From NCBI RefSeq assembly GCF_001076885.1, contig NZ_JVDT01000226.1:1-51205 (forward strand): a stretch of DNA of 51,205 nt, given 5' to 3'. The notes below the pieces were generated by a model. That model saw nothing but the letters and a program-made list of their open reading frames with translations. It made no database searches and had not been told where the DNA came from. The stretch is from Bacillus sp. 522_BSPC. GTDB lineage: Bacteria > Bacillota > Bacilli > Bacillales > Cytobacillaceae. The position numbers and the translations under genes are program-made. Below, piece after piece: positions 1 through 51,205 of this stretch (positions are counted from its first letter, which is position 1; every line of letters starts with the position of its first letter).

Positions 1-78
1 GCAGAACAATTAACGATAATGGAATATATTGATCCATTTACAGGGGAAGAAGTGAAGAAAAAGAAACGAAATAATTAG
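1..78 (+). CDS. C-terminal end of an unidentified protein
   Basis: An open frame enters from the left edge and ends at a TAG at 76-78. Only 25 codons are visible; the tail reads roughly EYIDPFTGEEVKKKKRNN, ending in a very basic stretch. That is too little to name a family. It lies on the same strand as the two-component system but is separated from it by a structured RNA and a terminator-like hairpin, so it is probably a separate unit. Confidence 0.5.
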   Translation, partial: AEQLTIMEYIDPFTGEEVKKKKRNN

Positions 79-83
79 GAGAG

Positions 84-170
84 AAGGCCTTTGAGGTCTG
101 GCCAGTAGAAGTAGTACAAATGGCGAACCTTTCAGTAGCCCTTTAGGGTTTGGTCAGTAACAAAGGCTTT
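84..170 (+). ncRNA. candidate structured leader RNA (class unknown)
   Basis: The stretch between the partial gene and the response regulator folds into nested helices that can be read directly: 84-93 pairs with 161-170 (10 bp, one G-U), 98-104 pairs with 151-157 (7 bp, one G-U), and 137-141 pairs with 146-150 around a four-base loop. A terminator-like hairpin follows at once at 185-206. A closed basal helix, an inner helix, an apical hairpin and then a terminator is the layout of a riboswitch or attenuator. It does not match the consensus of preQ1, purine, SAM, c-di-GMP, THF or fluoride classes as I know them. It could instead be a small trans-acting RNA. The fold is visible; the function is inference. 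Confidence 0.4.
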
Positions 171-184
171 CAGCCGCAGAGAAA

Positions 185-217
185 ACCACCCGTTCTCACG
201 GGTGGTCCTTATTTCTT
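185..217 (+). terminator. terminator-like hairpin before the two-component system
   Basis: An 8-bp G+C-rich stem (185-192 with 199-206, six-base loop) is followed by the pyrimidine-rich CCTTATTTCTTT. The response regulator start lies only 28 nt after the stem, so read-through or conditional termination would control the downstream operon. Confidence 0.6.
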
Positions 218-233
218 TAAAAGGAATGATAAT

Positions 234-914
234 ATGGCAAAAATACTGATAGTAGATGATGACCCACATATTAGAGAATTAATTCATGTTATTTTAACAA
301 AGGAAGGCTTGTCTAGTGTAGAAGCAGGAGATGGAGAAATGGGTCTGTCTTTACTCGAACAGGATAAAATTGATTTAATTATACTTGATATTATGATGCC
401 GAATATGGATGGATGGACATTTTGCCGGGAAGTACGGACTTATTATACAGATACATTGCCAATCTTAATGCTGACTGCAAAAGGAGAGACTACGCAAAAA
501 GTGAAGGGTTTTGACCTTGGAGCAGACGATTATTTAGTAAAGCCCTTTGCTCCAGCTGAGTTAGTTGCAAGAGTAAAAGCTTTACTTAAACGCTATCAAA
601 TCTCCCTTTCGAATCGTTTGGAAATTGGCAATGTCATGATCGATCGGGACTCGTATAAAGTGTCGATTGGCAAGGAGGAGATTACCCTGCCATTAAAGGA
701 ATTTGAATTATTATTTAAACTTGCAACCCATCAAAAGAAAACTTTTTCAAGGGAACAATTAATTGAAGATATTTGGGGCTTTGATTATGAAGGGGATGAA
801 CGAACAGTTGATGTTCATATAAATCGATTGCGCCAGCGGTTCCCTGAAGAGGAATGTCCCTTTAAGATAACGACGATTCGTGGTCTTGGTTATCGATTGG
901 AGGTAAGACAGTGA
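234..914 (+). CDS. OmpR-family response regulator, HssR-like
   Basis: A 226-aa response regulator of a two-component system. The N-terminal receiver domain (about 1-120) has the acidic pair D8/D9, phosphoacceptor D52 in LDIMMP, T81 and K103. The C-terminal winged helix (about 130-224) carries REQLIEDIWGFDYEGDERTV, very close to the matching segment of HssR, the haem-stress regulator. The ATG at 234 is preferred over the longer frame from 150 because it has an AAAGGA ribosome site and gives the canonical MAKILIVDDD beginning; the longer frame runs through the terminator hairpin. It overlaps the histidine kinase start by 4 bp. No hrtAB-like haem efflux genes are in view, so the ligand is unknown. 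Confidence 0.88.
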   Translation: MAKILIVDDDPHIRELIHVILTKEGLSSVEAGDGEMGLSLLEQDKIDLIILDIMMPNMDGWTFCREVRTYYTDTLPILMLTAKGETTQKVKGFDLGADDYLVKPFAPAELVARVKALLKRYQISLSNRLEIGNVMIDRDSYKVSIGKEEITLPLKEFELLFKLATHQKKTFSREQLIEDIWGFDYEGDERTVDVHINRLRQRFPEEECPFKITTIRGLGYRLEVRQ

Positions 915-1993
915 AGAGAAAGGTAGCAAAATTCATAAAACGAACAGCTGGTTTCCTTGCAATCATTCTGTTTTTACTATTATGCTGGTCACTAGCCTAT
1001 GGGCTAACAGCATGGCTTTATGATGTAATCCAAATAACGCCCCGAGATTTCATCAGGCAATTAATGAATTCTTTAGTGGGATTTTTCTTTTTTGGCTGCT
1101 TAATATCGATTATCACAAAAATTCCATGGGTAAGATCAAAACAAGACAAACACTTGTATCCAATCATTCAGGCAATAAAGATGATAGCTGAAGGAAATTT
1201 TAATATCGATCTTTCTTATTATAAAAATCAGTTTCGTGAAGGAGACAATGATCATCCTTATTATCAAATCGTAACAAATATAAGTCACATGGCAGAAAAA
1301 TTAGGGGAAATGGAAGAGCTGCGTCAGGAATTTATCTCCAATGTATCCCATGAAATCCAGTCACCCTTAACTTCTATAAGTGGTTTTGCCCATGCCTTGA
1401 AAAATGATGATTTAAGTTCAGTAGAACGCAAACACTATTTAAGCATTATTGAAATGGAAAGCATCCGTTTGTCTAAATTAAGTGAAAGTCTATTAAAGCT
1501 TACTTCTTTAGAAGCGGAACATTTGCCTTTGGATCTAAAAGAATACCGTTTAGATTATCAACTCCGCCGGATTATTCTTGCCAATGAGCCCCAATGGTCA
1601 GAAAAAGAAATTAATATGGATATCGTTCTACCAGATGCAACGATTACTGCAGATGAGGAAATGCTTGATCAAGTATGGATTAATTTACTTCATAATAGTA
1701 TAAAATTCACGCCAGAAGGAGGTACTATAACAGTTGAGGCATTTAAATCGGAGAATGGGATTATTACTGTTAAAATAAGAGATACAGGAATCGGAATGGA
1801 CCAAGATGCACTCATGCATATATTTGAGCGTTTTTATAAAGCAGATAAATCAAGAAATCGGAACATGGGGGGAAATGGTCTCGGTCTTTCCATTGTCAAA
1901 AAAATCATTGATTTACATGAAGGAGAAATTCAAGTACAAAGTGAGATGGGAAAAGGAACAGAAATAACAGTAAAAATTGGGAAGCGGAGGTAA
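911..1993 (+). CDS. membrane sensor histidine kinase with almost no extracellular domain
   Basis: A 360-aa sensor kinase and partner of the preceding response regulator; it starts at a GTG overlapping that gene's stop. Two membrane segments (about 13-36 and 52-70) are separated by only about 15 residues, so there is no room for a folded outer sensor. A HAMP-like linker follows, then the HisKA dimerisation helix with phosphoacceptor H147 (SNVSHEIQSPL), and a HATPase domain with N-box (LLHNSIKF), G1 (DTGIGM) and G2 (GGNGLGLS). Typical HssS is longer (about 450 aa) with a large outer loop, so the name HssS would be unsafe. Sensing is probably within the membrane or cytoplasmic. Confidence 0.9.
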   Translation: MKRKVAKFIKRTAGFLAIILFLLLCWSLAYGLTAWLYDVIQITPRDFIRQLMNSLVGFFFFGCLISIITKIPWVRSKQDKHLYPIIQAIKMIAEGNFNIDLSYYKNQFREGDNDHPYYQIVTNISHMAEKLGEMEELRQEFISNVSHEIQSPLTSISGFAHALKNDDLSSVERKHYLSIIEMESIRLSKLSESLLKLTSLEAEHLPLDLKEYRLDYQLRRIILANEPQWSEKEINMDIVLPDATITADEEMLDQVWINLLHNSIKFTPEGGTITVEAFKSENGIITVKIRDTGIGMDQDALMHIFERFYKADKSRNRNMGGNGLGLSIVKKIIDLHEGEIQVQSEMGKGTEITVKIGKRR

Positions 1994-2002
1994 GGTTCTA
2001 AT

Positions 2003-2035
2003 GAGGTCGATTAACCCGACCTCTGCTTCTATTTT
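2003..2035 (+). terminator. weak terminator after the two-component operon
   Basis: A 7-bp stem GAGGTCG (2003-2009) / CGACCTC (2017-2023) is followed by a pyrimidine-rich TGCTTCTATTTT. It sits 10 nt after the kinase stop. The tail is not a pure T run, so termination may be partial. Confidence 0.5.
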
Positions 2036-2055
2036 CCAAATAAGGAGCGATTAAG

Positions 2056-2358
2056 ATGGTAAATAAAGTTTTCTTAAATGATTTTGCATTATCTGTTTCC
2101 AATTATAAAGAGAAAAAGGTAAAAAGTACCGATTCTGAGAAGCTGTTAACAATGGTAAGCTTTGAATTTAAAGTAAGAGGTGGGGAAGAATACCACGTAG
2201 TTACGAAGTTTTTATACGAAAATGTATTTGATGTAAATATCCCTAATGAGCAAGTGGCTTTTAGAGGGAAAATCAACAAATATTCCACTTCCTATACCAA
2301 TTTCTCCGATGAAAACAGCATTAGTGATTTCCTTTTGGAATTAGTGGAAGTGGAATAA
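2056..2358 (+). CDS. YkvR-like DUF3219 family protein
   Basis: A 100-aa soluble protein with no signal peptide or membrane segment. The run YENVFDVNIPNEQVAFRG followed by YSTSYTN matches the conserved core of the YkvR/DUF3219 family of Bacillus (YKVR_BACSU type, about 96 aa). The family has no established function. The ATG at 2056 has an AAGGAGCG ribosome site. Terminator-like hairpins stand on both sides, so it appears to be transcribed alone. Confidence 0.72.
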   Translation: MVNKVFLNDFALSVSNYKEKKVKSTDSEKLLTMVSFEFKVRGGEEYHVVTKFLYENVFDVNIPNEQVAFRGKINKYSTSYTNFSDENSISDFLLELVEVE

Positions 2359-2378
2359 ATTCAGAAGGGAATTAGCAA

Positions 2379-2416
2379 AACAGGTCATCCTTATCGGATT
2401 TAGAGATCTGTTTTTT
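2379..2416 (+). terminator. intrinsic terminator after ykvR-like gene
   Basis: AACAGGTC (2379-2386) pairs with GATCTGTT (2405-2412, one G-U), with an inner ATCC/GGAT helix, followed by a T run to 2416. Confidence 0.7.
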
Positions 2417-2448
2417 CTTATATATACACGGAAAGGGAGGTTCTCTAT

Positions 2449-3444
2449 ATGAAATTAAGTATTTTAGATCAAGCACCTGTTTTATCTGGGAAAACCTCTC
2501 AAGATGCACTTATAGAATCAATGAAGCTTGCCCAATGTGGAGAAAAACTAGGATATACAAGATATTGGATTGCGGAACATCATGATTTTCCCGGCCTTGC
2601 TAGTTCTGCTCCAGAAGTAATGCTTGGGTATATTGGTGCCAATACAGAAAAGATAAGAATTGGTGCTGGAGCCATATTATTACCACACTATAAACCGTAT
2701 AAAGTAGCGGAAACATTTAATATGCTAGCGACATTATTTCCAAATCGAATCGATCTAGGAATAGGGAGAGCGCCAGGAGGATCTGCCGAAGCTTCGATTG
2801 CTCTCTCTGGGAATTTTTTAGAAAATGTTCGGAATATGCCTAACTCCATTAAAGAGCTTCTACATTTTTTATATAATAACTACCCAGCAGATCAGATGTT
2901 CTCCAAAATAACAGCACACCCTTTTCCTGATGTGGCTCCTGTTCCATGGATTCTCGGAACGAGTGAAAAAAGTGCTATACAAGCGGCAGAGCATGGGACA
3001 GCCTATGCATTTGGACATTTTATGAGCGATAGAGATGGAATCGAGATTGTGAATACATATAGAAGCTCATTTAGACAAAATGGTGGCATTCAGGAACCTC
3101 AAGTGATTGTAACGATATCGATTATTTGCGCGGAAACAACAGAACAGGCTGAAGAGCTGGCTTTAAGCTGGTTCTTATCGAAAATCCAAACGGATAAAGG
3201 GAAAAAAAATAAAGGCATTCCCACTATAGAAGAAGCAAAAAATTATTCTTTTACGAGTGAGGAACAAGAAAGAATGAAAGAAATGCGTCAAAAGATGATT
3301 ATTGGAAATCCAAAAGAGGTTAAAAAGGAATTGGTTGAGCTGCAATCAGCGTACAATGCAGACGAAATGATGATTGTGACTATTACGAATAGCTATGAAA
3401 GTAGAAAGAAGTCTTATGAGCTTATTGCAAAGGAAATATGGTAA
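2449..3444 (+). CDS. luciferase-like (LLM class) flavin-dependent oxidoreductase, copy 1
   Basis: A 331-aa cytoplasmic enzyme of the bacterial luciferase-like superfamily, MsnO8-like subgroup. These are TIM-barrel FMN/F420-type oxidoreductases that usually use reduced flavin from a partner reductase. The start MKLSILDQ, YWIAEHHDFPGLASSAPEV, IRIGAGAILLPHY and the R-DLGIGRAPGG segment are family hallmarks. B. subtilis relatives include YceB, YhbW and YwcH. The substrate cannot be read from sequence. The ATG at 2449 follows a GGGAGG site. It is followed 35 bp later by a paralogue of nearly the same length, a tandem duplication. Confidence 0.85.
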   Translation: MKLSILDQAPVLSGKTSQDALIESMKLAQCGEKLGYTRYWIAEHHDFPGLASSAPEVMLGYIGANTEKIRIGAGAILLPHYKPYKVAETFNMLATLFPNRIDLGIGRAPGGSAEASIALSGNFLENVRNMPNSIKELLHFLYNNYPADQMFSKITAHPFPDVAPVPWILGTSEKSAIQAAEHGTAYAFGHFMSDRDGIEIVNTYRSSFRQNGGIQEPQVIVTISIICAETTEQAEELALSWFLSKIQTDKGKKNKGIPTIEEAKNYSFTSEEQERMKEMRQKMIIGNPKEVKKELVELQSAYNADEMMIVTITNSYESRKKSYELIAKEIW

Positions 3445-3479
3445 TATTTTTTAAAACGTAAGGAAAGAAGGTCATTCAA

Positions 3480-4460
3480 ATGAAATTGAGTGTACTGGAT
3501 CAATCTGTTATTAGTAAGAATTTAAATGCAGGGTTTGCACTTCAAAATACAATTAAATTGGCAAAACGAACAGAGGAGCTTGGCTACACTCGTTTTTGGG
3601 TTGCTGAACATCATAACTCCAATGGAATTGCTGGGACTTCCCCAGAGGTTCTTATCTCGACTATTGCCGCACAGACAAATAAGATACGTGTAGGCTCTGG
3701 TGGCGTTTTGCTTCCACAATATAGTCCTTTTAAAATTGCGGAAGACTTTAAGGTGTTAGAAGCATTGTATCCGAACAGAATGGATTTAGGAATTGGACGT
3801 TCACCAGGTGGATCTGCGCCTACTCGGCTAGCTTTAACAGATGGAATGAGAAAAAGCTTAAATGAATTCCCGCGTCAGGTTACGGAACTTCAAGAATATA
3901 TAGCCAATACGCAATCTAATCAAGAGGTCCAAGCGTATCCATCCATTGAAACTCGACCAGAAATTTGGATGCTAGGTGTCTCGCAGCGGGGAGCTAGATT
4001 AGCCGCAGAAAAGGGAACTGCTTTTACTTATGGGCACTTTATAAATCCAATCAGTGGCAGCATTGCGATGAAACATTATCGGGAGAACTTCCAGCCGTCT
4101 AGCATTCTTAGAAACCCACAAGCAAATGTATGTGTATTTGTTGTTTGTGCACCAACACAGGAAGAAGCAGAAGAAATGGCAGTTAGCCAAGATCTTTGGC
4201 TGCTAGCAATTGAAAAAGGCGAAGACACTTTTATTCTTTCAAAAGAAGAGGCAAAAGGGATTCAGCTATCAGAAGAAGACCAAGCAATCATAAGAAAAAA
4301 TCGAAAACGAGCGATAATTGGGACGCCCAAAAAGGTAAAAGACGAGATTTTGCATTTAAGTGAATTCTATCAAACAGAGGAATTTATGATAATCACCAAT
4401 ATTTATGACTTTGAGGACAAAATGCAGTCATATACCTTATTAGCAGAGGCCATTCTTTAA
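3480..4460 (+). CDS. luciferase-like (LLM class) flavin-dependent oxidoreductase, copy 2
   Basis: A 326-aa paralogue of the preceding gene with the same landmarks (MKLSVLDQS, RFWVAEHHNSNGIAGTSPEV, IRVGSGGVLLPQY, DLGIGRSPGGS). The two have clearly diverged, so this is an old duplication rather than a recent copy. An AAGGAAAGAAGG ribosome site precedes the ATG at 3480, and no terminator separates the genes, which suggests a two-gene operon. The pair might act on related substrates or form a heteromer as in true luciferase, but that is inference. No flavin reductase is adjacent. Confidence 0.85.
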   Translation: MKLSVLDQSVISKNLNAGFALQNTIKLAKRTEELGYTRFWVAEHHNSNGIAGTSPEVLISTIAAQTNKIRVGSGGVLLPQYSPFKIAEDFKVLEALYPNRMDLGIGRSPGGSAPTRLALTDGMRKSLNEFPRQVTELQEYIANTQSNQEVQAYPSIETRPEIWMLGVSQRGARLAAEKGTAFTYGHFINPISGSIAMKHYRENFQPSSILRNPQANVCVFVVCAPTQEEAEEMAVSQDLWLLAIEKGEDTFILSKEEAKGIQLSEEDQAIIRKNRKRAIIGTPKKVKDEILHLSEFYQTEEFMIITNIYDFEDKMQSYTLLAEAIL

Positions 4461-4551
4461 ATTTGGCTGTTTGATACGAAAGCAGTCTTAAACTTTGAAT
4501 GTAAACACTTATTAAATTTAGCTATAATAATGTAAAAGGGGGTGCTTACAG

Positions 4552-4644
4552 TTGGAGAATCACATACGATTGTCTGATACTACTTCCACTCATGCAAAGC
4601 CTATTATTAGAAAGGCGATACTTTGCATGGGGCGAAACAAGTAA
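4552..4644 (+). CDS. possible 30-aa small protein or leader peptide
   Basis: A short frame starts at TTG 4552, nine bases after the purine-rich AAAAGGGGG, and ends at TAA 4642-4644. The product would be about MENHIRLSDTTSTHAKPI continuing to a basic end (MGRNK). A TATAAT at 4523-4528 lies just upstream. The second half overlaps a 9-bp hairpin (4591-4599 with 4621-4629). It lies 73 bp ahead of the CD3324-family gene. It could be a regulatory leader or chance; coding potential is not proven. Confidence 0.3.
   Translation: MENHIRLSDTTSTHAKPIIRKAILCMGRNK
4591..4629 (+). repeat. hairpin inside the small ORF
   Basis: CATGCAAAG (4591-4599) pairs exactly with CTTTGCATG (4621-4629), with a further CCT/AGG helix inside. 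There is no T run after it, so it is not an intrinsic terminator. It may be an RNA structure or a protein-binding inverted repeat. Confidence 0.5.
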
Positions 4645-4717
4645 TTTTTATCGCTAACTAATATTTTGGCTTTGCACCTTATTTTAGAAAAAAATAAAAA
4701 TAAGGGAGCGGGCAAAA

Positions 4718-4993
4718 TTGAAGTATACAAATGCAACGAATGTTTTACCTGAAAAGCTTGTTGTAGAAATTCAAAAATATGTTCAAGGTGAGACCTTGTA
4801 TATTCCGAAACAAGAAAATGCGTATAAGAAGTGGGGAACTTCAAGTGGTGGAAGAAAAATGCTAGATGGCCGAAACAATGCAATAAAAGCAGCTTTTGCT
4901 AATGGAAGCACTATTCAGGCATTGGCAATAGAATATCATCTCTCCACGGAAACAATTAAGAAAATCGTGTACTCACATAAAAAGAAAGACTAG
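4718..4993 (+). CDS. CD3324-family putative DNA-binding protein
   Basis: A 91-aa protein starting at TTG 4718 with an AAGGGAGCGGG ribosome site. The order LPEKLVVEIQKYVQGE, then YIPK, then KKWGTSSGGRK fits the CD3324 family of Firmicutes, which is related to the Mor transcription-activator fold. The C-terminal third (about 60-88, with IQALAIEYHLSTETIKKIVY) reads as a helix-turn-helix. It is a likely small transcription factor of unknown target. No neighbour is clearly linked; a terminator follows the stop codon directly. Confidence 0.7.
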   Translation: MKYTNATNVLPEKLVVEIQKYVQGETLYIPKQENAYKKWGTSSGGRKMLDGRNNAIKAAFANGSTIQALAIEYHLSTETIKKIVYSHKKKD

Positions 4994-5022
4994 CACTGGT
5001 GACCTCTCATCAGTGTTTTTTA
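4994..5022 (+). terminator. intrinsic terminator after CD3324-family gene
   Basis: The stem CACTG-G-TGA / TCA-T-CAGTG (4994-5015) has a four-base loop and is followed by a T run. It starts directly after the stop codon. Confidence 0.8.
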
Positions 5023-5122
5023 TGTAAAAATTGTTTCTCAATCATCTTTTCCATTTTAGAAAGGGAGTGAGTTTTACTAAAATAGAAAGACAGGACACAA
5101 CAAAATAATAGGAGAGAATGCA

Positions 5123-5779
5123 ATGACAGAACCATTTATCAAAAATGAACAACTGAATTTTATTAAAAAACAGATCGCCATTATTAAGGATAGTATGAAT
5201 AAAAGCTTACCTAAAACAGTGTTAGTTGCCGTAATAGAATTAGCTCATGCGAAAGTTTTAGAACTTTTTCCTCAAGCATCAAGTGAACAGCAAGCGTTAT
5301 TGGATATTTCCAAATGGAAAACAAAGAATGAATACGATCAATACATCGAGGGACTTACTGCATATGTATTGCCATTTCCGAAACTGACGGAACAACAACT
5401 AAAAAAATTATTTCCAAAGCAAAAGAAATTAAAATTACCTGATTTAACAACAATCGATCACCATAAACTAACCTATTTAAGCTGGACGGATGGAAAGTCT
5501 AATAGAAAATTTATTATTTATGATTTAGAAGGACAATTAGTAGGAATGGAGGGGAAAATGACAGCAACTAATAAAAAAAATATTTGCTCTTTCTGCAATA
5601 GCTTTGGAGAAGTTGCTTATTTTTCAACGATTACCAAAGACAAAAAACCCAAAAATGCAGATTATTACAAGGCTATTGGAAATTTTATTTGTACAGATAG
5701 CAGCGAATGCAATAGGAATATAGACAATACCGCATATTTGCAAGAATTTTTTCAGACCGCAGAAGGACGGCGCTACTGA
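5123..5779 (+). CDS. FusB/FusC-family EF-G-binding protein
   Basis: A 218-aa cytoplasmic protein. The N-terminal helical part (about 1-85) ends in YVLPFPKLTEQQLKKLFPK, like the YVVPFELPSPQKLQKVFKK region of FusB, and SNRKFIIYD matches SNRKYIIYY. A four-cysteine zinc site follows the FusB pattern: C155, C158, C190 and C196 (ICSFC ... FICTDSSEC). FusB-type proteins bind EF-G and help release it from the ribosome; plasmid and staphylococcal versions give fusidic acid resistance. Chromosomal Bacillus homologues are common and may only assist translation. The ATG at 5123 follows AGGAGAG. Resistance is not shown by sequence. Confidence 0.85.
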   Translation: MTEPFIKNEQLNFIKKQIAIIKDSMNKSLPKTVLVAVIELAHAKVLELFPQASSEQQALLDISKWKTKNEYDQYIEGLTAYVLPFPKLTEQQLKKLFPKQKKLKLPDLTTIDHHKLTYLSWTDGKSNRKFIIYDLEGQLVGMEGKMTATNKKNICSFCNSFGEVAYFSTITKDKKPKNADYYKAIGNFICTDSSECNRNIDNTAYLQEFFQTAEGRRY

Positions 5780-5806
5780 GGACATCATCAGTAGAACTGT
5801 CCTTTT
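5763..5806. terminator. bidirectional terminator overlapping two converging gene ends
   Basis: AAGGAC (5763-5768) pairs with GTCCTT (5799-5804), and inside it CTACTGA (5773-5779) pairs with TCAGTAG (5788-5794). A T run follows on the plus strand. The structure includes the stop codons of both the fusB-like gene and the convergent MocR gene. Confidence 0.65.
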
Positions 5807-7257
5807 GCTTGTATTTTAATTACCTGTGCTAAGGTTATCAATCCTCTTTCTAATTCATCGAATGTAGCATAAGAATAGGATATGCGCAGATGCTGATCAT
5901 CTGTTTTATCATAAATGATTCCTGGATTGATAAGAATTCCTTCACGAAGTGCTAAATCAAATAGCTTTCGTGTAGAGATGCTTGGCTTTAGTTTTAGCCA
6001 TATATAGAACCCGCCTTTAGGAGAGAGCCATGTTGCAATATCTGAAAAATATTTCTTTAATAATCCCATTGTAAAATCTCTTCTATACCTGAGCTCAGCT
6101 TTTACGTCCTTTAGAAAATCCTCATATAAGCCATGATGCAGCCAGCTTTCTACAACAGACTGAGATAAGGTGCTGGAACCATAATCTGTCTGCATTTTTA
6201 TATCGGCTAAATGTTCTATGACTGGTTCTGGTCCTACAATCCAACCAATTCTCAGTCCAGGACTTAAGGATTTGGAGATACTGCCAATGTAAAGAACATT
6301 TCCTTGCGTATCGATTGCTTTTAGAGGCCTAGGTGGAGGGCTGTCCAGCCATAAATCTCCGTACACATCATCTTCAATAATAGGAATCGATTCTTTTTGG
6401 CAAACTGCTATTAAGTCAGCTCGCCTCTTTTCAGACATTAATGTACCTGTTGGATTGTGAAAATTAGGGATGGTATATAGTAATGCTGATTTTTGCTGGG
6501 TCTTACTCTTAATTCGTCCAATAGCATTGTACGCTAACCCTTCTTCATCAAGAGGAAGTCCTATTAAGTTCATTCCCGCAGATTGAAATACATGAATAGA
6601 ATTTAAATAGGAGGGGGCTTCGTGAAAGATAGTAGACCCTCTTTTTAATAGCCCAATAGAAAGTAATTGCAATGCTTGAAGTCCTCCTGAAACGATTAAA
6701 ATGGATTCAGAGGAAGTTATAATTCCTTTCGTCTTCAAATAGGCACTTACTGTTTGGCGTAAAGCTAAGCTTCCCTTCGGTTCTGTATATCCAAGAGAGA
6801 GATTTAATTTTCCGCTAGATTGAAATGTTTGTTCCATGCGTTCTTTAGGTAGCAATTCTGGAGAAAGCTCACCTGTTCCCAACCTAATAATACTTGGATT
6901 TGCTTCTGCTTGATTAATTTCTTGGATGATAGAAATGTTTGGTTGATGTATGCCTGATTTTACATAACTAATCCAATCTGGCGGAGGAGTAGATGCAAGC
7001 AAGCTCCACGTATTATTTATTACCTTTGTTCCGCTCCCCACCTTTGCTTCAATTAACCCATCAGCAGCTAGTTCCTCTAGGGCTGTTATAATGGTGCTTC
7101 GGTTAACTTGGAATTGCTTGGCTAAATTCCGTTGAGAGGGGAGCTTCATACCAATTGTCCATTCTCCATGCGTTATTTTCTTTTTCATAAAGGAAGTTAT
7201 TTGCTGGTGTAAAGAAACGGTTGAGCTTTTTTGTGGTTTCCATTCAATTTCTGCCAT
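5788..7257 (-). CDS. MocR-type regulator (GntR HTH + aminotransferase fold), YisV-like
   Basis: A 489-aa protein, the usual MocR/PdxR/GabR length. A GntR winged helix lies at about 12-82 (KLPSQRNLAKQFQVNRSTI). A fold-type I aminotransferase domain follows, with the NPTG motif at 268-271, DDVYGD near 296-301, and the PLP lysine K329 in SISKSLSPGLRIGW. Such proteins use PLP and an amino compound as effector and usually regulate a divergent gene. Here the divergent gene is a LysE-type exporter, an arrangement like B. subtilis yisV/yisU. The shared 123-bp spacer holds a perfect 16-bp palindrome. The regulator most likely controls export of an amino acid or related compound. Confidence 0.88.
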   Translation of the reverse strand: MAEIEWKPQKSSTVSLHQQITSFMKKKITHGEWTIGMKLPSQRNLAKQFQVNRSTIITALEELAADGLIEAKVGSGTKVINNTWSLLASTPPPDWISYVKSGIHQPNISIIQEINQAEANPSIIRLGTGELSPELLPKERMEQTFQSSGKLNLSLGYTEPKGSLALRQTVSAYLKTKGIITSSESILIVSGGLQALQLLSIGLLKRGSTIFHEAPSYLNSIHVFQSAGMNLIGLPLDEEGLAYNAIGRIKSKTQQKSALLYTIPNFHNPTGTLMSEKRRADLIAVCQKESIPIIEDDVYGDLWLDSPPPRPLKAIDTQGNVLYIGSISKSLSPGLRIGWIVGPEPVIEHLADIKMQTDYGSSTLSQSVVESWLHHGLYEDFLKDVKAELRYRRDFTMGLLKKYFSDIATWLSPKGGFYIWLKLKPSISTRKLFDLALREGILINPGIIYDKTDDQHLRISYSYATFDELERGLITLAQVIKIQAKGQFY

Positions 7258-7296
7258 GAGTATACTCCTATCTTTATTTTCTCTTATTTTATCAAA

Positions 7297-7328
7297 ATGG
7301 TTGGGTTAATGACCATCCAATTGGATGG
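7297..7328. promoter_or_regulatory. candidate operator for the MocR regulator
   Basis: The divergent spacer contains the perfect 16-bp palindrome CCATCCAATTGGATGG (7313-7328), overlapped on its left by a second inverted repeat ATGGT (7297-7301) / ACCAT (7312-7316). Repeated ATGG/CCAT half-sites next to a MocR gene suggest its binding site. A frame from ATG 7309 in phase with the exporter runs through it, but it lacks a good ribosome site. Confidence 0.5.
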
Positions 7329-7338
7329 AGACAGAACG

Positions 7339-7370
7339 CCTCTTCTTCGCTATTCTGTAGGAAGAAGAGG
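7339..7370 (+). promoter_or_regulatory. hairpin overlapping the exporter ribosome site
   Basis: CCTCTTCTTC (7339-7348) pairs perfectly with GAAGAAGAGG (7361-7370) around 12 bases. The right arm runs into the purine-rich AGAGGGGG that would serve as the Shine-Dalgarno sequence for the ATG at 7381. The pairing could hide the ribosome site. The fold is visible; regulation by it is inference. Confidence 0.45.
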
Positions 7371-7380
7371 GGGAATAAGG

Positions 7381-7995
7381 ATGGAAGCATTATTACATGG
7401 AATGATATTGGCATTTGGGTTAATACTACCTTTAGGCGTTCAAAATATATTTTTGTTTAATCAAGGAGCAACACATAAAAAATTCACATATGCGTTACCG
7501 GCAATCATAACAGCTAGTATCTGTGACAGTTTACTAATCTATTTAGCTGTTGCTGGTGTCTCTGTGGTGGTATTTACCTTTGCATGGGTAAAAGCATTTT
7601 TGTTTTTTATTGGATTCTTTTTCTTAGTATATATGGGATGGGCTATGTGGAAGAGTGCTGCGGAAGTGGGAATTAAACAAGAAAAAATACGGTTTTCTCC
7701 ACGTCGACAAATTACGTTCGCCGCCTCCGTTTCTTTATTAAATCCACATGCAATTCTGGATACGATTGGAGTCATCGGTACAAGCTCTCTTGCTTATAGT
7801 GGTGAAGAAAAAATTATTTTTGCGGTTGCTTGCATGAGTGTTTCATGGATATGGTTTTGTTTTTTAGTTTTGCTAGGTCGAAAGCTTGGGCAAATTGATA
7901 CCCATGGGATCGTTTTAAAGCGCATGAATCAGCTATCTGCCATAATCATTTGGGGAATGGCACTTTATTTGGGAACAAATCTGTTAACCTTGTAG
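7381..7995 (+). CDS. LysE/ArgO-family amino-acid exporter, YisU-like
   Basis: A 204-aa integral membrane protein with about six hydrophobic segments. The start MEALLHGMILAFGLILPLGV, followed by QNIFLFNQGA, is the signature of the LysE/ArgO family of basic amino-acid exporters, and VSLLNPHAILDTIGVIG is the conserved NPxA(I/Y)LD region. The ATG at 7381 was chosen because it matches the family's N-terminus and follows AGGGGGAATAAGG; longer in-frame starts (7231, 7309) would add a non-family tail. Its divergent MocR-type neighbour is the likely regulator. The substrate is not settled; lysine, arginine or another amino acid are all possible. Confidence 0.85.
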   Translation: MEALLHGMILAFGLILPLGVQNIFLFNQGATHKKFTYALPAIITASICDSLLIYLAVAGVSVVVFTFAWVKAFLFFIGFFFLVYMGWAMWKSAAEVGIKQEKIRFSPRRQITFAASVSLLNPHAILDTIGVIGTSSLAYSGEEKIIFAVACMSVSWIWFCFLVLLGRKLGQIDTHGIVLKRMNQLSAIIIWGMALYLGTNLLTL

Positions 7996-8036
7996 AGGAC
8001 CATGGCCACGTCTGTTAATCTATTTGGGCATCCAAA

Positions 8037-8065
8037 ATGACAACCTACCAATATTTCGCTATAAT
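8037..8065 (+). promoter_or_regulatory. sigma-A-type promoter of the MetNIQ-like operon
   Basis: ATGACA (8037-8042), a 17-bp spacer and a perfect TATAAT (8060-8065) stand 47 bp before the metN-like ATG. An interrupted repeat CAACC (8041-8045) / GGTTG (8071-8075) brackets the -10. The leader is too short for a SAM (S-box) riboswitch. Confidence 0.7.
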
Positions 8066-8111
8066 GAAAAGGTTGTAATTACCCTTCAAATGATAAAGGG
8101 GGTTTTTTTAG

Positions 8112-8861
8112 ATGATTCAATTGCATAATGTCAGTAAAAGTTATGCGAATTACCAGGTCATTAAGTCTATTAGTTTAGCGATACATAAAGGAGAAATCTT
8201 TGGGATAATTGGTGCGAGTGGTGCTGGTAAATCGACATTACTTCGTCTAATGAATTTATTAGAGGCTCCAGATACAGGAGAAATAGAAGTGGATGGGCGA
8301 AATCTGACTAGCTTGAGCTATAAAGATCTTCGTAAAGCTCGTCAATCTATTGGAATGATTTTTCAGCATTTCAATCTTGTTGCTAATAAGACGGTTTATG
8401 AAAATGTTTTAGTGTCTTTAGAACTTGCACGTTTTCCGAGGAGAGAACGAAGAAGTCGCGTTATAGAGTGTCTTCAATTTGTTGGATTAGAAAGCTTAAT
8501 GGAGAAGTATCCTGCCCAGTTAAGTGGTGGTCAAAAGCAGCGTGTAGCCATTGCAAGAGCCATTGCCAATAATCCGCAAGTTTTGTTATGTGATGAACCA
8601 ACCTCTTCACTTGATCCGAAAACGACAGCTGAAATTTTACGTGTATTAGAGGATGTAAATAAACGGCTAGGCGTAACGATTGTAATCGTCAGCCATGAGA
8701 TGGAAGTAATTAAAAGTATATGCAATCGAGTGACGGTCATTGAAGACGGTGAAATTTATGATACAGTGGCAATTGAACCAAAAGGAATACAGCAAATCAA
8801 TAATACTTCAAAACGCTTGGTAGAGCAGCTGAAAAAGGATGGTGAGCTAGACCATGCCTGA
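8112..8861 (+). CDS. metN: MetN-like ABC transporter ATP-binding protein (no NIL domain)
   Basis: A 249-aa ABC ATPase. Walker A is at 34-42 (GASGAGKST), Q-loop Q85, signature LSGGQ 137-141, Walker B with E162 (LLCDEP) and H-loop H195. The gene order ATPase-permease-NlpA lipoprotein is that of MetNIQ, the methionine and methionine-derivative importer. It is shorter than typical MetN (about 340 aa), which carries a C-terminal NIL domain for feedback inhibition by methionine; that domain is absent here. The substrate may therefore be a methionine relative or another small compound. It overlaps the permease gene by 8 bp. Confidence 0.8.
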   Translation: MIQLHNVSKSYANYQVIKSISLAIHKGEIFGIIGASGAGKSTLLRLMNLLEAPDTGEIEVDGRNLTSLSYKDLRKARQSIGMIFQHFNLVANKTVYENVLVSLELARFPRRERRSRVIECLQFVGLESLMEKYPAQLSGGQKQRVAIARAIANNPQVLLCDEPTSSLDPKTTAEILRVLEDVNKRLGVTIVIVSHEMEVIKSICNRVTVIEDGEIYDTVAIEPKGIQQINNTSKRLVEQLKKDGELDHA

Positions 8862-9516
8862 GATATTGATTCAATATAGAATGGAAATTTGGCAATCAAT
8901 TGGACAAACCTTTGTAATGGTTGGTATATCTATTTTAGCAGCCATTATAATAGGTCTTCCAGTTGGTACCTTGCTTTTCTTAACTAGAAAGGGCAAAATG
9001 TTGGAGAATCCTTTTGTTTTTTCTACGCTGAATTTAATAGTAAATATTATTCGCTCGTTTCCATTTTTATTATTGGTTGTCTTCCTTATTCCGTTTACAA
9101 GAATAATTATTGGAACAGCCATTGGAACAGCTGCTGCAACTGTTCCATTATCCATCATAGCAATCGCTCATTATTCTCGTTTAGTGGAGCAATCCCTTTT
9201 GGAAGTACCAAAGGGTGTTATAGAGGCAGCCATTTCGATGGGGGCATCTGTAAAGGAAGCCATCTTTAAATTTCTTTATGTAGAAGCTCGTTCAGGACTT
9301 GTATTAGGATTAACAACATCGATTATTAGCTTTATTTCTTATTCGACAATTATGGGAGTTGTCGGGGGCGGAGGTATTGGGGATTTTGCCATTCGCTATG
9401 GATATCAGCAGTTTAAAACAGACTTAATGATTTATATGATTATTATAATGGTTGTTTTTGTACAGCTTATACAATTTACTGGTACAGCAGTAGCAAAAGT
9501 GATTGATAAAAGGTAA
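8854..9516 (+). CDS. metI: MetI-like ABC transporter permease
   Basis: A 220-aa membrane protein with about five helices and the binding-protein-dependent permease signature (VPKGVIEAAISMGASVKEAIFK, the EAA loop that contacts the ATPase). It also has family features such as NIIRSFPFLLL and GGGGIGDFAIRYGYQQF, which are strong marks of the MetI/YaeE group. It starts 8 bp inside the ATPase gene, so translation is coupled, and ends 15 bp before the lipoprotein gene. It forms the membrane channel of the importer. Confidence 0.85.
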   Translation: MPEILIQYRMEIWQSIGQTFVMVGISILAAIIIGLPVGTLLFLTRKGKMLENPFVFSTLNLIVNIIRSFPFLLLVVFLIPFTRIIIGTAIGTAAATVPLSIIAIAHYSRLVEQSLLEVPKGVIEAAISMGASVKEAIFKFLYVEARSGLVLGLTTSIISFISYSTIMGVVGGGGIGDFAIRYGYQQFKTDLMIYMIIIMVVFVQLIQFTGTAVAKVIDKR

Positions 9517-9531
9517 AGACAGGAGAAAAAA

Positions 9532-10356
9532 ATGAAAAAAATATTATTTTTAATGATGATAGGTATATTCGTGTTGGCAGCTTGTGCGAAAGAAAATGAG
9601 TCAGATAAAAAGGATGCACAGAATACAGAAAAAGAAGAAGTAACATTAAAAGTTGCTTCCTTAATTCCTCCAATGACTGAAATTCTTGAACTTGTAAAGC
9701 CAACATTAGCAGAAGAAGGTATCAACCTTGATATGGTTGTATTGAGTGATAACGTGCAACCAAATACTGCTCTTGCAGCTGGAGAAGTAGATGCAAACTT
9801 TTTTCAACATGTTCCATATATGGAGGAATTTAACCGTAGTAATGATGCAGAGCTAGTTCCTGTTGAAGAAATCTATTTTGCAAACTATGGTGTGTATTCA
9901 AAGGAATATGATTCCATGGATAAAGTACCAGATGGAGCGGTAGTTGCGATTGCAAATGATGTATCCAATATTGACCGTTCCTTAGCATTGCTGGCTCAAC
10001 ATGATGTAATTACATTAAAAGAGAAAACGGGATCTTATTATACAAAAGCAGATATTGTAGAAAATCCGAAAAATTTAAAGTTTGAAGAAGTAGATTTATT
10101 AATGCTTGCTAGAATGTATGATGACGCTGATTTAGTTGTAATGACACCAGCTTATGCATCACCGCTTGGCTTAACACCAAAAAGCGATGCATTGCTAACA
10201 GAAGGTGTAGAGAATGACTTTGCGATTACGTTAGTAGCTCGTAAGGATAATGCGGATTGGGAACCAATTCAAAAGCTAGCAGAAGCTATGACGAGCCCAG
10301 AGGTTCGTAAATTCTTAGAAGAAAATTATGCTGAAACAGCGATCCCTGCCTTTTAA
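9532..10356 (+). CDS. metQ: MetQ/NlpA-family substrate-binding lipoprotein
   Basis: A 274-aa exported lipoprotein. The lysine-led signal peptide ends in a lipobox VLAAC with lipidated C18. The mature domain has the NlpA/MetQ features ALAAGEVDANFFQHVPYMEEF, KVPDGAVVAIANDVSNIDRSL and VMTPAYASPLGLTP. In this family it captures D/L-methionine or related ligands at the outer membrane face and delivers them to MetI. An AGGAGAAAAAA site precedes the ATG. It is the last gene of the operon; a terminator follows at 10403-10441. Confidence 0.85.
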   Translation: MKKILFLMMIGIFVLAACAKENESDKKDAQNTEKEEVTLKVASLIPPMTEILELVKPTLAEEGINLDMVVLSDNVQPNTALAAGEVDANFFQHVPYMEEFNRSNDAELVPVEEIYFANYGVYSKEYDSMDKVPDGAVVAIANDVSNIDRSLALLAQHDVITLKEKTGSYYTKADIVENPKNLKFEEVDLLMLARMYDDADLVVMTPAYASPLGLTPKSDALLTEGVENDFAITLVARKDNADWEPIQKLAEAMTSPEVRKFLEENYAETAIPAF

Positions 10357-10402
10357 ATGCAAGGTTCTTGGAAGCATATTTTATTGATAAATAGCATATC
10401 AA

Positions 10403-10441
10403 TGCCTTATCCCAGTTTTTCTTAGGGTAAGGCTTCTTTTG
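10403..10441 (+). terminator. terminator of the MetNIQ-like operon
   Basis: GCCTTA-T-CCC (from 10404) pairs with GGGTAAGGC (ending 10433) with one bulged base, followed by TTCTTTTG. Confidence 0.75.
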
Positions 10442-10643
10442 TTTGGACAATTCTTGTTCATTTCTGACTTTTAAAAAAGGAATAACTATCGTATAATAAA
10501 AGGAAACTATTTAAAATTTTTTGAAAATAAATGAGGCTTTAACCAGGTAAATGCTTGAGACAGAAAAAATGTATCAGTTTAATCGCGCCAAAAAGGGAAC
10601 GCTTACATTTTTCTGAAAATCTAAAAGTATAAGGAAGGTTAAA

Positions 10644-12146
10644 ATGAGCAGACAAGAAACGAAAACAGACGTTATTTTAATTGGTGCCGGGATTATGAGT
10701 GCAACGTTAGGGATGCTTTTAAAAGAATTAGACCCTAATCTGCAAATTACAGTGTTTGAAAAATTAGCAAGTGCAGGAGAGGAAAGCTCCAATGAATGGA
10801 ATAATGCGGGAACGGGGCATGCAGCACTATGTGAGCTAAACTACACAGTGGAAAAACCAGATGGCTCAGTAGACATTAAGAAGGCGTTAGAAATCAACGA
10901 ACAGTTTCAAGTTTCCTTGCAATTTTGGTCTTATCTTGTAAACAATCAAGTACTACATAATCCAGAAGACTTTATTATGCCATTGCCACATATGAGTCTA
11001 GTATTAGGGGAAAAGAATGTGGATTTTTTACAAAAGCGTTTTGAGGCAATGGTGAGAAATCCGCTGTTTGAAGGAATGGAATTTTCAAAGGATCCGGAAA
11101 AACTGAAAGAGTGGATCCCTCTAATAATGCAAAACCGTGATTATAAGGAGCCGATAGCAGCAACTAAGATGGATTCAGGCACAGATGTGAATTTTGGCGC
11201 TTTAACGCGACTGTTGTTTGCCAATTTAGCAAAAAAAGATGTTGGAATTCACTACAAGCATAGTGTGAATGATTTAAAACGAACAGCAGATGGCCATTGG
11301 GAAGTGAAGGTGCAAAATCTAGATAGTGGCATCACTGAAACTCATTCTGCCAAGTTCGTCTTTGTCGGCGGCGGTGGAGGTAGTCTACATTTACTGCAGA
11401 AATCTGGCATTCCTGAAGGGAAGCATATGGGCGGATTCCCGGTAAGTGGAATATTTTTAGTGTGCAAGAATCCAGATATTGTTGCCAAGCATCATGCAAA
11501 AGTATATGGGAAAGCAAAAGTTGGGGCTCCACCAATGTCTGTTCCTCATCTGGATACCCGTTTTATCGACAATAAAAAATCTTTACTATTTGGTCCATTT
11601 GCAGGGTTCTCGCCCAAATTTTTAAAAACAGGCTCGATGTTTGACTTAATTTCATCCGTCAAACCAGATAACTTGTTTACCATGTTGGCAGCAGGTGCCA
11701 AAAATATGTCTTTAACAAGCTATTTAATTCAGCAGCTCATGTTATCCAAAGAGAAGCGCATAGAAGAGTTACGGGAATTTATTCCGAATGCTAAAGCAGA
11801 TGATTGGGATCTTATTGTAGCAGGTCAACGTGTGCAGGTAATCAAAGATACAGAGGCTGGGGGCAAAGGAACACTTCAATTTGGTACAGAGGTTGTGACT
11901 GCTGCTGATGGTTCGATAGCAGCATTGCTTGGAGCTTCACCTGGAGCTTCTACTGCTGTTCATGTCATGCTTGAAGTTATTCGAAAATGTTTTCCAGAGC
12001 AAATACCAGAATGGGAATCAAAATTAAAAGAAATGATTCCATCATATGGAATACCATTAAAGGAAAACCCTAAGCTTCTGCATGAAGTTCATACATTAAC
12101 TGCACAGACACTTCGTTTAAGTGAGAAAAAACCAATTTATAACTAA
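10644..12146 (+). CDS. mqo: malate:quinone oxidoreductase
   Basis: A 500-aa FAD-dependent peripheral membrane enzyme that oxidises L-malate to oxaloacetate and passes electrons to menaquinone, replacing or assisting NAD malate dehydrogenase. The Rossmann motif lies near the N-terminus ([19 protein letters not shown], about 9-27). [50 protein letters not shown] and [18 protein letters not shown] are Mqo family landmarks, and length is typical. An AAGGAAGG site precedes the ATG at 10644. A TATAAT at 10492-10497 is a possible -10, but no convincing -35 is visible. It is transcribed alone; a terminator follows at 12289. Confidence 0.95.
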
Positions 12147-12288
12147 TAGTTGATTGGAAAGAGAAGCTAGTAATATGGGAGAAAAAAATTTTTTTAAGCA
12201 CATCCTTTAAAGTCACTATCATTTATTGCTCGGTTGATAATGAAAGAATCCTCTGTTTTACTAATTGTTTGAACTAAATATCATATAC

Positions 12289-12326
12289 AAAAGGACTTTC
12301 ATCTTAGATGGGAGTTCTTTTTTTTT
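12289..12326 (+). terminator. intrinsic terminator
   Basis: AAAGGACTTTCATC pairs with GATGGGAGTTCTTT across a three-base loop (several G-U pairs), followed by eight Ts. It is 140 bp after mqo and probably ends that transcript. Confidence 0.7.
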
Positions 12327-12430
12327 CTGTCTAATAGGTAAATAGACTTCTGGAGCTTATATGTAACAAATCATCTGTGGACATTTCCTAGTTATACTAA
12401 ACGAAAATGCATGTAATTTTTACGATATGA

Positions 12431-12445
12431 TTGACAACGCTTTCA
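12431..12445 (+). promoter_or_regulatory. -35 element with overlapping cre (CcpA) box
   Basis: TTGACA at 12431-12436 is a consensus -35, with a weak -10 candidate (TAACGT) 17 bp later. TGACAACGCTTTCA (12432-12445) matches the cre consensus TGWAANCGNTNWCA at 13 of 14 positions. CcpA bound here would cover the promoter, giving catabolite repression of the beta-xylosidase gene. Confidence 0.65.
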
Positions 12446-12457
12446 AAAAGAGTTAAC

Positions 12458-12482
12458 GTAGTTAATATGACGAACAAACTAA
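12458..12482. promoter_or_regulatory. candidate XylR operator
   Basis: AACAAACTAA (12473-12482) is identical to one half of the Bacillus xyl operator. The left half, GTAGTTAATA (12458-12467), matches the mirror half TTAGTTTGTT at 6 of 10 positions. The site lies between the promoter region and the ribosome site of a xylosidase gene, the expected place for a xylose-responsive repressor. No xylR gene is in the window. Confidence 0.45.
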
Positions 12483-12516
12483 CTGATTAAAAAGGACCGC
12501 GAAGGAGGAAATTAAG

Positions 12517-14121
12517 ATGAAGATTATCAACCCAGTACTGAAAGGATTCAATCCGGACCCTAGCATTTGCAGAGTTGGTGAAGACTATTATATTGCAGTA
12601 TCTACTTTCGAATGGTTTCCGGGAGTACAAATTCATCATTCTAAAGATTTAGTTAATTGGGAATTAGTTGCACACCCATTACAAAGAGTATCCCAATTAG
12701 ATATGAAAGGAAATCCTAACTCTGGTGGTGTGTGGGCACCTTGCTTGAGTTATAGTGACGGAAAGTTTTGGCTTATTTACACAGATGTAAAAGTAATAGA
12801 TGGTGCTTGGAAGGATTGTCATAACTATTTGGTTACTTCTGAAACGGTTGATGGTGATTGGGGAGAGCCAGTAAAATTAAATAGTTCTGGATTTGATGCC
12901 TCCTTGTTCCATGATACGGATGGAAAGAAGTATTTGTTAAATATGCTTTGGGACCAACGAATAGATCGTCATCCATTTGGTGGAATTGTGATGCAGGAAT
13001 ATTGCACAGAGCAGAAAAAGTTAATCAATAAACCTCAAAATATCTTTAAAGGTACGGATATTAAATTGACAGAAGCACCGCATCTTTATCATATTGGCGA
13101 ATATTATTATTTGTTAACTGCAGAAGGTGGAACGGAGTATGAGCATGCAGCAACGATTGCGCGTTCCAAAAACATAGAGGGTCCGTATGAGGTTCATCCA
13201 AATAATCCAATTTTAACATCTTGGCACGACCCTAGAAATCCATTGCAAAAATGTGGACATGCGTCTATTATCCAAACACATACAGATGAATGGTATTTAG
13301 CCCATTTAACGGGTCGCCCTATTCATCCAGATGATGCGTCAATTATTCAACAAAGAGGATACTGTCCTTTAGGCAGAGAAACAGCTATTCAAAAGCTTGA
13401 ATGGAGAGATGCCTGGCCATATGTTGTAGGTGGAAAAGAAGGAAGCTTGGAGGTAGAAGCACCAAAGATTCCTGAAACCAAGTTTCCTTCCACCTATCCA
13501 GTATTGGATGAATTTACTCAAGATAAGCTAAATATAAATTTTCAAACATTACGTATTCCATTTACAGAACAATTAGGTTCCTTAACGGAAAGACCTAATC
13601 ATTTACGCTTATTTGGTCAGGAATCATTAACATCCACTTTTACACAGTCTTTTGTAGCTAGACGCTGGCAAAGTCTTCAATTTGAAGCAGAAACAGCAGT
13701 AGCTTTTACACCGGAAAATATACAACAGGCTGCCGGATTAGTAAATTACTACAACACAGAAAATTGGACAGCATTACAAATAACATACGATGAAAATCTT
13801 GGTCGCATCCTTGATTTAACGGTTTGTGATAACTTCTCGTTCTCCCAGCCACTAAAGGAGAAAATTATTGTCCCAAGTGAAGCGGAATATGTATATTTAA
13901 GCGTAACTGTCGAGAATGAAATCTACTACTATTCGTATTCCTTTAATAAAGAAGAGTGGCATAAAATAGATATTAATTTTGAATCTAAGAAATTATCGGA
14001 CGATTATATTCGCGGAGGAGGCTTCTTCACAGGAGCATTTGTAGGAATGCAATGTCAAGATACAAGCGGCCAAAACATATCAGCAGACTTTAAGTATTTC
14101 CGTTATGAAGAAAAAGAGTAA
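12517..14121 (+). CDS. xynB: GH43 beta-xylosidase (XynB type)
   Basis: A 534-aa intracellular glycoside hydrolase without signal peptide. The five-bladed propeller domain (about 1-320) has the catalytic trio at the same positions as the characterised Selenomonas/Bacillus GH43 xylosidases: base D14 (NPDPS), pKa modulator D127 (GFDASLF) and acid E186 (TEAPHLY). The C-terminal half (about 330-530) is the beta-sandwich domain that closes the active site. It releases xylose from xylo-oligosaccharides and may also have arabinofuranosidase activity. A strong GAAGGAGG site precedes the ATG. It is monocistronic here, with no xyloside permease beside it, so its oligosaccharide importer must be elsewhere. 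Confidence 0.93.
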
Positions 14122-14228
14122 AGCTGCAAGTCTGAGACAAATCAAAATATATAACGGGAAAAGGTGAAAAATCTTTCAAATAGCTATTTAATTTCACTAA
14201 TTTTCTTTCTTGAAATTTATAAAACTCG

Positions 14229-14283
14229 AACAATTATACGGAATTTTATGAGCATTTCCGTATAAATTGTTTGGTTTTTTTTA
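14229..14283 (+). terminator. strong terminator after xynB
   Basis: AACAATT-ATACGGAA (14229-14243) pairs with TTCCGTAT-AAATTGTT (14256-14271), almost without mismatch, followed by GGTTTTTTTT. It could act in both directions. Confidence 0.85.
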
Positions 14284-14371
14284 TTTGGTTGGAATACCTA
14301 TGGCCCAGCTTTTTAAATTCTTCTTGAAAGCTCCCTTTTTAGCATGTCGGAAATTTAGACACAAGGATGAA

Positions 14372-14385
14372 TGAAAGTGCTAACA
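14372..14385 (+). promoter_or_regulatory. cre-like CcpA box upstream of the lic operon
   Basis: TGAAAGTGCTAACA matches TGWAANCGNTNWCA at 13 of 14 positions (C to T at the central CG). It lies 137 bp before licB, in the right place for CcpA control of a beta-glucoside PTS operon. Confidence 0.55.
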
Positions 14386-14508
14386 TTTAATTTCCTCCTT
14401 TAGACGGAAAAACAATATGTTAAGTTGTAAGAGTTTTCATTGTAAGATAAAAGTGTAGTAAATATTAAATAATTCCATTAACAATAAATCATGTTGGAGG
14501 TCATTAAA

Positions 14509-14823
14509 ATGAAAAGAATTCTATTAGCTTGTTCATCAGGTATGTCTACAAGTTTACTAGTATCAAAAATGAAAGATGCTGCAAAAGAGAAAGGAATTGA
14601 AGCAGAAATTTGGGCTGTTGCTCAAGATAAAGCGCAAACAGATATGGAACGTGCAGATGTACTTTTAATTGGTCCACAAATGCGCTTTTTGAAAAAGAAG
14701 CTTGCTGTTGCGGCTGAAACAGTTGGTATTCCATTAGATGTTATTGATCCGGTTGCTTATGGACGTATCGACGGATTAGCAGTATTAAATAAAGCATTAG
14801 AATTAATCGAAAATAATAAGTAA
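14509..14823 (+). CDS. licB: PTS lichenan/cellobiose-specific EIIB
   Basis: A 104-aa cytosolic phosphocarrier. It starts MKRILLACSSGMSTSLLV, with phosphocysteine C8 typical of EIIB of the lactose/cellobiose/chitobiose PTS class. It takes phosphate from EIIA and passes it to the sugar bound by EIIC. The ATG at 14509 is chosen over 14491 because GGAGG at 14495-14499 lies between them at correct spacing. It is the first gene of an operon with the order B-C-A-hydrolase, as in the B. subtilis lic operon. Confidence 0.92.
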   Translation: MKRILLACSSGMSTSLLVSKMKDAAKEKGIEAEIWAVAQDKAQTDMERADVLLIGPQMRFLKKKLAVAAETVGIPLDVIDPVAYGRIDGLAVLNKALELIENNK

Positions 14824-14879
14824 TCATTTATTTTAAAAATGAAAACACTTACTAATTTAAGGAAGAGAGGATAAACCTT

Positions 14880-16157
14880 ATGAATAAATTTATGGAGGTT
14901 TTGGAAAATATTCTGTTGCCAATTGCTGAAAAATTGAATAACAATCGTTATTTAGCAGCGTTACGTGATGGTTTTATGGTTGCCTTGCCGCTAATCATTT
15001 TTGGTTCAATTTTTGTTGTAATTGCGAACTTTCCTTTCCTAGATAAATGGATTAGTCCAGAAGCATATACAGCTTACCAAAATGCGTTAGGTCCGGCATC
15101 TGCTGCAACTTTAAGTATAATGGGGCTATTTGTAATAATGGGTATAGGATATAAATTGACCCAACATTATGGGCTTGAAGCGATTTATGGTGCAGTAGTG
15201 GGGGTAGCATCATTTCTTATCTTAAACCCACAAGAATTAGGGGAAGTAACAGGCGTTATCCCGACTGCTATTCTTGGTGCACAAGGGATGTTCTTAGGAA
15301 TTTTCACTGCATTTCTTTCTGCAGAGCTATATCGCTTCTTTGTGAAGAAAAACTGGACGATAAAAATGCCTCCTGGTGTTCCAGATTCTGTATCTCGATC
15401 ATTTAGTGCATTGATTCCGATTACATTAACATTGACAATCTTTTTAATCATTCGTATTCTATTTAGCTTTACACCGTTTGATACAGTACAGAACTTTATT
15501 TATACCATTATTCAAGAGCCATTAACTGCTTTAGGTAGTAGTCTGCCAGCAACAATCGTAGTTGTACTATTAATTCAATTATTCTGGTTCTTCGGTTTAC
15601 ATGGTCAGATTATTATGAACTCTGTCCTAGATCCAATTTGGTATGCATTGAATGATCAAAACTTCAGTGCCTTCCAAGCAGGAACAGAGCTTCCAAACGT
15701 TGTTACAAAGCAATTTATGGACACGTTCTTAGTTGGTATGGGTGGTACAGGAATGACATTAGGTGTTGTTATCCTTATCTTCTTAATCGGTAAGAGCAGA
15801 CAAACAAAAGAACTTGGTAAACTAGGTGGTCCAGCAGGGATATTTAACGTAAATGAACCAATTATCTTTGGATTACCAATCATTATGAATCCATTAGTTC
15901 TTATTCCTTGGCTATTAGCGCCAGTAGTTGTAACGGTAATTACTTATCTTACAATGTCAGCTGGTATTGTTCCAAAACCTGCAGGAATCATTGTTCCGTG
16001 GACAACACCAATTGGTATTAGTGGATTTTTAGCAACAGGTAATGACTTGAGAGGTGCAGCACTTCAAATCTTTAACTTACTTGTTGTAATGGCGATTTGG
16101 TGGCCATTCCTAAAAGTATTAGATAAAAATTATTATGAAACAGAAAAACAAGGATAA
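14880..16157 (+). CDS. licC: PTS lichenan/cellobiose-specific EIIC permease
   Basis: A 425-aa membrane channel of the lactose/cellobiose PTS family with about ten membrane segments. It carries the family's NRYLAALRDGFMVALPLIIFG, FGLHGQI and NVNEPIIFGLPIIMNP motifs; the last contains the conserved sugar-binding Glu of the NEP loop. It moves beta-1,4 or beta-1,3-1,4 linked disaccharides inward while they are phosphorylated by EIIB. An AGAGGAT site precedes the ATG. A strong hairpin (16190-16232) separates it from the EIIA gene. Confidence 0.92.
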   Translation: MNKFMEVLENILLPIAEKLNNNRYLAALRDGFMVALPLIIFGSIFVVIANFPFLDKWISPEAYTAYQNALGPASAATLSIMGLFVIMGIGYKLTQHYGLEAIYGAVVGVASFLILNPQELGEVTGVIPTAILGAQGMFLGIFTAFLSAELYRFFVKKNWTIKMPPGVPDSVSRSFSALIPITLTLTIFLIIRILFSFTPFDTVQNFIYTIIQEPLTALGSSLPATIVVVLLIQLFWFFGLHGQIIMNSVLDPIWYALNDQNFSAFQAGTELPNVVTKQFMDTFLVGMGGTGMTLGVVILIFLIGKSRQTKELGKLGGPAGIFNVNEPIIFGLPIIMNPLVLIPWLLAPVVVTVITYLTMSAGIVPKPAGIIVPWTTPIGISGFLATGNDLRGAALQIFNLLVVMAIWWPFLKVLDKNYYETEKQG

Positions 16158-16189
16158 TAAAAGTATAAAATAGAAATTTAAATTTAAGG

Positions 16190-16232
16190 AAAGGGGTTTT
16201 ACCTTCGTTAAGTATAAGTGTAAACCCCCTTT
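16190..16232 (+). repeat. intercistronic hairpin between licC and licA
   Basis: AAAGGGGTTTTAC (16190-16202) pairs with GTAAACCCCCTTT (16220-16232), 13 positions with one mismatch and a 17-base loop. There is no T run after it. It is probably an mRNA stability or processing element, or a leaky attenuator, within the operon. Confidence 0.6.
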
Positions 16233-16257
16233 GGTATTCGAGAATGGAGTGACAGGG

Positions 16258-16572
16258 ATGGAAACAGATAACAAGATGACAGAAATAGCTTTTCAAATTA
16301 TTCTTTTTGCTGGAAATGGTCGTTCATGTGCGATGGAAGCAATACAAGAAGCAAAAGAGGGGAATTTTGACGAGGCGGATCGGTTAATAGACGAGTCAAG
16401 TGCAGAACTTGGAAAAGCGCATGGTTTTCAAACGAAATTACTCCAAGAAGAGGCGAGTGGAAATGGAGCAGGTGTGAACGTAATTTTAGTTCACTCTCAA
16501 GATCATTTAATGACTGCTATTACTGTCCGCGATTTAGCTACTGAGATAATAGAAATCTATCGTAATAAATAA
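16258..16572 (+). CDS. licA: PTS lichenan/cellobiose-specific EIIA
   Basis: A 104-aa helical phosphocarrier of the PTS_IIA lactose/cellobiose family, normally a trimer. The signature [11 protein letters not shown] contains the phospho-histidine (H79 by position, followed by metal-binding D82), and [20 protein letters not shown] is the conserved N-terminal helix pair. It accepts phosphate from HPr. The ATG at 16258 is chosen with GGAG at 16246-16249; the longer TTG frame from 16231 would start within the hairpin. It is the third lic gene. Confidence 0.92.
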
Positions 16573-16589
16573 GTTGGGGGTTTCAAAAA

Positions 16590-17981
16590 ATGACTGTTCA
16601 ATACAAATTTCCTGAAGGTTTTTGGTGGGGAAGTGCCACATCTGCAACGCAAATTGAAGGTGCAGCAAATGAAGCAGGAAAAGGAAAAAACATTTGGGAT
16701 CATTGGTATGAGGCAGAGCCAAATCGTTTTTTTGATAATGTAGGACCTGGGAATACTTCTAATTTTTATTATCAATATAAAGAAGATATTCAATTGATGA
16801 AGGAAATTGGACATAATTCGTTCCGCCTATCTATTTCGTGGTCTAGATTAATTCCAAACGGACGGGGAGAAGTTAATCCAGAAGCAGTGAGCTTTTATAA
16901 TAATGTAATTGATGAGCTTCTAGCTAATGGAATTGAGCCATTCGTTACCCTGTATCATTTCGATATGCCATTAGAAATGCAGAATATCGGTGGCTGGGAG
17001 AATCGTGAAGTAGTGGATGCATACCAAGCATATGCTTTGCAAGCTTTCCAACTATTTGGTGATCGTGTGAAAAAATGGTTTACATTCAATGAGCCGATTG
17101 TTCCTGTTGAAGGTGGATACTTGTACGATTTTCACTATCCGAATATTGTCGACTTTAAAAAGGCAGCACAAGTTGCTTATCATACAGTTTTAGCACATGC
17201 AAAAGCTGTCCAAGCTTTCAGGGGTTGGAATAAAGACGAAGACACGAAAATTGGGATTGTCTTGAATTTAACTCCATCTTATCCAAGAAGCCAAAATCCG
17301 TACGACTTAAAAGCGGCAAATATTTGTGATTTATTCTTTAATAGAAGCTTCTTAGATCCTGCTGTTCTCGGCGAGTATCCAGAGGAATTGGTAGAAATAC
17401 TACGTGAACATGGACAAATGCCACATGTAGAACAAGGCGACTTAGAAATAATAAAGGAAAATACAGTGGATATCCTTGGTGTTAACTATTATCAGCCACG
17501 CAGAGTAAAAGCAAAAGAGCATTTACCTAATCCATATAGTCCTTTTATGCCAGAATGGTTCTTTGATCCATATGAGATGCCAGGCAGAAAGATGAACCCT
17601 TATCGTGGCTGGGAAATTTACGAAAAAGGAATTTACGATATCATGGTGAATTTAAAGGAAAACTACGGAAATGTAGAGTCCTTTATTTCTGAAAATGGCA
17701 TGGGAGTTCAAGACGAAGAGCGTTTCTTGAAAGACGGACAAATTCAAGACGACTATCGAATTGAATTCATTGAAGGCCATTTACAATGGTTGCATAAATC
17801 CTTAGAAGAAGGCTGCAATGTAAAAGGATATCATCTATGGACATTCATGGATAATTGGTCTTGGTCTAATGCCTATAAAAATCGCTATGGTTTTATTTCA
17901 GTAGACATAAAGACACAACAAAGAACGCCAAAGAAAAGTGCCCACTGGTTTAAAAATGTAGCAAAAAATAATGGGTTTTAA
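16590..17981 (+). CDS. GH1 6-phospho-beta-glucosidase
   Basis: A 463-aa cytosolic glycoside hydrolase of family 1. The acid/base is E168 (TFNEP) and the nucleophile E369 (FISENG); the N-terminal FPEGFWWGSATSATQIEGA is the GH1 signature. In a PTS operon it should cleave 6-phospho-cellobiose or other phospho-beta-glucosides to glucose and glucose-6-phosphate. In B. subtilis this fourth position is held by LicH, a GH4 NAD-dependent enzyme, so a non-homologous hydrolase does the job here; I therefore give no lic symbol. It starts 18 bp after licA with a G-rich (TTGGGGG) ribosome site. Confidence 0.92.
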   Translation: MTVQYKFPEGFWWGSATSATQIEGAANEAGKGKNIWDHWYEAEPNRFFDNVGPGNTSNFYYQYKEDIQLMKEIGHNSFRLSISWSRLIPNGRGEVNPEAVSFYNNVIDELLANGIEPFVTLYHFDMPLEMQNIGGWENREVVDAYQAYALQAFQLFGDRVKKWFTFNEPIVPVEGGYLYDFHYPNIVDFKKAAQVAYHTVLAHAKAVQAFRGWNKDEDTKIGIVLNLTPSYPRSQNPYDLKAANICDLFFNRSFLDPAVLGEYPEELVEILREHGQMPHVEQGDLEIIKENTVDILGVNYYQPRRVKAKEHLPNPYSPFMPEWFFDPYEMPGRKMNPYRGWEIYEKGIYDIMVNLKENYGNVESFISENGMGVQDEERFLKDGQIQDDYRIEFIEGHLQWLHKSLEEGCNVKGYHLWTFMDNWSWSNAYKNRYGFISVDIKTQQRTPKKSAHWFKNVAKNNGF

Positions 17982-18088
17982 AGAATTTTCTTATCCATCA
18001 CATAATGGACAAAAGATCTCGTCTATTGCTAATGAGAACTCGAGGGATTGGTTGGGAGTTCCATTGTTTGAATGGCGCAACTAACTAA

Positions 18089-18117
18089 CCATCAGTTCGT
18101 GTCAGCCTAACTGATGG
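18089..18117 (+). repeat. hairpin downstream of the GH1 gene
   Basis: CCATCAGTT (18089-18097) pairs perfectly with AACTGATGG (18109-18117) around 11 bases. No T run follows. It may protect the 3' end of the lic transcript; the true terminator is 50 bp further on. Confidence 0.5.
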
Positions 18118-18166
18118 AAGGTTCACTTTATCATTTCTGATAAAAAATTTTCAAGATATAAAGGAT

Positions 18167-18201
18167 AGGTTCTGATCAAGGATTAAGATCAGAACCTTTT
18201 T
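18167..18201 (+). terminator. terminator of the lic operon
   Basis: The perfect 11-bp stem AGGTTCTGATC (18167-18177) / GATCAGAACCT (18187-18197) is followed by a T run (five Ts including the last stem base). Confidence 0.88.
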
Positions 18202-18268
18202 GAGTAAGAATGTTTTTTGAATAGAATAATACCTCAAAAATTATTGAGCGACCAAGCTCCTATGAAAT

Positions 18269-18293
18269 AACAAGCAACTTACCTTGTTATAAT
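18269..18293 (+). promoter_or_regulatory. licR promoter (extended -10) with inverted repeat
   Basis: TATAAT at 18288-18293 is preceded by TGT, an extended -10. A clear -35 is missing. AACAAG (18269-18274) and CTTGTT (18283-18288) form an inverted repeat over the spacer, a possible binding site. Confidence 0.5.
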
Positions 18294-18355
18294 AGCTGGA
18301 AGGAATTATATTTATATAGTATTAATGTAAATTTATAAAGGAAGGAGACTTTATT

Positions 18356-20290
18356 TTGTTAAGCTCCCGAATGAAACAAGTTTTACGTGAATTATTGGCA
18401 GCGGATACACCTGTTACAGGCGAATATTTAGCTACTGTTAATCATGTTACTGCTCGAACAACGAGAGAAGATATTAAAAATTTAGATGCGCTATTAAACA
18501 ATCATGGTGCCAAAATAATCTCTGTTATATCCAAAGGCTATACATTAGAAATTTGGGATAAGCCTGTCTTCCAACAATACTTACATTCAATCTTTGTAGA
18601 AAACACTCTGTCTCATGTTAGTATTCCTAAAACACCTGAGGATAGGGTTACCTATATTATTATCCGTTTTTTATTAAATGACCATTATCTTAAATTGGAT
18701 GATCTTGCAGATGAATTATTTGTAAGTAAGTCTACGATTCAACAAGATATTAAAAATGTGAAAGAGATTCTGCAAAAATATGACATTACACTTGAGGCAA
18801 GACCAAATTATGGACTTAAGGCAGTAGGGGATGAAATAAAGGTTCGTTTTTGTTTATCAGAATATGTACTTGATCGAAAAAAACAGTCAACCAATACAAT
18901 TGACAGCCCGCTTCCTTCCATTTTTGACGACGAGAATATGGAAGCTATTCAAGAAATTATTTTAAGACAAATAAAGAAGTACCAAATAACCCTTTCTGAT
19001 ATTGCTATAAATAATTTATTCATTCACATTGTCATTGCTCGAAAACGAATTATTAGTGGTCATTATGTGGCGATATTCCATGCAGATATGGATGAGATTG
19101 AACAACAAAGGGAATATCATGTGGCAAATGAAATTGCAAAAGAAGTAGAGGAACTATATCAAATTAAGTTTCCGCAAGCAGAAATAGCCTATATTGCCAT
19201 GCATTTACTTGGAACAAAGCTAGTTACCCAGAAAAAAGGTCATATTGATCATGTGATTGAGGATGATATTCTTCAGTTAGTTGATTTTGTCTTGGCAAAG
19301 ATGGAAGAAAAACTCGATTTAGGGATTTCGAAGGATGAAGAGCTTATCTTTGGCATGAGCATGCATTTGAAGCCAGCTGTTAATCGAATCAAGTATGGCA
19401 TGAATATTAGAAATCCGATGTTGCAAGAGATTAAGAACAATTATCCACTTGCCTATGAGGCGGGAATTATTGCAGGACTGGCAATTAAAGAGTATACAGA
19501 AATTGAAATGGATGAGAATGAGATTGGCTATTTAGCTTTGCATATCGGTGCAGCAATGGAAAGAAAAAAATTACATTCAGGTCCAAAGCGCTGTCTTGTA
19601 GTTTGTGCTTCTGGCTTAGGAACAGCACAGTTAATTTATTACCGATTAAAATCTTATTTTGGAAGCAACTTAGAAGTGATTGGGACAACCGAATATTATA
19701 TGCTTGATCAATATAATTTAAATGAGATTGATTTTATTGTAAGCTCCATTCCAATCAAGGAAAGCTTTGCTGTACCTGTGATAGAGGTAAATGCGATTCT
19801 AAAGGAAAGTGATTTAAAAGCAATTGAAAAATTTATTTTAACGCATAGTAATCATCAGCCAATGGAATCATTTTTCCTTCAAGATCTTGTCTTCTTTAAG
19901 CAAGCATTTCATACAAAAGAGGAAGTATTAGCCTTTTTACATGGACAATTAATGGAGCAAGGTTTTGTGGGTAAAGCCTTTTTAGAAGCAGTATATGAAC
20001 GGGAAAAAGTGGCCCCAACCTCTTATGGGAATTTGGTTGCAATCCCACATCCAATTACTCCGCAGACAGAAAAAACATTTTTATGTGTTTGCACGTTAGA
20101 AAAGCCCATTGACTGGAATAACAATCCGGTGCAAATTGTCTTCTTGCTATGTGTGAAAAGAAATAGTCAGGAAGACTTGCAAGAAATGTATGATGTCCTT
20201 GGGAAATTTATCGAGGATCATTCGGGCGTTCATAAAATATTAAAAGCAAGCTCTTATGAGGAATTTTTACGAATAATGAAAGAAGCATAA
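18356..20290 (+). CDS. licR: LicR-type PRD transcriptional activator with PTS EIIB/EIIA domains
   Basis: A 644-aa multi-domain regulator, the length of B. subtilis LicR. Order: N-terminal HTH (about 1-60), second HTH of Mga type (about 90-165, FVSKSTIQQDIKNV), PRD1 and PRD2 (about 185-405, with regulatory histidines such as in YIAMHLLG and YLALHIGAAM), an EIIB-like domain (LVVCASGLGTAQLI) and a C-terminal EIIA-like domain (LVAIPHPITP, conserved His). HPr phosphorylates the PRDs for activity, while the lic PTS phosphorylates it to inactivate it without substrate. The TTG at 18356 follows AAGGAG at good spacing. It stands downstream of the operon it should activate, with its own promoter. Confidence 0.9.
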   Translation: MLSSRMKQVLRELLAADTPVTGEYLATVNHVTARTTREDIKNLDALLNNHGAKIISVISKGYTLEIWDKPVFQQYLHSIFVENTLSHVSIPKTPEDRVTYIIIRFLLNDHYLKLDDLADELFVSKSTIQQDIKNVKEILQKYDITLEARPNYGLKAVGDEIKVRFCLSEYVLDRKKQSTNTIDSPLPSIFDDENMEAIQEIILRQIKKYQITLSDIAINNLFIHIVIARKRIISGHYVAIFHADMDEIEQQREYHVANEIAKEVEELYQIKFPQAEIAYIAMHLLGTKLVTQKKGHIDHVIEDDILQLVDFVLAKMEEKLDLGISKDEELIFGMSMHLKPAVNRIKYGMNIRNPMLQEIKNNYPLAYEAGIIAGLAIKEYTEIEMDENEIGYLALHIGAAMERKKLHSGPKRCLVVCASGLGTAQLIYYRLKSYFGSNLEVIGTTEYYMLDQYNLNEIDFIVSSIPIKESFAVPVIEVNAILKESDLKAIEKFILTHSNHQPMESFFLQDLVFFKQAFHTKEEVLAFLHGQLMEQGFVGKAFLEAVYEREKVAPTSYGNLVAIPHPITPQTEKTFLCVCTLEKPIDWNNNPVQIVFLLCVKRNSQEDLQEMYDVLGKFIEDHSGVHKILKASSYEEFLRIMKEA

Positions 20291-20324
20291 ATAAGAGGAA
20301 GTATGCACTTAAAAAATAGTTTAA

Positions 20325-20370
20325 AAAAAGTGGGAATCTACCTTTTCGGTAATATTCCCACTTTTTAAAT
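20325..20370. terminator. bidirectional terminator between licR and the OppA-like gene
   Basis: AAAAAGTGGGAAT (20325-20337) pairs with ATTCCCACTTTTT (20354-20366), with an inner ACC/GGT helix. T runs occur on either strand, fitting the two converging genes. Confidence 0.88.
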
Positions 20371-20380
20371 AGCTTTTTTC

Positions 20381-22042
20381 TTATTCTGCTACGTCAGCCC
20401 ACTTATACTCATAAGTTGCTCCAAATGGATTTACGAATACGTTTTGAACTTTTGGTGAAATTAGTTGTGCTCTAGATGCTTGGTAAACAGGTGCAATTGG
20501 TGCATCTTCAAATAATAATTTCTCTGCTTTTAGGAAATTTTCATAACGAGCAACATTATCTGTTGCATATTTTGTTGCAGTATCGCTAACTAACTGATCA
20601 TATTCTTTATTGGAATATCCAGTTTTATTGTTTCCTCCGTCTGTAATCCACAGGTTCATGAATGTATATGGATCAAGGAAGTCTGGACCCCATCTAGAAA
20701 GTTGAAGCTCATATTGCATATTAGTATCTAAGTCAAGTCGTTGCTCTTTTGGAACTTGTTTGATGTTAACTGTTAGTCCTTCTAAGTTTGTTGATAGCTG
20801 ATTAGCAACATATTGGATTAATGTTTTTGTTGTCGCATCATCATCTGCTAAAAACTCAAGCTCTACTTTATCAGTACCTAACTCTTTTAAACCTTTTGCC
20901 CAGTATTCTTTAGCTGCTTCTAAATCATAGGATACAAGATCACCGCTAACTTCACGGAAGTCTTCTCCAGTTTCTGGCATTGGAGTGAAGTCTGTTGGAA
21001 CAAGTCCATCCGCTACGATAGAACCGTTATTTAAGATTTCGTTAACTAAAGCCTCTTTGTCAAATGCGCGGCTAATAGCTAGACGAATATTTTGGTTTGC
21101 TAAAGCCTCAGATGTTGTTTGGTTAAATTTAAGGAAGTAGACAAATGTATCTGCTGAAACCACATAATTCTCATCTGTTGAATATTGGTCAACTAAATCA
21201 GATGTAAGATCCATACGGTCAACAGATCCCTTTTCATATAAGTTAAGTGCTGTTTGTGGATCTTTTACTACTTCAAATGTTAATTTATCCATTTGAACTG
21301 TGCTTGCATCCCAATAATTATCGTTCTTTGCAAGTACCCATGAATTACTTGTGCTATCCCAATCGGACATTGTGTAAGGTCCGTTTGCTAATAGGCTTTC
21401 AGAACTTGTTGCAAAGCTATCCCCTTTTTCCTCCACAAACTTTTGATTAAGTGGTAAGAATGTGCCGAATGTAGTTAATGTTTCAAAATAAGGAGTTGGG
21501 TTTTCTAATTCTACAACAAGTGTATAATCTCCATCAGCCTTTACTCCTAGTTGGTCAACAGCAAGTTCACCACTGCTGATAGCAGAAGCATTTTTGATTA
21601 CGCCATTCATCATATATGGACCATATTCTGATCCAGTATCAGGATTGACAGCACGTTGCCATGCGTAAACAAAGTCATTTGCTGTAACTGGCTCTCCATT
21701 TGACCACTTAGCATCTTCTCTTAATGTAAAAGTCCAAGTTAAACCATCTTCACTAACGGAATGCTTTGTAGCAATACCAGGTGATGGTTGTGTATCTTTA
21801 TCTAAGCGGTAAAGACCTTCCATAGTAGCTCCTAAATAGATAAATGAAGATTCATCTGTAGCTAAAGATGGATCCATTGATGGAATGGCCTCAGGATTTA
21901 AAAAGTTAAGGACCTTTTCGCCGGAATTTTTTTCATCGTCGTCTGCATCTGTAGAAACGTTGGTATTATCACCAGAGCATGCTGCTAATACACTTAGCAC
22001 AAATGCGAAAGTGAGAAGTAATAACCAATTTTTTCGCTTCAT
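20381..22042 (-). CDS. OppA/DppE-family oligopeptide-binding lipoprotein
   Basis: A 553-aa extracellular solute-binding protein, family 5. The signal peptide ends in the lipobox VLAAC (lipidated C22), and a short Ser/Asp/Asn-rich linker follows. The mature part has family landmarks: PEAIPSMDPSLATDESS, WTFTLREDAKWSNGEPVTANDFVYAWQRAVNP (the SBP_bac_5 signature region) and RWGPDFLDPYTFMNLW. It would bind oligopeptides for an Opp or Dpp permease, but no permease or ATPase gene is adjacent, so it is an orphan receptor. A GGGGGAAT ribosome site precedes the ATG at 22042, and a promoter is visible at 22120-22149. Confidence 0.9.
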   Translation of the reverse strand: MKRKNWLLLLTFAFVLSVLAACSGDNTNVSTDADDDEKNSGEKVLNFLNPEAIPSMDPSLATDESSFIYLGATMEGLYRLDKDTQPSPGIATKHSVSEDGLTWTFTLREDAKWSNGEPVTANDFVYAWQRAVNPDTGSEYGPYMMNGVIKNASAISSGELAVDQLGVKADGDYTLVVELENPTPYFETLTTFGTFLPLNQKFVEEKGDSFATSSESLLANGPYTMSDWDSTSNSWVLAKNDNYWDASTVQMDKLTFEVVKDPQTALNLYEKGSVDRMDLTSDLVDQYSTDENYVVSADTFVYFLKFNQTTSEALANQNIRLAISRAFDKEALVNEILNNGSIVADGLVPTDFTPMPETGEDFREVSGDLVSYDLEAAKEYWAKGLKELGTDKVELEFLADDDATTKTLIQYVANQLSTNLEGLTVNIKQVPKEQRLDLDTNMQYELQLSRWGPDFLDPYTFMNLWITDGGNNKTGYSNKEYDQLVSDTATKYATDNVARYENFLKAEKLLFEDAPIAPVYQASRAQLISPKVQNVFVNPFGATYEYKWADVAE

Positions 22043-22119
22043 GAAGTATTCCCCCTATTATTTATGTTGGTTAATTCTGAATATTGTATATGTAAAGAAC
22101 ATTCAAAACTATAAAAATG

Positions 22120-22149
22120 ATTATACCTATTAATTAGTCAATTTGTAAA
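22120..22149 (-). promoter_or_regulatory. promoter of the OppA-like gene
   Basis: Read on the minus strand: TTTACA (22149-22144), an 18-bp spacer and TATAAT (22125-22120). It lies 78 bp from the start codon. Confidence 0.65.
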
Positions 22150-22257
22150 GTATTGTTGGATAATTATTGAAGAGATTAATATATATGGGGATGATTTCTT
22201 TGTTTTTATTGCATAGTATATTTTTTTATTTAGAAAAAAATAAGATACTAGAAAATA

Positions 22258-22294
22258 TGGTATGATAGAATTGGAAAATAGTTTGTAAACTATT
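22258..22294 (+). promoter_or_regulatory. extended -10 promoter with downstream palindrome for popT
   Basis: TGG-TATGAT (22258-22266) is an extended -10. Eleven bases later, AATAGTTTGTAAACTATT (22277-22294) is an inverted repeat with perfect 8-bp arms, placed where a bound repressor would cover the transcription start. Confidence 0.5.
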
Positions 22295-22343
22295 CAAAAT
22301 GTGTAAATCTATGAGCGGATTGATAGGGAGGAAATAAGAATTA

Positions 22344-23180
22344 ATGGAATGGAAGAATTTATATAGAGGCTTTATTATGGGAATTAGTGATTTAATACCT
22401 GGTGTGAGTGGTGGAACAATTGCCGTCATTTTGGGTATTTATGATCGTTTGCTAGATGCCATCAGTGGTTTTTTTAGTAAACGCTGGAAAGAGCAATTAG
22501 GTTTTTTAATACCGTTAGCGGTCGGAATGGGTACTGCTCTTTTATTGTTAAGCAGATTGATTGAATTTTTATTGGAAAATTATCATGAGCCAACACAATT
22601 CTTTTTTATTGGATTAATCATTGGTGTCATTCCACTTATGCTTAAGCAGGCACAGCCGAAAAAAAACTTTGGTTCCCGACATTATATTATTCTAGCATTA
22701 GCGGCTATTCTAATTGCTTCAATGGCTTTTTTAAACCCAGAAAAGACTACCGAACCAATAACCTCTTTATCTTTATTATCGGTCATTGGGTTATTTTTCT
22801 CTGGCTGGCTTGCTAGTATGGCAATGTTGCTTCCTGGAATTAGTGGCTCGTTTATTTTACTGCTGCTTGGTGTATATTCAACAGCCATTAATGCATTATC
22901 TACATTAAATATCCCAGTAATCTTGGTTATTGGACTTGGTGCAGTAGTTGGATTTATTGGAAGTAGTAAAGGGATTAAATATTCACTATCCCATTTTCCG
23001 CATATCACTTATGCAATCATTATAGGGCTAATTCTTGGCTCTCTTTTCGTTGTTTTTCCAGGAATGGTTACAGGAATAACAACCCTTATATTCTGCTTGA
23101 TTACTTTTATATTAGGCCTTAGTGTAACAATGCTTTTTGGTTCGGAAAAAAAGCTTATTAAAGGAAAATCTGATAAATAA
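22344..23180 (+). CDS. popT: DUF368 family membrane protein, PopT-type undecaprenyl-phosphate transporter
   Basis: A 278-aa membrane protein with about eight hydrophobic segments. The DUF368 hallmark occurs twice: DLIPGVSGGTIAVILGIY near the N-terminus (about 16-33) and MLLPGISGSFILLLLGVY in the middle (about 160-177), an internal repeat. DUF368 proteins were recently assigned as flippases returning undecaprenyl phosphate, the cell wall lipid carrier, to the inner leaflet (PopT), alongside the DedA-type UptA. The ATG at 22344 follows AGGGAGG. It is followed 36 bp later by a GNAT gene with no terminator between. The role is inferred from the family. Confidence 0.85.
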   Translation: MEWKNLYRGFIMGISDLIPGVSGGTIAVILGIYDRLLDAISGFFSKRWKEQLGFLIPLAVGMGTALLLLSRLIEFLLENYHEPTQFFFIGLIIGVIPLMLKQAQPKKNFGSRHYIILALAAILIASMAFLNPEKTTEPITSLSLLSVIGLFFSGWLASMAMLLPGISGSFILLLLGVYSTAINALSTLNIPVILVIGLGAVVGFIGSSKGIKYSLSHFPHITYAIIIGLILGSLFVVFPGMVTGITTLIFCLITFILGLSVTMLFGSEKKLIKGKSDK

Positions 23181-23216
23181 TAACAGATTAACGTTTATAG
23201 GAAAGAGAGAGATTGG

Positions 23217-23669
23217 ATGAAATATCGCAAAGCGACTGTTGACGATATCAACTTGCTAGTGGAAATGAGGAAAATTCAATTAGTTGATGAAGGAATTAAA
23301 GCTGATAAAGATATTGATAACGAGCTGAAAACTTTCTTTCAGAAGAAATTAGCTGAAGGAACTCTTATTCAATGGGTAGTAGAGGTAGAGGAGCAAAACG
23401 AGATCATAGCAACAGGAGCAATTGTTATTTATGACTTTCCTCCTTCCTATACTAATAAGAGTGGAAAAAAAGCTTATGTAACCAATATGTATACGAAAAA
23501 TGATTATCGTGGAAAAGGAATTGCTACAAGTCTATTAACAAAATTAGTAGACGAAGCCAAAAACTTAAACATTACGAAAATGTGGCTAGGTGCTTCAAAG
23601 CTTGGTAGACCTGTTTATAAGAAGTTCGGCTTTAAGGAAACAGATGAGTGGATGGAGTTGGAGCTATAA
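23217..23669 (+). CDS. GNAT-family N-acetyltransferase
   Basis: A 150-aa acyl-CoA-dependent transferase covering one GNAT domain. Beta-strand 4 (KKAYVTNMYTKNDYR) leads into the acetyl-CoA pyrophosphate loop RGKGIA (Q/RxxGxG/A), followed by LLTKLVDEAKNLNITKMWLGAS and the C-terminal YKKFGFKETDEWM. The acceptor substrate cannot be inferred. It is probably co-transcribed with popT (36-bp gap, GAAAGAGAGAG ribosome site) and is followed by a terminator at 23681. Confidence 0.85.
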   Translation: MKYRKATVDDINLLVEMRKIQLVDEGIKADKDIDNELKTFFQKKLAEGTLIQWVVEVEEQNEIIATGAIVIYDFPPSYTNKSGKKAYVTNMYTKNDYRGKGIATSLLTKLVDEAKNLNITKMWLGASKLGRPVYKKFGFKETDEWMELEL

Positions 23670-23680
23670 AGAGAAAAAGG

Positions 23681-23708
23681 CTGTCCTGCTTTAGAGGGCA
23701 GTTTTTTT
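23681..23708 (+). terminator. terminator of popT-GNAT operon
   Basis: CTGTCCT (23681-23687) pairs with AGGGCAG (23695-23701, one G-U), followed by seven Ts. Confidence 0.85.
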
Positions 23709-23778
23709 TAATTGTTGAGGGGTTTTTTATCAACAGTTTGTAGGCGAGAGTGGAGTTTGATTAAAGACCGTTTTGTTA

Positions 23779-23805
23779 GGAAAAAGGGAGGAAAGTAACA
23801 GAGAA
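23779..23805 (+). repeat. degenerate copy of the 39.4-kb repeat
   Basis: The run GGAAAAAGGGAGGAAAGTAA followed by CAGAGAA resembles the second half of the ~50-bp tandem repeat unit at 39441-39591 (GGAAAAACGAGCAGGAAGGT then AACAGAGAA). It is intergenic and lacks the GTCTCTAAGC start of the unit, so it is a partial or decayed copy. Confidence 0.4.
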
Positions 23806-23861
23806 AGCTAGCTCAGCAAAGAAATTTGCTAAAACAATCCACAACCTTAATCAAAATTTAC

Positions 23862-23897
23862 AAAATAAAAGGAGCCTCCCAAAAAAGGAGGCTCCTT
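23862..23897 (-). terminator. terminator of ahpCF
   Basis: AAGGAGCCTCC (23869-23879) pairs perfectly with GGAGGCTCCTT (23887-23897) across seven A residues. On the minus strand the stem is followed by TTTTATTTTG, so it ends the ahpC-ahpF transcript. Confidence 0.9.
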
Positions 23898-23908
23898 ATC
23901 AAAATCTA

Positions 23909-25438
23909 TTAATTACGAATCAAATAATCAAAAGCACCTAAAGAAGCAGTTGCACCTGAACCCATAGAAATAATGATTTGCTTATAAGCACTGTCTGTAC
24001 AATCTCCAGCTGCAAATACACCTGGTAGGCTTGTAGCGCCATGCTTATCAACAAGAATTTCACCCATTCTATTACGTTCAACAGTACCTTCTAACCAATC
24101 TGTATTAGGAACAAGACCGATTTGAACGAATACACCTGCAAGCTCGACATGTTTTTCTTCGCCTGTTTCACGTTCAATATAAGTAATACCGTCAACTTTA
24201 TCAGTACCAGTAATTTCTTTTGTTTGAACATTTTTAAGAACTGTTACATTTGGTAGGCTATAAAGACGCTCTTGTAAAACAGAGTCAGCTTTTAATTCTG
24301 ACATGAATTCAAGTACTGTTACGTGTTTCACAATTCCTGCCAAGTCAATAGCAGCTTCAATTCCTGAGTTACCGCCACCAATTACAGCAACATCTTTTCC
24401 AGTGAATAATGGTCCATCACAGTGTGGGCAATATGCTACACCTTTGTTCTTAAATTCTGCTTCACCAGGTACGCCAACATTGCGCCAGCGAGCGCCAGTT
24501 GATAGAATAACAGATTTACTTTTAAGTACCGCACCATTTTCTAACTCGATTTCTATTAAATCTTTTTTCTCTAGGCGTTTAGCACGTTGAAGGTTCATAA
24601 CATCAATGTTATATTCTTTGACATGTTCTTCTAAACTAGCAGCAAGTTTTGGACCTTCTGTTTGTTTCACACTAATGAAGTTTTCGATAGCTAAAGTGTC
24701 CATAATTTGACCACCGAAGCGCTCTGCAACAATACCTGTGCGAATTCCTTTACGAGCAGCATAGATTGCAGCGCTTGCTCCAGCAGGACCACCACCGACT
24801 ACTAATACATCAAAAGGATCTTTGTCAGCAAATTCAGAAGCATCAGCTGTGCTACCCATTTTTGCTAAAATTTCTTCTAATGACATACGACCACTGCCGA
24901 ATGATTCTCCATTAAGGAAAACAGTAGGGACAGCCATGATATCCTTGCTTTCTACTTCTTCTTTGAAAGCTGCCCCATCAATCATTGTATGTGTGATGCC
25001 AGGGTTTAATAGACTCATCACATTCAATGCTTGCACAACATCAGGACAGTTATGGCAAGTTAAGCTAATGTAAGATTCAAAGCGATATTCACCTTTGATT
25101 GCTTTAATTTGATCGATTGCTTTTTGGTCTACTTTAGGAGCTCTACCACTTACTTGAAGTAAAGCCAATACTAAGGAAGTAAATTCATGACCAAGAGGGA
25201 TACCGGCAAAAGTGATTCCAGTGTCCTCACCGACACGATTTACACTAAAGCTTGGTGTTCTCTCTAATTGGGTATTTTCTACTTTAATGTATGAAGACAT
25301 GGTAGCTAGTTCATCAACTAGTGCTAGCATGTCGCGGGAAACATCATCAGAACCCGCGCTAACCTTAAGAACCACATCGCCTTCCATCATTTGCAGATAT
25401 TGATTCAGTTGCCCTTTTATCTCATTATCTAATAACAT
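23909..25438 (-). CDS. ahpF: alkyl hydroperoxide reductase subunit F
   Basis: A 509-aa flavoprotein that passes electrons from NADH to AhpC. The N-terminal double-thioredoxin domain (about 1-195) carries the CxxC pair C128/C131 (TCHNCPD). The thioredoxin-reductase part has the FAD motif [19 protein letters not shown] (about 213-231), the redox pair C337/C340 (YCPHCDGP) and an NAD motif ([16 protein letters not shown]). Length is standard. It is the second gene after ahpC with a 14-bp gap and an AGGGAGTGG ribosome site, so it shares the PerR-type promoter upstream of ahpC. Confidence 0.97.
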
Positions 25439-25452
25439 ATAGAGCCACTCCC

Positions 25453-26016
25453 TTAAATTTTACCAACAAGGTCTAGGCTTGGCTTAAGTGTTGTGCTACC
25501 TTCTTGCCATTTTGCTGGGCAAACTTCACCTGGATTGTTGCGAACATATTGTGCAGCTTTAATTTTGTTTACAAGTGTGCTAGCGTCACGGCCGATGCCA
25601 TCTGCGTTGATTTCAACAGCTTGGATTTTACCATCTGGATCGATAATGAACGTTCCGCGATCTGCAAGACCAGCTTCTTCGTTTAGAATTTCAAAGTCAC
25701 GAGAGATTTTTTGTGTTGGGTCACCAATCATGATGTATTCGATTTTACCGATAGCATCTGAATGATCATGCCATGCTTTATGTGTGAAATGAGTGTCTGT
25801 AGAAACAGAGTACACTTCTACACCAAGGTCTTTTAATGTAGCATATTCATTTTGTAAGTCTTCTAGTTCAGTTGGGCAAACGAAAGTGAAATCAGCTGGG
25901 TAGAAACAGAAAATGCTCCATTTACCTTTTAAGTTTTCTTCTGTTACTTCAATAAATTCACCTTTTTGAAATGCTTGAGCTTTAAATGGTGCAACTTCTC
26001 TTCCAATAATTGACAT
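25453..26016 (-). CDS. ahpC: alkyl hydroperoxide reductase subunit C (peroxiredoxin)
   Basis: A 187-aa typical 2-Cys peroxiredoxin that reduces hydrogen peroxide, organic peroxides and peroxynitrite in the cytoplasm. Peroxidatic C47 lies in FTFVCPTE and resolving C166 in EVCPAKW; GGLG/YF-type features ([14 protein letters not shown]) mark the AhpC subgroup. It is recycled by AhpF, encoded next. An AGGAGGAATTT site precedes the ATG at 26016. A promoter and two PerR-box cores lie upstream, which implies peroxide-inducible expression. Confidence 0.97.
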
Positions 26017-26082
26017 CTTTTAAATTCCTCCTATTATGAATAAAATTTATTACTAGTTTAGACGAATAATCCAAACTTATGC

Positions 26083-26097
26083 AAATAATAATTATTA
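26083..26097. promoter_or_regulatory. PerR box, proximal
   Basis: The core ATAATAATTAT (26085-26095) matches the PerR consensus core ATAATNATTAT exactly; the 15-bp site matches TTATAATNATTATAA at 12 positions. It lies downstream of the ahpC -10, about where transcription starts. Confidence 0.6.
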
Positions 26098-26111
26098 CAA
26101 TTCAACATTTA

Positions 26112-26140
26112 TTATTATATAAACCTAATTATTTTGTCAA
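26112..26140 (-). promoter_or_regulatory. ahpC promoter
   Basis: On the minus strand a perfect TTGACA (26140-26135) is followed 17 bp later by TAATAA (26117-26112), overlapping a TATAAT at 15-bp spacing (26119-26114). It lies between the two PerR-box cores. Confidence 0.75.
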
Positions 26141-26155
26141 GGATAAGATAGAACT

Positions 26156-26170
26156 TAATAATAATTATTT
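26156..26170. promoter_or_regulatory. PerR box, distal
   Basis: A second exact core ATAATAATTAT (26158-26168), 12 of 15 with flanks, sits just upstream of the ahpC -35. Together with the proximal site it brackets the promoter. Confidence 0.55.
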
Positions 26171-26331
26171 TAATTTTTATATACCATATTTCTCGCTTCC
26201 TTTTGTAAAAAGTAGATAACATTCGTATGAAATTTAAGTTATTTTTGTTGCATATTCAGTGATTTTCATTTGTTAAGGGTTTTTCTCAATTAAGGACCAT
26301 AAACAAAATTTATTCGTAAAAGTCGTTCCCT

Positions 26332-26385
26332 CTACTAAACTTGTAGAAGGAATTTTAATCGTTTTAGTAGAAAACAGTATATAAT
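26332..26385 (+). promoter_or_regulatory. urease promoter region with inverted repeat
   Basis: CTACTAAA (26332-26339) and TTTAGTAG (26363-26370) are perfect inverted arms 31 bp apart, about three helical turns. A TATAAT at 26380-26385 follows 9 bp later. No good -35 is seen, so an activator bound to the repeat is conceivable. The regulator is unknown. Confidence 0.4.
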
Positions 26386-26439
26386 AATTTTCGATAATTT
26401 AAAAAATTAAGTTATTTTATGGCGGGAAGGAAGTTTAAG

Positions 26440-26742
26440 ATGAAACTAACATCTAAGGAAATGGAAAAATTAATGATTGTAGTTGCTGCAGATCTTGCCC
26501 GTCGCCGGCAAGGTAGAGGCTTGAAATTAAATTATCCAGAATCGATTGCCATTATTACATATGAAGTCTTAGAGGGTGCGAGAGACGGCAAAACAGTAGC
26601 AGAGCTGATGCAATATGGAGCAACTATATTGAAAAGAGAGGATGTAATGGAAGGCATCCCGGAAATGATCCCAGATATACAGGTAGAGGCAACCTTTCCT
26701 GATGGAACGAAGCTTGTTACCGTTCATAATCCCATACGATAA
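26440..26742 (+). CDS. ureA: urease subunit gamma
   Basis: A 100-aa structural subunit of urease, the nickel enzyme that splits urea into ammonia and carbamate. [34 protein letters not shown] and EAIAx[14 protein letters not shown] are the gamma-subunit hallmarks. The ATG at 26440 gives the canonical N-terminus and follows GGAAGGAAG; the upstream in-frame ATG at 26419 is discounted. It opens an eight-gene operon ureABCEFGDH, the order described for the thermophilic Bacillus sp. TB-90. Confidence 0.95.
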
Positions 26743-26754
26743 AGGAGAAGTGCA

Positions 26755-27060
26755 ATGATTCCTGGTGAATACGTTTTGAAAAAGGAAGAAATTATTTGCA
26801 ATGAAGGAAAAAATGCTATCACAGTAAAAGTGTTAAATAAAGGAGATCGTCCCGTTCAGGTTGGTTCTCATTTTCACTTTTATGAAGTAAATAATTCCTT
26901 GCAGTTTAGTAGAGAGGAGGCAGTTGGAATGCATTTAAATATCCCAGCCGGTACTGCTGTCCGCTTTGAACCAGGAGACGAAAAGGAAGTGCGGCTTGTT
27001 CCCTTTTCAGGGCAGAGAAAGGTCTATGGTTTAAACAATCTAACAAATGGTTTGGTATAA
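26755..27060 (+). CDS. ureB: urease subunit beta
   Basis: A 101-aa structural subunit. [34 protein letters not shown] and [15 protein letters not shown]-type ([20 protein letters not shown]) segments identify the beta subunit. It packs with UreA and UreC in the trimeric enzyme. It lies 12 bp after ureA with an AAAGGAGAAG ribosome site, and 26 bp before ureC. Confidence 0.95.
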
Positions 27061-27086
27061 GAGATTGCGAGAAAGGAGGCTTATTA

Positions 27087-28796
27087 ATGAGTTTTCGGAT
27101 GACGAGAAATCAATATGCAGATATGTTTGGCCCAACAGTTGGAGACGCTATTCGCTTAGCAGATACAGAACTTTTTTTAGAGATAGAAAAAGACTACACG
27201 ATATACGGAGATGAAGTAAAGTTTGGTGGGGGAAAAGTAATACGTGACGGGATGGGACAGCACCCGCTGGCTACACGGAAGGATACGGTTGACCTTGTCC
27301 TAACAAATGCCATTATTCTTGATTACACAGGAATATATAAGGCGGATATTGGCGTAAAAGATGGGAAAATTACAGCAATCGGAAAAGCTGGAAATCCTTT
27401 GTTGATGGATAGTGTCAATATAGTGATTGGAGCTGCTACAGAAGTAATTGCCGCAGAAGGAAAGATAGTTACGGCTGGTGGGATTGATGCACATATCCAT
27501 TTTATCTGTCCTCAACAAATAGAAACGGCCCTTAGTTCAGGAGTTACTACAATGATTGGTGGAGGTACTGGTCCTGCAACAGGAACGAATGCAACGACAT
27601 GTACACCGGGAGCTTGGAATATTCATCGTATGCTTGAGGCAGCAGAAGCCTTTCCGATGAATTTAGGGTTTCTTGGAAAAGGAAATGCATCAAGTGAAGA
27701 CGCGTTGGCAGAGCAAATTGAAGCAGGAGCGATAGGCTTGAAGCTGCATGAGGATTGGGGGACTACAACTGCAGCTATTGATACAAGTTTAAAAGTTGCG
27801 GATAAATATGATGTGCAGGTAGCGATACATACAGATACTTTAAATGAAGGCGGCTTTGTTGAAGATACCATTGCTGCCATTGATGGACGAGTAATCCATA
27901 CTTATCATACAGAAGGCGCAGGTGGGGGCCACGCACCAGACATTATAAAGGCAGCTAGTTATTCTAATATTTTGCCATCTTCTACAAATCCAACAAGACC
28001 TTATACGATAAATACACTGGAAGAGCATTTAGATATGCTGATGGTTTGTCATCACTTAGATCCATCCGTTCCGGAAGATATTGCATTTGCTGATTCTCGT
28101 ATTCGCAAAGAAACCATTGCAGCAGAAGATATTCTTCATGACTTAGGCATCTTCAGCATGATTTCATCAGACTCTCAAGCTATGGGAAGGATAGGGGAAG
28201 TAATTACTAGAACATGGCAAACAGCGGATAAGATGAAAAAGCAAAGAGGGAAACTGGAGGAAGACAAGGGAGTTGGCGACAACTTTCGTCTAAAGCGATA
28301 TGTATCAAAATATACGATTAATCCAGCAATTGTTCATGGAATTTCTGATTATGTTGGATCCATTGAAGTAGGAAAATTAGCTGATTTAGTTGTATGGGAT
28401 CCTGCTTTCTTCGGAGTGAAACCGGATCTTATTTTAAAAGGAGGATTAATTGCTCATAGCATAATGGGGGATCCTAATGCTAGTATTCCCACACCACAGC
28501 CTGTTTTTTATCGGCCGATGTTTGCAAGTTTCGGTCGTGCAAAATATCAAACCTCGATGACATTTGTTTCAAAAGCAGCCTATGAAAAAGGAATTCATCA
28601 AGCGCTTAATTTGCAAAAAATAGTTAAGCCTGTTGCTGGAATAAGAAAATTAAAAAAAGCAGATATGCTTTTTAACGGAGAGACGCCAACCATTGAAGTT
28701 GATCCGCAAACCTATGAAGTAAAGGTGGATGGAAAGCTTGCGACATGCGAGCCAGCAAAGACGCTGCCAATGGCACAGCGATATTTTTTATTTTGA
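27087..28796 (+). CDS. ureC: urease subunit alpha (catalytic)
   Basis: The 569-aa catalytic subunit. The nickel centre is complete: H136 and H138 (AHIH), carbamylated K219 (GLKLHEDWG, with H221), H247 in AIHTD, H273 in TYHTEG and the later metal Asp in SSDSQAMGR. The mobile flap holds C320 and H321 ([13 protein letters not shown]). Length and motifs are standard, so the enzyme should be active once nickel is inserted by UreEFGD. An AAAGGAGG site precedes the ATG at 27087. Confidence 0.97.
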
Positions 28797-28806
28797 GGTG
28801 ATTAAG

Positions 28807-29253
28807 ATGATTATTGAAAAGATTGTTGGAAATATAGCAACATTAGAAAAAAGAGCAAATCACGTAGAAAGAGTTTATTTGCACAGCGATGATTTATTAA
28901 AAAGAGTCCAGCGAGTTGTGACAGACCATGGAAAGGAAATCGGCATTCGCTTAGCAGATAAGAGGGACCTCCTTGATGGAGATGTATTATACATGGATGA
29001 TAAGAATATGATTGTCATTTCTGTGAAGGAAGATGATGTTCTAACCATTCAGCCATTAAGCATCCAGCAAATGGGTGAAATTGCACACCAGCTTGGAAAC
29101 CGTCATTTACCTGCACAATTTGAAGGCAATGAAATGATTGTTCAATATGATTATTTGGTAGAAGAATTATTACAGCAATTATTAATTCCCTATAAAAGAG
29201 AGAATCGAAAGGTAAAGCAGGCCTTCCGCCATATTGGGCATAGCCATGACTAA
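28807..29253 (+). CDS. ureE: urease accessory protein UreE
   Basis: A 148-aa nickel metallochaperone that delivers Ni to the UreC-UreDFG complex. The N-terminal peptide-binding domain is followed by the metal-binding domain with [19 protein letters not shown], where the conserved His of GNRHLP binds nickel at the dimer interface. The C-terminus has a short His tail (HIGHSHD), less His-rich than the Klebsiella type. The ATG at 28807 follows GAGGTG; a longer frame from 28729 overlaps ureC and is rejected. Its end overlaps the ureF start. Confidence 0.92.
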
Positions 29254-29932
29254 TTCTTTATATCCATTGCTGCAGCTAAGTGATTCTAACTTTCCTTCAG
29301 GGGCTTTTTCTCACTCCTTTGGCTTGGAAACATATATCCAAGAAGGGACAGTGACGGATAAGCACAGCTTTTATAAGGCATTAACAATTTATTTAAAGAA
29401 ACAGCTCGTCTATGTAGATGGTCTTGCCTTTCACTTAGCATATGAAGGAATCGCAACAAGTAGCTGGGATAAAGTTTTAGAAGTAGATAGAATTTTATAC
29501 GTTTCCTCTCTAGCTGAAGAAACAAGAATGGGAAATAAAAGAATGGGGGAAAGGATGGCTAAGCTCTGCCAAGACCTCTATCACTCTGCTAATATAACAA
29601 AATATATTTCCCATATAAAAGAAAAGGATGCTTTTGGACATACAAGCATTGTATTTGCGATTCTTGCTCACTATTTGAATGTGGAAGAAGTGCTTGCTAT
29701 GAAAACCTATCTTTTTACATCCGTCTCTTCCCTTGTTCAAAATGCTGTGCGCGGCATCCCTTTAGGACAAACCAATGGACAAAAGATACTGGTTGAAATC
29801 CAGCCGTTAATAGATACGTGTGTGGATACCATTATGGGGTTAACAATAGATGATTTTGCGAGTGTTAGTCCCGGACTTGAGATAGCACAAATGAGGCATG
29901 AACAGTTACATGTCCGTCTTTTTATGTCATAA
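29246..29932 (+). CDS. ureF: urease accessory protein UreF
   Basis: A 228-aa all-helical accessory protein that forms the UreDFG activation complex and tunes the GTPase Ure[22 protein letters not shown] is the signature N-terminus, and [19 protein letters not shown] the conserved C-terminal part. The ATG at 29246 lies inside the last codons of ureE (8-bp overlap), so translation is coupled. The 34-bp gap to ureG has a TGGAGAGTG ribosome site. Confidence 0.92.
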
Positions 29933-29965
29933 GTTTAATTATTTAGCAAATGGAGAGTGAAATAA

Positions 29966-30574
29966 ATGGAAGCAATACGAATTGGAATCGGAGGCCCAGT
30001 TGGTGCAGGGAAAACGATGCTTGTTGAAAAATTAACTCGTTCTATGCAACATGAGCTTAGCATGGCCGTTGTAACAAATGATATTTATACGAAAGAGGAT
30101 GCATTATTTTTACTGAAAAATGGTGTGTTGCCAGAAGATCGAGTTATCGGTGTAGAAACAGGAGGATGTCCTCACACCGCCATTAGAGAGGATGCGTCAA
30201 TGAATTTTGCAGCTATTGATGAGCTAAAGGAATTACATCCAGACTTAGAGCTAATATTTGTCGAAAGTGGTGGAGATAACTTGGCTGCAACCTTTAGTCC
30301 AGAGCTTGTAGATTTTTCTATTTATATTATTGACGTAGCTCAAGGAGAAAAAATCCCACGAAAAGGTGGGCAAGGGATGATTAAATCGGACTTGTTTATT
30401 ATTAATAAAATTGATTTAGCTCCATATGTTGGTGCGAGCTTGGAAGTGATGGAGCGAGATACGATTGCAGCAAGAGGAGAGAAGCCTTATATTTTTACAA
30501 ACTTGAAAGAGGAAATTGGACTTTCAGAAGTAGTGGAATGGATTAAAAAGCAAGCATTTCTCATTGGACTATAG
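29966..30574 (+). CDS. ureG: urease accessory GTPase UreG
   Basis: A 202-aa SIMIBI-class GTPase that powers nickel insertion. The P-loop GGPVGAGKT is at 9-17, [15 protein letters not shown] is the metal-binding CPH motif, [17 protein letters not shown] is the Walker B region and [13 protein letters not shown] the NKxD-type base-specificity motif. Length is typical. It ends 3 bp before ureD. Confidence 0.96.
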
Positions 30575-30577
30575 ATA

Positions 30578-31393
30578 ATGACTTATACAGGTGTTTTGCA
30601 ATTTTCTGCAAAGAAAAGACAACATAAAACAGTGCTTAGTGATTGTTATTATGAAGGAGCTATGAAAATTACGCGGCCAGTTTATTTAGAAGAAAGTGCA
30701 CCATCCATTTATTGTATTCATGTAGGAGGAGGTTATGTGGATGGAGATAGATATAAAACATCCATTTGTGTGGAGGAAGACGCCGCAATCTCTGTTACCA
30801 CCCAATCCTCTACAAAAATATATCGAACACCAATGGACTATGTGAAGCAAGATACGGTGATTACCCTTGAAAGAAATAGTATATTAGAACACTTTCCTGA
30901 TCCTATAATCGCTTATGAACAAGCTAAATATTTTCAAAATACAGTTGTACATATGGAAGAAGGATCCTGTTATTTTGCTAGTGATATCATCACTCCTGGA
31001 TGGGCGGCGGATGGGAGTTTCTTTAAATATGCATGGATTCGCTCCAAGCAAAAAATATATAGAAATAATAAACTAATCTTCTTTGATCATCTTTATTTGA
31101 AACCGGAAGAAGACTTTACATCTATTATGCAAATGGAAGGTTTTACCCATATTGGAACACTTGTACTTGTACATGACCAAGCGGATCGCTCCTTTTATCA
31201 AGAATTGAATCACTTAGTGGAAAAGGAGGAAGAGGATATCCGCCTTGGTATTTCCAAACTACCTGAAAATGGAGTCATTTTACGCATTTTAGCTTGTAAT
31301 ACCGGAGTAATTGAGAGAATCTTTCAATCAGTGCATACCTATGCACGGAAGTTTCTTTTAGGAAAAGAAGCACTTAGATGGAGAAAATACTAA
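30578..31393 (+). CDS. ureD: urease accessory protein UreD (UreH family)
   Basis: A 271-aa beta-rich scaffold that binds apo-urease and guides nickel from UreFG. HVGGGYVDGDRYKTSICVEEDA, TTQSSTKIYR and HFPDPIIAYEQAKYFQ are the UreD family core (GG..GGD, TQSATKVY, PDP). It begins 3 bp after ureG; an ATTGGACTATAGATA stretch gives only a weak ribosome site, so translation probably depends on coupling. It is followed 30 bp later by the nickel permease gene. Confidence 0.9.
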   Translation: MTYTGVLQFSAKKRQHKTVLSDCYYEGAMKITRPVYLEESAPSIYCIHVGGGYVDGDRYKTSICVEEDAAISVTTQSSTKIYRTPMDYVKQDTVITLERNSILEHFPDPIIAYEQAKYFQNTVVHMEEGSCYFASDIITPGWAADGSFFKYAWIRSKQKIYRNNKLIFFDHLYLKPEEDFTSIMQMEGFTHIGTLVLVHDQADRSFYQELNHLVEKEEEDIRLGISKLPENGVILRILACNTGVIERIFQSVHTYARKFLLGKEALRWRKY

Positions 31394-31423
31394 CATAATA
31401 AGTCAAACGGAGGAACATCAATA

Positions 31424-32068
31424 ATGGAATTTGGATTGCTGTCCATCTTATTATTTGGACTAATACTTGGATTTAAGCATGCATTAGAACCAGATCATGT
31501 AATTGCAGTTTCTACGATTGCGAGTAGAAGCAAAAATTTATGGAATTCCTCTTTGTCTGGGGTATTTTGGGGAATTGGACATACCTTTACATTATTTGTA
31601 TTTGGGTTAATTGTCATTGGATTAAAACAGGAAATATCAGATCCAGTAGCGATGTCTTTGGAATTTATAGTTGGCATCGTCCTTGTTTATTTAGGAATTT
31701 CAAATGTTTTTTTAAAAGAAAGAAAAACACATTCCCATCACAGAAATGGAGCAACTTCTTATTGGAAGTCCACTTTATTAGGATTAGTTCATGGGCTTGC
31801 GGGAAGTGCAGCAATGGTTCTATTAACGATGAGTACAGTACATACCATATGGGAAGGTGCAATTTATATCATTATTTTTGGTATAGGGACCTGTGTCGGC
31901 ATGTTACTATTTACTACTGTATTAGGTGTCCCATTTGTATTCTCAAACAAAGGGGTAATGGTAAATGCCCTTTTTACAAAAATCACAGGAAGCATCAGTA
32001 TCCTATTTGGAATTTATTATATGTATAACATCGGAATCAATGATGGTTTATTTAAGATTTGGATATAA
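31424..32068 (+). CDS. ureH: nickel permease UreH (NiCoT/HupE-like)
   Basis: A 214-aa membrane protein with about six helices. The motif GFKHALEPDHVIAVSTI carries the metal-recognition signature H-x4-D-H (H19, D24, H25) of nickel/cobalt transporters, and GIGHTFTLFVFG supplies a second His motif. A His-rich loop (HSHHR) follows. In Bacillus sp. TB-90 the gene at this operon position was shown to support nickel uptake for urease. A GGAGG site precedes the ATG. It is the last gene; a large hairpin follows at once. Confidence 0.88.
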   Translation: MEFGLLSILLFGLILGFKHALEPDHVIAVSTIASRSKNLWNSSLSGVFWGIGHTFTLFVFGLIVIGLKQEISDPVAMSLEFIVGIVLVYLGISNVFLKERKTHSHHRNGATSYWKSTLLGLVHGLAGSAAMVLLTMSTVHTIWEGAIYIIIFGIGTCVGMLLFTTVLGVPFVFSNKGVMVNALFTKITGSISILFGIYYMYNIGINDGLFKIWI

Positions 32069-32072
32069 GATC

Positions 32073-32118
32073 AGTAAAAGGGTCAAAAGATATTACGATA
32101 TCTTTTGACCCTTTTACT
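32073..32118. terminator. 21-bp perfect hairpin terminator after ureH
   Basis: Positions 32073-32093 and 32098-32118 are exact inverse complements with a TACG loop. The right arm itself contains the TCTTTT and CCTTTTACT pyrimidine runs, but a pure T tail is lacking. It is a strong end structure, likely also protecting the 3' end of the urease message. Confidence 0.8.
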
Positions 32119-32279
32119 CCCCACTTTATTGAATCAAGACTGACTTCTTTCTACTTCTCCATGAATACTTTTTAAAACAATAAATAGTAATTAATATTCA
32201 ATAGAATTTTTCTTTTTAATAATACTTCAAATTAGGGAGAAGATAGTAAGAATAAGATAAAAAAATGGTGGGAGACAAT

Positions 32280-33716
32280 ATGATCGGTCATAGTCTGAAG
32301 ACAATCATGGTATTTGTTGGAGTTTACCTTCTTTATATTGTAATTTCTTGTGTCATTGTTCCTTATTTTTATCATCCCAAGGCAGACCCTTTTTGGAAGC
32401 CAACGACTAAACTCAATCAGAATGATAAAAAAGTGGTCTCGCCTGATAAAGTCGTTTTATTACAAGATAGGGAAGACTCAGGTCTAGCAAGGCTGCAATT
32501 GATAAAGAACGCAAAGGCATCTGTTGATATATCCACTTATGCGATTCAAAAGGGACCATATGCAGATTTATTCTTCGGCTGTTTGTTTGATGCAGCGAAT
32601 CGTGGTGTCAAAGTAAGGCTTTTATTAGATGGCATAGTCAATCAATTCAACAAAGATTTACGTTTATATAGCTATGCGATATTTACTCATCCAAATATCA
32701 AATTGAAGTATTATGAACCTCTTCATTTAGGAAAGCCTTGGACATGGAATAATCGATTTCATGATAAGCTATTTATCATTGATAGTGAACTTGCTATAGT
32801 GGGGGGAAGAAATATAGGGGATAAATACTTTAGCGCAGCAGGAACAAAAGGAGCGTCAAATGATCGAGATGTTATTGTATTTACAGAGGAACAAAAGGAT
32901 ACCAGTGTATTAAAGAAAATAGATGATTATTATCAATATGTTTGGGAACATCCTTTTTCAAAGAATGCAGTTAAAAAAATATCACATAGGAAGATACAAT
33001 TAGGGAAAGAAAAAGAGGAAGAAGCAATGGACCTTCTAACACATGCAAAAGATGTGTATCCATTGCCAATAGATAAAGCAATAGATTGGAAAAAAGATGC
33101 TTATTCAACTGACAAGGTATTTTTGCTGCACAATCCACATCAGCGGGTTAATAAAGATCCATTAATTTGGAAGGAACTAATTTCTTTAACCGAGCAATCT
33201 ACAAAGTCCATTTACTTAGAAAGTCCATATATTGTTCCTACGAAGAAAATGCTTGAATATGTAAAGCCAGAGAAAATAAAAGTAGATCATTGGAAGGTGC
33301 TGACAAACTCTGCTGCATCAACACCTAATATGGTTGCTTTTTCAGGATATTGGTCAAACAGACACTCTATCATTAATTGGGTCGATGAATTATTTGAATA
33401 TCAGGAAAAGACAGAGTCCCTTCATGGAAAAACATATATATTTGATGAAAAAATTAGTTTGATTGGTTCCTACAATGTAGATGCCAGAAGTACGTTCCTA
33501 AACACAGAAACCATGCTTTTGATTGATAGTGAAGAATTTGCTCACTTTTTGCAGAAAGAACTAAATAAAACGGTCGATAACCATAGTCTTCAGGTTTCAG
33601 AAGATGGAAGCTATAAAGCAAAAGAAGATGTAGAGCAAGCAGATGTGGCATTTTGGAAGAGAATAGCTATAAAAACTTTAGCTCCTATCATCAAATTGTT
33701 TGCATTTTTAGTTTAA
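32280..33716 (+). CDS. phospholipase D-family membrane protein (cardiolipin synthase-like)
   Basis: A 478-aa protein anchored by one N-terminal membrane segment (about 7-29). It has two HKD motifs: H161-K163-D168 (FHDKLFIIDS, followed by GGRNIGDKY) and H382-K384-D389 (LHGKTYIFDE, followed by GSYNVDARS). Two motifs make a complete PLD active site. The family includes cardiolipin synthases such as ClsC, and phosphatidyltransferases and lipases; the exact reaction is unknown. The ATG at 32280 is chosen over 32265 because GGGAGA lies between them. It is monocistronic. Confidence 0.85.
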   Translation: MIGHSLKTIMVFVGVYLLYIVISCVIVPYFYHPKADPFWKPTTKLNQNDKKVVSPDKVVLLQDREDSGLARLQLIKNAKASVDISTYAIQKGPYADLFFGCLFDAANRGVKVRLLLDGIVNQFNKDLRLYSYAIFTHPNIKLKYYEPLHLGKPWTWNNRFHDKLFIIDSELAIVGGRNIGDKYFSAAGTKGASNDRDVIVFTEEQKDTSVLKKIDDYYQYVWEHPFSKNAVKKISHRKIQLGKEKEEEAMDLLTHAKDVYPLPIDKAIDWKKDAYSTDKVFLLHNPHQRVNKDPLIWKELISLTEQSTKSIYLESPYIVPTKKMLEYVKPEKIKVDHWKVLTNSAASTPNMVAFSGYWSNRHSIINWVDELFEYQEKTESLHGKTYIFDEKISLIGSYNVDARSTFLNTETMLLIDSEEFAHFLQKELNKTVDNHSLQVSEDGSYKAKEDVEQADVAFWKRIAIKTLAPIIKLFAFLV

Positions 33717-33767
33717 AGGAAGAAGTGAATGAGAATATTTTCTAGGAAATATATAAATATATCGTTA

Positions 33768-33803
33768 AAAGCCTCCTTGTTTCACGTGAAACTTGGAGGC
33801 TTT
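33768..33803 (+). terminator. terminator-like hairpin enclosing the parS-like site
   Basis: AAAGCCTCC (33768-33776) pairs with GGAGGCTTT (33795-33803), and the inner arms are the 14-bp palindrome GTTTCACGTGAAAC. Only TT/TT mismatches separate the helices. A short TTT follows. It lies 51 bp after the PLD gene. Confidence 0.65.
33778..33793. promoter_or_regulatory. parS: parS-like ParB/Spo0J binding site
   Basis: TGTTTCACGTGAAACT matches the Bacillus parS consensus TGTTTCACGTGAAACA at 15 of 16 positions; the 14-bp core is a perfect palindrome. ParB (Spo0J) nucleates at such sites and loads SMC for chromosome segregation. The match is visible; in vivo binding is inference. Confidence 0.65.
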
Positions 33804-34109
33804 AAATGGTTTAATAAAGAACCATACCTGCATGAGTTTATATTTTTTTAAAAGAAAAGTACAGGGGAATGGAAATTGTCTAATACAAAGGGAAAAGGTA
33901 AGCAATTGCTTTGCCCCCTATAAAAGGGAAGGTAAGCACAGGAATAAGGATACAAGAGAAGATTTTCACTATTCAACTAAATAAAAAGAAAAGCCGGCAT
34001 CTCGAAGAATGTGTGGCTTTAAGCAGGTGAATAATAACGGAAAAAAACAAAGCGTGAGGAATAAAGTTCATCAACCTAACCCAAAAAGTAAAAACAAGTA
34101 GCTACCTAA

Positions 34110-34478
34110 TCAGGCAGCCTCTATCTCACTCATTAATGCATGCATATTCCCCTCGGAATCACGAAAGAAGGCCATCCAGGTTTCGGTAGTTCCCATCTTA
34201 GCAACAAGGTGTGGTTCACTTTCCATAAGAACCTTCTTCTTCCTTAACTTCTCATAAGCTGATTTGATATCCTCCACTTGAAAATAGATCGTTGAGCTTA
34301 GATGATCAAATTCTTCATTTTCAGGTAGAGTGATAAGTAAACGCAAACCGTTACAAACAAAAAAGGCCATATTATCTGTTTGAAACAAAAGTGGAAGGTC
34401 AAGTTTTTCTTTATAAAAGTGAACGGCTTGTTCTAAATTTCTTACTGTTACGCCAATTTGTCCAATTTTTTGTATCAA
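34110..34478 (-). CDS. VOC-family (glyoxalase/bleomycin-resistance fold) protein
   Basis: A 122-aa single VOC domain. IGQIGVTVRNLEQAVHFYKEKLDLPLLF is the first beta-alpha-beta module and VEDIKSAYEKLRKKKV ... FFRDSEGNMHALMSE the second, ending in the metal-site Glu region. Enzymes of this fold include glyoxalases, dioxygenases and drug-binding proteins; no specific function can be assigned. The TTG at 34478 is preferred because AAAGGAG stands 8 bp before it and the protein then starts MIQKIGQIGV; the longer frame to 34517 has no ribosome site. Confidence 0.75.
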   Translation of the reverse strand: MIQKIGQIGVTVRNLEQAVHFYKEKLDLPLLFQTDNMAFFVCNGLRLLITLPENEEFDHLSSTIYFQVEDIKSAYEKLRKKKVLMESEPHLVAKMGTTETWMAFFRDSEGNMHALMSEIEAA

Positions 34479-34662
34479 AATAGTTCTCCTTTCTATGAAA
34501 TTATCAGATAAATCCATTATATAGTATAAATATTTCCAAAATCTATCAAATATCTAATGGAGGATTTACTTTTAAAGTATGGAGGTATCTTAACTATATC
34601 AAATTTAAAAGAGTAATAATCTGTAAACTAGTTCATCCTGATAGGAAGAAGGGAGGATGAGG

Positions 34663-35124
34663 ATGTTTTCTCTAGACGATCTTGATAAATTCGCATGGGC
34701 CTTTTTCGTTATATTGCCTATTGTTAGCTTGATTCATGCCTCTGGACACCATTTTTTTGTTTGGCTGTTTGGCGGAAAGGGTGATTTGATCGTTGGAAAG
34801 GGGAATGAGCTATTCTGTATTGGTCCCATCCATGTTCATTTGTTCTATTTTATAGATGCAACTTGCTATTATAAAGGAATTGAAGAAAAAAAGAGATGGC
34901 AACGGATTTTAATTCATAGTGGAGGAATTTTATTTAATCTATTGTCCGTTTTAGTAATAAATTTATTCATTATGCAGGATGTTTTCCCAAGAAGCTCCTT
35001 TTTCTATCAGTTTGCGTATTTCTCCCTATACTATATCTTCTTTGCGTTGCTTCCTTTTGATTATGGAGAAAATGCACCAAGTGATGGCAAGGCCATTCTA
35101 TTGGCATGGAAACAGAAGAAGTAA
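34663..35124 (+). CDS. membrane protein resembling a degenerate M50/site-2 protease
   Basis: A 153-aa protein with about four hydrophobic segments. Helix 1 carries H25-A-S-G-H29, the spacing of the HExxH zinc motif but with Ala in place of the catalytic Glu. The last hydrophobic segment ends FALLPFDYGENAPSDGKAIL, which resembles the (N)LLP..P.DG motif holding the third zinc ligand of M50 proteases (D141). Metal ligands could thus remain while catalysis is lost. The ATG at 34663 is preferred over 34657 because GGAGG abuts the latter. This is my motif reading; the family is otherwise unknown. The pyruvyltransferase-like gene follows 88 bp later. Confidence 0.6.
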   Translation: MFSLDDLDKFAWAFFVILPIVSLIHASGHHFFVWLFGGKGDLIVGKGNELFCIGPIHVHLFYFIDATCYYKGIEEKKRWQRILIHSGGILFNLLSVLVINLFIMQDVFPRSSFFYQFAYFSLYYIFFALLPFDYGENAPSDGKAILLAWKQKK

Positions 35125-35212
35125 GAGAGAAAGTGACTAATTTGGGAATAAATATTGCTCATTTGGGGTATATGACAAAAACTACAAGATCTATAGAAGG
35201 AGGAATGGCGTT

Positions 35213-36244
35213 ATGTTAAACCAAGCGAGAAAAGAGTTTCATATAGTAAAAGGAATTGCTCCGAATGTAAATCAGGAAGCGTTATTTAATAATAAAAGAA
35301 AAGTGTTTCTATTTGGCTCTCCGAGTTATACAAATATTGGCGATCAGGCCATAGCGTATGCGGAAGAGAAATTTATTAAAAATTGCTTCCCTTACTATGA
35401 ATATATTGAAATTATGGATTATGCAACAGAGGAAGGAATCGATTTAGTTAAAAAGATTATTAAAACGGATGATGTTGTTTGTTTTACCGGTGGAGGAAAT
35501 TTAGGAAGCCTGTACTTGGATATTGAGGAGGATCGCAGAAAGGTCATCGAGTCATTTAAAGATTACCGAACGATTGTGTTCCCTCAATCTGCCTTTTTTG
35601 AGGATACAGAGGAAGGACAAGCAGAAAAGAAAAAAAGCCAAGAAGCATATAACAAAAATCCTAACCTCACTTTAGTAGCAAGAGAGAATCAGACATTAGA
35701 AATCTTAAAAGATACTTTCCAAGCAAATGTACTGTACACTCCAGATATGGTGCTATCCCTTTCCATTGAACCAAGGGACCTTGAAAGGGAAGGTGTTCTA
35801 TTCGTTCTAAGAGCAGACAAGGAAAAAGTAACAGAAGAAAATTTTGTCTCAGACTTAATGAACTTGGTTGGAAAAGATAATCCAGTGGAACGAACGGATA
35901 CGGTGCTTTCAGAAGTTGATGTGATTGATTATGCTGATCGTGAACCTCAATTATTAAAAATGCTTGATAAAATTGGTTCTAAAAAATTAATAATCACAGA
36001 TCGGTTGCATGCAATGATCTTTTCAATTATCACAAAGACTCCTTGCTTGGTATTCGGGAATAGCTACGGAAAAGCGAAGCACTCGTATAATGATTGGCTA
36101 CATGAATTATCATTTATTGAGTATACCGATAATAAGGATTTAAACGAGCTTCCAGCTATTATTGAAAGATTACAAAGTGCTGAGCCCAATAAGATTGATG
36201 TTAGAGAGGATTTTCAAGTGTTGAAGGATTTTTTTAGAGGGTAA
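35213..36244 (+). CDS. polysaccharide pyruvyl transferase family protein, YxaB-like
   Basis: A 343-aa cytosolic protein, the length of B. subtilis YxaB. FLFGSPSYTNIGDQAIAYAEEKFI is the N-terminal signature of the family (NxGDxxi), CFTGGGNLGSLY the GGGN motif, FPQSAFF and the later ITDRLHAMIFSIITKTPCLVFGN (DRLHxxI) complete it. EpsI and EpsO of biofilm exopolysaccharide belong to the same family; they transfer pyruvate ketals to sugar residues. No other exopolysaccharide gene is near, so this may be a stress-type paralogue such as YxaB. An AAGGAGGAA site precedes the ATG. Confidence 0.85.
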   Translation: MLNQARKEFHIVKGIAPNVNQEALFNNKRKVFLFGSPSYTNIGDQAIAYAEEKFIKNCFPYYEYIEIMDYATEEGIDLVKKIIKTDDVVCFTGGGNLGSLYLDIEEDRRKVIESFKDYRTIVFPQSAFFEDTEEGQAEKKKSQEAYNKNPNLTLVARENQTLEILKDTFQANVLYTPDMVLSLSIEPRDLEREGVLFVLRADKEKVTEENFVSDLMNLVGKDNPVERTDTVLSEVDVIDYADREPQLLKMLDKIGSKKLIITDRLHAMIFSIITKTPCLVFGNSYGKAKHSYNDWLHELSFIEYTDNKDLNELPAIIERLQSAEPNKIDVREDFQVLKDFFRG

Positions 36245-36248
36245 AAGT

Positions 36249-36285
36249 AGTAAAGGAGTATCCGTTTAGGATATCTCCTTTTACT
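36249..36285. terminator. bidirectional terminator between yxaB-like and cutC
   Basis: AGTAAAGGAG-TATCC (36249-36263) pairs with GGATA-TCTCCTTTTACT (36269-36285) with a small mismatch. It stands between converging genes. Confidence 0.75.
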
Positions 36286-36305
36286 ATGTAGTTTCCGATA
36301 ATTTA

Positions 36306-36941
36306 CTATGCTCCAAAAATTTTTGATCCATGGACTTCTTTCATCTCTAACTGAACAGATAGAACTGGAAGGTTAGCAGAGGTAATCCCTCCACCAGGAA
36401 GAATAATGATTTTTCCAGCAGCGTATTCGATATAACTTTTCAGCGTAGGTATATTATCTTCAATTTTAGTAGATAGAGGACCACCATGTGTTAATATCCG
36501 GTTTACCCGATGGGAAATGAGCCAGTCGATTGCTTGGTTCTTTAACTCAGGAGCAATATGATCAAAGGCCATATGAAAGGTAACCTCCAAACCAGTAGCA
36601 GCGGTTAAGCATCTTTCCATTGCTTCTTCATCAATCCATTGCCCTTTATTTAAACAACCAATTACCACTCCATTAACACCAAGCTGTTTAAAAAGATGAA
36701 TATCCTGGCACATAATATCCACTTCATCTTCGGTATAAATAAAATTCCCACCTCTTGGACGAACAATTGCCATTACTTTAGTATTGGTATTTCGACAAAA
36801 GGAGATAGTTTTAGCAGCAACACCATAGCTAACAGTCGTTCCCCCTACAGATAGATTATCGCAGAGCTCAATCCGATCTGCACCATTTTGAATAGCTCTT
36901 GGGACGAGTGTGAAGTTTTCTACGCAGATTTCTTTTATCAT
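36306..36941 (-). CDS. cutC: CutC family copper homeostasis protein
   Basis: A 211-aa TIM-barrel protein. KEICVENFTLVPRAIQNGADRIELCDNLSVGGTTVSYG is the N-terminal signature, followed by VMAIVRPRGGNFIYTEDE, GVVIGCLN, VTFHMAFD and a C-terminal ILPGGGI. It is slightly shorter than many homologues (about 230-250 aa). The link to copper handling comes from E. coli genetics and is debated; the enzymatic function is unknown. It is monocistronic on the minus strand. Confidence 0.88.
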   Translation of the reverse strand: MIKEICVENFTLVPRAIQNGADRIELCDNLSVGGTTVSYGVAAKTISFCRNTNTKVMAIVRPRGGNFIYTEDEVDIMCQDIHLFKQLGVNGVVIGCLNKGQWIDEEAMERCLTAATGLEVTFHMAFDHIAPELKNQAIDWLISHRVNRILTHGGPLSTKIEDNIPTLKSYIEYAAGKIIILPGGGITSANLPVLSVQLEMKEVHGSKIFGA

Positions 36942-37069
36942 TGTCTCAACACCTTTTAATTAACGTCTAATTTAGCTAGTGTACCATATATTTACTGTGA
37001 AAAATCGGTTATACTTGATGATGAAATATAAAAATTTAGAAAATTAGGGAAATAAGGAGAGGGAATTGA

Positions 37070-37810
37070 GTGATATTACATACTTCTATTCAAGGAAAAG
37101 GAGAACCGATTGTATTTCTTCATACTGGTTTGCAAACAGGGTTAACAGATTTTGAGTATCAAAGAGCTTTTTTTCAAAGGCATTATCAGGTGATTTCTCC
37201 TGATTTAAGAGGGCATGGTCATTCTGTAGTTGCCAATTTTTCTAATTTCTTTGATGAATCTGCTAATGATTTGTTTGAAACGTTGGAACATGTAGGAATA
37301 GACTCTGCTCATATTGTAGGAGGATCAATAGGAGCATTGGTAGCCATCATTTTTGCAAAAAAGCATCCTAAAAAAGTAAAGAGTTTAACTATCTCGGGGG
37401 TTATGCCCTTAAAGCCTGATAATTGGGAAGAGTTACATCTTAAAGACATAGAGCAACAAAGTCACCTTTTGCAAAAGGAAGAGGTAGCTGATTATTTCAA
37501 CCAAATTCATAGAGGGGATTGGAGAGAAGCCCTTTTAATAACACAAGATTCAACGTGGTATCCATTTCATGAAATTAAGGATATACATGCATTAAAGATG
37601 CCGATTCTTTGCATAGTAGGCGAAGGAAAAAGAGACGAGATAGAGGGCGCTTGCTATTATCAAGAAATAAATTCGAATATGCACATTGCAGTTGTTCCTT
37701 TTGCGGCACATTTAGTTCAGGATGAACAGCCGGAGATTTATACTAAAATGTTAGATTCTTTTCTGATGAAATATGGCGATGCAAACATAAAAATGGGTGA
37801 GGAAAGTTAA
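37070..37810 (+). CDS. alpha/beta hydrolase
   Basis: A 246-aa cytosolic hydrolase. HTGLQTG forms the oxyanion region (HG-like), VISPDLRGHGHS the conserved post-beta4 stretch, and nucleophile S86 lies in GGSIGA. H214 (FAAHLVQDEQP) is the catalytic His and D189 the likely acid (VGEGKRDE). It is similar in layout to proline iminopeptidase, haloperoxidase and lactonase types, but the substrate is not evident. The GTG at 37070 follows AAGGAGAGGG. Confidence 0.82.
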   Translation: MILHTSIQGKGEPIVFLHTGLQTGLTDFEYQRAFFQRHYQVISPDLRGHGHSVVANFSNFFDESANDLFETLEHVGIDSAHIVGGSIGALVAIIFAKKHPKKVKSLTISGVMPLKPDNWEELHLKDIEQQSHLLQKEEVADYFNQIHRGDWREALLITQDSTWYPFHEIKDIHALKMPILCIVGEGKRDEIEGACYYQEINSNMHIAVVPFAAHLVQDEQPEIYTKMLDSFLMKYGDANIKMGEES

Positions 37811-37843
37811 CCACTTATTAAAAAGTAAAGTGGGTCTTGTTTT
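37811..37843 (+). terminator. terminator after the hydrolase gene
   Basis: CCACTT (37811-37816) pairs with AAGTGG (37828-37833), followed by GTCTTGTTTTA. It is moderate. A TATAAT at 37843-37848 directly after may be the -10 for the leader transcript, but no -35 is clear. Confidence 0.5.
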
Positions 37844-37890
37844 ATAATTTCCAATATGTTAAAGTATTTGGAAAATAAGAGGTGATTGAA

Positions 37891-37947
37891 ATGGTTAAAC
37901 GTACGCACAGCATCAACCTTTCACAATTACATCATCATAAAAAGTAG
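37891..37947 (+). CDS. histidine-rich leader peptide of a predicted attenuator
   Basis: An 18-codon frame with a near-ideal Shine-Dalgarno sequence (AGAGGTGAT at 37879-37887). It encodes MVKRTHSINLSQLHHHKK. Four of 18 residues are His, three in a row (codons 37930-37938). Its last codons overlap the left arm of a hairpin (37942-37990), and an intrinsic terminator follows at 37997-38045, ahead of a HisRS-like gene. This is the arrangement of his or trp attenuators, in which a ribosome stalled at scarce-amino-acid codons alters RNA folding. The peptide itself probably has no other function. Confidence 0.72.
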   Translation: MVKRTHSINLSQLHHHKK

Positions 37948-37990
37948 TCTTGCTATTTCGATTTAAAAATCGTACATAGGAAGACTATTT
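37942..37990 (+). promoter_or_regulatory. first attenuator hairpin
   Basis: AAGTAGTCTT (37942-37951) pairs with AAGACTATTT (37981-37990) with one G-U, and inside it CGATT/AATCG (37959-37972) forms a further stem. The left arm includes the leader's stop codon, so a ribosome stalled at the His codons would block it. Segment 37960-37966 (GATTTAA) can instead pair with 38025-38031 (TTAAATC), which lies in the right arm of the terminator. That pairing is a candidate antiterminator. Confidence 0.55.
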
Positions 37991-37996
37991 CTCATG

Positions 37997-38045
37997 AAAC
38001 CGCATTTGATTAAGTTTTAACTACTTAAATCAAGGGCGGTTTTTT
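37997..38045 (+). terminator. attenuator terminator upstream of the HisRS-like gene
   Basis: AAACCGC (37997-38003) pairs with GCGGTTT (38036-38042), extended by TTGATT/AATCAA and AAGT/ACTT, followed by TTTTTATTTTATTTT. It lies between the leader peptide and the coding region, so the gene is reached only by read-through. Confidence 0.85.
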
Positions 38046-38074
38046 ATTTTATTTTAAACAGGGGGCATGAAAAA

Positions 38075-39352
38075 ATGAAGAAGATGATTTACCAAAATGT
38101 TAAAGGAACAATGGATTATTTACCGAGAGAGGAAGAAATCAGAAGAAATATTCGGAGAACAATGGAAGATGTATTTATTCAGTATGGCTGCAAACCGCTT
38201 GAGACACCTATCTTAAATTACCAAGAATTGCTTGCTTCTAAATACGCAGGTGGAGCGGAAATTTTAGAAGAAATGTACACTCTTTCTGATCGTGGCAAAA
38301 GGGAGCTGGCGTTGCGCTATGATTTAACCATTCCCTTTGCGAAAGTGGTAGCGATGAATCCAACGCTAAAAATGCCTTTTAAACGCTATGAGATTGGCAA
38401 AGTATTTCGAGATGGTCCGATAAAGACGGGGAGATATCGAGAGTTTACACAATGTGATGTCGATATTGTAGGTGTTCCATCGCAAATGGCAGAAGCAGAG
38501 CTTATGATGATGGCTTTGAATATTTTTGATAAATTAAAGATGGAAGTAACGATTCAATACAATAATCGAAAATTATTAGTTGGGTTTCTTCGTCAATTGA
38601 ATATTGCGGATCAATTGATAAATCGGGTGATTTTGATAGTAGATAAAATAGAAAAAATTAGTAAAGAAAAAATAAAGGAAGAACTAAGAGATGCTGGATT
38701 AGAACAAACAGTAATAGAGGAGATTGATGCTTTTTTACAAAAGGATTTAATCGGCATAATAGAGTACTATCAACAGCTGGCAGAAAAAGAAGAGAGCATT
38801 AGAAAGGGGCTGGAAGAATGGAATGAATTACAATCGTATATAAAGAAGTTTGGACTGGAGCAATATTGCGTATTCAATCCGTTTCTTGCGAGAGGTCTTG
38901 AAATTTATACTGGAACAATCTATGAAATTTTCTTAACTGATAAGAGAATAAAGTCGAGCATAGGTAGCGGCGGAAGATATGACAATGCGATAGGCGGATT
39001 AATTGGCTCAAAGCAAACCTATGCAACAGTGGGTATTTCCTTTGGGTTGGATGTTATATTATCTGCTCTTTTATTAGATAAAATAGATTTTGATGATGCA
39101 AAGCTGGATTACTATATTATTCCGATTGGTCGACCGCTGGAAGCTTTTTTAGTTGCGAAAACACTTCGTGACAAAGGCTTTAAAGTAGAGCTCGAGTTAG
39201 GAAAGAAAAAACTGGTGAAAGCTTTAGATAAAGCAAATAAAGAAGGTGTCAAAAAGGTGATTATACTAGGAGACGAGGAAGTGGCAGGCAATATGTATAA
39301 AGTGAGAGATATGAAAACAGGAGAAGAATGGATAGTGAATTTCGAATATTAA
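38075..39352 (+). CDS. hisS: histidyl-tRNA synthetase, probably a second copy
   Basis: A 425-aa class II aminoacyl-tRNA synthetase that charges tRNA-His. Motif 1 region follows GTMDYLP; motif 2 is FKRYEIGKVFRDGPIKTGRYREF; the histidine-specific loop is ARGLEIYTGTIYE with the catalytic Arg; SIGSGGRYD and the motif 3 segment GISFGLDVILSAL follow. The C-terminal anticodon-binding domain (about 330-425) is present, so it looks active rather than HisZ-like. Sequence differs from the usual Bacillus HisS (for example RGLEIYT rather than RGLDYYT), and there is no aspS next to it. A main copy elsewhere is therefore likely. A predicted His attenuator precedes it; GGGGG lies 9 bp before the ATG. Confidence 0.88.
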   Translation: MKKMIYQNVKGTMDYLPREEEIRRNIRRTMEDVFIQYGCKPLETPILNYQELLASKYAGGAEILEEMYTLSDRGKRELALRYDLTIPFAKVVAMNPTLKMPFKRYEIGKVFRDGPIKTGRYREFTQCDVDIVGVPSQMAEAELMMMALNIFDKLKMEVTIQYNNRKLLVGFLRQLNIADQLINRVILIVDKIEKISKEKIKEELRDAGLEQTVIEEIDAFLQKDLIGIIEYYQQLAEKEESIRKGLEEWNELQSYIKKFGLEQYCVFNPFLARGLEIYTGTIYEIFLTDKRIKSSIGSGGRYDNAIGGLIGSKQTYATVGISFGLDVILSALLLDKIDFDDAKLDYYIIPIGRPLEAFLVAKTLRDKGFKVELELGKKKLVKALDKANKEGVKKVIILGDEEVAGNMYKVRDMKTGEEWIVNFEY

Positions 39353-39363
39353 TCATTAGACGA

Positions 39364-39396
39364 GGCAGTAGATGGGAGACATTTACTGCTTTTATT
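39364..39396 (+). terminator. terminator after hisS-like gene
   Basis: GCAGTAGATG (39365-39374) pairs with CATTTACTGC (39380-39389, one G-U), followed by TTTTATTTATG. Confidence 0.8.
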
Positions 39397-39440
39397 TATG
39401 TGAGAGTTGATTCAAAGGATATTAGCAAGTTAAAAAAATA

Positions 39441-39591
39441 GTCTCTAAGCCCGAATGGAAGGAAAAACGAGCAGGAAGGTAACAGAGAATCCGTCTCTGA
39501 TCCCGAGCGGAAGAAAAAAGGAGCGCGGAGGTAACAAACCCGTCTCTAAGCTCGAATGGAAGAAAAAAGAAGCGCGAAGGTAACAGAGTGG
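39441..39591 (+). repeat. three tandem ~50-bp direct repeats
   Basis: Units lie at 39441-39492, 39493-39541 and 39542-39591. Each begins GTCTCTAAGC or GTCTCTGATC, then C(C/T)CGA(A/G)(T/C)GGAAG, an A run, a (G/A)AGC(G/A)(C/G)G-type core and ends (A/G)AGGTAACA(G/A)A. They differ at scattered positions, so the array is not brand new. A partial relative occurs at 23779-23805. They do not encode a convincing protein on either strand. Confidence 0.75.
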
Positions 39592-39785
39592 TCAAAACAA
39601 AGCCCATTTTTCATAAAAAAGAAGGTAATAGAAAAAACACGTTCCTATTCGTTTTCAAATCAATCAAAACCCCCTTCTCTACTACAGCTAAAAGCATTTT
39701 CCAAAGAAACGTCTTCAACAGACTATTTCCAAAACAAAAGAAGCATACTACAAAAGAAAAAATTAAGATTAAAGTTTATTCGTTG

Positions 39786-39828
39786 TAATGTTACTTAAAT
39801 GATGATAACATATAGTTATGTAACATTA
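39786..39828. promoter_or_regulatory. nested inverted repeat upstream of the recombinase gene
   Basis: TAATGTTAC (39786-39794) is inverted exactly at 39820-39828 (GTAACATTA). Inside it, ATAAC (39805-39809) is inverted at 39815-39819 (GTTAT), directly joined to the outer right arm. The element ends 3 bp before the AGGAGG site. It could be an operator, a recombinase core-type site or a cruciform. Confidence 0.5.
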
Positions 39829-39843
39829 TTAGGAGGCGAACGG

Positions 39844-40401
39844 ATGGAATATGTCGATCCTATAAAAGAAATTGAAAGTATTAATGCAATTAAAGAAGTA
39901 TTGCGTAAACAATCACAAAGAGATTTGTTGCTTTTTGTGTTAGGTATAAATACTGGGATAAGAGTAAGCGATTTACTTGCATTGAAGGTTCAGGATGTAA
40001 AAGATGAATCTGGAATGAAAGAGTTTTTGTATCTTCATGATGCTGACGAAGTAAAGGCATATTATTTAAACGGTAAGGTGCATACGGAGTTAGAGAAATA
40101 TATGGAGGAACGCGAATTTAAAGAGGATGAGTTTTTATTTAAGTCACAGAAAAATAATCAACCAATTACTCGCCAGCAAGCTTATCGGATTATTAATAAG
40201 GCGGCGAGGCTAGTTGGAATTCCCGGGAAAATTGGAACCCATACGTTGAGAAAAACTTTTGGCTATCATGCATATCGAAAAGGGATTGCGATTTCCTTAT
40301 TGATGAATGTATATAATCATACATCGAGGGCAGAAACGTTAAAGTATATTGGGATTGATAAGCAAGAAAAGCGTTTAGTAAAAGTGGATGTCAATCTTTA
40401 A
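39844..40401 (+). CDS. minimal tyrosine recombinase (phage integrase family)
   Basis: A 185-aa protein consisting of the catalytic domain, with only a short N-terminal helix region in place of the full core-binding SAM-like domain of XerC/D (about 300 aa). Active-site residues are visible: R40 (TGIRVSDLL), H133-x-x-R136 (HTLRKT), H159 (NHTSRAETL) and nucleophile Y168 (LKYIG). The ATG at 39844 with AGGAGG at 39831-39836 is preferred over an upstream in-frame ATG at 39799, which lies within the inverted repeat. No phage, integron or transposon partner is adjacent. Its target is unknown; the repeats upstream are candidate substrates only by proximity. Confidence 0.85.
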   Translation: MEYVDPIKEIESINAIKEVLRKQSQRDLLLFVLGINTGIRVSDLLALKVQDVKDESGMKEFLYLHDADEVKAYYLNGKVHTELEKYMEEREFKEDEFLFKSQKNNQPITRQQAYRIINKAARLVGIPGKIGTHTLRKTFGYHAYRKGIAISLLMNVYNHTSRAETLKYIGIDKQEKRLVKVDVNL

Positions 40402-40427
40402 AAAAACCTCCACCAAACTAGGTGGAG
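40401..40427 (-). terminator. terminator of the universal-stress-like gene
   Basis: CTCCACC (40408-40414) pairs with GGTGGAG (40421-40427). On the minus strand it is followed by GTTTTTT, so it ends the convergent minus-strand transcript and may also serve the recombinase gene. Confidence 0.8.
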
Positions 40428-40438
40428 ATTAGTCAAAC

Positions 40439-41143
40439 TTATAAATAGTCATCATCATTACTAGCATCTGTATCAATATCAACATTAGTTAATTCGTTAA
40501 TGATGTCCTCATGGACTTGAACTTGCAATGTATCTTTATCTTTCATAAATTTAAAAACACCATTATTGAAATCAGTGCCTTGTTCTTTAAAGAAAATTCC
40601 CTCATACATTACATGTTTTGTATGATTGAAAATTAGGCGATAGCCATTTCCCTCTTTTACTAAATATGCACGTACACCTTTTTCATATTGGCCTTCTGGG
40701 TTTTTCAAAAAGCGTGCAACAGAAATAATATGAAGATCAACAAAAGGGATTTCACGCAATAAGGAATTAATAATGGAGCCTTTAGCAATTTGTTCCCAAC
40801 GGCTTTGTGCAGTTTGACCAAGAACAATTTGTGTGATTTTCTTCTCTCTAGCTACTTCTGCAATCACTTTAGAGATTGGTCTCGATTCCTTATCTTTAAT
40901 GATAAACGCGTCGGCACTATGACGTTCAGCTAATTCTTTCCATCTAGCAATATAATTTGATTTTTCTGCATCCAACTCATCAAATGGTTTCGGATCAACC
41001 GTAAGGATATAAAGTGGACAATCAAGCATATTCGCTATTTTACAGCCTCTTTGTATAAGGCGTTCACCGTTAGGTCCGTAATAAACGCATACTAGAATAC
41101 TTTCATCCATGCGTTCTTTTCCATTTACCATAATTTTTTTCAC
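40439..41143 (-). CDS. universal-stress / KdpD-like UspA-domain protein
   Basis: A 234-aa cytosolic protein. The first part (about 13-145) is a UspA-like fold similar to the Usp domain of the potassium sensor KdpD: ESILVCVYYGPNGERLIQRG, ALAxxLxCPLYILTVDP (here IANMLDCPLYILTVDP), QIVLGQTAQSRWEQIAKGSIINSLLREIPFVDLHI. The C-terminal part (about 150-234) is not recognised and ends in an acidic tail. There is no kinase domain. It is divergent from the Mrp antiporter operon with a 219-bp spacer, so a link with cation homeostasis is possible but inferred. Confidence 0.7.
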   Translation of the reverse strand: MKKIMVNGKERMDESILVCVYYGPNGERLIQRGCKIANMLDCPLYILTVDPKPFDELDAEKSNYIARWKELAERHSADAFIIKDKESRPISKVIAEVAREKKITQIVLGQTAQSRWEQIAKGSIINSLLREIPFVDLHIISVARFLKNPEGQYEKGVRAYLVKEGNGYRLIFNHTKHVMYEGIFFKEQGTDFNNGVFKFMKDKDTLQVQVHEDIINELTNVDIDTDASNDDDYL

Positions 41144-41362
41144 CTCAATAGATGTGAATGATTTACACCACTAATAATAAACTATGTATGACTATAACGT
41201 ATGCTACTTTATGAGTCAATGCATTTCTTAAATTATCCAAATGACAATTATTATCCGTTTCTTTTACTAATAGTAAGGTTAGACATAGTTTCCATTATAA
41301 ATACGTTTTATCTCAAGAAAACCCAAAATATAAACTTGCATAAAAGGAGGAGGATACAACAA

Positions 41363-43780
41363 ATGACATGGTTACATTTTATGATATTGCTGCCATTTAT
41401 GTTTGCACTAATTGTACCTTTTATATATAAAAGGCTAACGCCTCGGATTCATACAGGTTGGTTCGTCCTGTTTGTTCCATTCACCATTTTTCTTTTCCTA
41501 TTGATGTACATCCCTAAAATAGCGAAAGGAGAGGTGTTTACTTCTACAGTCAACTGGATACCTGCTTATAATATTAACTTTACTACGTATTTGGATGGAC
41601 TAAGCTTAGTATTTGGTTTATTGATTGCTGGAATAGGAGCTTTGGTGATTCTGTACTCTATATTCTATTTATCAAAACACCGGGAAGCTTTGCATAACTT
41701 CTATGTCTATTTATTGTTATTTATGGGGGCGATGCTTGGGCTAGTAGTATCTGATAATTATTTTGTTTTATATGTATTTTGGGAAATTACTAGTGTATCC
41801 TCCTTTTTACTAATAGCTTATTGGTATGAAAGAGATCGCTCAAGATATGGTGCCCAAAAAGCAATGTTGATTACTGTCTTTGGCGGGCTAGCTATGTTAG
41901 CAGGACTGATCATGCTCTCTATTATGGCAGATACGACAAGTATTAGAGAGACCTTAGCGAATGTCCATCTAATCCAAAATCACGGTTTATTTATACCAGC
42001 CATGATTCTTCTTTTGCTTGGCGCTTTTACAAAATCGGCGCAATTTCCGTTTAGCATCTGGCTGCCTGATGCTATGGAAGCACCTACGCCCATTAGTGCG
42101 TATTTACACTCTGCCACGATGGTAAAGGCAGGAATTTATCTAGTTGCTCGTTTGACACCGATTTTTGGCGGCACAGCAGAGTGGTTTTGGTTTGTTGTAG
42201 GAATTGGTTTATTCACTTTATTATATGGATCCTTTAATGCAGTGAAACAGACAGACTTAAAGGCATTATTAGCCTATTCAACGATTAGTCAATTGGGACT
42301 GATTATGAGTTTACTGGGTATAGGTTCTGCTGCATTATATAAGGATTTAGGAGTAGAAGAAGCGGGATTATATGCAACAGCTATTTTTGCAGCTATTTTT
42401 CATTTAGTAAACCATTCCACCTTTAAGGGTTCTTTATTTATGGTTGTAGGGATTATTGACCATGAGACTGGTACTCGAGATCTTCGGAGACTTGGTGGAT
42501 TAATTCACTTAATGCCCGTATCCTTTACGCTTACTGTAATTGGTGGCTTTTCAATGGCGGGTCTTCCTCCATTCAATGGCTTCTTAAGTAAAGAGATGTT
42601 CTTTACTGCTGTAGTGAATGCCTCCCATATGGAAATATTTAATCTTCCATATCTGGGTATGATTATTCCCATTATTGCGTGGATTGCAAGTGTCTTTACC
42701 TTTATCTATTGCATGATCTTGGTATTCAAAACATTTAAAGGAAAAAACAAAGCGCCAAAATTAGATAAAGCGATTCATGAAGCACCAATTGGTTTATTAG
42801 TCTCGCCGATTATTTTAGGGGCATTAGTTATTCTGTTCTTCTTTATCCCTAATGTTGTTTCCAAGTATTTATTAAAGCCAGCTTTTGCATCGGTTTTACC
42901 ATCTCTTGCGCATACGGTGAAATCCAAAAAGATCAGTGCCTTCCATGGATTCAACACAGAACTTTGGATGACGATTGGGGTTGTGGCTGTTGGAATTATC
43001 TTATATTTACTATTAAAAAAATGGTATAAGATTTATCGCCTTTATCCACAAGCTATCACCTTAAGCAATTTATATAATCTTAGTTTGGAATATATGGAGA
43101 AGGTGGCAAAATCAATAACAGATTTTTATATGACAGGATTCCTTCGTGATTATTTAGTCTATATATTTGGATTCCTTATTGTCATAATCGGGGGATCTCT
43201 CGTGTTGTTTAATGGGGTCACGTTCGATATGTCTCAGGACTCACCAATTAGTTTTTTTGATATTGGCATAGTTATTGCAATGATTATAAGCTCGGTTACC
43301 GTTCTTTTCTCTAAATCAAGGATTACATCCATTGTAGCAGTTGGTGCCCTAGGATTTCTTGTCTCGTTTTTCTTTGTACTTTTTAGAGCTCCTGATTTGG
43401 CACTCACACAATTAGTAGTTGAGACAGTGACAACCGTTTTATTCTTACTGTGCTTCTATCATTTGCCGCAATTAAAGAAGGAAATTAGTAGGATTCGTTT
43501 CAAAGCGGTCAATGCCATTATTTCAATAGGAGTAGGCGCAGTTGTTACAATTGTTGCTCTTTCAGCTAATGGTACCCATCTATTTGACTCTATTTCGAGC
43601 TACTATGAAGATTCCTATAAATTGGCAGGAGCAAAGAATATTGTTAATGCTATCTTAGTTGATTTCCGAGGGATAGATACAATGTTAGAGATCCTTGTCC
43701 TTACAGTTGCTGGTCTAGGAGTGTATACATTAATAAAAGTTAGGCTTGTAGGAGGGGATAAGAATGAAGAAACCAAATGA
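41363..43780 (+). CDS. mrpA: Na+/H+ antiporter subunit MrpA
   Basis: An 805-aa membrane protein, large subunit of the Mrp (Sha/Mnh) cation/proton antiporter related to NuoL of complex I. The antiporter-like core holds the conserved Glu and Lys of transmembrane proton channels (YVFWEITSVSSFLLI; KSAQFPFSIWLPDAMEAPTPISAYLHSATMVKAGIYL). The extra C-terminal MrpA-type region contains FRAPDLALTQLVVETVTTVLFLL. The ATG at 41363 follows AAAGGAGGAGG and gives the standard MTWLHF start; the frame is open back to 41201 but has no better start. It overlaps mrpB by 17 bp. Confidence 0.95.
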   Translation: MTWLHFMILLPFMFALIVPFIYKRLTPRIHTGWFVLFVPFTIFLFLLMYIPKIAKGEVFTSTVNWIPAYNINFTTYLDGLSLVFGLLIAGIGALVILYSIFYLSKHREALHNFYVYLLLFMGAMLGLVVSDNYFVLYVFWEITSVSSFLLIAYWYERDRSRYGAQKAMLITVFGGLAMLAGLIMLSIMADTTSIRETLANVHLIQNHGLFIPAMILLLLGAFTKSAQFPFSIWLPDAMEAPTPISAYLHSATMVKAGIYLVARLTPIFGGTAEWFWFVVGIGLFTLLYGSFNAVKQTDLKALLAYSTISQLGLIMSLLGIGSAALYKDLGVEEAGLYATAIFAAIFHLVNHSTFKGSLFMVVGIIDHETGTRDLRRLGGLIHLMPVSFTLTVIGGFSMAGLPPFNGFLSKEMFFTAVVNASHMEIFNLPYLGMIIPIIAWIASVFTFIYCMILVFKTFKGKNKAPKLDKAIHEAPIGLLVSPIILGALVILFFFIPNVVSKYLLKPAFASVLPSLAHTVKSKKISAFHGFNTELWMTIGVVAVGIILYLLLKKWYKIYRLYPQAITLSNLYNLSLEYMEKVAKSITDFYMTGFLRDYLVYIFGFLIVIIGGSLVLFNGVTFDMSQDSPISFFDIGIVIAMIISSVTVLFSKSRITSIVAVGALGFLVSFFFVLFRAPDLALTQLVVETVTTVLFLLCFYHLPQLKKEISRIRFKAVNAIISIGVGAVVTIVALSANGTHLFDSISSYYEDSYKLAGAKNIVNAILVDFRGIDTMLEILVLTVAGLGVYTLIKVRLVGGDKNEETK

Positions 43781-44189
43781 TATTATCATTCGAAGTGTCA
43801 CAAAGGTTGCCGTCGTTATTATCCTTACCTTTGCCATAAATCTATTTGTATCTGGACATCACTTTCCAGGTGGGGGATTTATTGGCGGACTTACCTTTGC
43901 TGCCGCGATTATTTTGCTTTTTCTCTCTTTTGATATTGAGACTGTTCGAAAAAATATTCCTGTTGATTTTAAAGTGTTAGCAGGGGTAGGTGTATTAATT
44001 GCTGTTTTAACAGGTGTTGGTGGAATGGTATTTGGGGAAGCTTTCTTGACTCAAGCATTTGGATATTTTGACTTGCCTGTTTTCGGAAAAACAGAGTTAG
44101 CGACAGCTGTCATTTTTGATATTGGCGTTGCTCTAGCCGTTATCGGTACAGCGATAACCATTATTATGACAATTGGGGATGATCGCTGA
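43764..44189 (+). CDS. mrpB: Na+/H+ antiporter subunit MrpB
   Basis: A 141-aa membrane protein with about four helices. FAINLFVSGHHFPGGGFIGGLTFAAAIILLFLSFD is the MrpB hallmark (HxxPGGGFxGG). It is required for the assembled Mrp complex. It starts inside the end of mrpA (17-bp overlap, GTAGGAGGGG site) and its stop overlaps the mrpC start by one base. Confidence 0.95.
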   Translation: MKKPNDIIIRSVTKVAVVIILTFAINLFVSGHHFPGGGFIGGLTFAAAIILLFLSFDIETVRKNIPVDFKVLAGVGVLIAVLTGVGGMVFGEAFLTQAFGYFDLPVFGKTELATAVIFDIGVALAVIGTAITIIMTIGDDR

Positions 44190-44527
44190 TGGAGACATTA
44201 ATGTCTATTCTAGTGGGAGTATTATTCTCCATTGGAATTTATCTTATTTTAACAAAGACATTATTACGAATAATTTTAGGAACATCTATACTTGGTCACG
44301 GTGTAAACTTGCTTATTATTACAATGGGGGGATTGAAAAAAGGTGGTCCTCCCCTTTTAGGAATAACCGATCACACTTTTGCTGATTCGTTGCCGCAAGC
44401 ATTGCTGCTTACAGCTATTGTTATAAACTTTGCAACGACTGCTTTGTTTTTAGTCCTAAGCTATCGAGCATTTAAAGTGCTTGGCACCGATGATACAGAT
44501 TTATTGAGGGGTAATGAGGATGAATAA
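44189..44527 (+). CDS. mrpC: Na+/H+ antiporter subunit MrpC
   Basis: A 112-aa NuoK-like membrane protein with three helices. GIYLILTKTLLRIILGTSILGHGVNLLIITMGG and DSLPQALLLTAIVINFATTALFLVL are the MrpC signature segments (conserved GHGxNL and PQALxLTAIVI). It overlaps mrpD by 8 bp. Confidence 0.95.
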   Translation: METLMSILVGVLFSIGIYLILTKTLLRIILGTSILGHGVNLLIITMGGLKKGGPPLLGITDHTFADSLPQALLLTAIVINFATTALFLVLSYRAFKVLGTDDTDLLRGNEDE

Positions 44528-46004
44528 TATTGTAATATTGCCGATCATCCTTCCTATCGTTTTTGCGATGATTATGGTGATTTTTAGAGACAAAGTTACG
44601 CTTCATCGAATATTAAGTCTAATAGCAATTATTTCTGTTTTTATTGTAACGATTATTTTAATCTTTCAAATTAAAGCAGAAGGAATACAGTCCATTCAGT
44701 TAGGGGGATGGGAGGCGCCGTTTGGCGTAAGCATGGTTGCAGATATGTTTGCAGCGCTTCTTGTTTTAGTTACTAGTATTATTGGATTTTGTTGTTTATT
44801 ATACGCATTTCATTCAATTGGTGAGCAAAGAGAAAAATATTATTTTTATCCCTTATTTTTGGTCTTAATAACAGGGGTTAACGGATCTTTTTTCACGGGT
44901 GACATTTTCAATCTATTTGTCTGTTTTGAAGTAATGCTTGTTGCTTCATATGTATTAATTTCATTAGGAGGAACAAGAGTTCAGTTAAGGGAATCAATCA
45001 AATATATTTTAATAAACATTATCTCATCTTTTCTATTTCTAGTGGCAATTGCTTATTTATATGCGATTACAGGAACGCTAAATTATGCACATTTGTCGGT
45101 TCGAATTGCCGAAGTTGGTCAAGATGGATTAATGACAACCGTAGCGATATTATTTTTAATTGTGTTTAGTTTAAAGGCGGGGCTATTTTTATTCTTCTGG
45201 CTTCCAGGCTCTTATAGTGCACCACCGACGGCTATATCCGCTATTTTTGCTGCCCTTTTAACAAAGGTTGGAATGTATGCAATTATCAGAGTATTTACCT
45301 TGATTTTTTATCATGAAGTACAAATAACACATTTATTAATTGGCATCCTTGCAGGTATTACGATGACACTTGGGGCAATCGGAGCGGTTGCCTATAGAGA
45401 TATTTATAAGGTAATGACCTATAATGTGGTCATTGGTGTCGGCTTTATTTTAGCAGGAGTCGCTACTTATACAACGGTAGGGATGACTGGTTCTATCTAT
45501 TATTTCATTCATGATATGGTGATTAAAGCACTTATTTTCCTATTAGGAGGCACCGTAATCCATCTAACAGGAACAAGTAAATTAGATGAAATGAACGGAT
45601 TGATTCGCTTGCATCCTCAGTTAGGCTGGATGTTCTTTATTGCAGCACTGTCTTTATCAGGGATACCTCCTTTAAGTGGCTTTCTAGGTAAAATATTTAT
45701 AACAGAAGGGACATTTACTGCAGGATACTATTGGCTAGGTGCATTTGGACTGATTAGTAGTTTATTTGTTCTTTATTCTATTATGAAAGTATTTATGTCG
45801 GTGTTTTGGGGATATACGGATTTAACACTTGAAGAAGAAAAAGGGACAACAAAAGGATTAATGCTGCCAATTTCTGTGCTTACTTTCTTGACGATTGCTT
45901 TAGGCATTGGGACAGAAGGAATACATGAATATGTAGATATGGCAGTGGAAGGGTTAATGAATCCTCTTTATTATATAGAGGCTGTTTTGGGAAATGGAAA
46001 ATAA
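44520..46004 (+). CDS. mrpD: Na+/H+ antiporter subunit MrpD
   Basis: A 494-aa antiporter-like subunit of the NuoM/N type with about 14 helices. The conserved Glu is in FNLFVCFEVMLVASYVLI and the conserved Lys in FSLKAGLFLFFWLPGSYSAPPTAISAIFAALLTKVGMYAI. The ATG at 44520 is preferred over 44514 because GAGGGG is correctly spaced from it. Together with MrpA it forms the ion-translocating pair. A 36-bp gap to mrpE holds a tiny ORF. Confidence 0.95.
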   Translation: MNNIVILPIILPIVFAMIMVIFRDKVTLHRILSLIAIISVFIVTIILIFQIKAEGIQSIQLGGWEAPFGVSMVADMFAALLVLVTSIIGFCCLLYAFHSIGEQREKYYFYPLFLVLITGVNGSFFTGDIFNLFVCFEVMLVASYVLISLGGTRVQLRESIKYILINIISSFLFLVAIAYLYAITGTLNYAHLSVRIAEVGQDGLMTTVAILFLIVFSLKAGLFLFFWLPGSYSAPPTAISAIFAALLTKVGMYAIIRVFTLIFYHEVQITHLLIGILAGITMTLGAIGAVAYRDIYKVMTYNVVIGVGFILAGVATYTTVGMTGSIYYFIHDMVIKALIFLLGGTVIHLTGTSKLDEMNGLIRLHPQLGWMFFIAALSLSGIPPLSGFLGKIFITEGTFTAGYYWLGAFGLISSLFVLYSIMKVFMSVFWGYTDLTLEEEKGTTKGLMLPISVLTFLTIALGIGTEGIHEYVDMAVEGLMNPLYYIEAVLGNGK

Positions 46005-46040
46005 AAGGAGTAATTAAATGGATGGAAAGAGGTGATTAAT

Positions 46041-46523
46041 ATGCCTATGCAAATATTAATTAACTTGTTAATAGGTGTCATTTGGATGTTTTTGCAAGAC
46101 ACCTGGAATGTATTGACCTTCTTTACTGGTTATTTATTTGGAATTCTCGTTCTCTTTATCTTGCGCCGCTATATGTCAACTAACTTTTATTTAGAGACAT
46201 TTTTTGCAGTCATTAAGTTGTTCGTTGTGTTTATTGAACAGCTGTTTACATCGAGTGTAGTCGTCATTCGACAAATAATAAAACCTAGGATTAATATTTC
46301 CCCAGGAATATTTTCCTTAGAGACGGAATTAGAGGGGGAATTAGAGGTTTCCTTGTTAGCCTTATTAATGAATTTAACCCCGGGATCAGTTGTTGTGGAG
46401 GTCACTTCTGATAATAATAAGTTTTTTATCCATGCAATGGATATACCCGCTCAAAAAGAATCCATCTTTCGTTCGAAGGAAAAATTTGAAAAGGCTATTA
46501 AGAGGGTGACTCGTTATGATTGA
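46041..46523 (+). CDS. mrpE: Na+/H+ antiporter subunit MrpE
   Basis: A 160-aa protein with two to three N-terminal helices and a cytoplasmic domain. LFTSSVVVIRQIIKPRINISPGIF and LLMNLTPGSVVVEVTSDNNKFFIHAMD are the MrpE core (conserved PGI and LTPGTxxV). The ATG at 46041 follows AGAGGTGAT and is chosen over the GTG at 46032. A five-codon ORF (46018-46035, MDGKR) with its own AAAGGAG lies just before and could couple translation. It overlaps mrpF by 8 bp. Confidence 0.92.
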   Translation: MPMQILINLLIGVIWMFLQDTWNVLTFFTGYLFGILVLFILRRYMSTNFYLETFFAVIKLFVVFIEQLFTSSVVVIRQIIKPRINISPGIFSLETELEGELEVSLLALLMNLTPGSVVVEVTSDNNKFFIHAMDIPAQKESIFRSKEKFEKAIKRVTRYD

Positions 46524-46800
46524 TAATCTATTGGTTGGATCCTTAATTTTACTTGTTCTATCTATATTTGCAACGGTTTTTCGGCTGGTCAAAGGTCCAT
46601 CTGCTCCAGATAGAATTCAGGCGCTTGATTGTTTGGGGATTAATTTAATTGCCGGAGTAGCTATCTTTTCTGTGTTGCTTCGAAATACAGGTTTTTTTGA
46701 AGTAATTTTATTAATAGGGATTCTATCATTTATTGGAACCATTGCCTTTGCACGATATATTGAAAGAGGTGTAGTCATTGAGCGAAAACAATCCGATTGA
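46516..46800 (+). CDS. mrpF: Na+/H+ antiporter subunit MrpF
   Basis: A 94-aa protein with three helices. FRLVKGPSAPDRIQALDCLGINLIAGVAI is the MrpF signature (GPSxPDRixAlD), with the conserved Asp in helix 2. In some organisms MrpF alone is linked to bile salt efflux. It overlaps mrpG by 23 bp. Confidence 0.95.
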   Translation: MIDNLLVGSLILLVLSIFATVFRLVKGPSAPDRIQALDCLGINLIAGVAIFSVLLRNTGFFEVILLIGILSFIGTIAFARYIERGVVIERKQSD

Positions 46801-47158
46801 GCTTATAGCAGTTCTACTTATATTTTTTGGCGCTATCTTCTGTTTTCTTAGCTCATTAGGACTAATAAGACTTCCAGATGTTTATACGAGATCACATGCT
46901 GCATCCAAAGGCTCTACAATGGGAGTACTTTTTACTCTTGTTGGAACGTTTGTCTTTTTTATCATAGAGGGAACTTTTAGTATTCGTTTATTTCTAGGAA
47001 TTTTCTTTGTTTTCCTAACCTCACCTGTCGCATCCCATGTAGTCGTGCGTTCTGCCTATCGTTCTAAAGTAAAGCTCGCAGATGTAACAGTACAAGATGA
47101 TTTAAAGGCTGAAATGGAAGAAGAAGGAATCGAAACAATAGAAGTTCAGCACAAGTAG
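46778..47158 (+). CDS. mrpG: Na+/H+ antiporter subunit MrpG
   Basis: A 126-aa protein with three helices and a charged C-terminal tail. IFFGAIFCFLSSLGLIRLPDVYTRSHAASKGSTMGV is the MrpG hallmark (GLxRLPDxYtRxHAaxKxxTxG). It starts at TTG 46778, inside mrpF, with GAAAGAGGTG upstream. It is the last gene of a complete mrpABCDEFG operon that exports Na+ for protons at high pH or salt. No clear terminator is visible after it. Confidence 0.95.
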   Translation: MSENNPIELIAVLLIFFGAIFCFLSSLGLIRLPDVYTRSHAASKGSTMGVLFTLVGTFVFFIIEGTFSIRLFLGIFFVFLTSPVASHVVVRSAYRSKVKLADVTVQDDLKAEMEEEGIETIEVQHK

Positions 47159-47278
47159 GCTGGTTTCATAGATTGATTTTTTTGGATAGGAAAATTAATA
47201 TTGGAACGATTGAGGCTGTGGATTCATTAAAAAAATTACGTTACATCTTCATGAAGAGAGAAAGTTATTTATTTCTAA

Positions 47279-47307
47279 TTGACGAAATTTCGCGATTTCT
47301 ATATAGT
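47279..47307 (+). promoter_or_regulatory. queF promoter
   Basis: TTGACG (47279-47284), a 17-bp spacer and TATAGT (47302-47307) form a good sigma-A promoter, with the start expected about 20 bp before the riboswitch aptamer. Confidence 0.8.
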
Positions 47308-47336
47308 TAAAAACGAAATACCCGTACTGAGACGGG

Positions 47337-47374
47337 AGAGGTTCATAGCGAATACCCTCTATAAAAAACTATGG
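47337..47374 (+). ncRNA. preQ1-I riboswitch aptamer
   Basis: The layout AGAGGTTC, a ten-base loop, CCCTCT, then ATAAAAAACTA matches the preQ1 class I aptamer known from the B. subtilis queCDEF leader. P1 is AGAGG / CCTCT and the A-rich tail docks in its minor groove; CTA of the tail can form the pseudoknot with the loop. It senses 7-aminomethyl-7-deazaguanine, the product of QueF. Ligand binding should favour the terminator downstream and switch queF off. Confidence 0.92.
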
Positions 47375-47389
47375 ATACATGCAATCAAC

Positions 47390-47424
47390 GCCATGTCCAT
47401 AAAAAGGATATGGCTTTTTTGTTT
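47390..47424 (+). terminator. expression platform terminator of the preQ1 riboswitch
   Basis: GCCATGTCC (47390-47398) pairs with GGATATGGC (47406-47414, one G-U) and is followed by TTTTTTGTTTT. It lies 16 bp after the aptamer and 80 bp before queF. Confidence 0.88.
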
Positions 47425-47503
47425 TATTCAGCTAGTTTCTGCGTAAGGTAAAATACCTCTCTTTTATGCAGTGTTGGGAAACACCAAACAAGGAGGAGCT
47501 CAA

Positions 47504-48004
47504 ATGTCTGGAAGAAAGAAAGAAGAAGGATTAACAGATTTAACTTTGTTAGGAAATCAAAATACTCAATATAAAAGTGATTATGCACCAGAGGTGTTAG
47601 AATCGGTAGATAATCTCCACTCTGATAGAGATTATTTTGTAAAATTTAATTGTCCAGAGTTTACTAGCCTTTGTCCAATAACTGGACAGCCTGACTTTGC
47701 CACAATGTATATTTCCTATATCCCAAATAAGAAAATAGTAGAAAGCAAATCTCTTAAATTATATTTATTTAGCTTTCGCGATCACGGTGATTTTCATGAA
47801 GATTGTGTGAATATTATCATGAATGATTTAATCAAACTATTAGATCCTCGATATATCGAGGTTTGGGGGAAATTCACTCCACGTGGCGGAATATCAATTG
47901 ATCCATGGTGCAATTATGGAAAATCGGGCACTAAATTTGAAGAGATGGCAGCCCATCGATTAATGAACCATGATATGTATCCAGAAAAAGTAGATAATCG
48001 ATAA
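47504..48004 (+). CDS. queF: NADPH-dependent 7-cyano-7-deazaguanine reductase
   Basis: A 166-aa enzyme of the tunnel-fold superfamily. It reduces preQ0 to preQ1 in queuosine tRNA modification, the only known nitrile reductase reaction. Catalytic C57 lies in [13 protein letters not shown] (D64 is the acid), and the QueF motif [21 protein letters not shown] follows, containing the NADPH-binding residues. It is the short, single-domain form typical of Bacillus. AGGAGG at 47491-47496 supports the ATG at 47504; an in-frame TTG at 47471 is discounted. It is monocistronic; queCDE are not adjacent. Confidence 0.95.
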
Positions 48005-48008
48005 TAAA

Positions 48009-48054
48009 AAACCAGTTAACAACTCGCAATTTTGTGGTTGTTGACTGGCTTTTT
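48009..48054. terminator. bidirectional terminator between queF and the aldo/keto reductase
   Basis: CCAGTTAACAAC (48012-48023) pairs with GTTGTTGACTGG (48037-48048), with A and T runs on the two sides. It serves the converging genes. Confidence 0.85.
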
Positions 48055-48077
48055 AAAGTCATATTTTCCTTTGTGGA

Positions 48078-48995
48078 TTAAGGCAAGATATTCCCAGCAG
48101 CGCGATAAATACTGTACCATTCTTCTCGTGTTAAATGAACATCACTTGCTTTACAGCAATCGATTAAACGATCCACATTCATTGTTCCAATAACCGGCTG
48201 CATGTTAGCAGGATGGCGCAATAACCACGCAATCGCAATAGTTGTATTGCTGACTTGATACTTTTCAGCAATTTCATTTATTTGTTGATTTAATTCAGGA
48301 AATTTTTCATTTCCAAGGAATACCCCTTCAAAAAAACCATATTGGAATGGAGACCAAGGCTGGATTGTAATATCATGCAAGCGACAGAAGTCTAAAATAC
48401 TGCCATCACGATTAATTGCAGAGTCATTCTCCATATTTACATTGATTCCATTAGAAATCATATTGGCATTTGTAATACTTAGTTGCAATTGGTTAGCCAC
48501 AAGAGGCTGTTTCACATATTTTTGCAATAGTTGTATTTGCATCGGATTTTGGTTAGAAACGCCAAAATGACGAACCTTTCCAGATTGCTCAAGAATTTGG
48601 AATGCTTCTGCAACTTCCTCAGGTTCAACTAAAGCATCGGGACGATGAAGCAGAAGGGTATCTAAGTATTCTGTTTTTAGCCTACTTAATATTCCATCAA
48701 CGGAGTTTAAGATATGTTCTTTTGAAAAGTCAAACATTCCTTTGCGAATGCCACATTTGGATTGCAAAATAATATTTTCGCGTACACTTGGAGACATATG
48801 AATAGCATCTGCAAATATCTCTTCACAAGTACCGCTACCATAAATGTCTGCGTGATCAAAGAAGTTAGCACCTTGTTCTAAAGCAGTTTGTACAAATTGC
48901 TCTGCTTCCTTTTTTTCTAATGAGTTAATACGCATGCAGCCAACCGCTACTACAGGCACTTCTAAAGTACTGCTACCTAGTTTGATTGTTCTCAC
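48078..48995 (-). CDS. aldo/keto reductase (YdhF-like)
   Basis: A 305-aa NADPH-dependent oxidoreductase of the AKR barrel family. The catalytic tetrad is D47 and Y52 (FDHADIYG), K80 (QSKCGIR) and H117 (LLHRPDA). FGVSNQNPMQIQLL and the C-terminal IAIAWLLRHPANMQPVIGTMNVDRL are characteristic of the E. coli YdhF group. Substrates are probably small aldehydes or ketones; nothing more specific is evident. The GTG at 48995 follows AAGGGA. A cre-like box lies 24 bp upstream of the start. Confidence 0.88.
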   Translation of the reverse strand: MRTIKLGSSTLEVPVVAVGCMRINSLEKKEAEQFVQTALEQGANFFDHADIYGSGTCEEIFADAIHMSPSVRENIILQSKCGIRKGMFDFSKEHILNSVDGILSRLKTEYLDTLLLHRPDALVEPEEVAEAFQILEQSGKVRHFGVSNQNPMQIQLLQKYVKQPLVANQLQLSITNANMISNGINVNMENDSAINRDGSILDFCRLHDITIQPWSPFQYGFFEGVFLGNEKFPELNQQINEIAEKYQVSNTTIAIAWLLRHPANMQPVIGTMNVDRLIDCCKASDVHLTREEWYSIYRAAGNILP

Positions 48996-49018
48996 GTTTC
49001 TCAGTCCCTTCTATTAAT

Positions 49019-49032
49019 AGAAAACGCTTTAA
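49019..49032 (-). promoter_or_regulatory. possible cre box upstream of the aldo/keto reductase
   Basis: Read on the minus strand TTAAAGCGTTTTCT matches TGWAANCGNTNWCA at 12 of 14 positions. It lies in the untranslated region of the reductase gene, where CcpA could block transcription. Confidence 0.35.
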
Positions 49033-49144
49033 TAATTGTGCAAGATTAAAATTTCTAATACAGTAGACCATTTTTATTTTGCCATAGAAAGGAGATGAAC
49101 ACCAACCTTTAGACTTATGAAATCGAAAAAATACTCCTTTTCTA

Positions 49145-49198
49145 GCAAAAAAAATAGAAAAGGAGTGCACTCCCATTTCGAGATGGAAGAAGCACTCC
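49145..49198 (-). terminator. terminator of acsA
   Basis: GGAGTGC (49162-49168) pairs with GCACTCC (49192-49198), with an inner CCAT/ATGG stem. On the minus strand it is followed by TTTTCTATTTTTTTT. Confidence 0.85.
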
Positions 49199-49223
49199 AT
49201 TTCTTTTCCTATTATTTTGAATT

Positions 49224-50942
49224 TTAATCCTCCATTGTAGAAAGATCGCCAGTAGGGAGTCCGAGTTCCCAAGCCTTTAAAACACGTCTCATTATTTTTC
49301 CGCTACGGGTTTTAGGAAGCTTTTCGCAAAATTCAATTTCTCTTGGAGCGGCATGAGCGGCCAAGCCTGTTTTTACAAATATACGTATTTCTTCTTTTAA
49401 TTCATCTGTTTCTTTATAGCCGTCAACTAGTGCAATAAAGGCTTTAATAATTTCACCTCGAATAGGATCTGGCTTTCCAATTACACCAGCTTCTGCTACT
49501 GCAGGAAATTCAATTAGTTTGCTTTCCACTTCAAATGGACCAACTCTTTCTCCAGCCGTCATAATAACATCATCCACCCGTCCCTGAAACCAGAAGTAAC
49601 CTTCTTCATCCATATAAGCGGAATCACCAGAAACATACCATTCATCATGTTGAAAATAACTATTGAACTTCTCCTGATTGTTCCAAATTGTATGCATCAT
49701 TGATGGCCAACCTTTTTTAATGGCTAAATTCCCCATCTGATTTGGCGGCAAAATATTTCCGTTATCGTCCAGAATAACAGCTTCTATCCCTGGAAGAGGT
49801 TTCCCCATTGAGCCTAACTTGATATCCATACAAGGTAGATTACATATCAGCTGTGCACCAGTTTCAGTCATCCACCAAGTATCATGAATGCGATGTCCAA
49901 ATACTTCGTGACCCCACCGGATTACCTCTGGATTTAGCGGTTCACCTACGCTTAGAATATGACGCAAGGAGGAGAGGGTGTATTTTTCGGTAACCGTATC
50001 CCCAGCTGCCATCAGCATCCGAAATGAGGTAGGTGCACTGTACCAAACGGTCACTCCAAATGTTTCAATCGTTTTATACCATATATCTGGACTAAAACGC
50101 CCACCTGCAACCACATTTGTTGAGCCAGTAAGCCAAGGACCAAAAATGCCGTAGGAGGTACCTGTTACCCACCCAGGGTCAGCTGTGCACCAGTAGACAT
50201 CATCTTCTTGTAAATCTAAAACCCACTTTGCTGTCTGGTAGTGCTGGATCATCGCATTGTGGACATGAAGCACACCTTTTGGTTTTCCAGTGGAACCAGA
50301 GGTATAGTGAAGGATTAATCCATCTTTACGATCAACCCATTCTATGTCTAATTCAATAGAAGCAGAGTGAAAATATTGAAGGAAATCTTTTGTTTTATCA
50401 TCCTCTTGTACATCTTCCCCAATAATAAAAATTGTTTCTAAAGCTTTTAATTCTGTATGTGGAATCCTATTTACAAGTTCAGGTGTAGTAATGATAACTT
50501 TTGCCTCACTATCATGGAGACGGTCCTTTACGGCATCCTCCATAAATGCTTCAAACAGTGGACCAACGATGGCTCCTAATTTTATCGCTCCAATTAAAGC
50601 GAAATATAATTCAGGGGAACGAGGCATAAAAATAAACACTCGATCGCCTTTTTTTACGTTTCCTACATTTTTTAAAACATTTCCAGCTTTATTTGATAAT
50701 TTCTTTAAGTCTTTGAATGTGTATGTCTCTTTTCTTGATGGATGAAAATAGTGGAGGGCTACTTTGTTGGCACGGTAATTCTCAGCATGACGGTCAATTG
50801 CTTCATAAGCTAAGTTAACTTTTCCAGTCTGATGCCAAGAAAATTCCTTTTCTGCTTGGTCCCATTTGAAATGTTGGTACAAGTCCTCATAGTTCTCAAG
50901 GTTATGCTTGCCTTTAACAGGTGGAAACGCTTTCAATTTCAT
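49224..50942 (-). CDS. acsA: acetyl-CoA synthetase (acetate-CoA ligase)
   Basis: A 572-aa AMP-forming ligase, the same length as B. subtilis AcsA. The ATP loop is LHYTSGSTGKPKGVLHVHNA, followed by WWMTETGAQ, YVSGDSAYMDEEGYFWFQGR (with the hinge Asp) and the C-terminal catalytic lysine in PKTRSGKIMRR. It activates acetate through acetyl-AMP for growth on acetate. The conserved lysine context suggests control by acetylation (AcuA type), but no acu genes are adjacent. GAGGGGATG precedes the ATG at 50942; a cre site covers codons 3-7. Confidence 0.93.
   Translation of the reverse strand: MKLKAFPPVKGKHNLENYEDLYQHFKWDQAEKEFSWHQTGKVNLAYEAIDRHAENYRANKVALHYFHPSRKETYTFKDLKKLSNKAGNVLKNVGNVKKGDRVFIFMPRSPELYFALIGAIKLGAIVGPLFEAFMEDAVKDRLHDSEAKVIITTPELVNRIPHTELKALETIFIIGEDVQEDDKTKDFLQYFHSASIELDIEWVDRKDGLILHYTSGSTGKPKGVLHVHNAMIQHYQTAKWVLDLQEDDVYWCTADPGWVTGTSYGIFGPWLTGSTNVVAGGRFSPDIWYKTIETFGVTVWYSAPTSFRMLMAAGDTVTEKYTLSSLRHILSVGEPLNPEVIRWGHEVFGHRIHDTWWMTETGAQLICNLPCMDIKLGSMGKPLPGIEAVILDDNGNILPPNQMGNLAIKKGWPSMMHTIWNNQEKFNSYFQHDEWYVSGDSAYMDEEGYFWFQGRVDDVIMTAGERVGPFEVESKLIEFPAVAEAGVIGKPDPIRGEIIKAFIALVDGYKETDELKEEIRIFVKTGLAAHAAPREIEFCEKLPKTRSGKIMRRVLKAWELGLPTGDLSTMED
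50922..50935 (-). promoter_or_regulatory. cre (CcpA) box inside the start of acsA
   Basis: On the minus strand TGAAAGCGTTTCCA matches TGWAANCGNTNWCA at 13 of 14 positions. It overlaps codons 3-7 of acsA. The B. subtilis acsA gene is also controlled by a CcpA site downstream of its transcription start, so roadblock repression by glucose is likely. Confidence 0.7.
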
Positions 50943-50978
50943 TCATACATCCCCTCATTTCAATTTTTTAACAACACT

Positions 50979-51007
50979 ATTATAATGGGAAAACACTATA
51001 TATACAA
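50979..51007 (-). promoter_or_regulatory. acsA promoter
   Basis: On the minus strand TTGTAT (51007-51002), a 17-bp spacer and a perfect TATAAT (50984-50979). It lies 37 bp from the acsA start codon. Confidence 0.75.
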
Positions 51008-51205
51008 TTTTAATGTTGTAATTGAATAAATATTCCTACATTTAAAAAATGGATAGGGGTATAAGTTAAAACTTTTCTATATAAAGGAATAAAGCGGCTG
51101 GGAAATAAGCATTTCTACCAAAATTAAACAAGAACTATAATGTAATTAATTTACAAAAAAATTCGTGTTTGTTTTTTAGAAAAAGGTTTAAAAACGAAGT
51201 GTAAT
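51008..51205. other. AT-rich right edge
   Basis: No gene, terminator or clear site was seen between the acsA promoter and the window end. Confidence 0.5.

Follow-up and report, generated by a model that had tools for sequence, protein, structure and literature searches.

A leader with cognate codons predicted to attenuate transcription of a back-up histidyl-tRNA synthetase gene in Bacillaceae, and its glutamine counterpart

The second histidyl-tRNA synthetase gene (hisS*) of Bacillus sp. 522_BSPC is, judging from comparative sequence analysis, very probably controlled by ribosome-mediated transcription attenuation in response to tRNA charging. We are slightly more confident still of the sensing step, in which a ribosome at the codons of a His run in a short leader ORF would act as the sensor of tRNA-His charging. 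The leader and its relatives combine the features by which an attenuator is recognized, namely a leader ORF with a Shine-Dalgarno (SD) sequence, a run of cognate codons, a change of these codons together with the gene downstream, and an intrinsic terminator. When charged tRNA-His is plentiful, the ribosome would reach the stop codon, open a first hairpin (hairpin 1) and leave, and the terminator would end transcription. When charged tRNA-His is short, the ribosome would come to a halt on the run codons, its leading edge reaching the base of hairpin 1, and transcription would continue into hisS*.

The window, that is, the whole stretch of DNA analyzed here (51,205 nucleotides), comes from a 5.1-Mb genome that also holds a canonical hisS and a hisZ-like gene. 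The original prediction, made from the letters of the window, had described an 18-codon leader with a good SD and four His codons, three of them consecutive, a hairpin on its stop codon and a strong intrinsic terminator before a HisRS gene, and all of these elements were recovered (Table 1). The region 37870-38060 folds at -49.3 kcal/mol, compared with a shuffle mean of -26.6 (sd 3.9; z -5.9; 0 of 200 shuffles as good), and the fold consists of the hairpin at the leader stop codon and the terminator hairpin with a T run behind it. The terminator was missing from the output of a simple terminator scanner. In 20 of the 24 rows shown, the best promoter found by script ends 23-27 nt 5' of the leader ATG, so that little RNA would lie upstream of the leader; for the window, L011, L105 and L114 the script picked another pair.

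Table 1. Features of the leader locus in the window and the grounds for assigning them
Feature	Position	Strand	Remarks
Likely promoter	37837..37865	+	TTGTTT 37837-37842, 17 nt, TG-extended TAAAGT 37860-37865; by eye, positional match to L005
Shine-Dalgarno of leader ORF	37878..37886	+	AGAGGTGAT; AGAGGTGA-like in most relatives
Leader ORF MVKRTHSINLSQLHHHKK	37891..37947	+	ATG at 37891, stop TAG 37945-37947; His-run leader in 47/47 order-level carriers
Sensor codons CAT CAT CAT (CATCATCAT), predicted	37930..37938	+	Gln codons instead before GlnRS
Hairpin 1	37942..37990	+	Leader stop codon in base; conserved G.G mismatch; fold and covariation
Linker from hairpin 1 core to terminator, 10 nt	37988..37997	+	Overlaps outermost extension of hairpin 1; 8-10 nt in 64/64 leaders
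Intrinsic terminator with T run	37998..38045	+	Fold and covariation
hisS*, second histidyl-tRNA synthetase, 425 aa	38075..39352	+	NF009085 match
Terminator-like hairpin 3' of hisS*	39362..39392	+	Weak: one found vs shuffle mean 1.1

The product of hisS* is predicted to be a back-up histidyl-tRNA synthetase. In line with the second HisRS that had been suspected, the ORF matches histidine--tRNA ligase models with 599.8 bits (NF009085; cut-off 540) and 345.2 bits (TIGR00442; also above cut-off), and its alignment keeps the invariant HisRS columns, among them the ARGLEIYTGT and GGRYD regions. The protein is 82% identical to one from Niallia circulans, 44% to a Woesearchaeota row and 24-26% to canonical rows. 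In a tree of 51 proteins it stands apart from canonical bacterial hisS, on a 44-row side without canonical rows (support 100/98) and within a 39-row group that includes DPANN/archaeal and other rows (support 100/98). Structure chains named cytoplasmic HisRS (E about 1e-52) outranked 1kmm and 1htt (E about 4e-28), which we take to be the E. coli HisRS structures. A canonical hisS accompanies hisS* in the four carriers checked (N. circulans, Clostridium polyendosporum, a Sporomusaceae and UBA6806). By contrast, hisS* was the only HisRS found in L037 and L044, whose genomes may be incomplete. Two further copies of hisS*, both with a His-run leader, lie on plasmids of Lysinibacillus fusiformis and Planococcus versutus (L383, L384).

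The His run is conserved in all hisS* carriers of the order, as the original prediction would have it. NF009085 was found in 47 of 299 genomes, and a His-run leader precedes hisS* in every one of these carriers (30/30 loci L085-L114, 16/16 loci L115-L130, and the window), with HHH in 44 and HH in L085, L086 and L092. Order-level hisS* loci were scanned over 800 nt, within which a short ORF preceded by an SD and terminating in HH was present in 30 of the 30 loci L085-L114; in 29 of these it lies no farther than 500 nt from hisS*. Control loci were scanned over 500 nt, and such an ORF was found before GlnRS genes in 1 of 30 cases, before hisZ in 0 of 30 loci (101 genomes matched hisZ) and before the mostly archaeal HisRS relatives L045-L084 in 1 of the 38 scanned, a single match that is taken as chance; two of these 40 loci were left out because their sequence begins too close to the gene. 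The hisZ of the window's own genome likewise has no His leader before it. The leader mostly starts about 170-210 nt before hisS*, and farther away in L087, L105, L111, L117, L120 and L085 (up to 757 nt). In L012 and L085 a long extra stretch, perhaps a mobile insertion, separates the terminator from hisS*.

Named Bacillaceae-type loci (L005-L034), which overlap the order-level loci in species, carry the leader in 29 of 30 cases, four of them with HH only; the locus without it, L007, is a second hisS* copy on its contig. His runs also occur in 7 of 10 loci from other Bacillota (L035-L044; Clostridium, Sporomusaceae, MAGs), with none in L039, L041 and L042. A search of the phylum matched 23 of 398 genomes, the window's included, and His-rich leaders were found in 4 of the other 22: HHH in L136 and L154 and the non-adjacent HFH in L138 by script, and HYYH in L135 by eye. 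Across 64 leaders, a set without L117, which the pattern missed, the 182 run codons are CAT in 169 cases and CAC in 13.

The strongest indication that the codons themselves matter came from a model of the His leaders (R1), which matched 38 of 249 genomes, four of them without NF009085. In two of the four hisS* is lost or decayed, and the other two (L219, L220) carry leaders ending in ...LQLQQQN and ...TIQQQQ, which precede a 23S-rRNA-methyltransferase-like gene and then a glutaminyl-tRNA synthetase (GlnRS) gene. A joint model of the His and Gln leaders (R2) gave 19 matches in the family of these two genomes (35 genomes), of which 10 were His leaders of hisS* (HHH, one with HH) and the other 9 carried Gln codons and preceded the methyltransferase gene. 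The latter (L219, L220, L254-L257, L273-L275) come from all eight genomes of one genus and from one genome of another; three or four Gln residues are adjacent in five of them, and the Gln ORF of G130 was read by eye. GlnRS adjoins the methyltransferase gene in six of the nine genomes (six inspected). Hairpin and terminator covary across the His and Gln forms, with 45 both-side changes as opposed to 11.1 in shuffles (0/500).

Extended to all 299 genomes, where the stricter filters used above 40 genomes apply, R2 matched 56: 46 at hisS* (every order-level carrier except G205), six at the Gln operon, two at the lost or decayed hisS* loci, and two weakly, with neither leader nor synthetase seen. 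Among these 56 matched genomes, under the same filters, no third amino acid was seen. Of the two loci without an intact hisS*, L218 (G150:C25:11200-15500) retains the leader before a decayed gene with several stops. L217 (G051:C1:759700-764000) retains an HH leader and its next gene encodes a HAD-type hydrolase; it seems that hisS* was lost there or that the leader has a new target.

The methyltransferase gene has no upstream Gln run in 21 loci of other genera of the 35-genome family, nor does the methyltransferase-GlnRS pair of G297. GlnRS is present in 115 of the 299 genomes of the order; no Gln run was seen in 30 GlnRS upstream regions of 1500 nt each, and 4 of 20 longer GlnRS upstream stretches, all from the genus with the eight Gln-leader genomes, contain Gln leaders. 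The window's genome (G000) has two GlnRS genes (C224:3821-5392 and C124:41385-42959), neither of which shows a Gln-run leader, with an incidental QQ in one ORF only.

Because the run matches the enzyme encoded downstream, His before hisS* and Gln before GlnRS, the state sensed by the leader is very probably tRNA charging. The simplest reading of these sequences would be that copying of a single module from one synthetase gene to another was accompanied by a matching change of codons. Such a natural change from His to Gln is unusually clean and strong comparative evidence of codon sensing; together with the unbroken conservation of the His run and the lack of a T-box, it supports the codon-specific, ribosome-mediated attenuation of a second HisRS that had been proposed. 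Four observations count against such an attenuator: four of the nine Gln leaders have QxQxQ in place of a run, four of the nine no longer have a stop codon in the hairpin base, three hisS* carriers have HH only, and L007 is leaderless.

We then considered how stalling could prevent termination in the compact form of the leader found in Bacillaceae. The compact set leaves out the duplicates L093, L099 and L107, the distant forms, L085 and L110. Over 48 leaders, 85.8% of the cells of hairpin 1 and the terminator are standard pairs, and both-side changes number 82, compared with 25.5 in shuffles (0/500). Leaders with TAA in place of TAG as stop codon show a matching change in the partner strand of hairpin 1. 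In the duplex test, which covered 52 leaders, each leader's own arms paired better than swapped arms both for hairpin 1 (-20.1 vs -17.0) and for the terminator (-21.0 vs -17.5), with 0/2000 permutations in each case; L022, L089 and L095 were dropped from the 52-leader tests because the script had cut their terminators short. A G.G mismatch in hairpin 1 (window 37950-37985) is kept in 46 of 48 rows, is replaced by G-C in two, and recurs in several Gln forms.

The geometry is equally regular. The distance from the first run codon to the base of hairpin 1 downstream is 12, 13 or 15 nt in 62 of 64 leaders, the remaining two having been misread by the script, and hairpin 1 is separated from the terminator by 8-10 nt in 64 of 64, while its own length ranges from 39 to 51. 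From the run to the terminator, the unpaired path in 62 leaders is 20-25 nt with hairpin 1 folded and 64-73 nt along the strand; the path and G.G analyses leave out L011 and L130, in which the script took a later single His. Given a ribosome footprint of 15-16 nt, the value in the part of PMC6851288 used here, a ribosome whose A site is occupied by the first run codon would have its edge about where hairpin 1 begins.

These distances suggest that in the compact form the folded hairpin 1 would shorten the tether, leaving the stalled ribosome 20-25 unpaired nt from the terminator, and that the tethered ribosome would hinder the terminator. We favor this mechanism, tentatively, because the spacings are fixed, no antiterminator is supported, and the limit in E. 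coli is about 27 nt. According to the cited portion of PMC4824070, a terminator in E. coli is repressed by a ribosome at a distance of up to about 27 nt, and 10-15 free nt may permit full folding; we count against the tether that its 20-25 nt fall between these limits. In its favor, stalling of a ribosome on the B. subtilis tlrB leader blocks termination (PMC6851288, in the part cited). It speaks against the tether that RNA polymerase is said to run ahead of the ribosome in B. subtilis and perhaps in Firmicutes generally (PMC10953045, in the section cited). It is conceivable, though still short of probable, that the compact form is an attenuator without any antiterminator RNA, its specificity set by the run codons alone and re-targeted naturally from His to Gln. 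Should it work in this way, a few codons would suffice to define the amino acid to which this simpler type of attenuator responds.

The compact form could instead follow the classical scheme of the E. coli his and trp operons, where stalling frees an RNA segment that draws one terminator arm into a mutually exclusive antiterminator; this would alter its mechanism and leave the sensing unchanged. The original prediction had assigned this role to a pairing of 37960-37966 with 38025-38031. The two segments are indeed complementary in the window, but the pairing is not conserved: it is formed in 55.2% of cells, as in shuffles (278/500 reach this value), and its strands pair no better within species than between species. 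Of the two alternative folds whose covariation had been anticipated, that of hairpin 1 and terminator was thus borne out and that of the antiterminator was not. Two further partners for the terminator 5' arm fared no better in the compact form, the 3' arm of hairpin 1 being unsupported in the duplex test and in a second test, and the linker pairing more weakly than shuffled sequence. In masked folds of 52 leaders, mean pairing of the terminator 5' arm was 0.28-0.31 in the stalled state and 0.41 with the ribosome at the stop codon, so that capture of the arm upon stalling is not favored in these folds, and the mutually exclusive antiterminator that marks his and trp attenuators was not found in the compact form.

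The distant leaders speak more in favor of a classical arrangement. Eleven of them were folded singly without the terminator 3' arm, as single sequences with no covariation, and the terminator arm picked by script was more paired in the stalled state than at the stop in nine (by 0.05 to 0.31). L110, L040, L035 and L138 look like textbook alternative structures in these models, and the compact leader probably descends from a kindred form. The difference is reversed in L136 and L037, where the arm is less paired upon stalling; in these two, the hairpin chosen by the script may be the wrong one. On balance, we regard a classical mechanism as unlikely for the compact form.

Hairpin 1 might alternatively be mainly a polymerase pause hairpin at which the ribosome catches up, so that read-through would be set by pausing or its release and not by distance. 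Pause sites usually lie about 10 nt past a hairpin, a spacing that the linker of 8-10 nt with its conserved sequence would fit. A precedent is found in B. subtilis tlrB, where a NusG-dependent pause synchronizes polymerase and ribosome (PMC6851288, in the part cited). The base after the presumed pause varies, however, between G and T, and pausing alone gives no reason for stalling to block termination, which makes this explanation a doubtful one.

It is very improbable that the leader acts as an arrest peptide, with its sequence rather than codon supply deciding the outcome, for example through a drug sensed in the ribosome. SQLHHH is kept beyond the His codons in many leaders, as one would expect of such a peptide; yet before GlnRS the run turns to Gln and the flanking residues differ, and the match with the synthetase downstream would stay unexplained. 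T-boxes are the usual control of Bacillus aminoacyl-tRNA synthetases, and one (128.7 bits) stands at L003, the canonical hisS locus of the window's genome, but T-box control of hisS* can practically be discarded, since a T-box covariance model applied to 37800-38200 gave no hit with E up to 10, in agreement with the original prediction, and an Rfam search of the loci of 18 relatives gave nothing at gathering score.

Ribosome-mediated attenuation of a spare synthetase has a counterpart in the auxiliary TrpRS of Streptomyces coelicolor, which is under such control; by description, that system resembles hisS* in placing a spare synthetase behind a cognate-codon leader and differs in enzyme, phylum and RNA. 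With the enteric his and trp attenuators, the leader shares a cognate codon run near its end, a stop codon set against hairpins and an intrinsic terminator, whereas the enteric systems, in the accounts drawn on in part here, use alternative hairpins, of which the compact form shows none. The tlrB (yxjB) leader of B. subtilis is likewise a Bacillus leader peptide at which a stalled ribosome prevents termination; as far as the cited part of PMC6851288 goes, it differs in that it senses tylosin via an RYR arrest motif, in that the ribosome directly covers the terminator region, and in an added translation switch.

The system had been thought perhaps undescribed. However, Naville and Gautheret had predicted in 2010 that in bacilli hisS* and hisZ are each preceded by a leader peptide with His codons (PMC2965389), and the core idea of a His leader before hisS* was therefore already known. 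The relevant section of that paper agrees with our results in the short ORF with a His stretch, the premature terminator, the hisS paralogue and the T-box on canonical hisS. If its genes correspond to ours, two differences emerge from that section: it reports a leader at hisZ as well, whereas we found none in 30 of 30 hisZ loci, and it calls hisS* a recent duplicate specific to bacilli, whereas our tree places NF009085 apart from canonical hisS. We reject a recent Bacillus duplication for the gene studied here because canonical Bacillus hisS is not its closest relative in the 51-row tree; the gene of that paper may differ from NF009085. The same section contains neither the Gln version nor a test of the antiterminator, both of which are presented here. 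In the open-licence literature we found no report of the Gln version and no experimental study of this His leader; a glnS leader in Shewanella is named there, in the passages available without such a leader peptide.

Since transcription is said to outrun translation (PMC10953045, in the section cited), a conserved codon-specific leader in Bacillaceae offers a test of when the ribosome keeps up. The leader also aids the annotation of spare synthetases.

Three minor observations concern other parts of the window. Between hisS* and a tyrosine-recombinase-like gene, imperfect direct repeats (GAATGGAAGGAAAAA...AAGGTAACAGAG) were noted by eye at 39440-39590. An Rfam match to 5_ureB_sRNA at 27243-27527 (- strand; 102.8 bits) probably reflects a conserved urease coding stretch and not an RNA gene. 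A PreQ1 riboswitch match at 47332-47378 (+ strand) scored 40.7 bits, barely over the cut-off.
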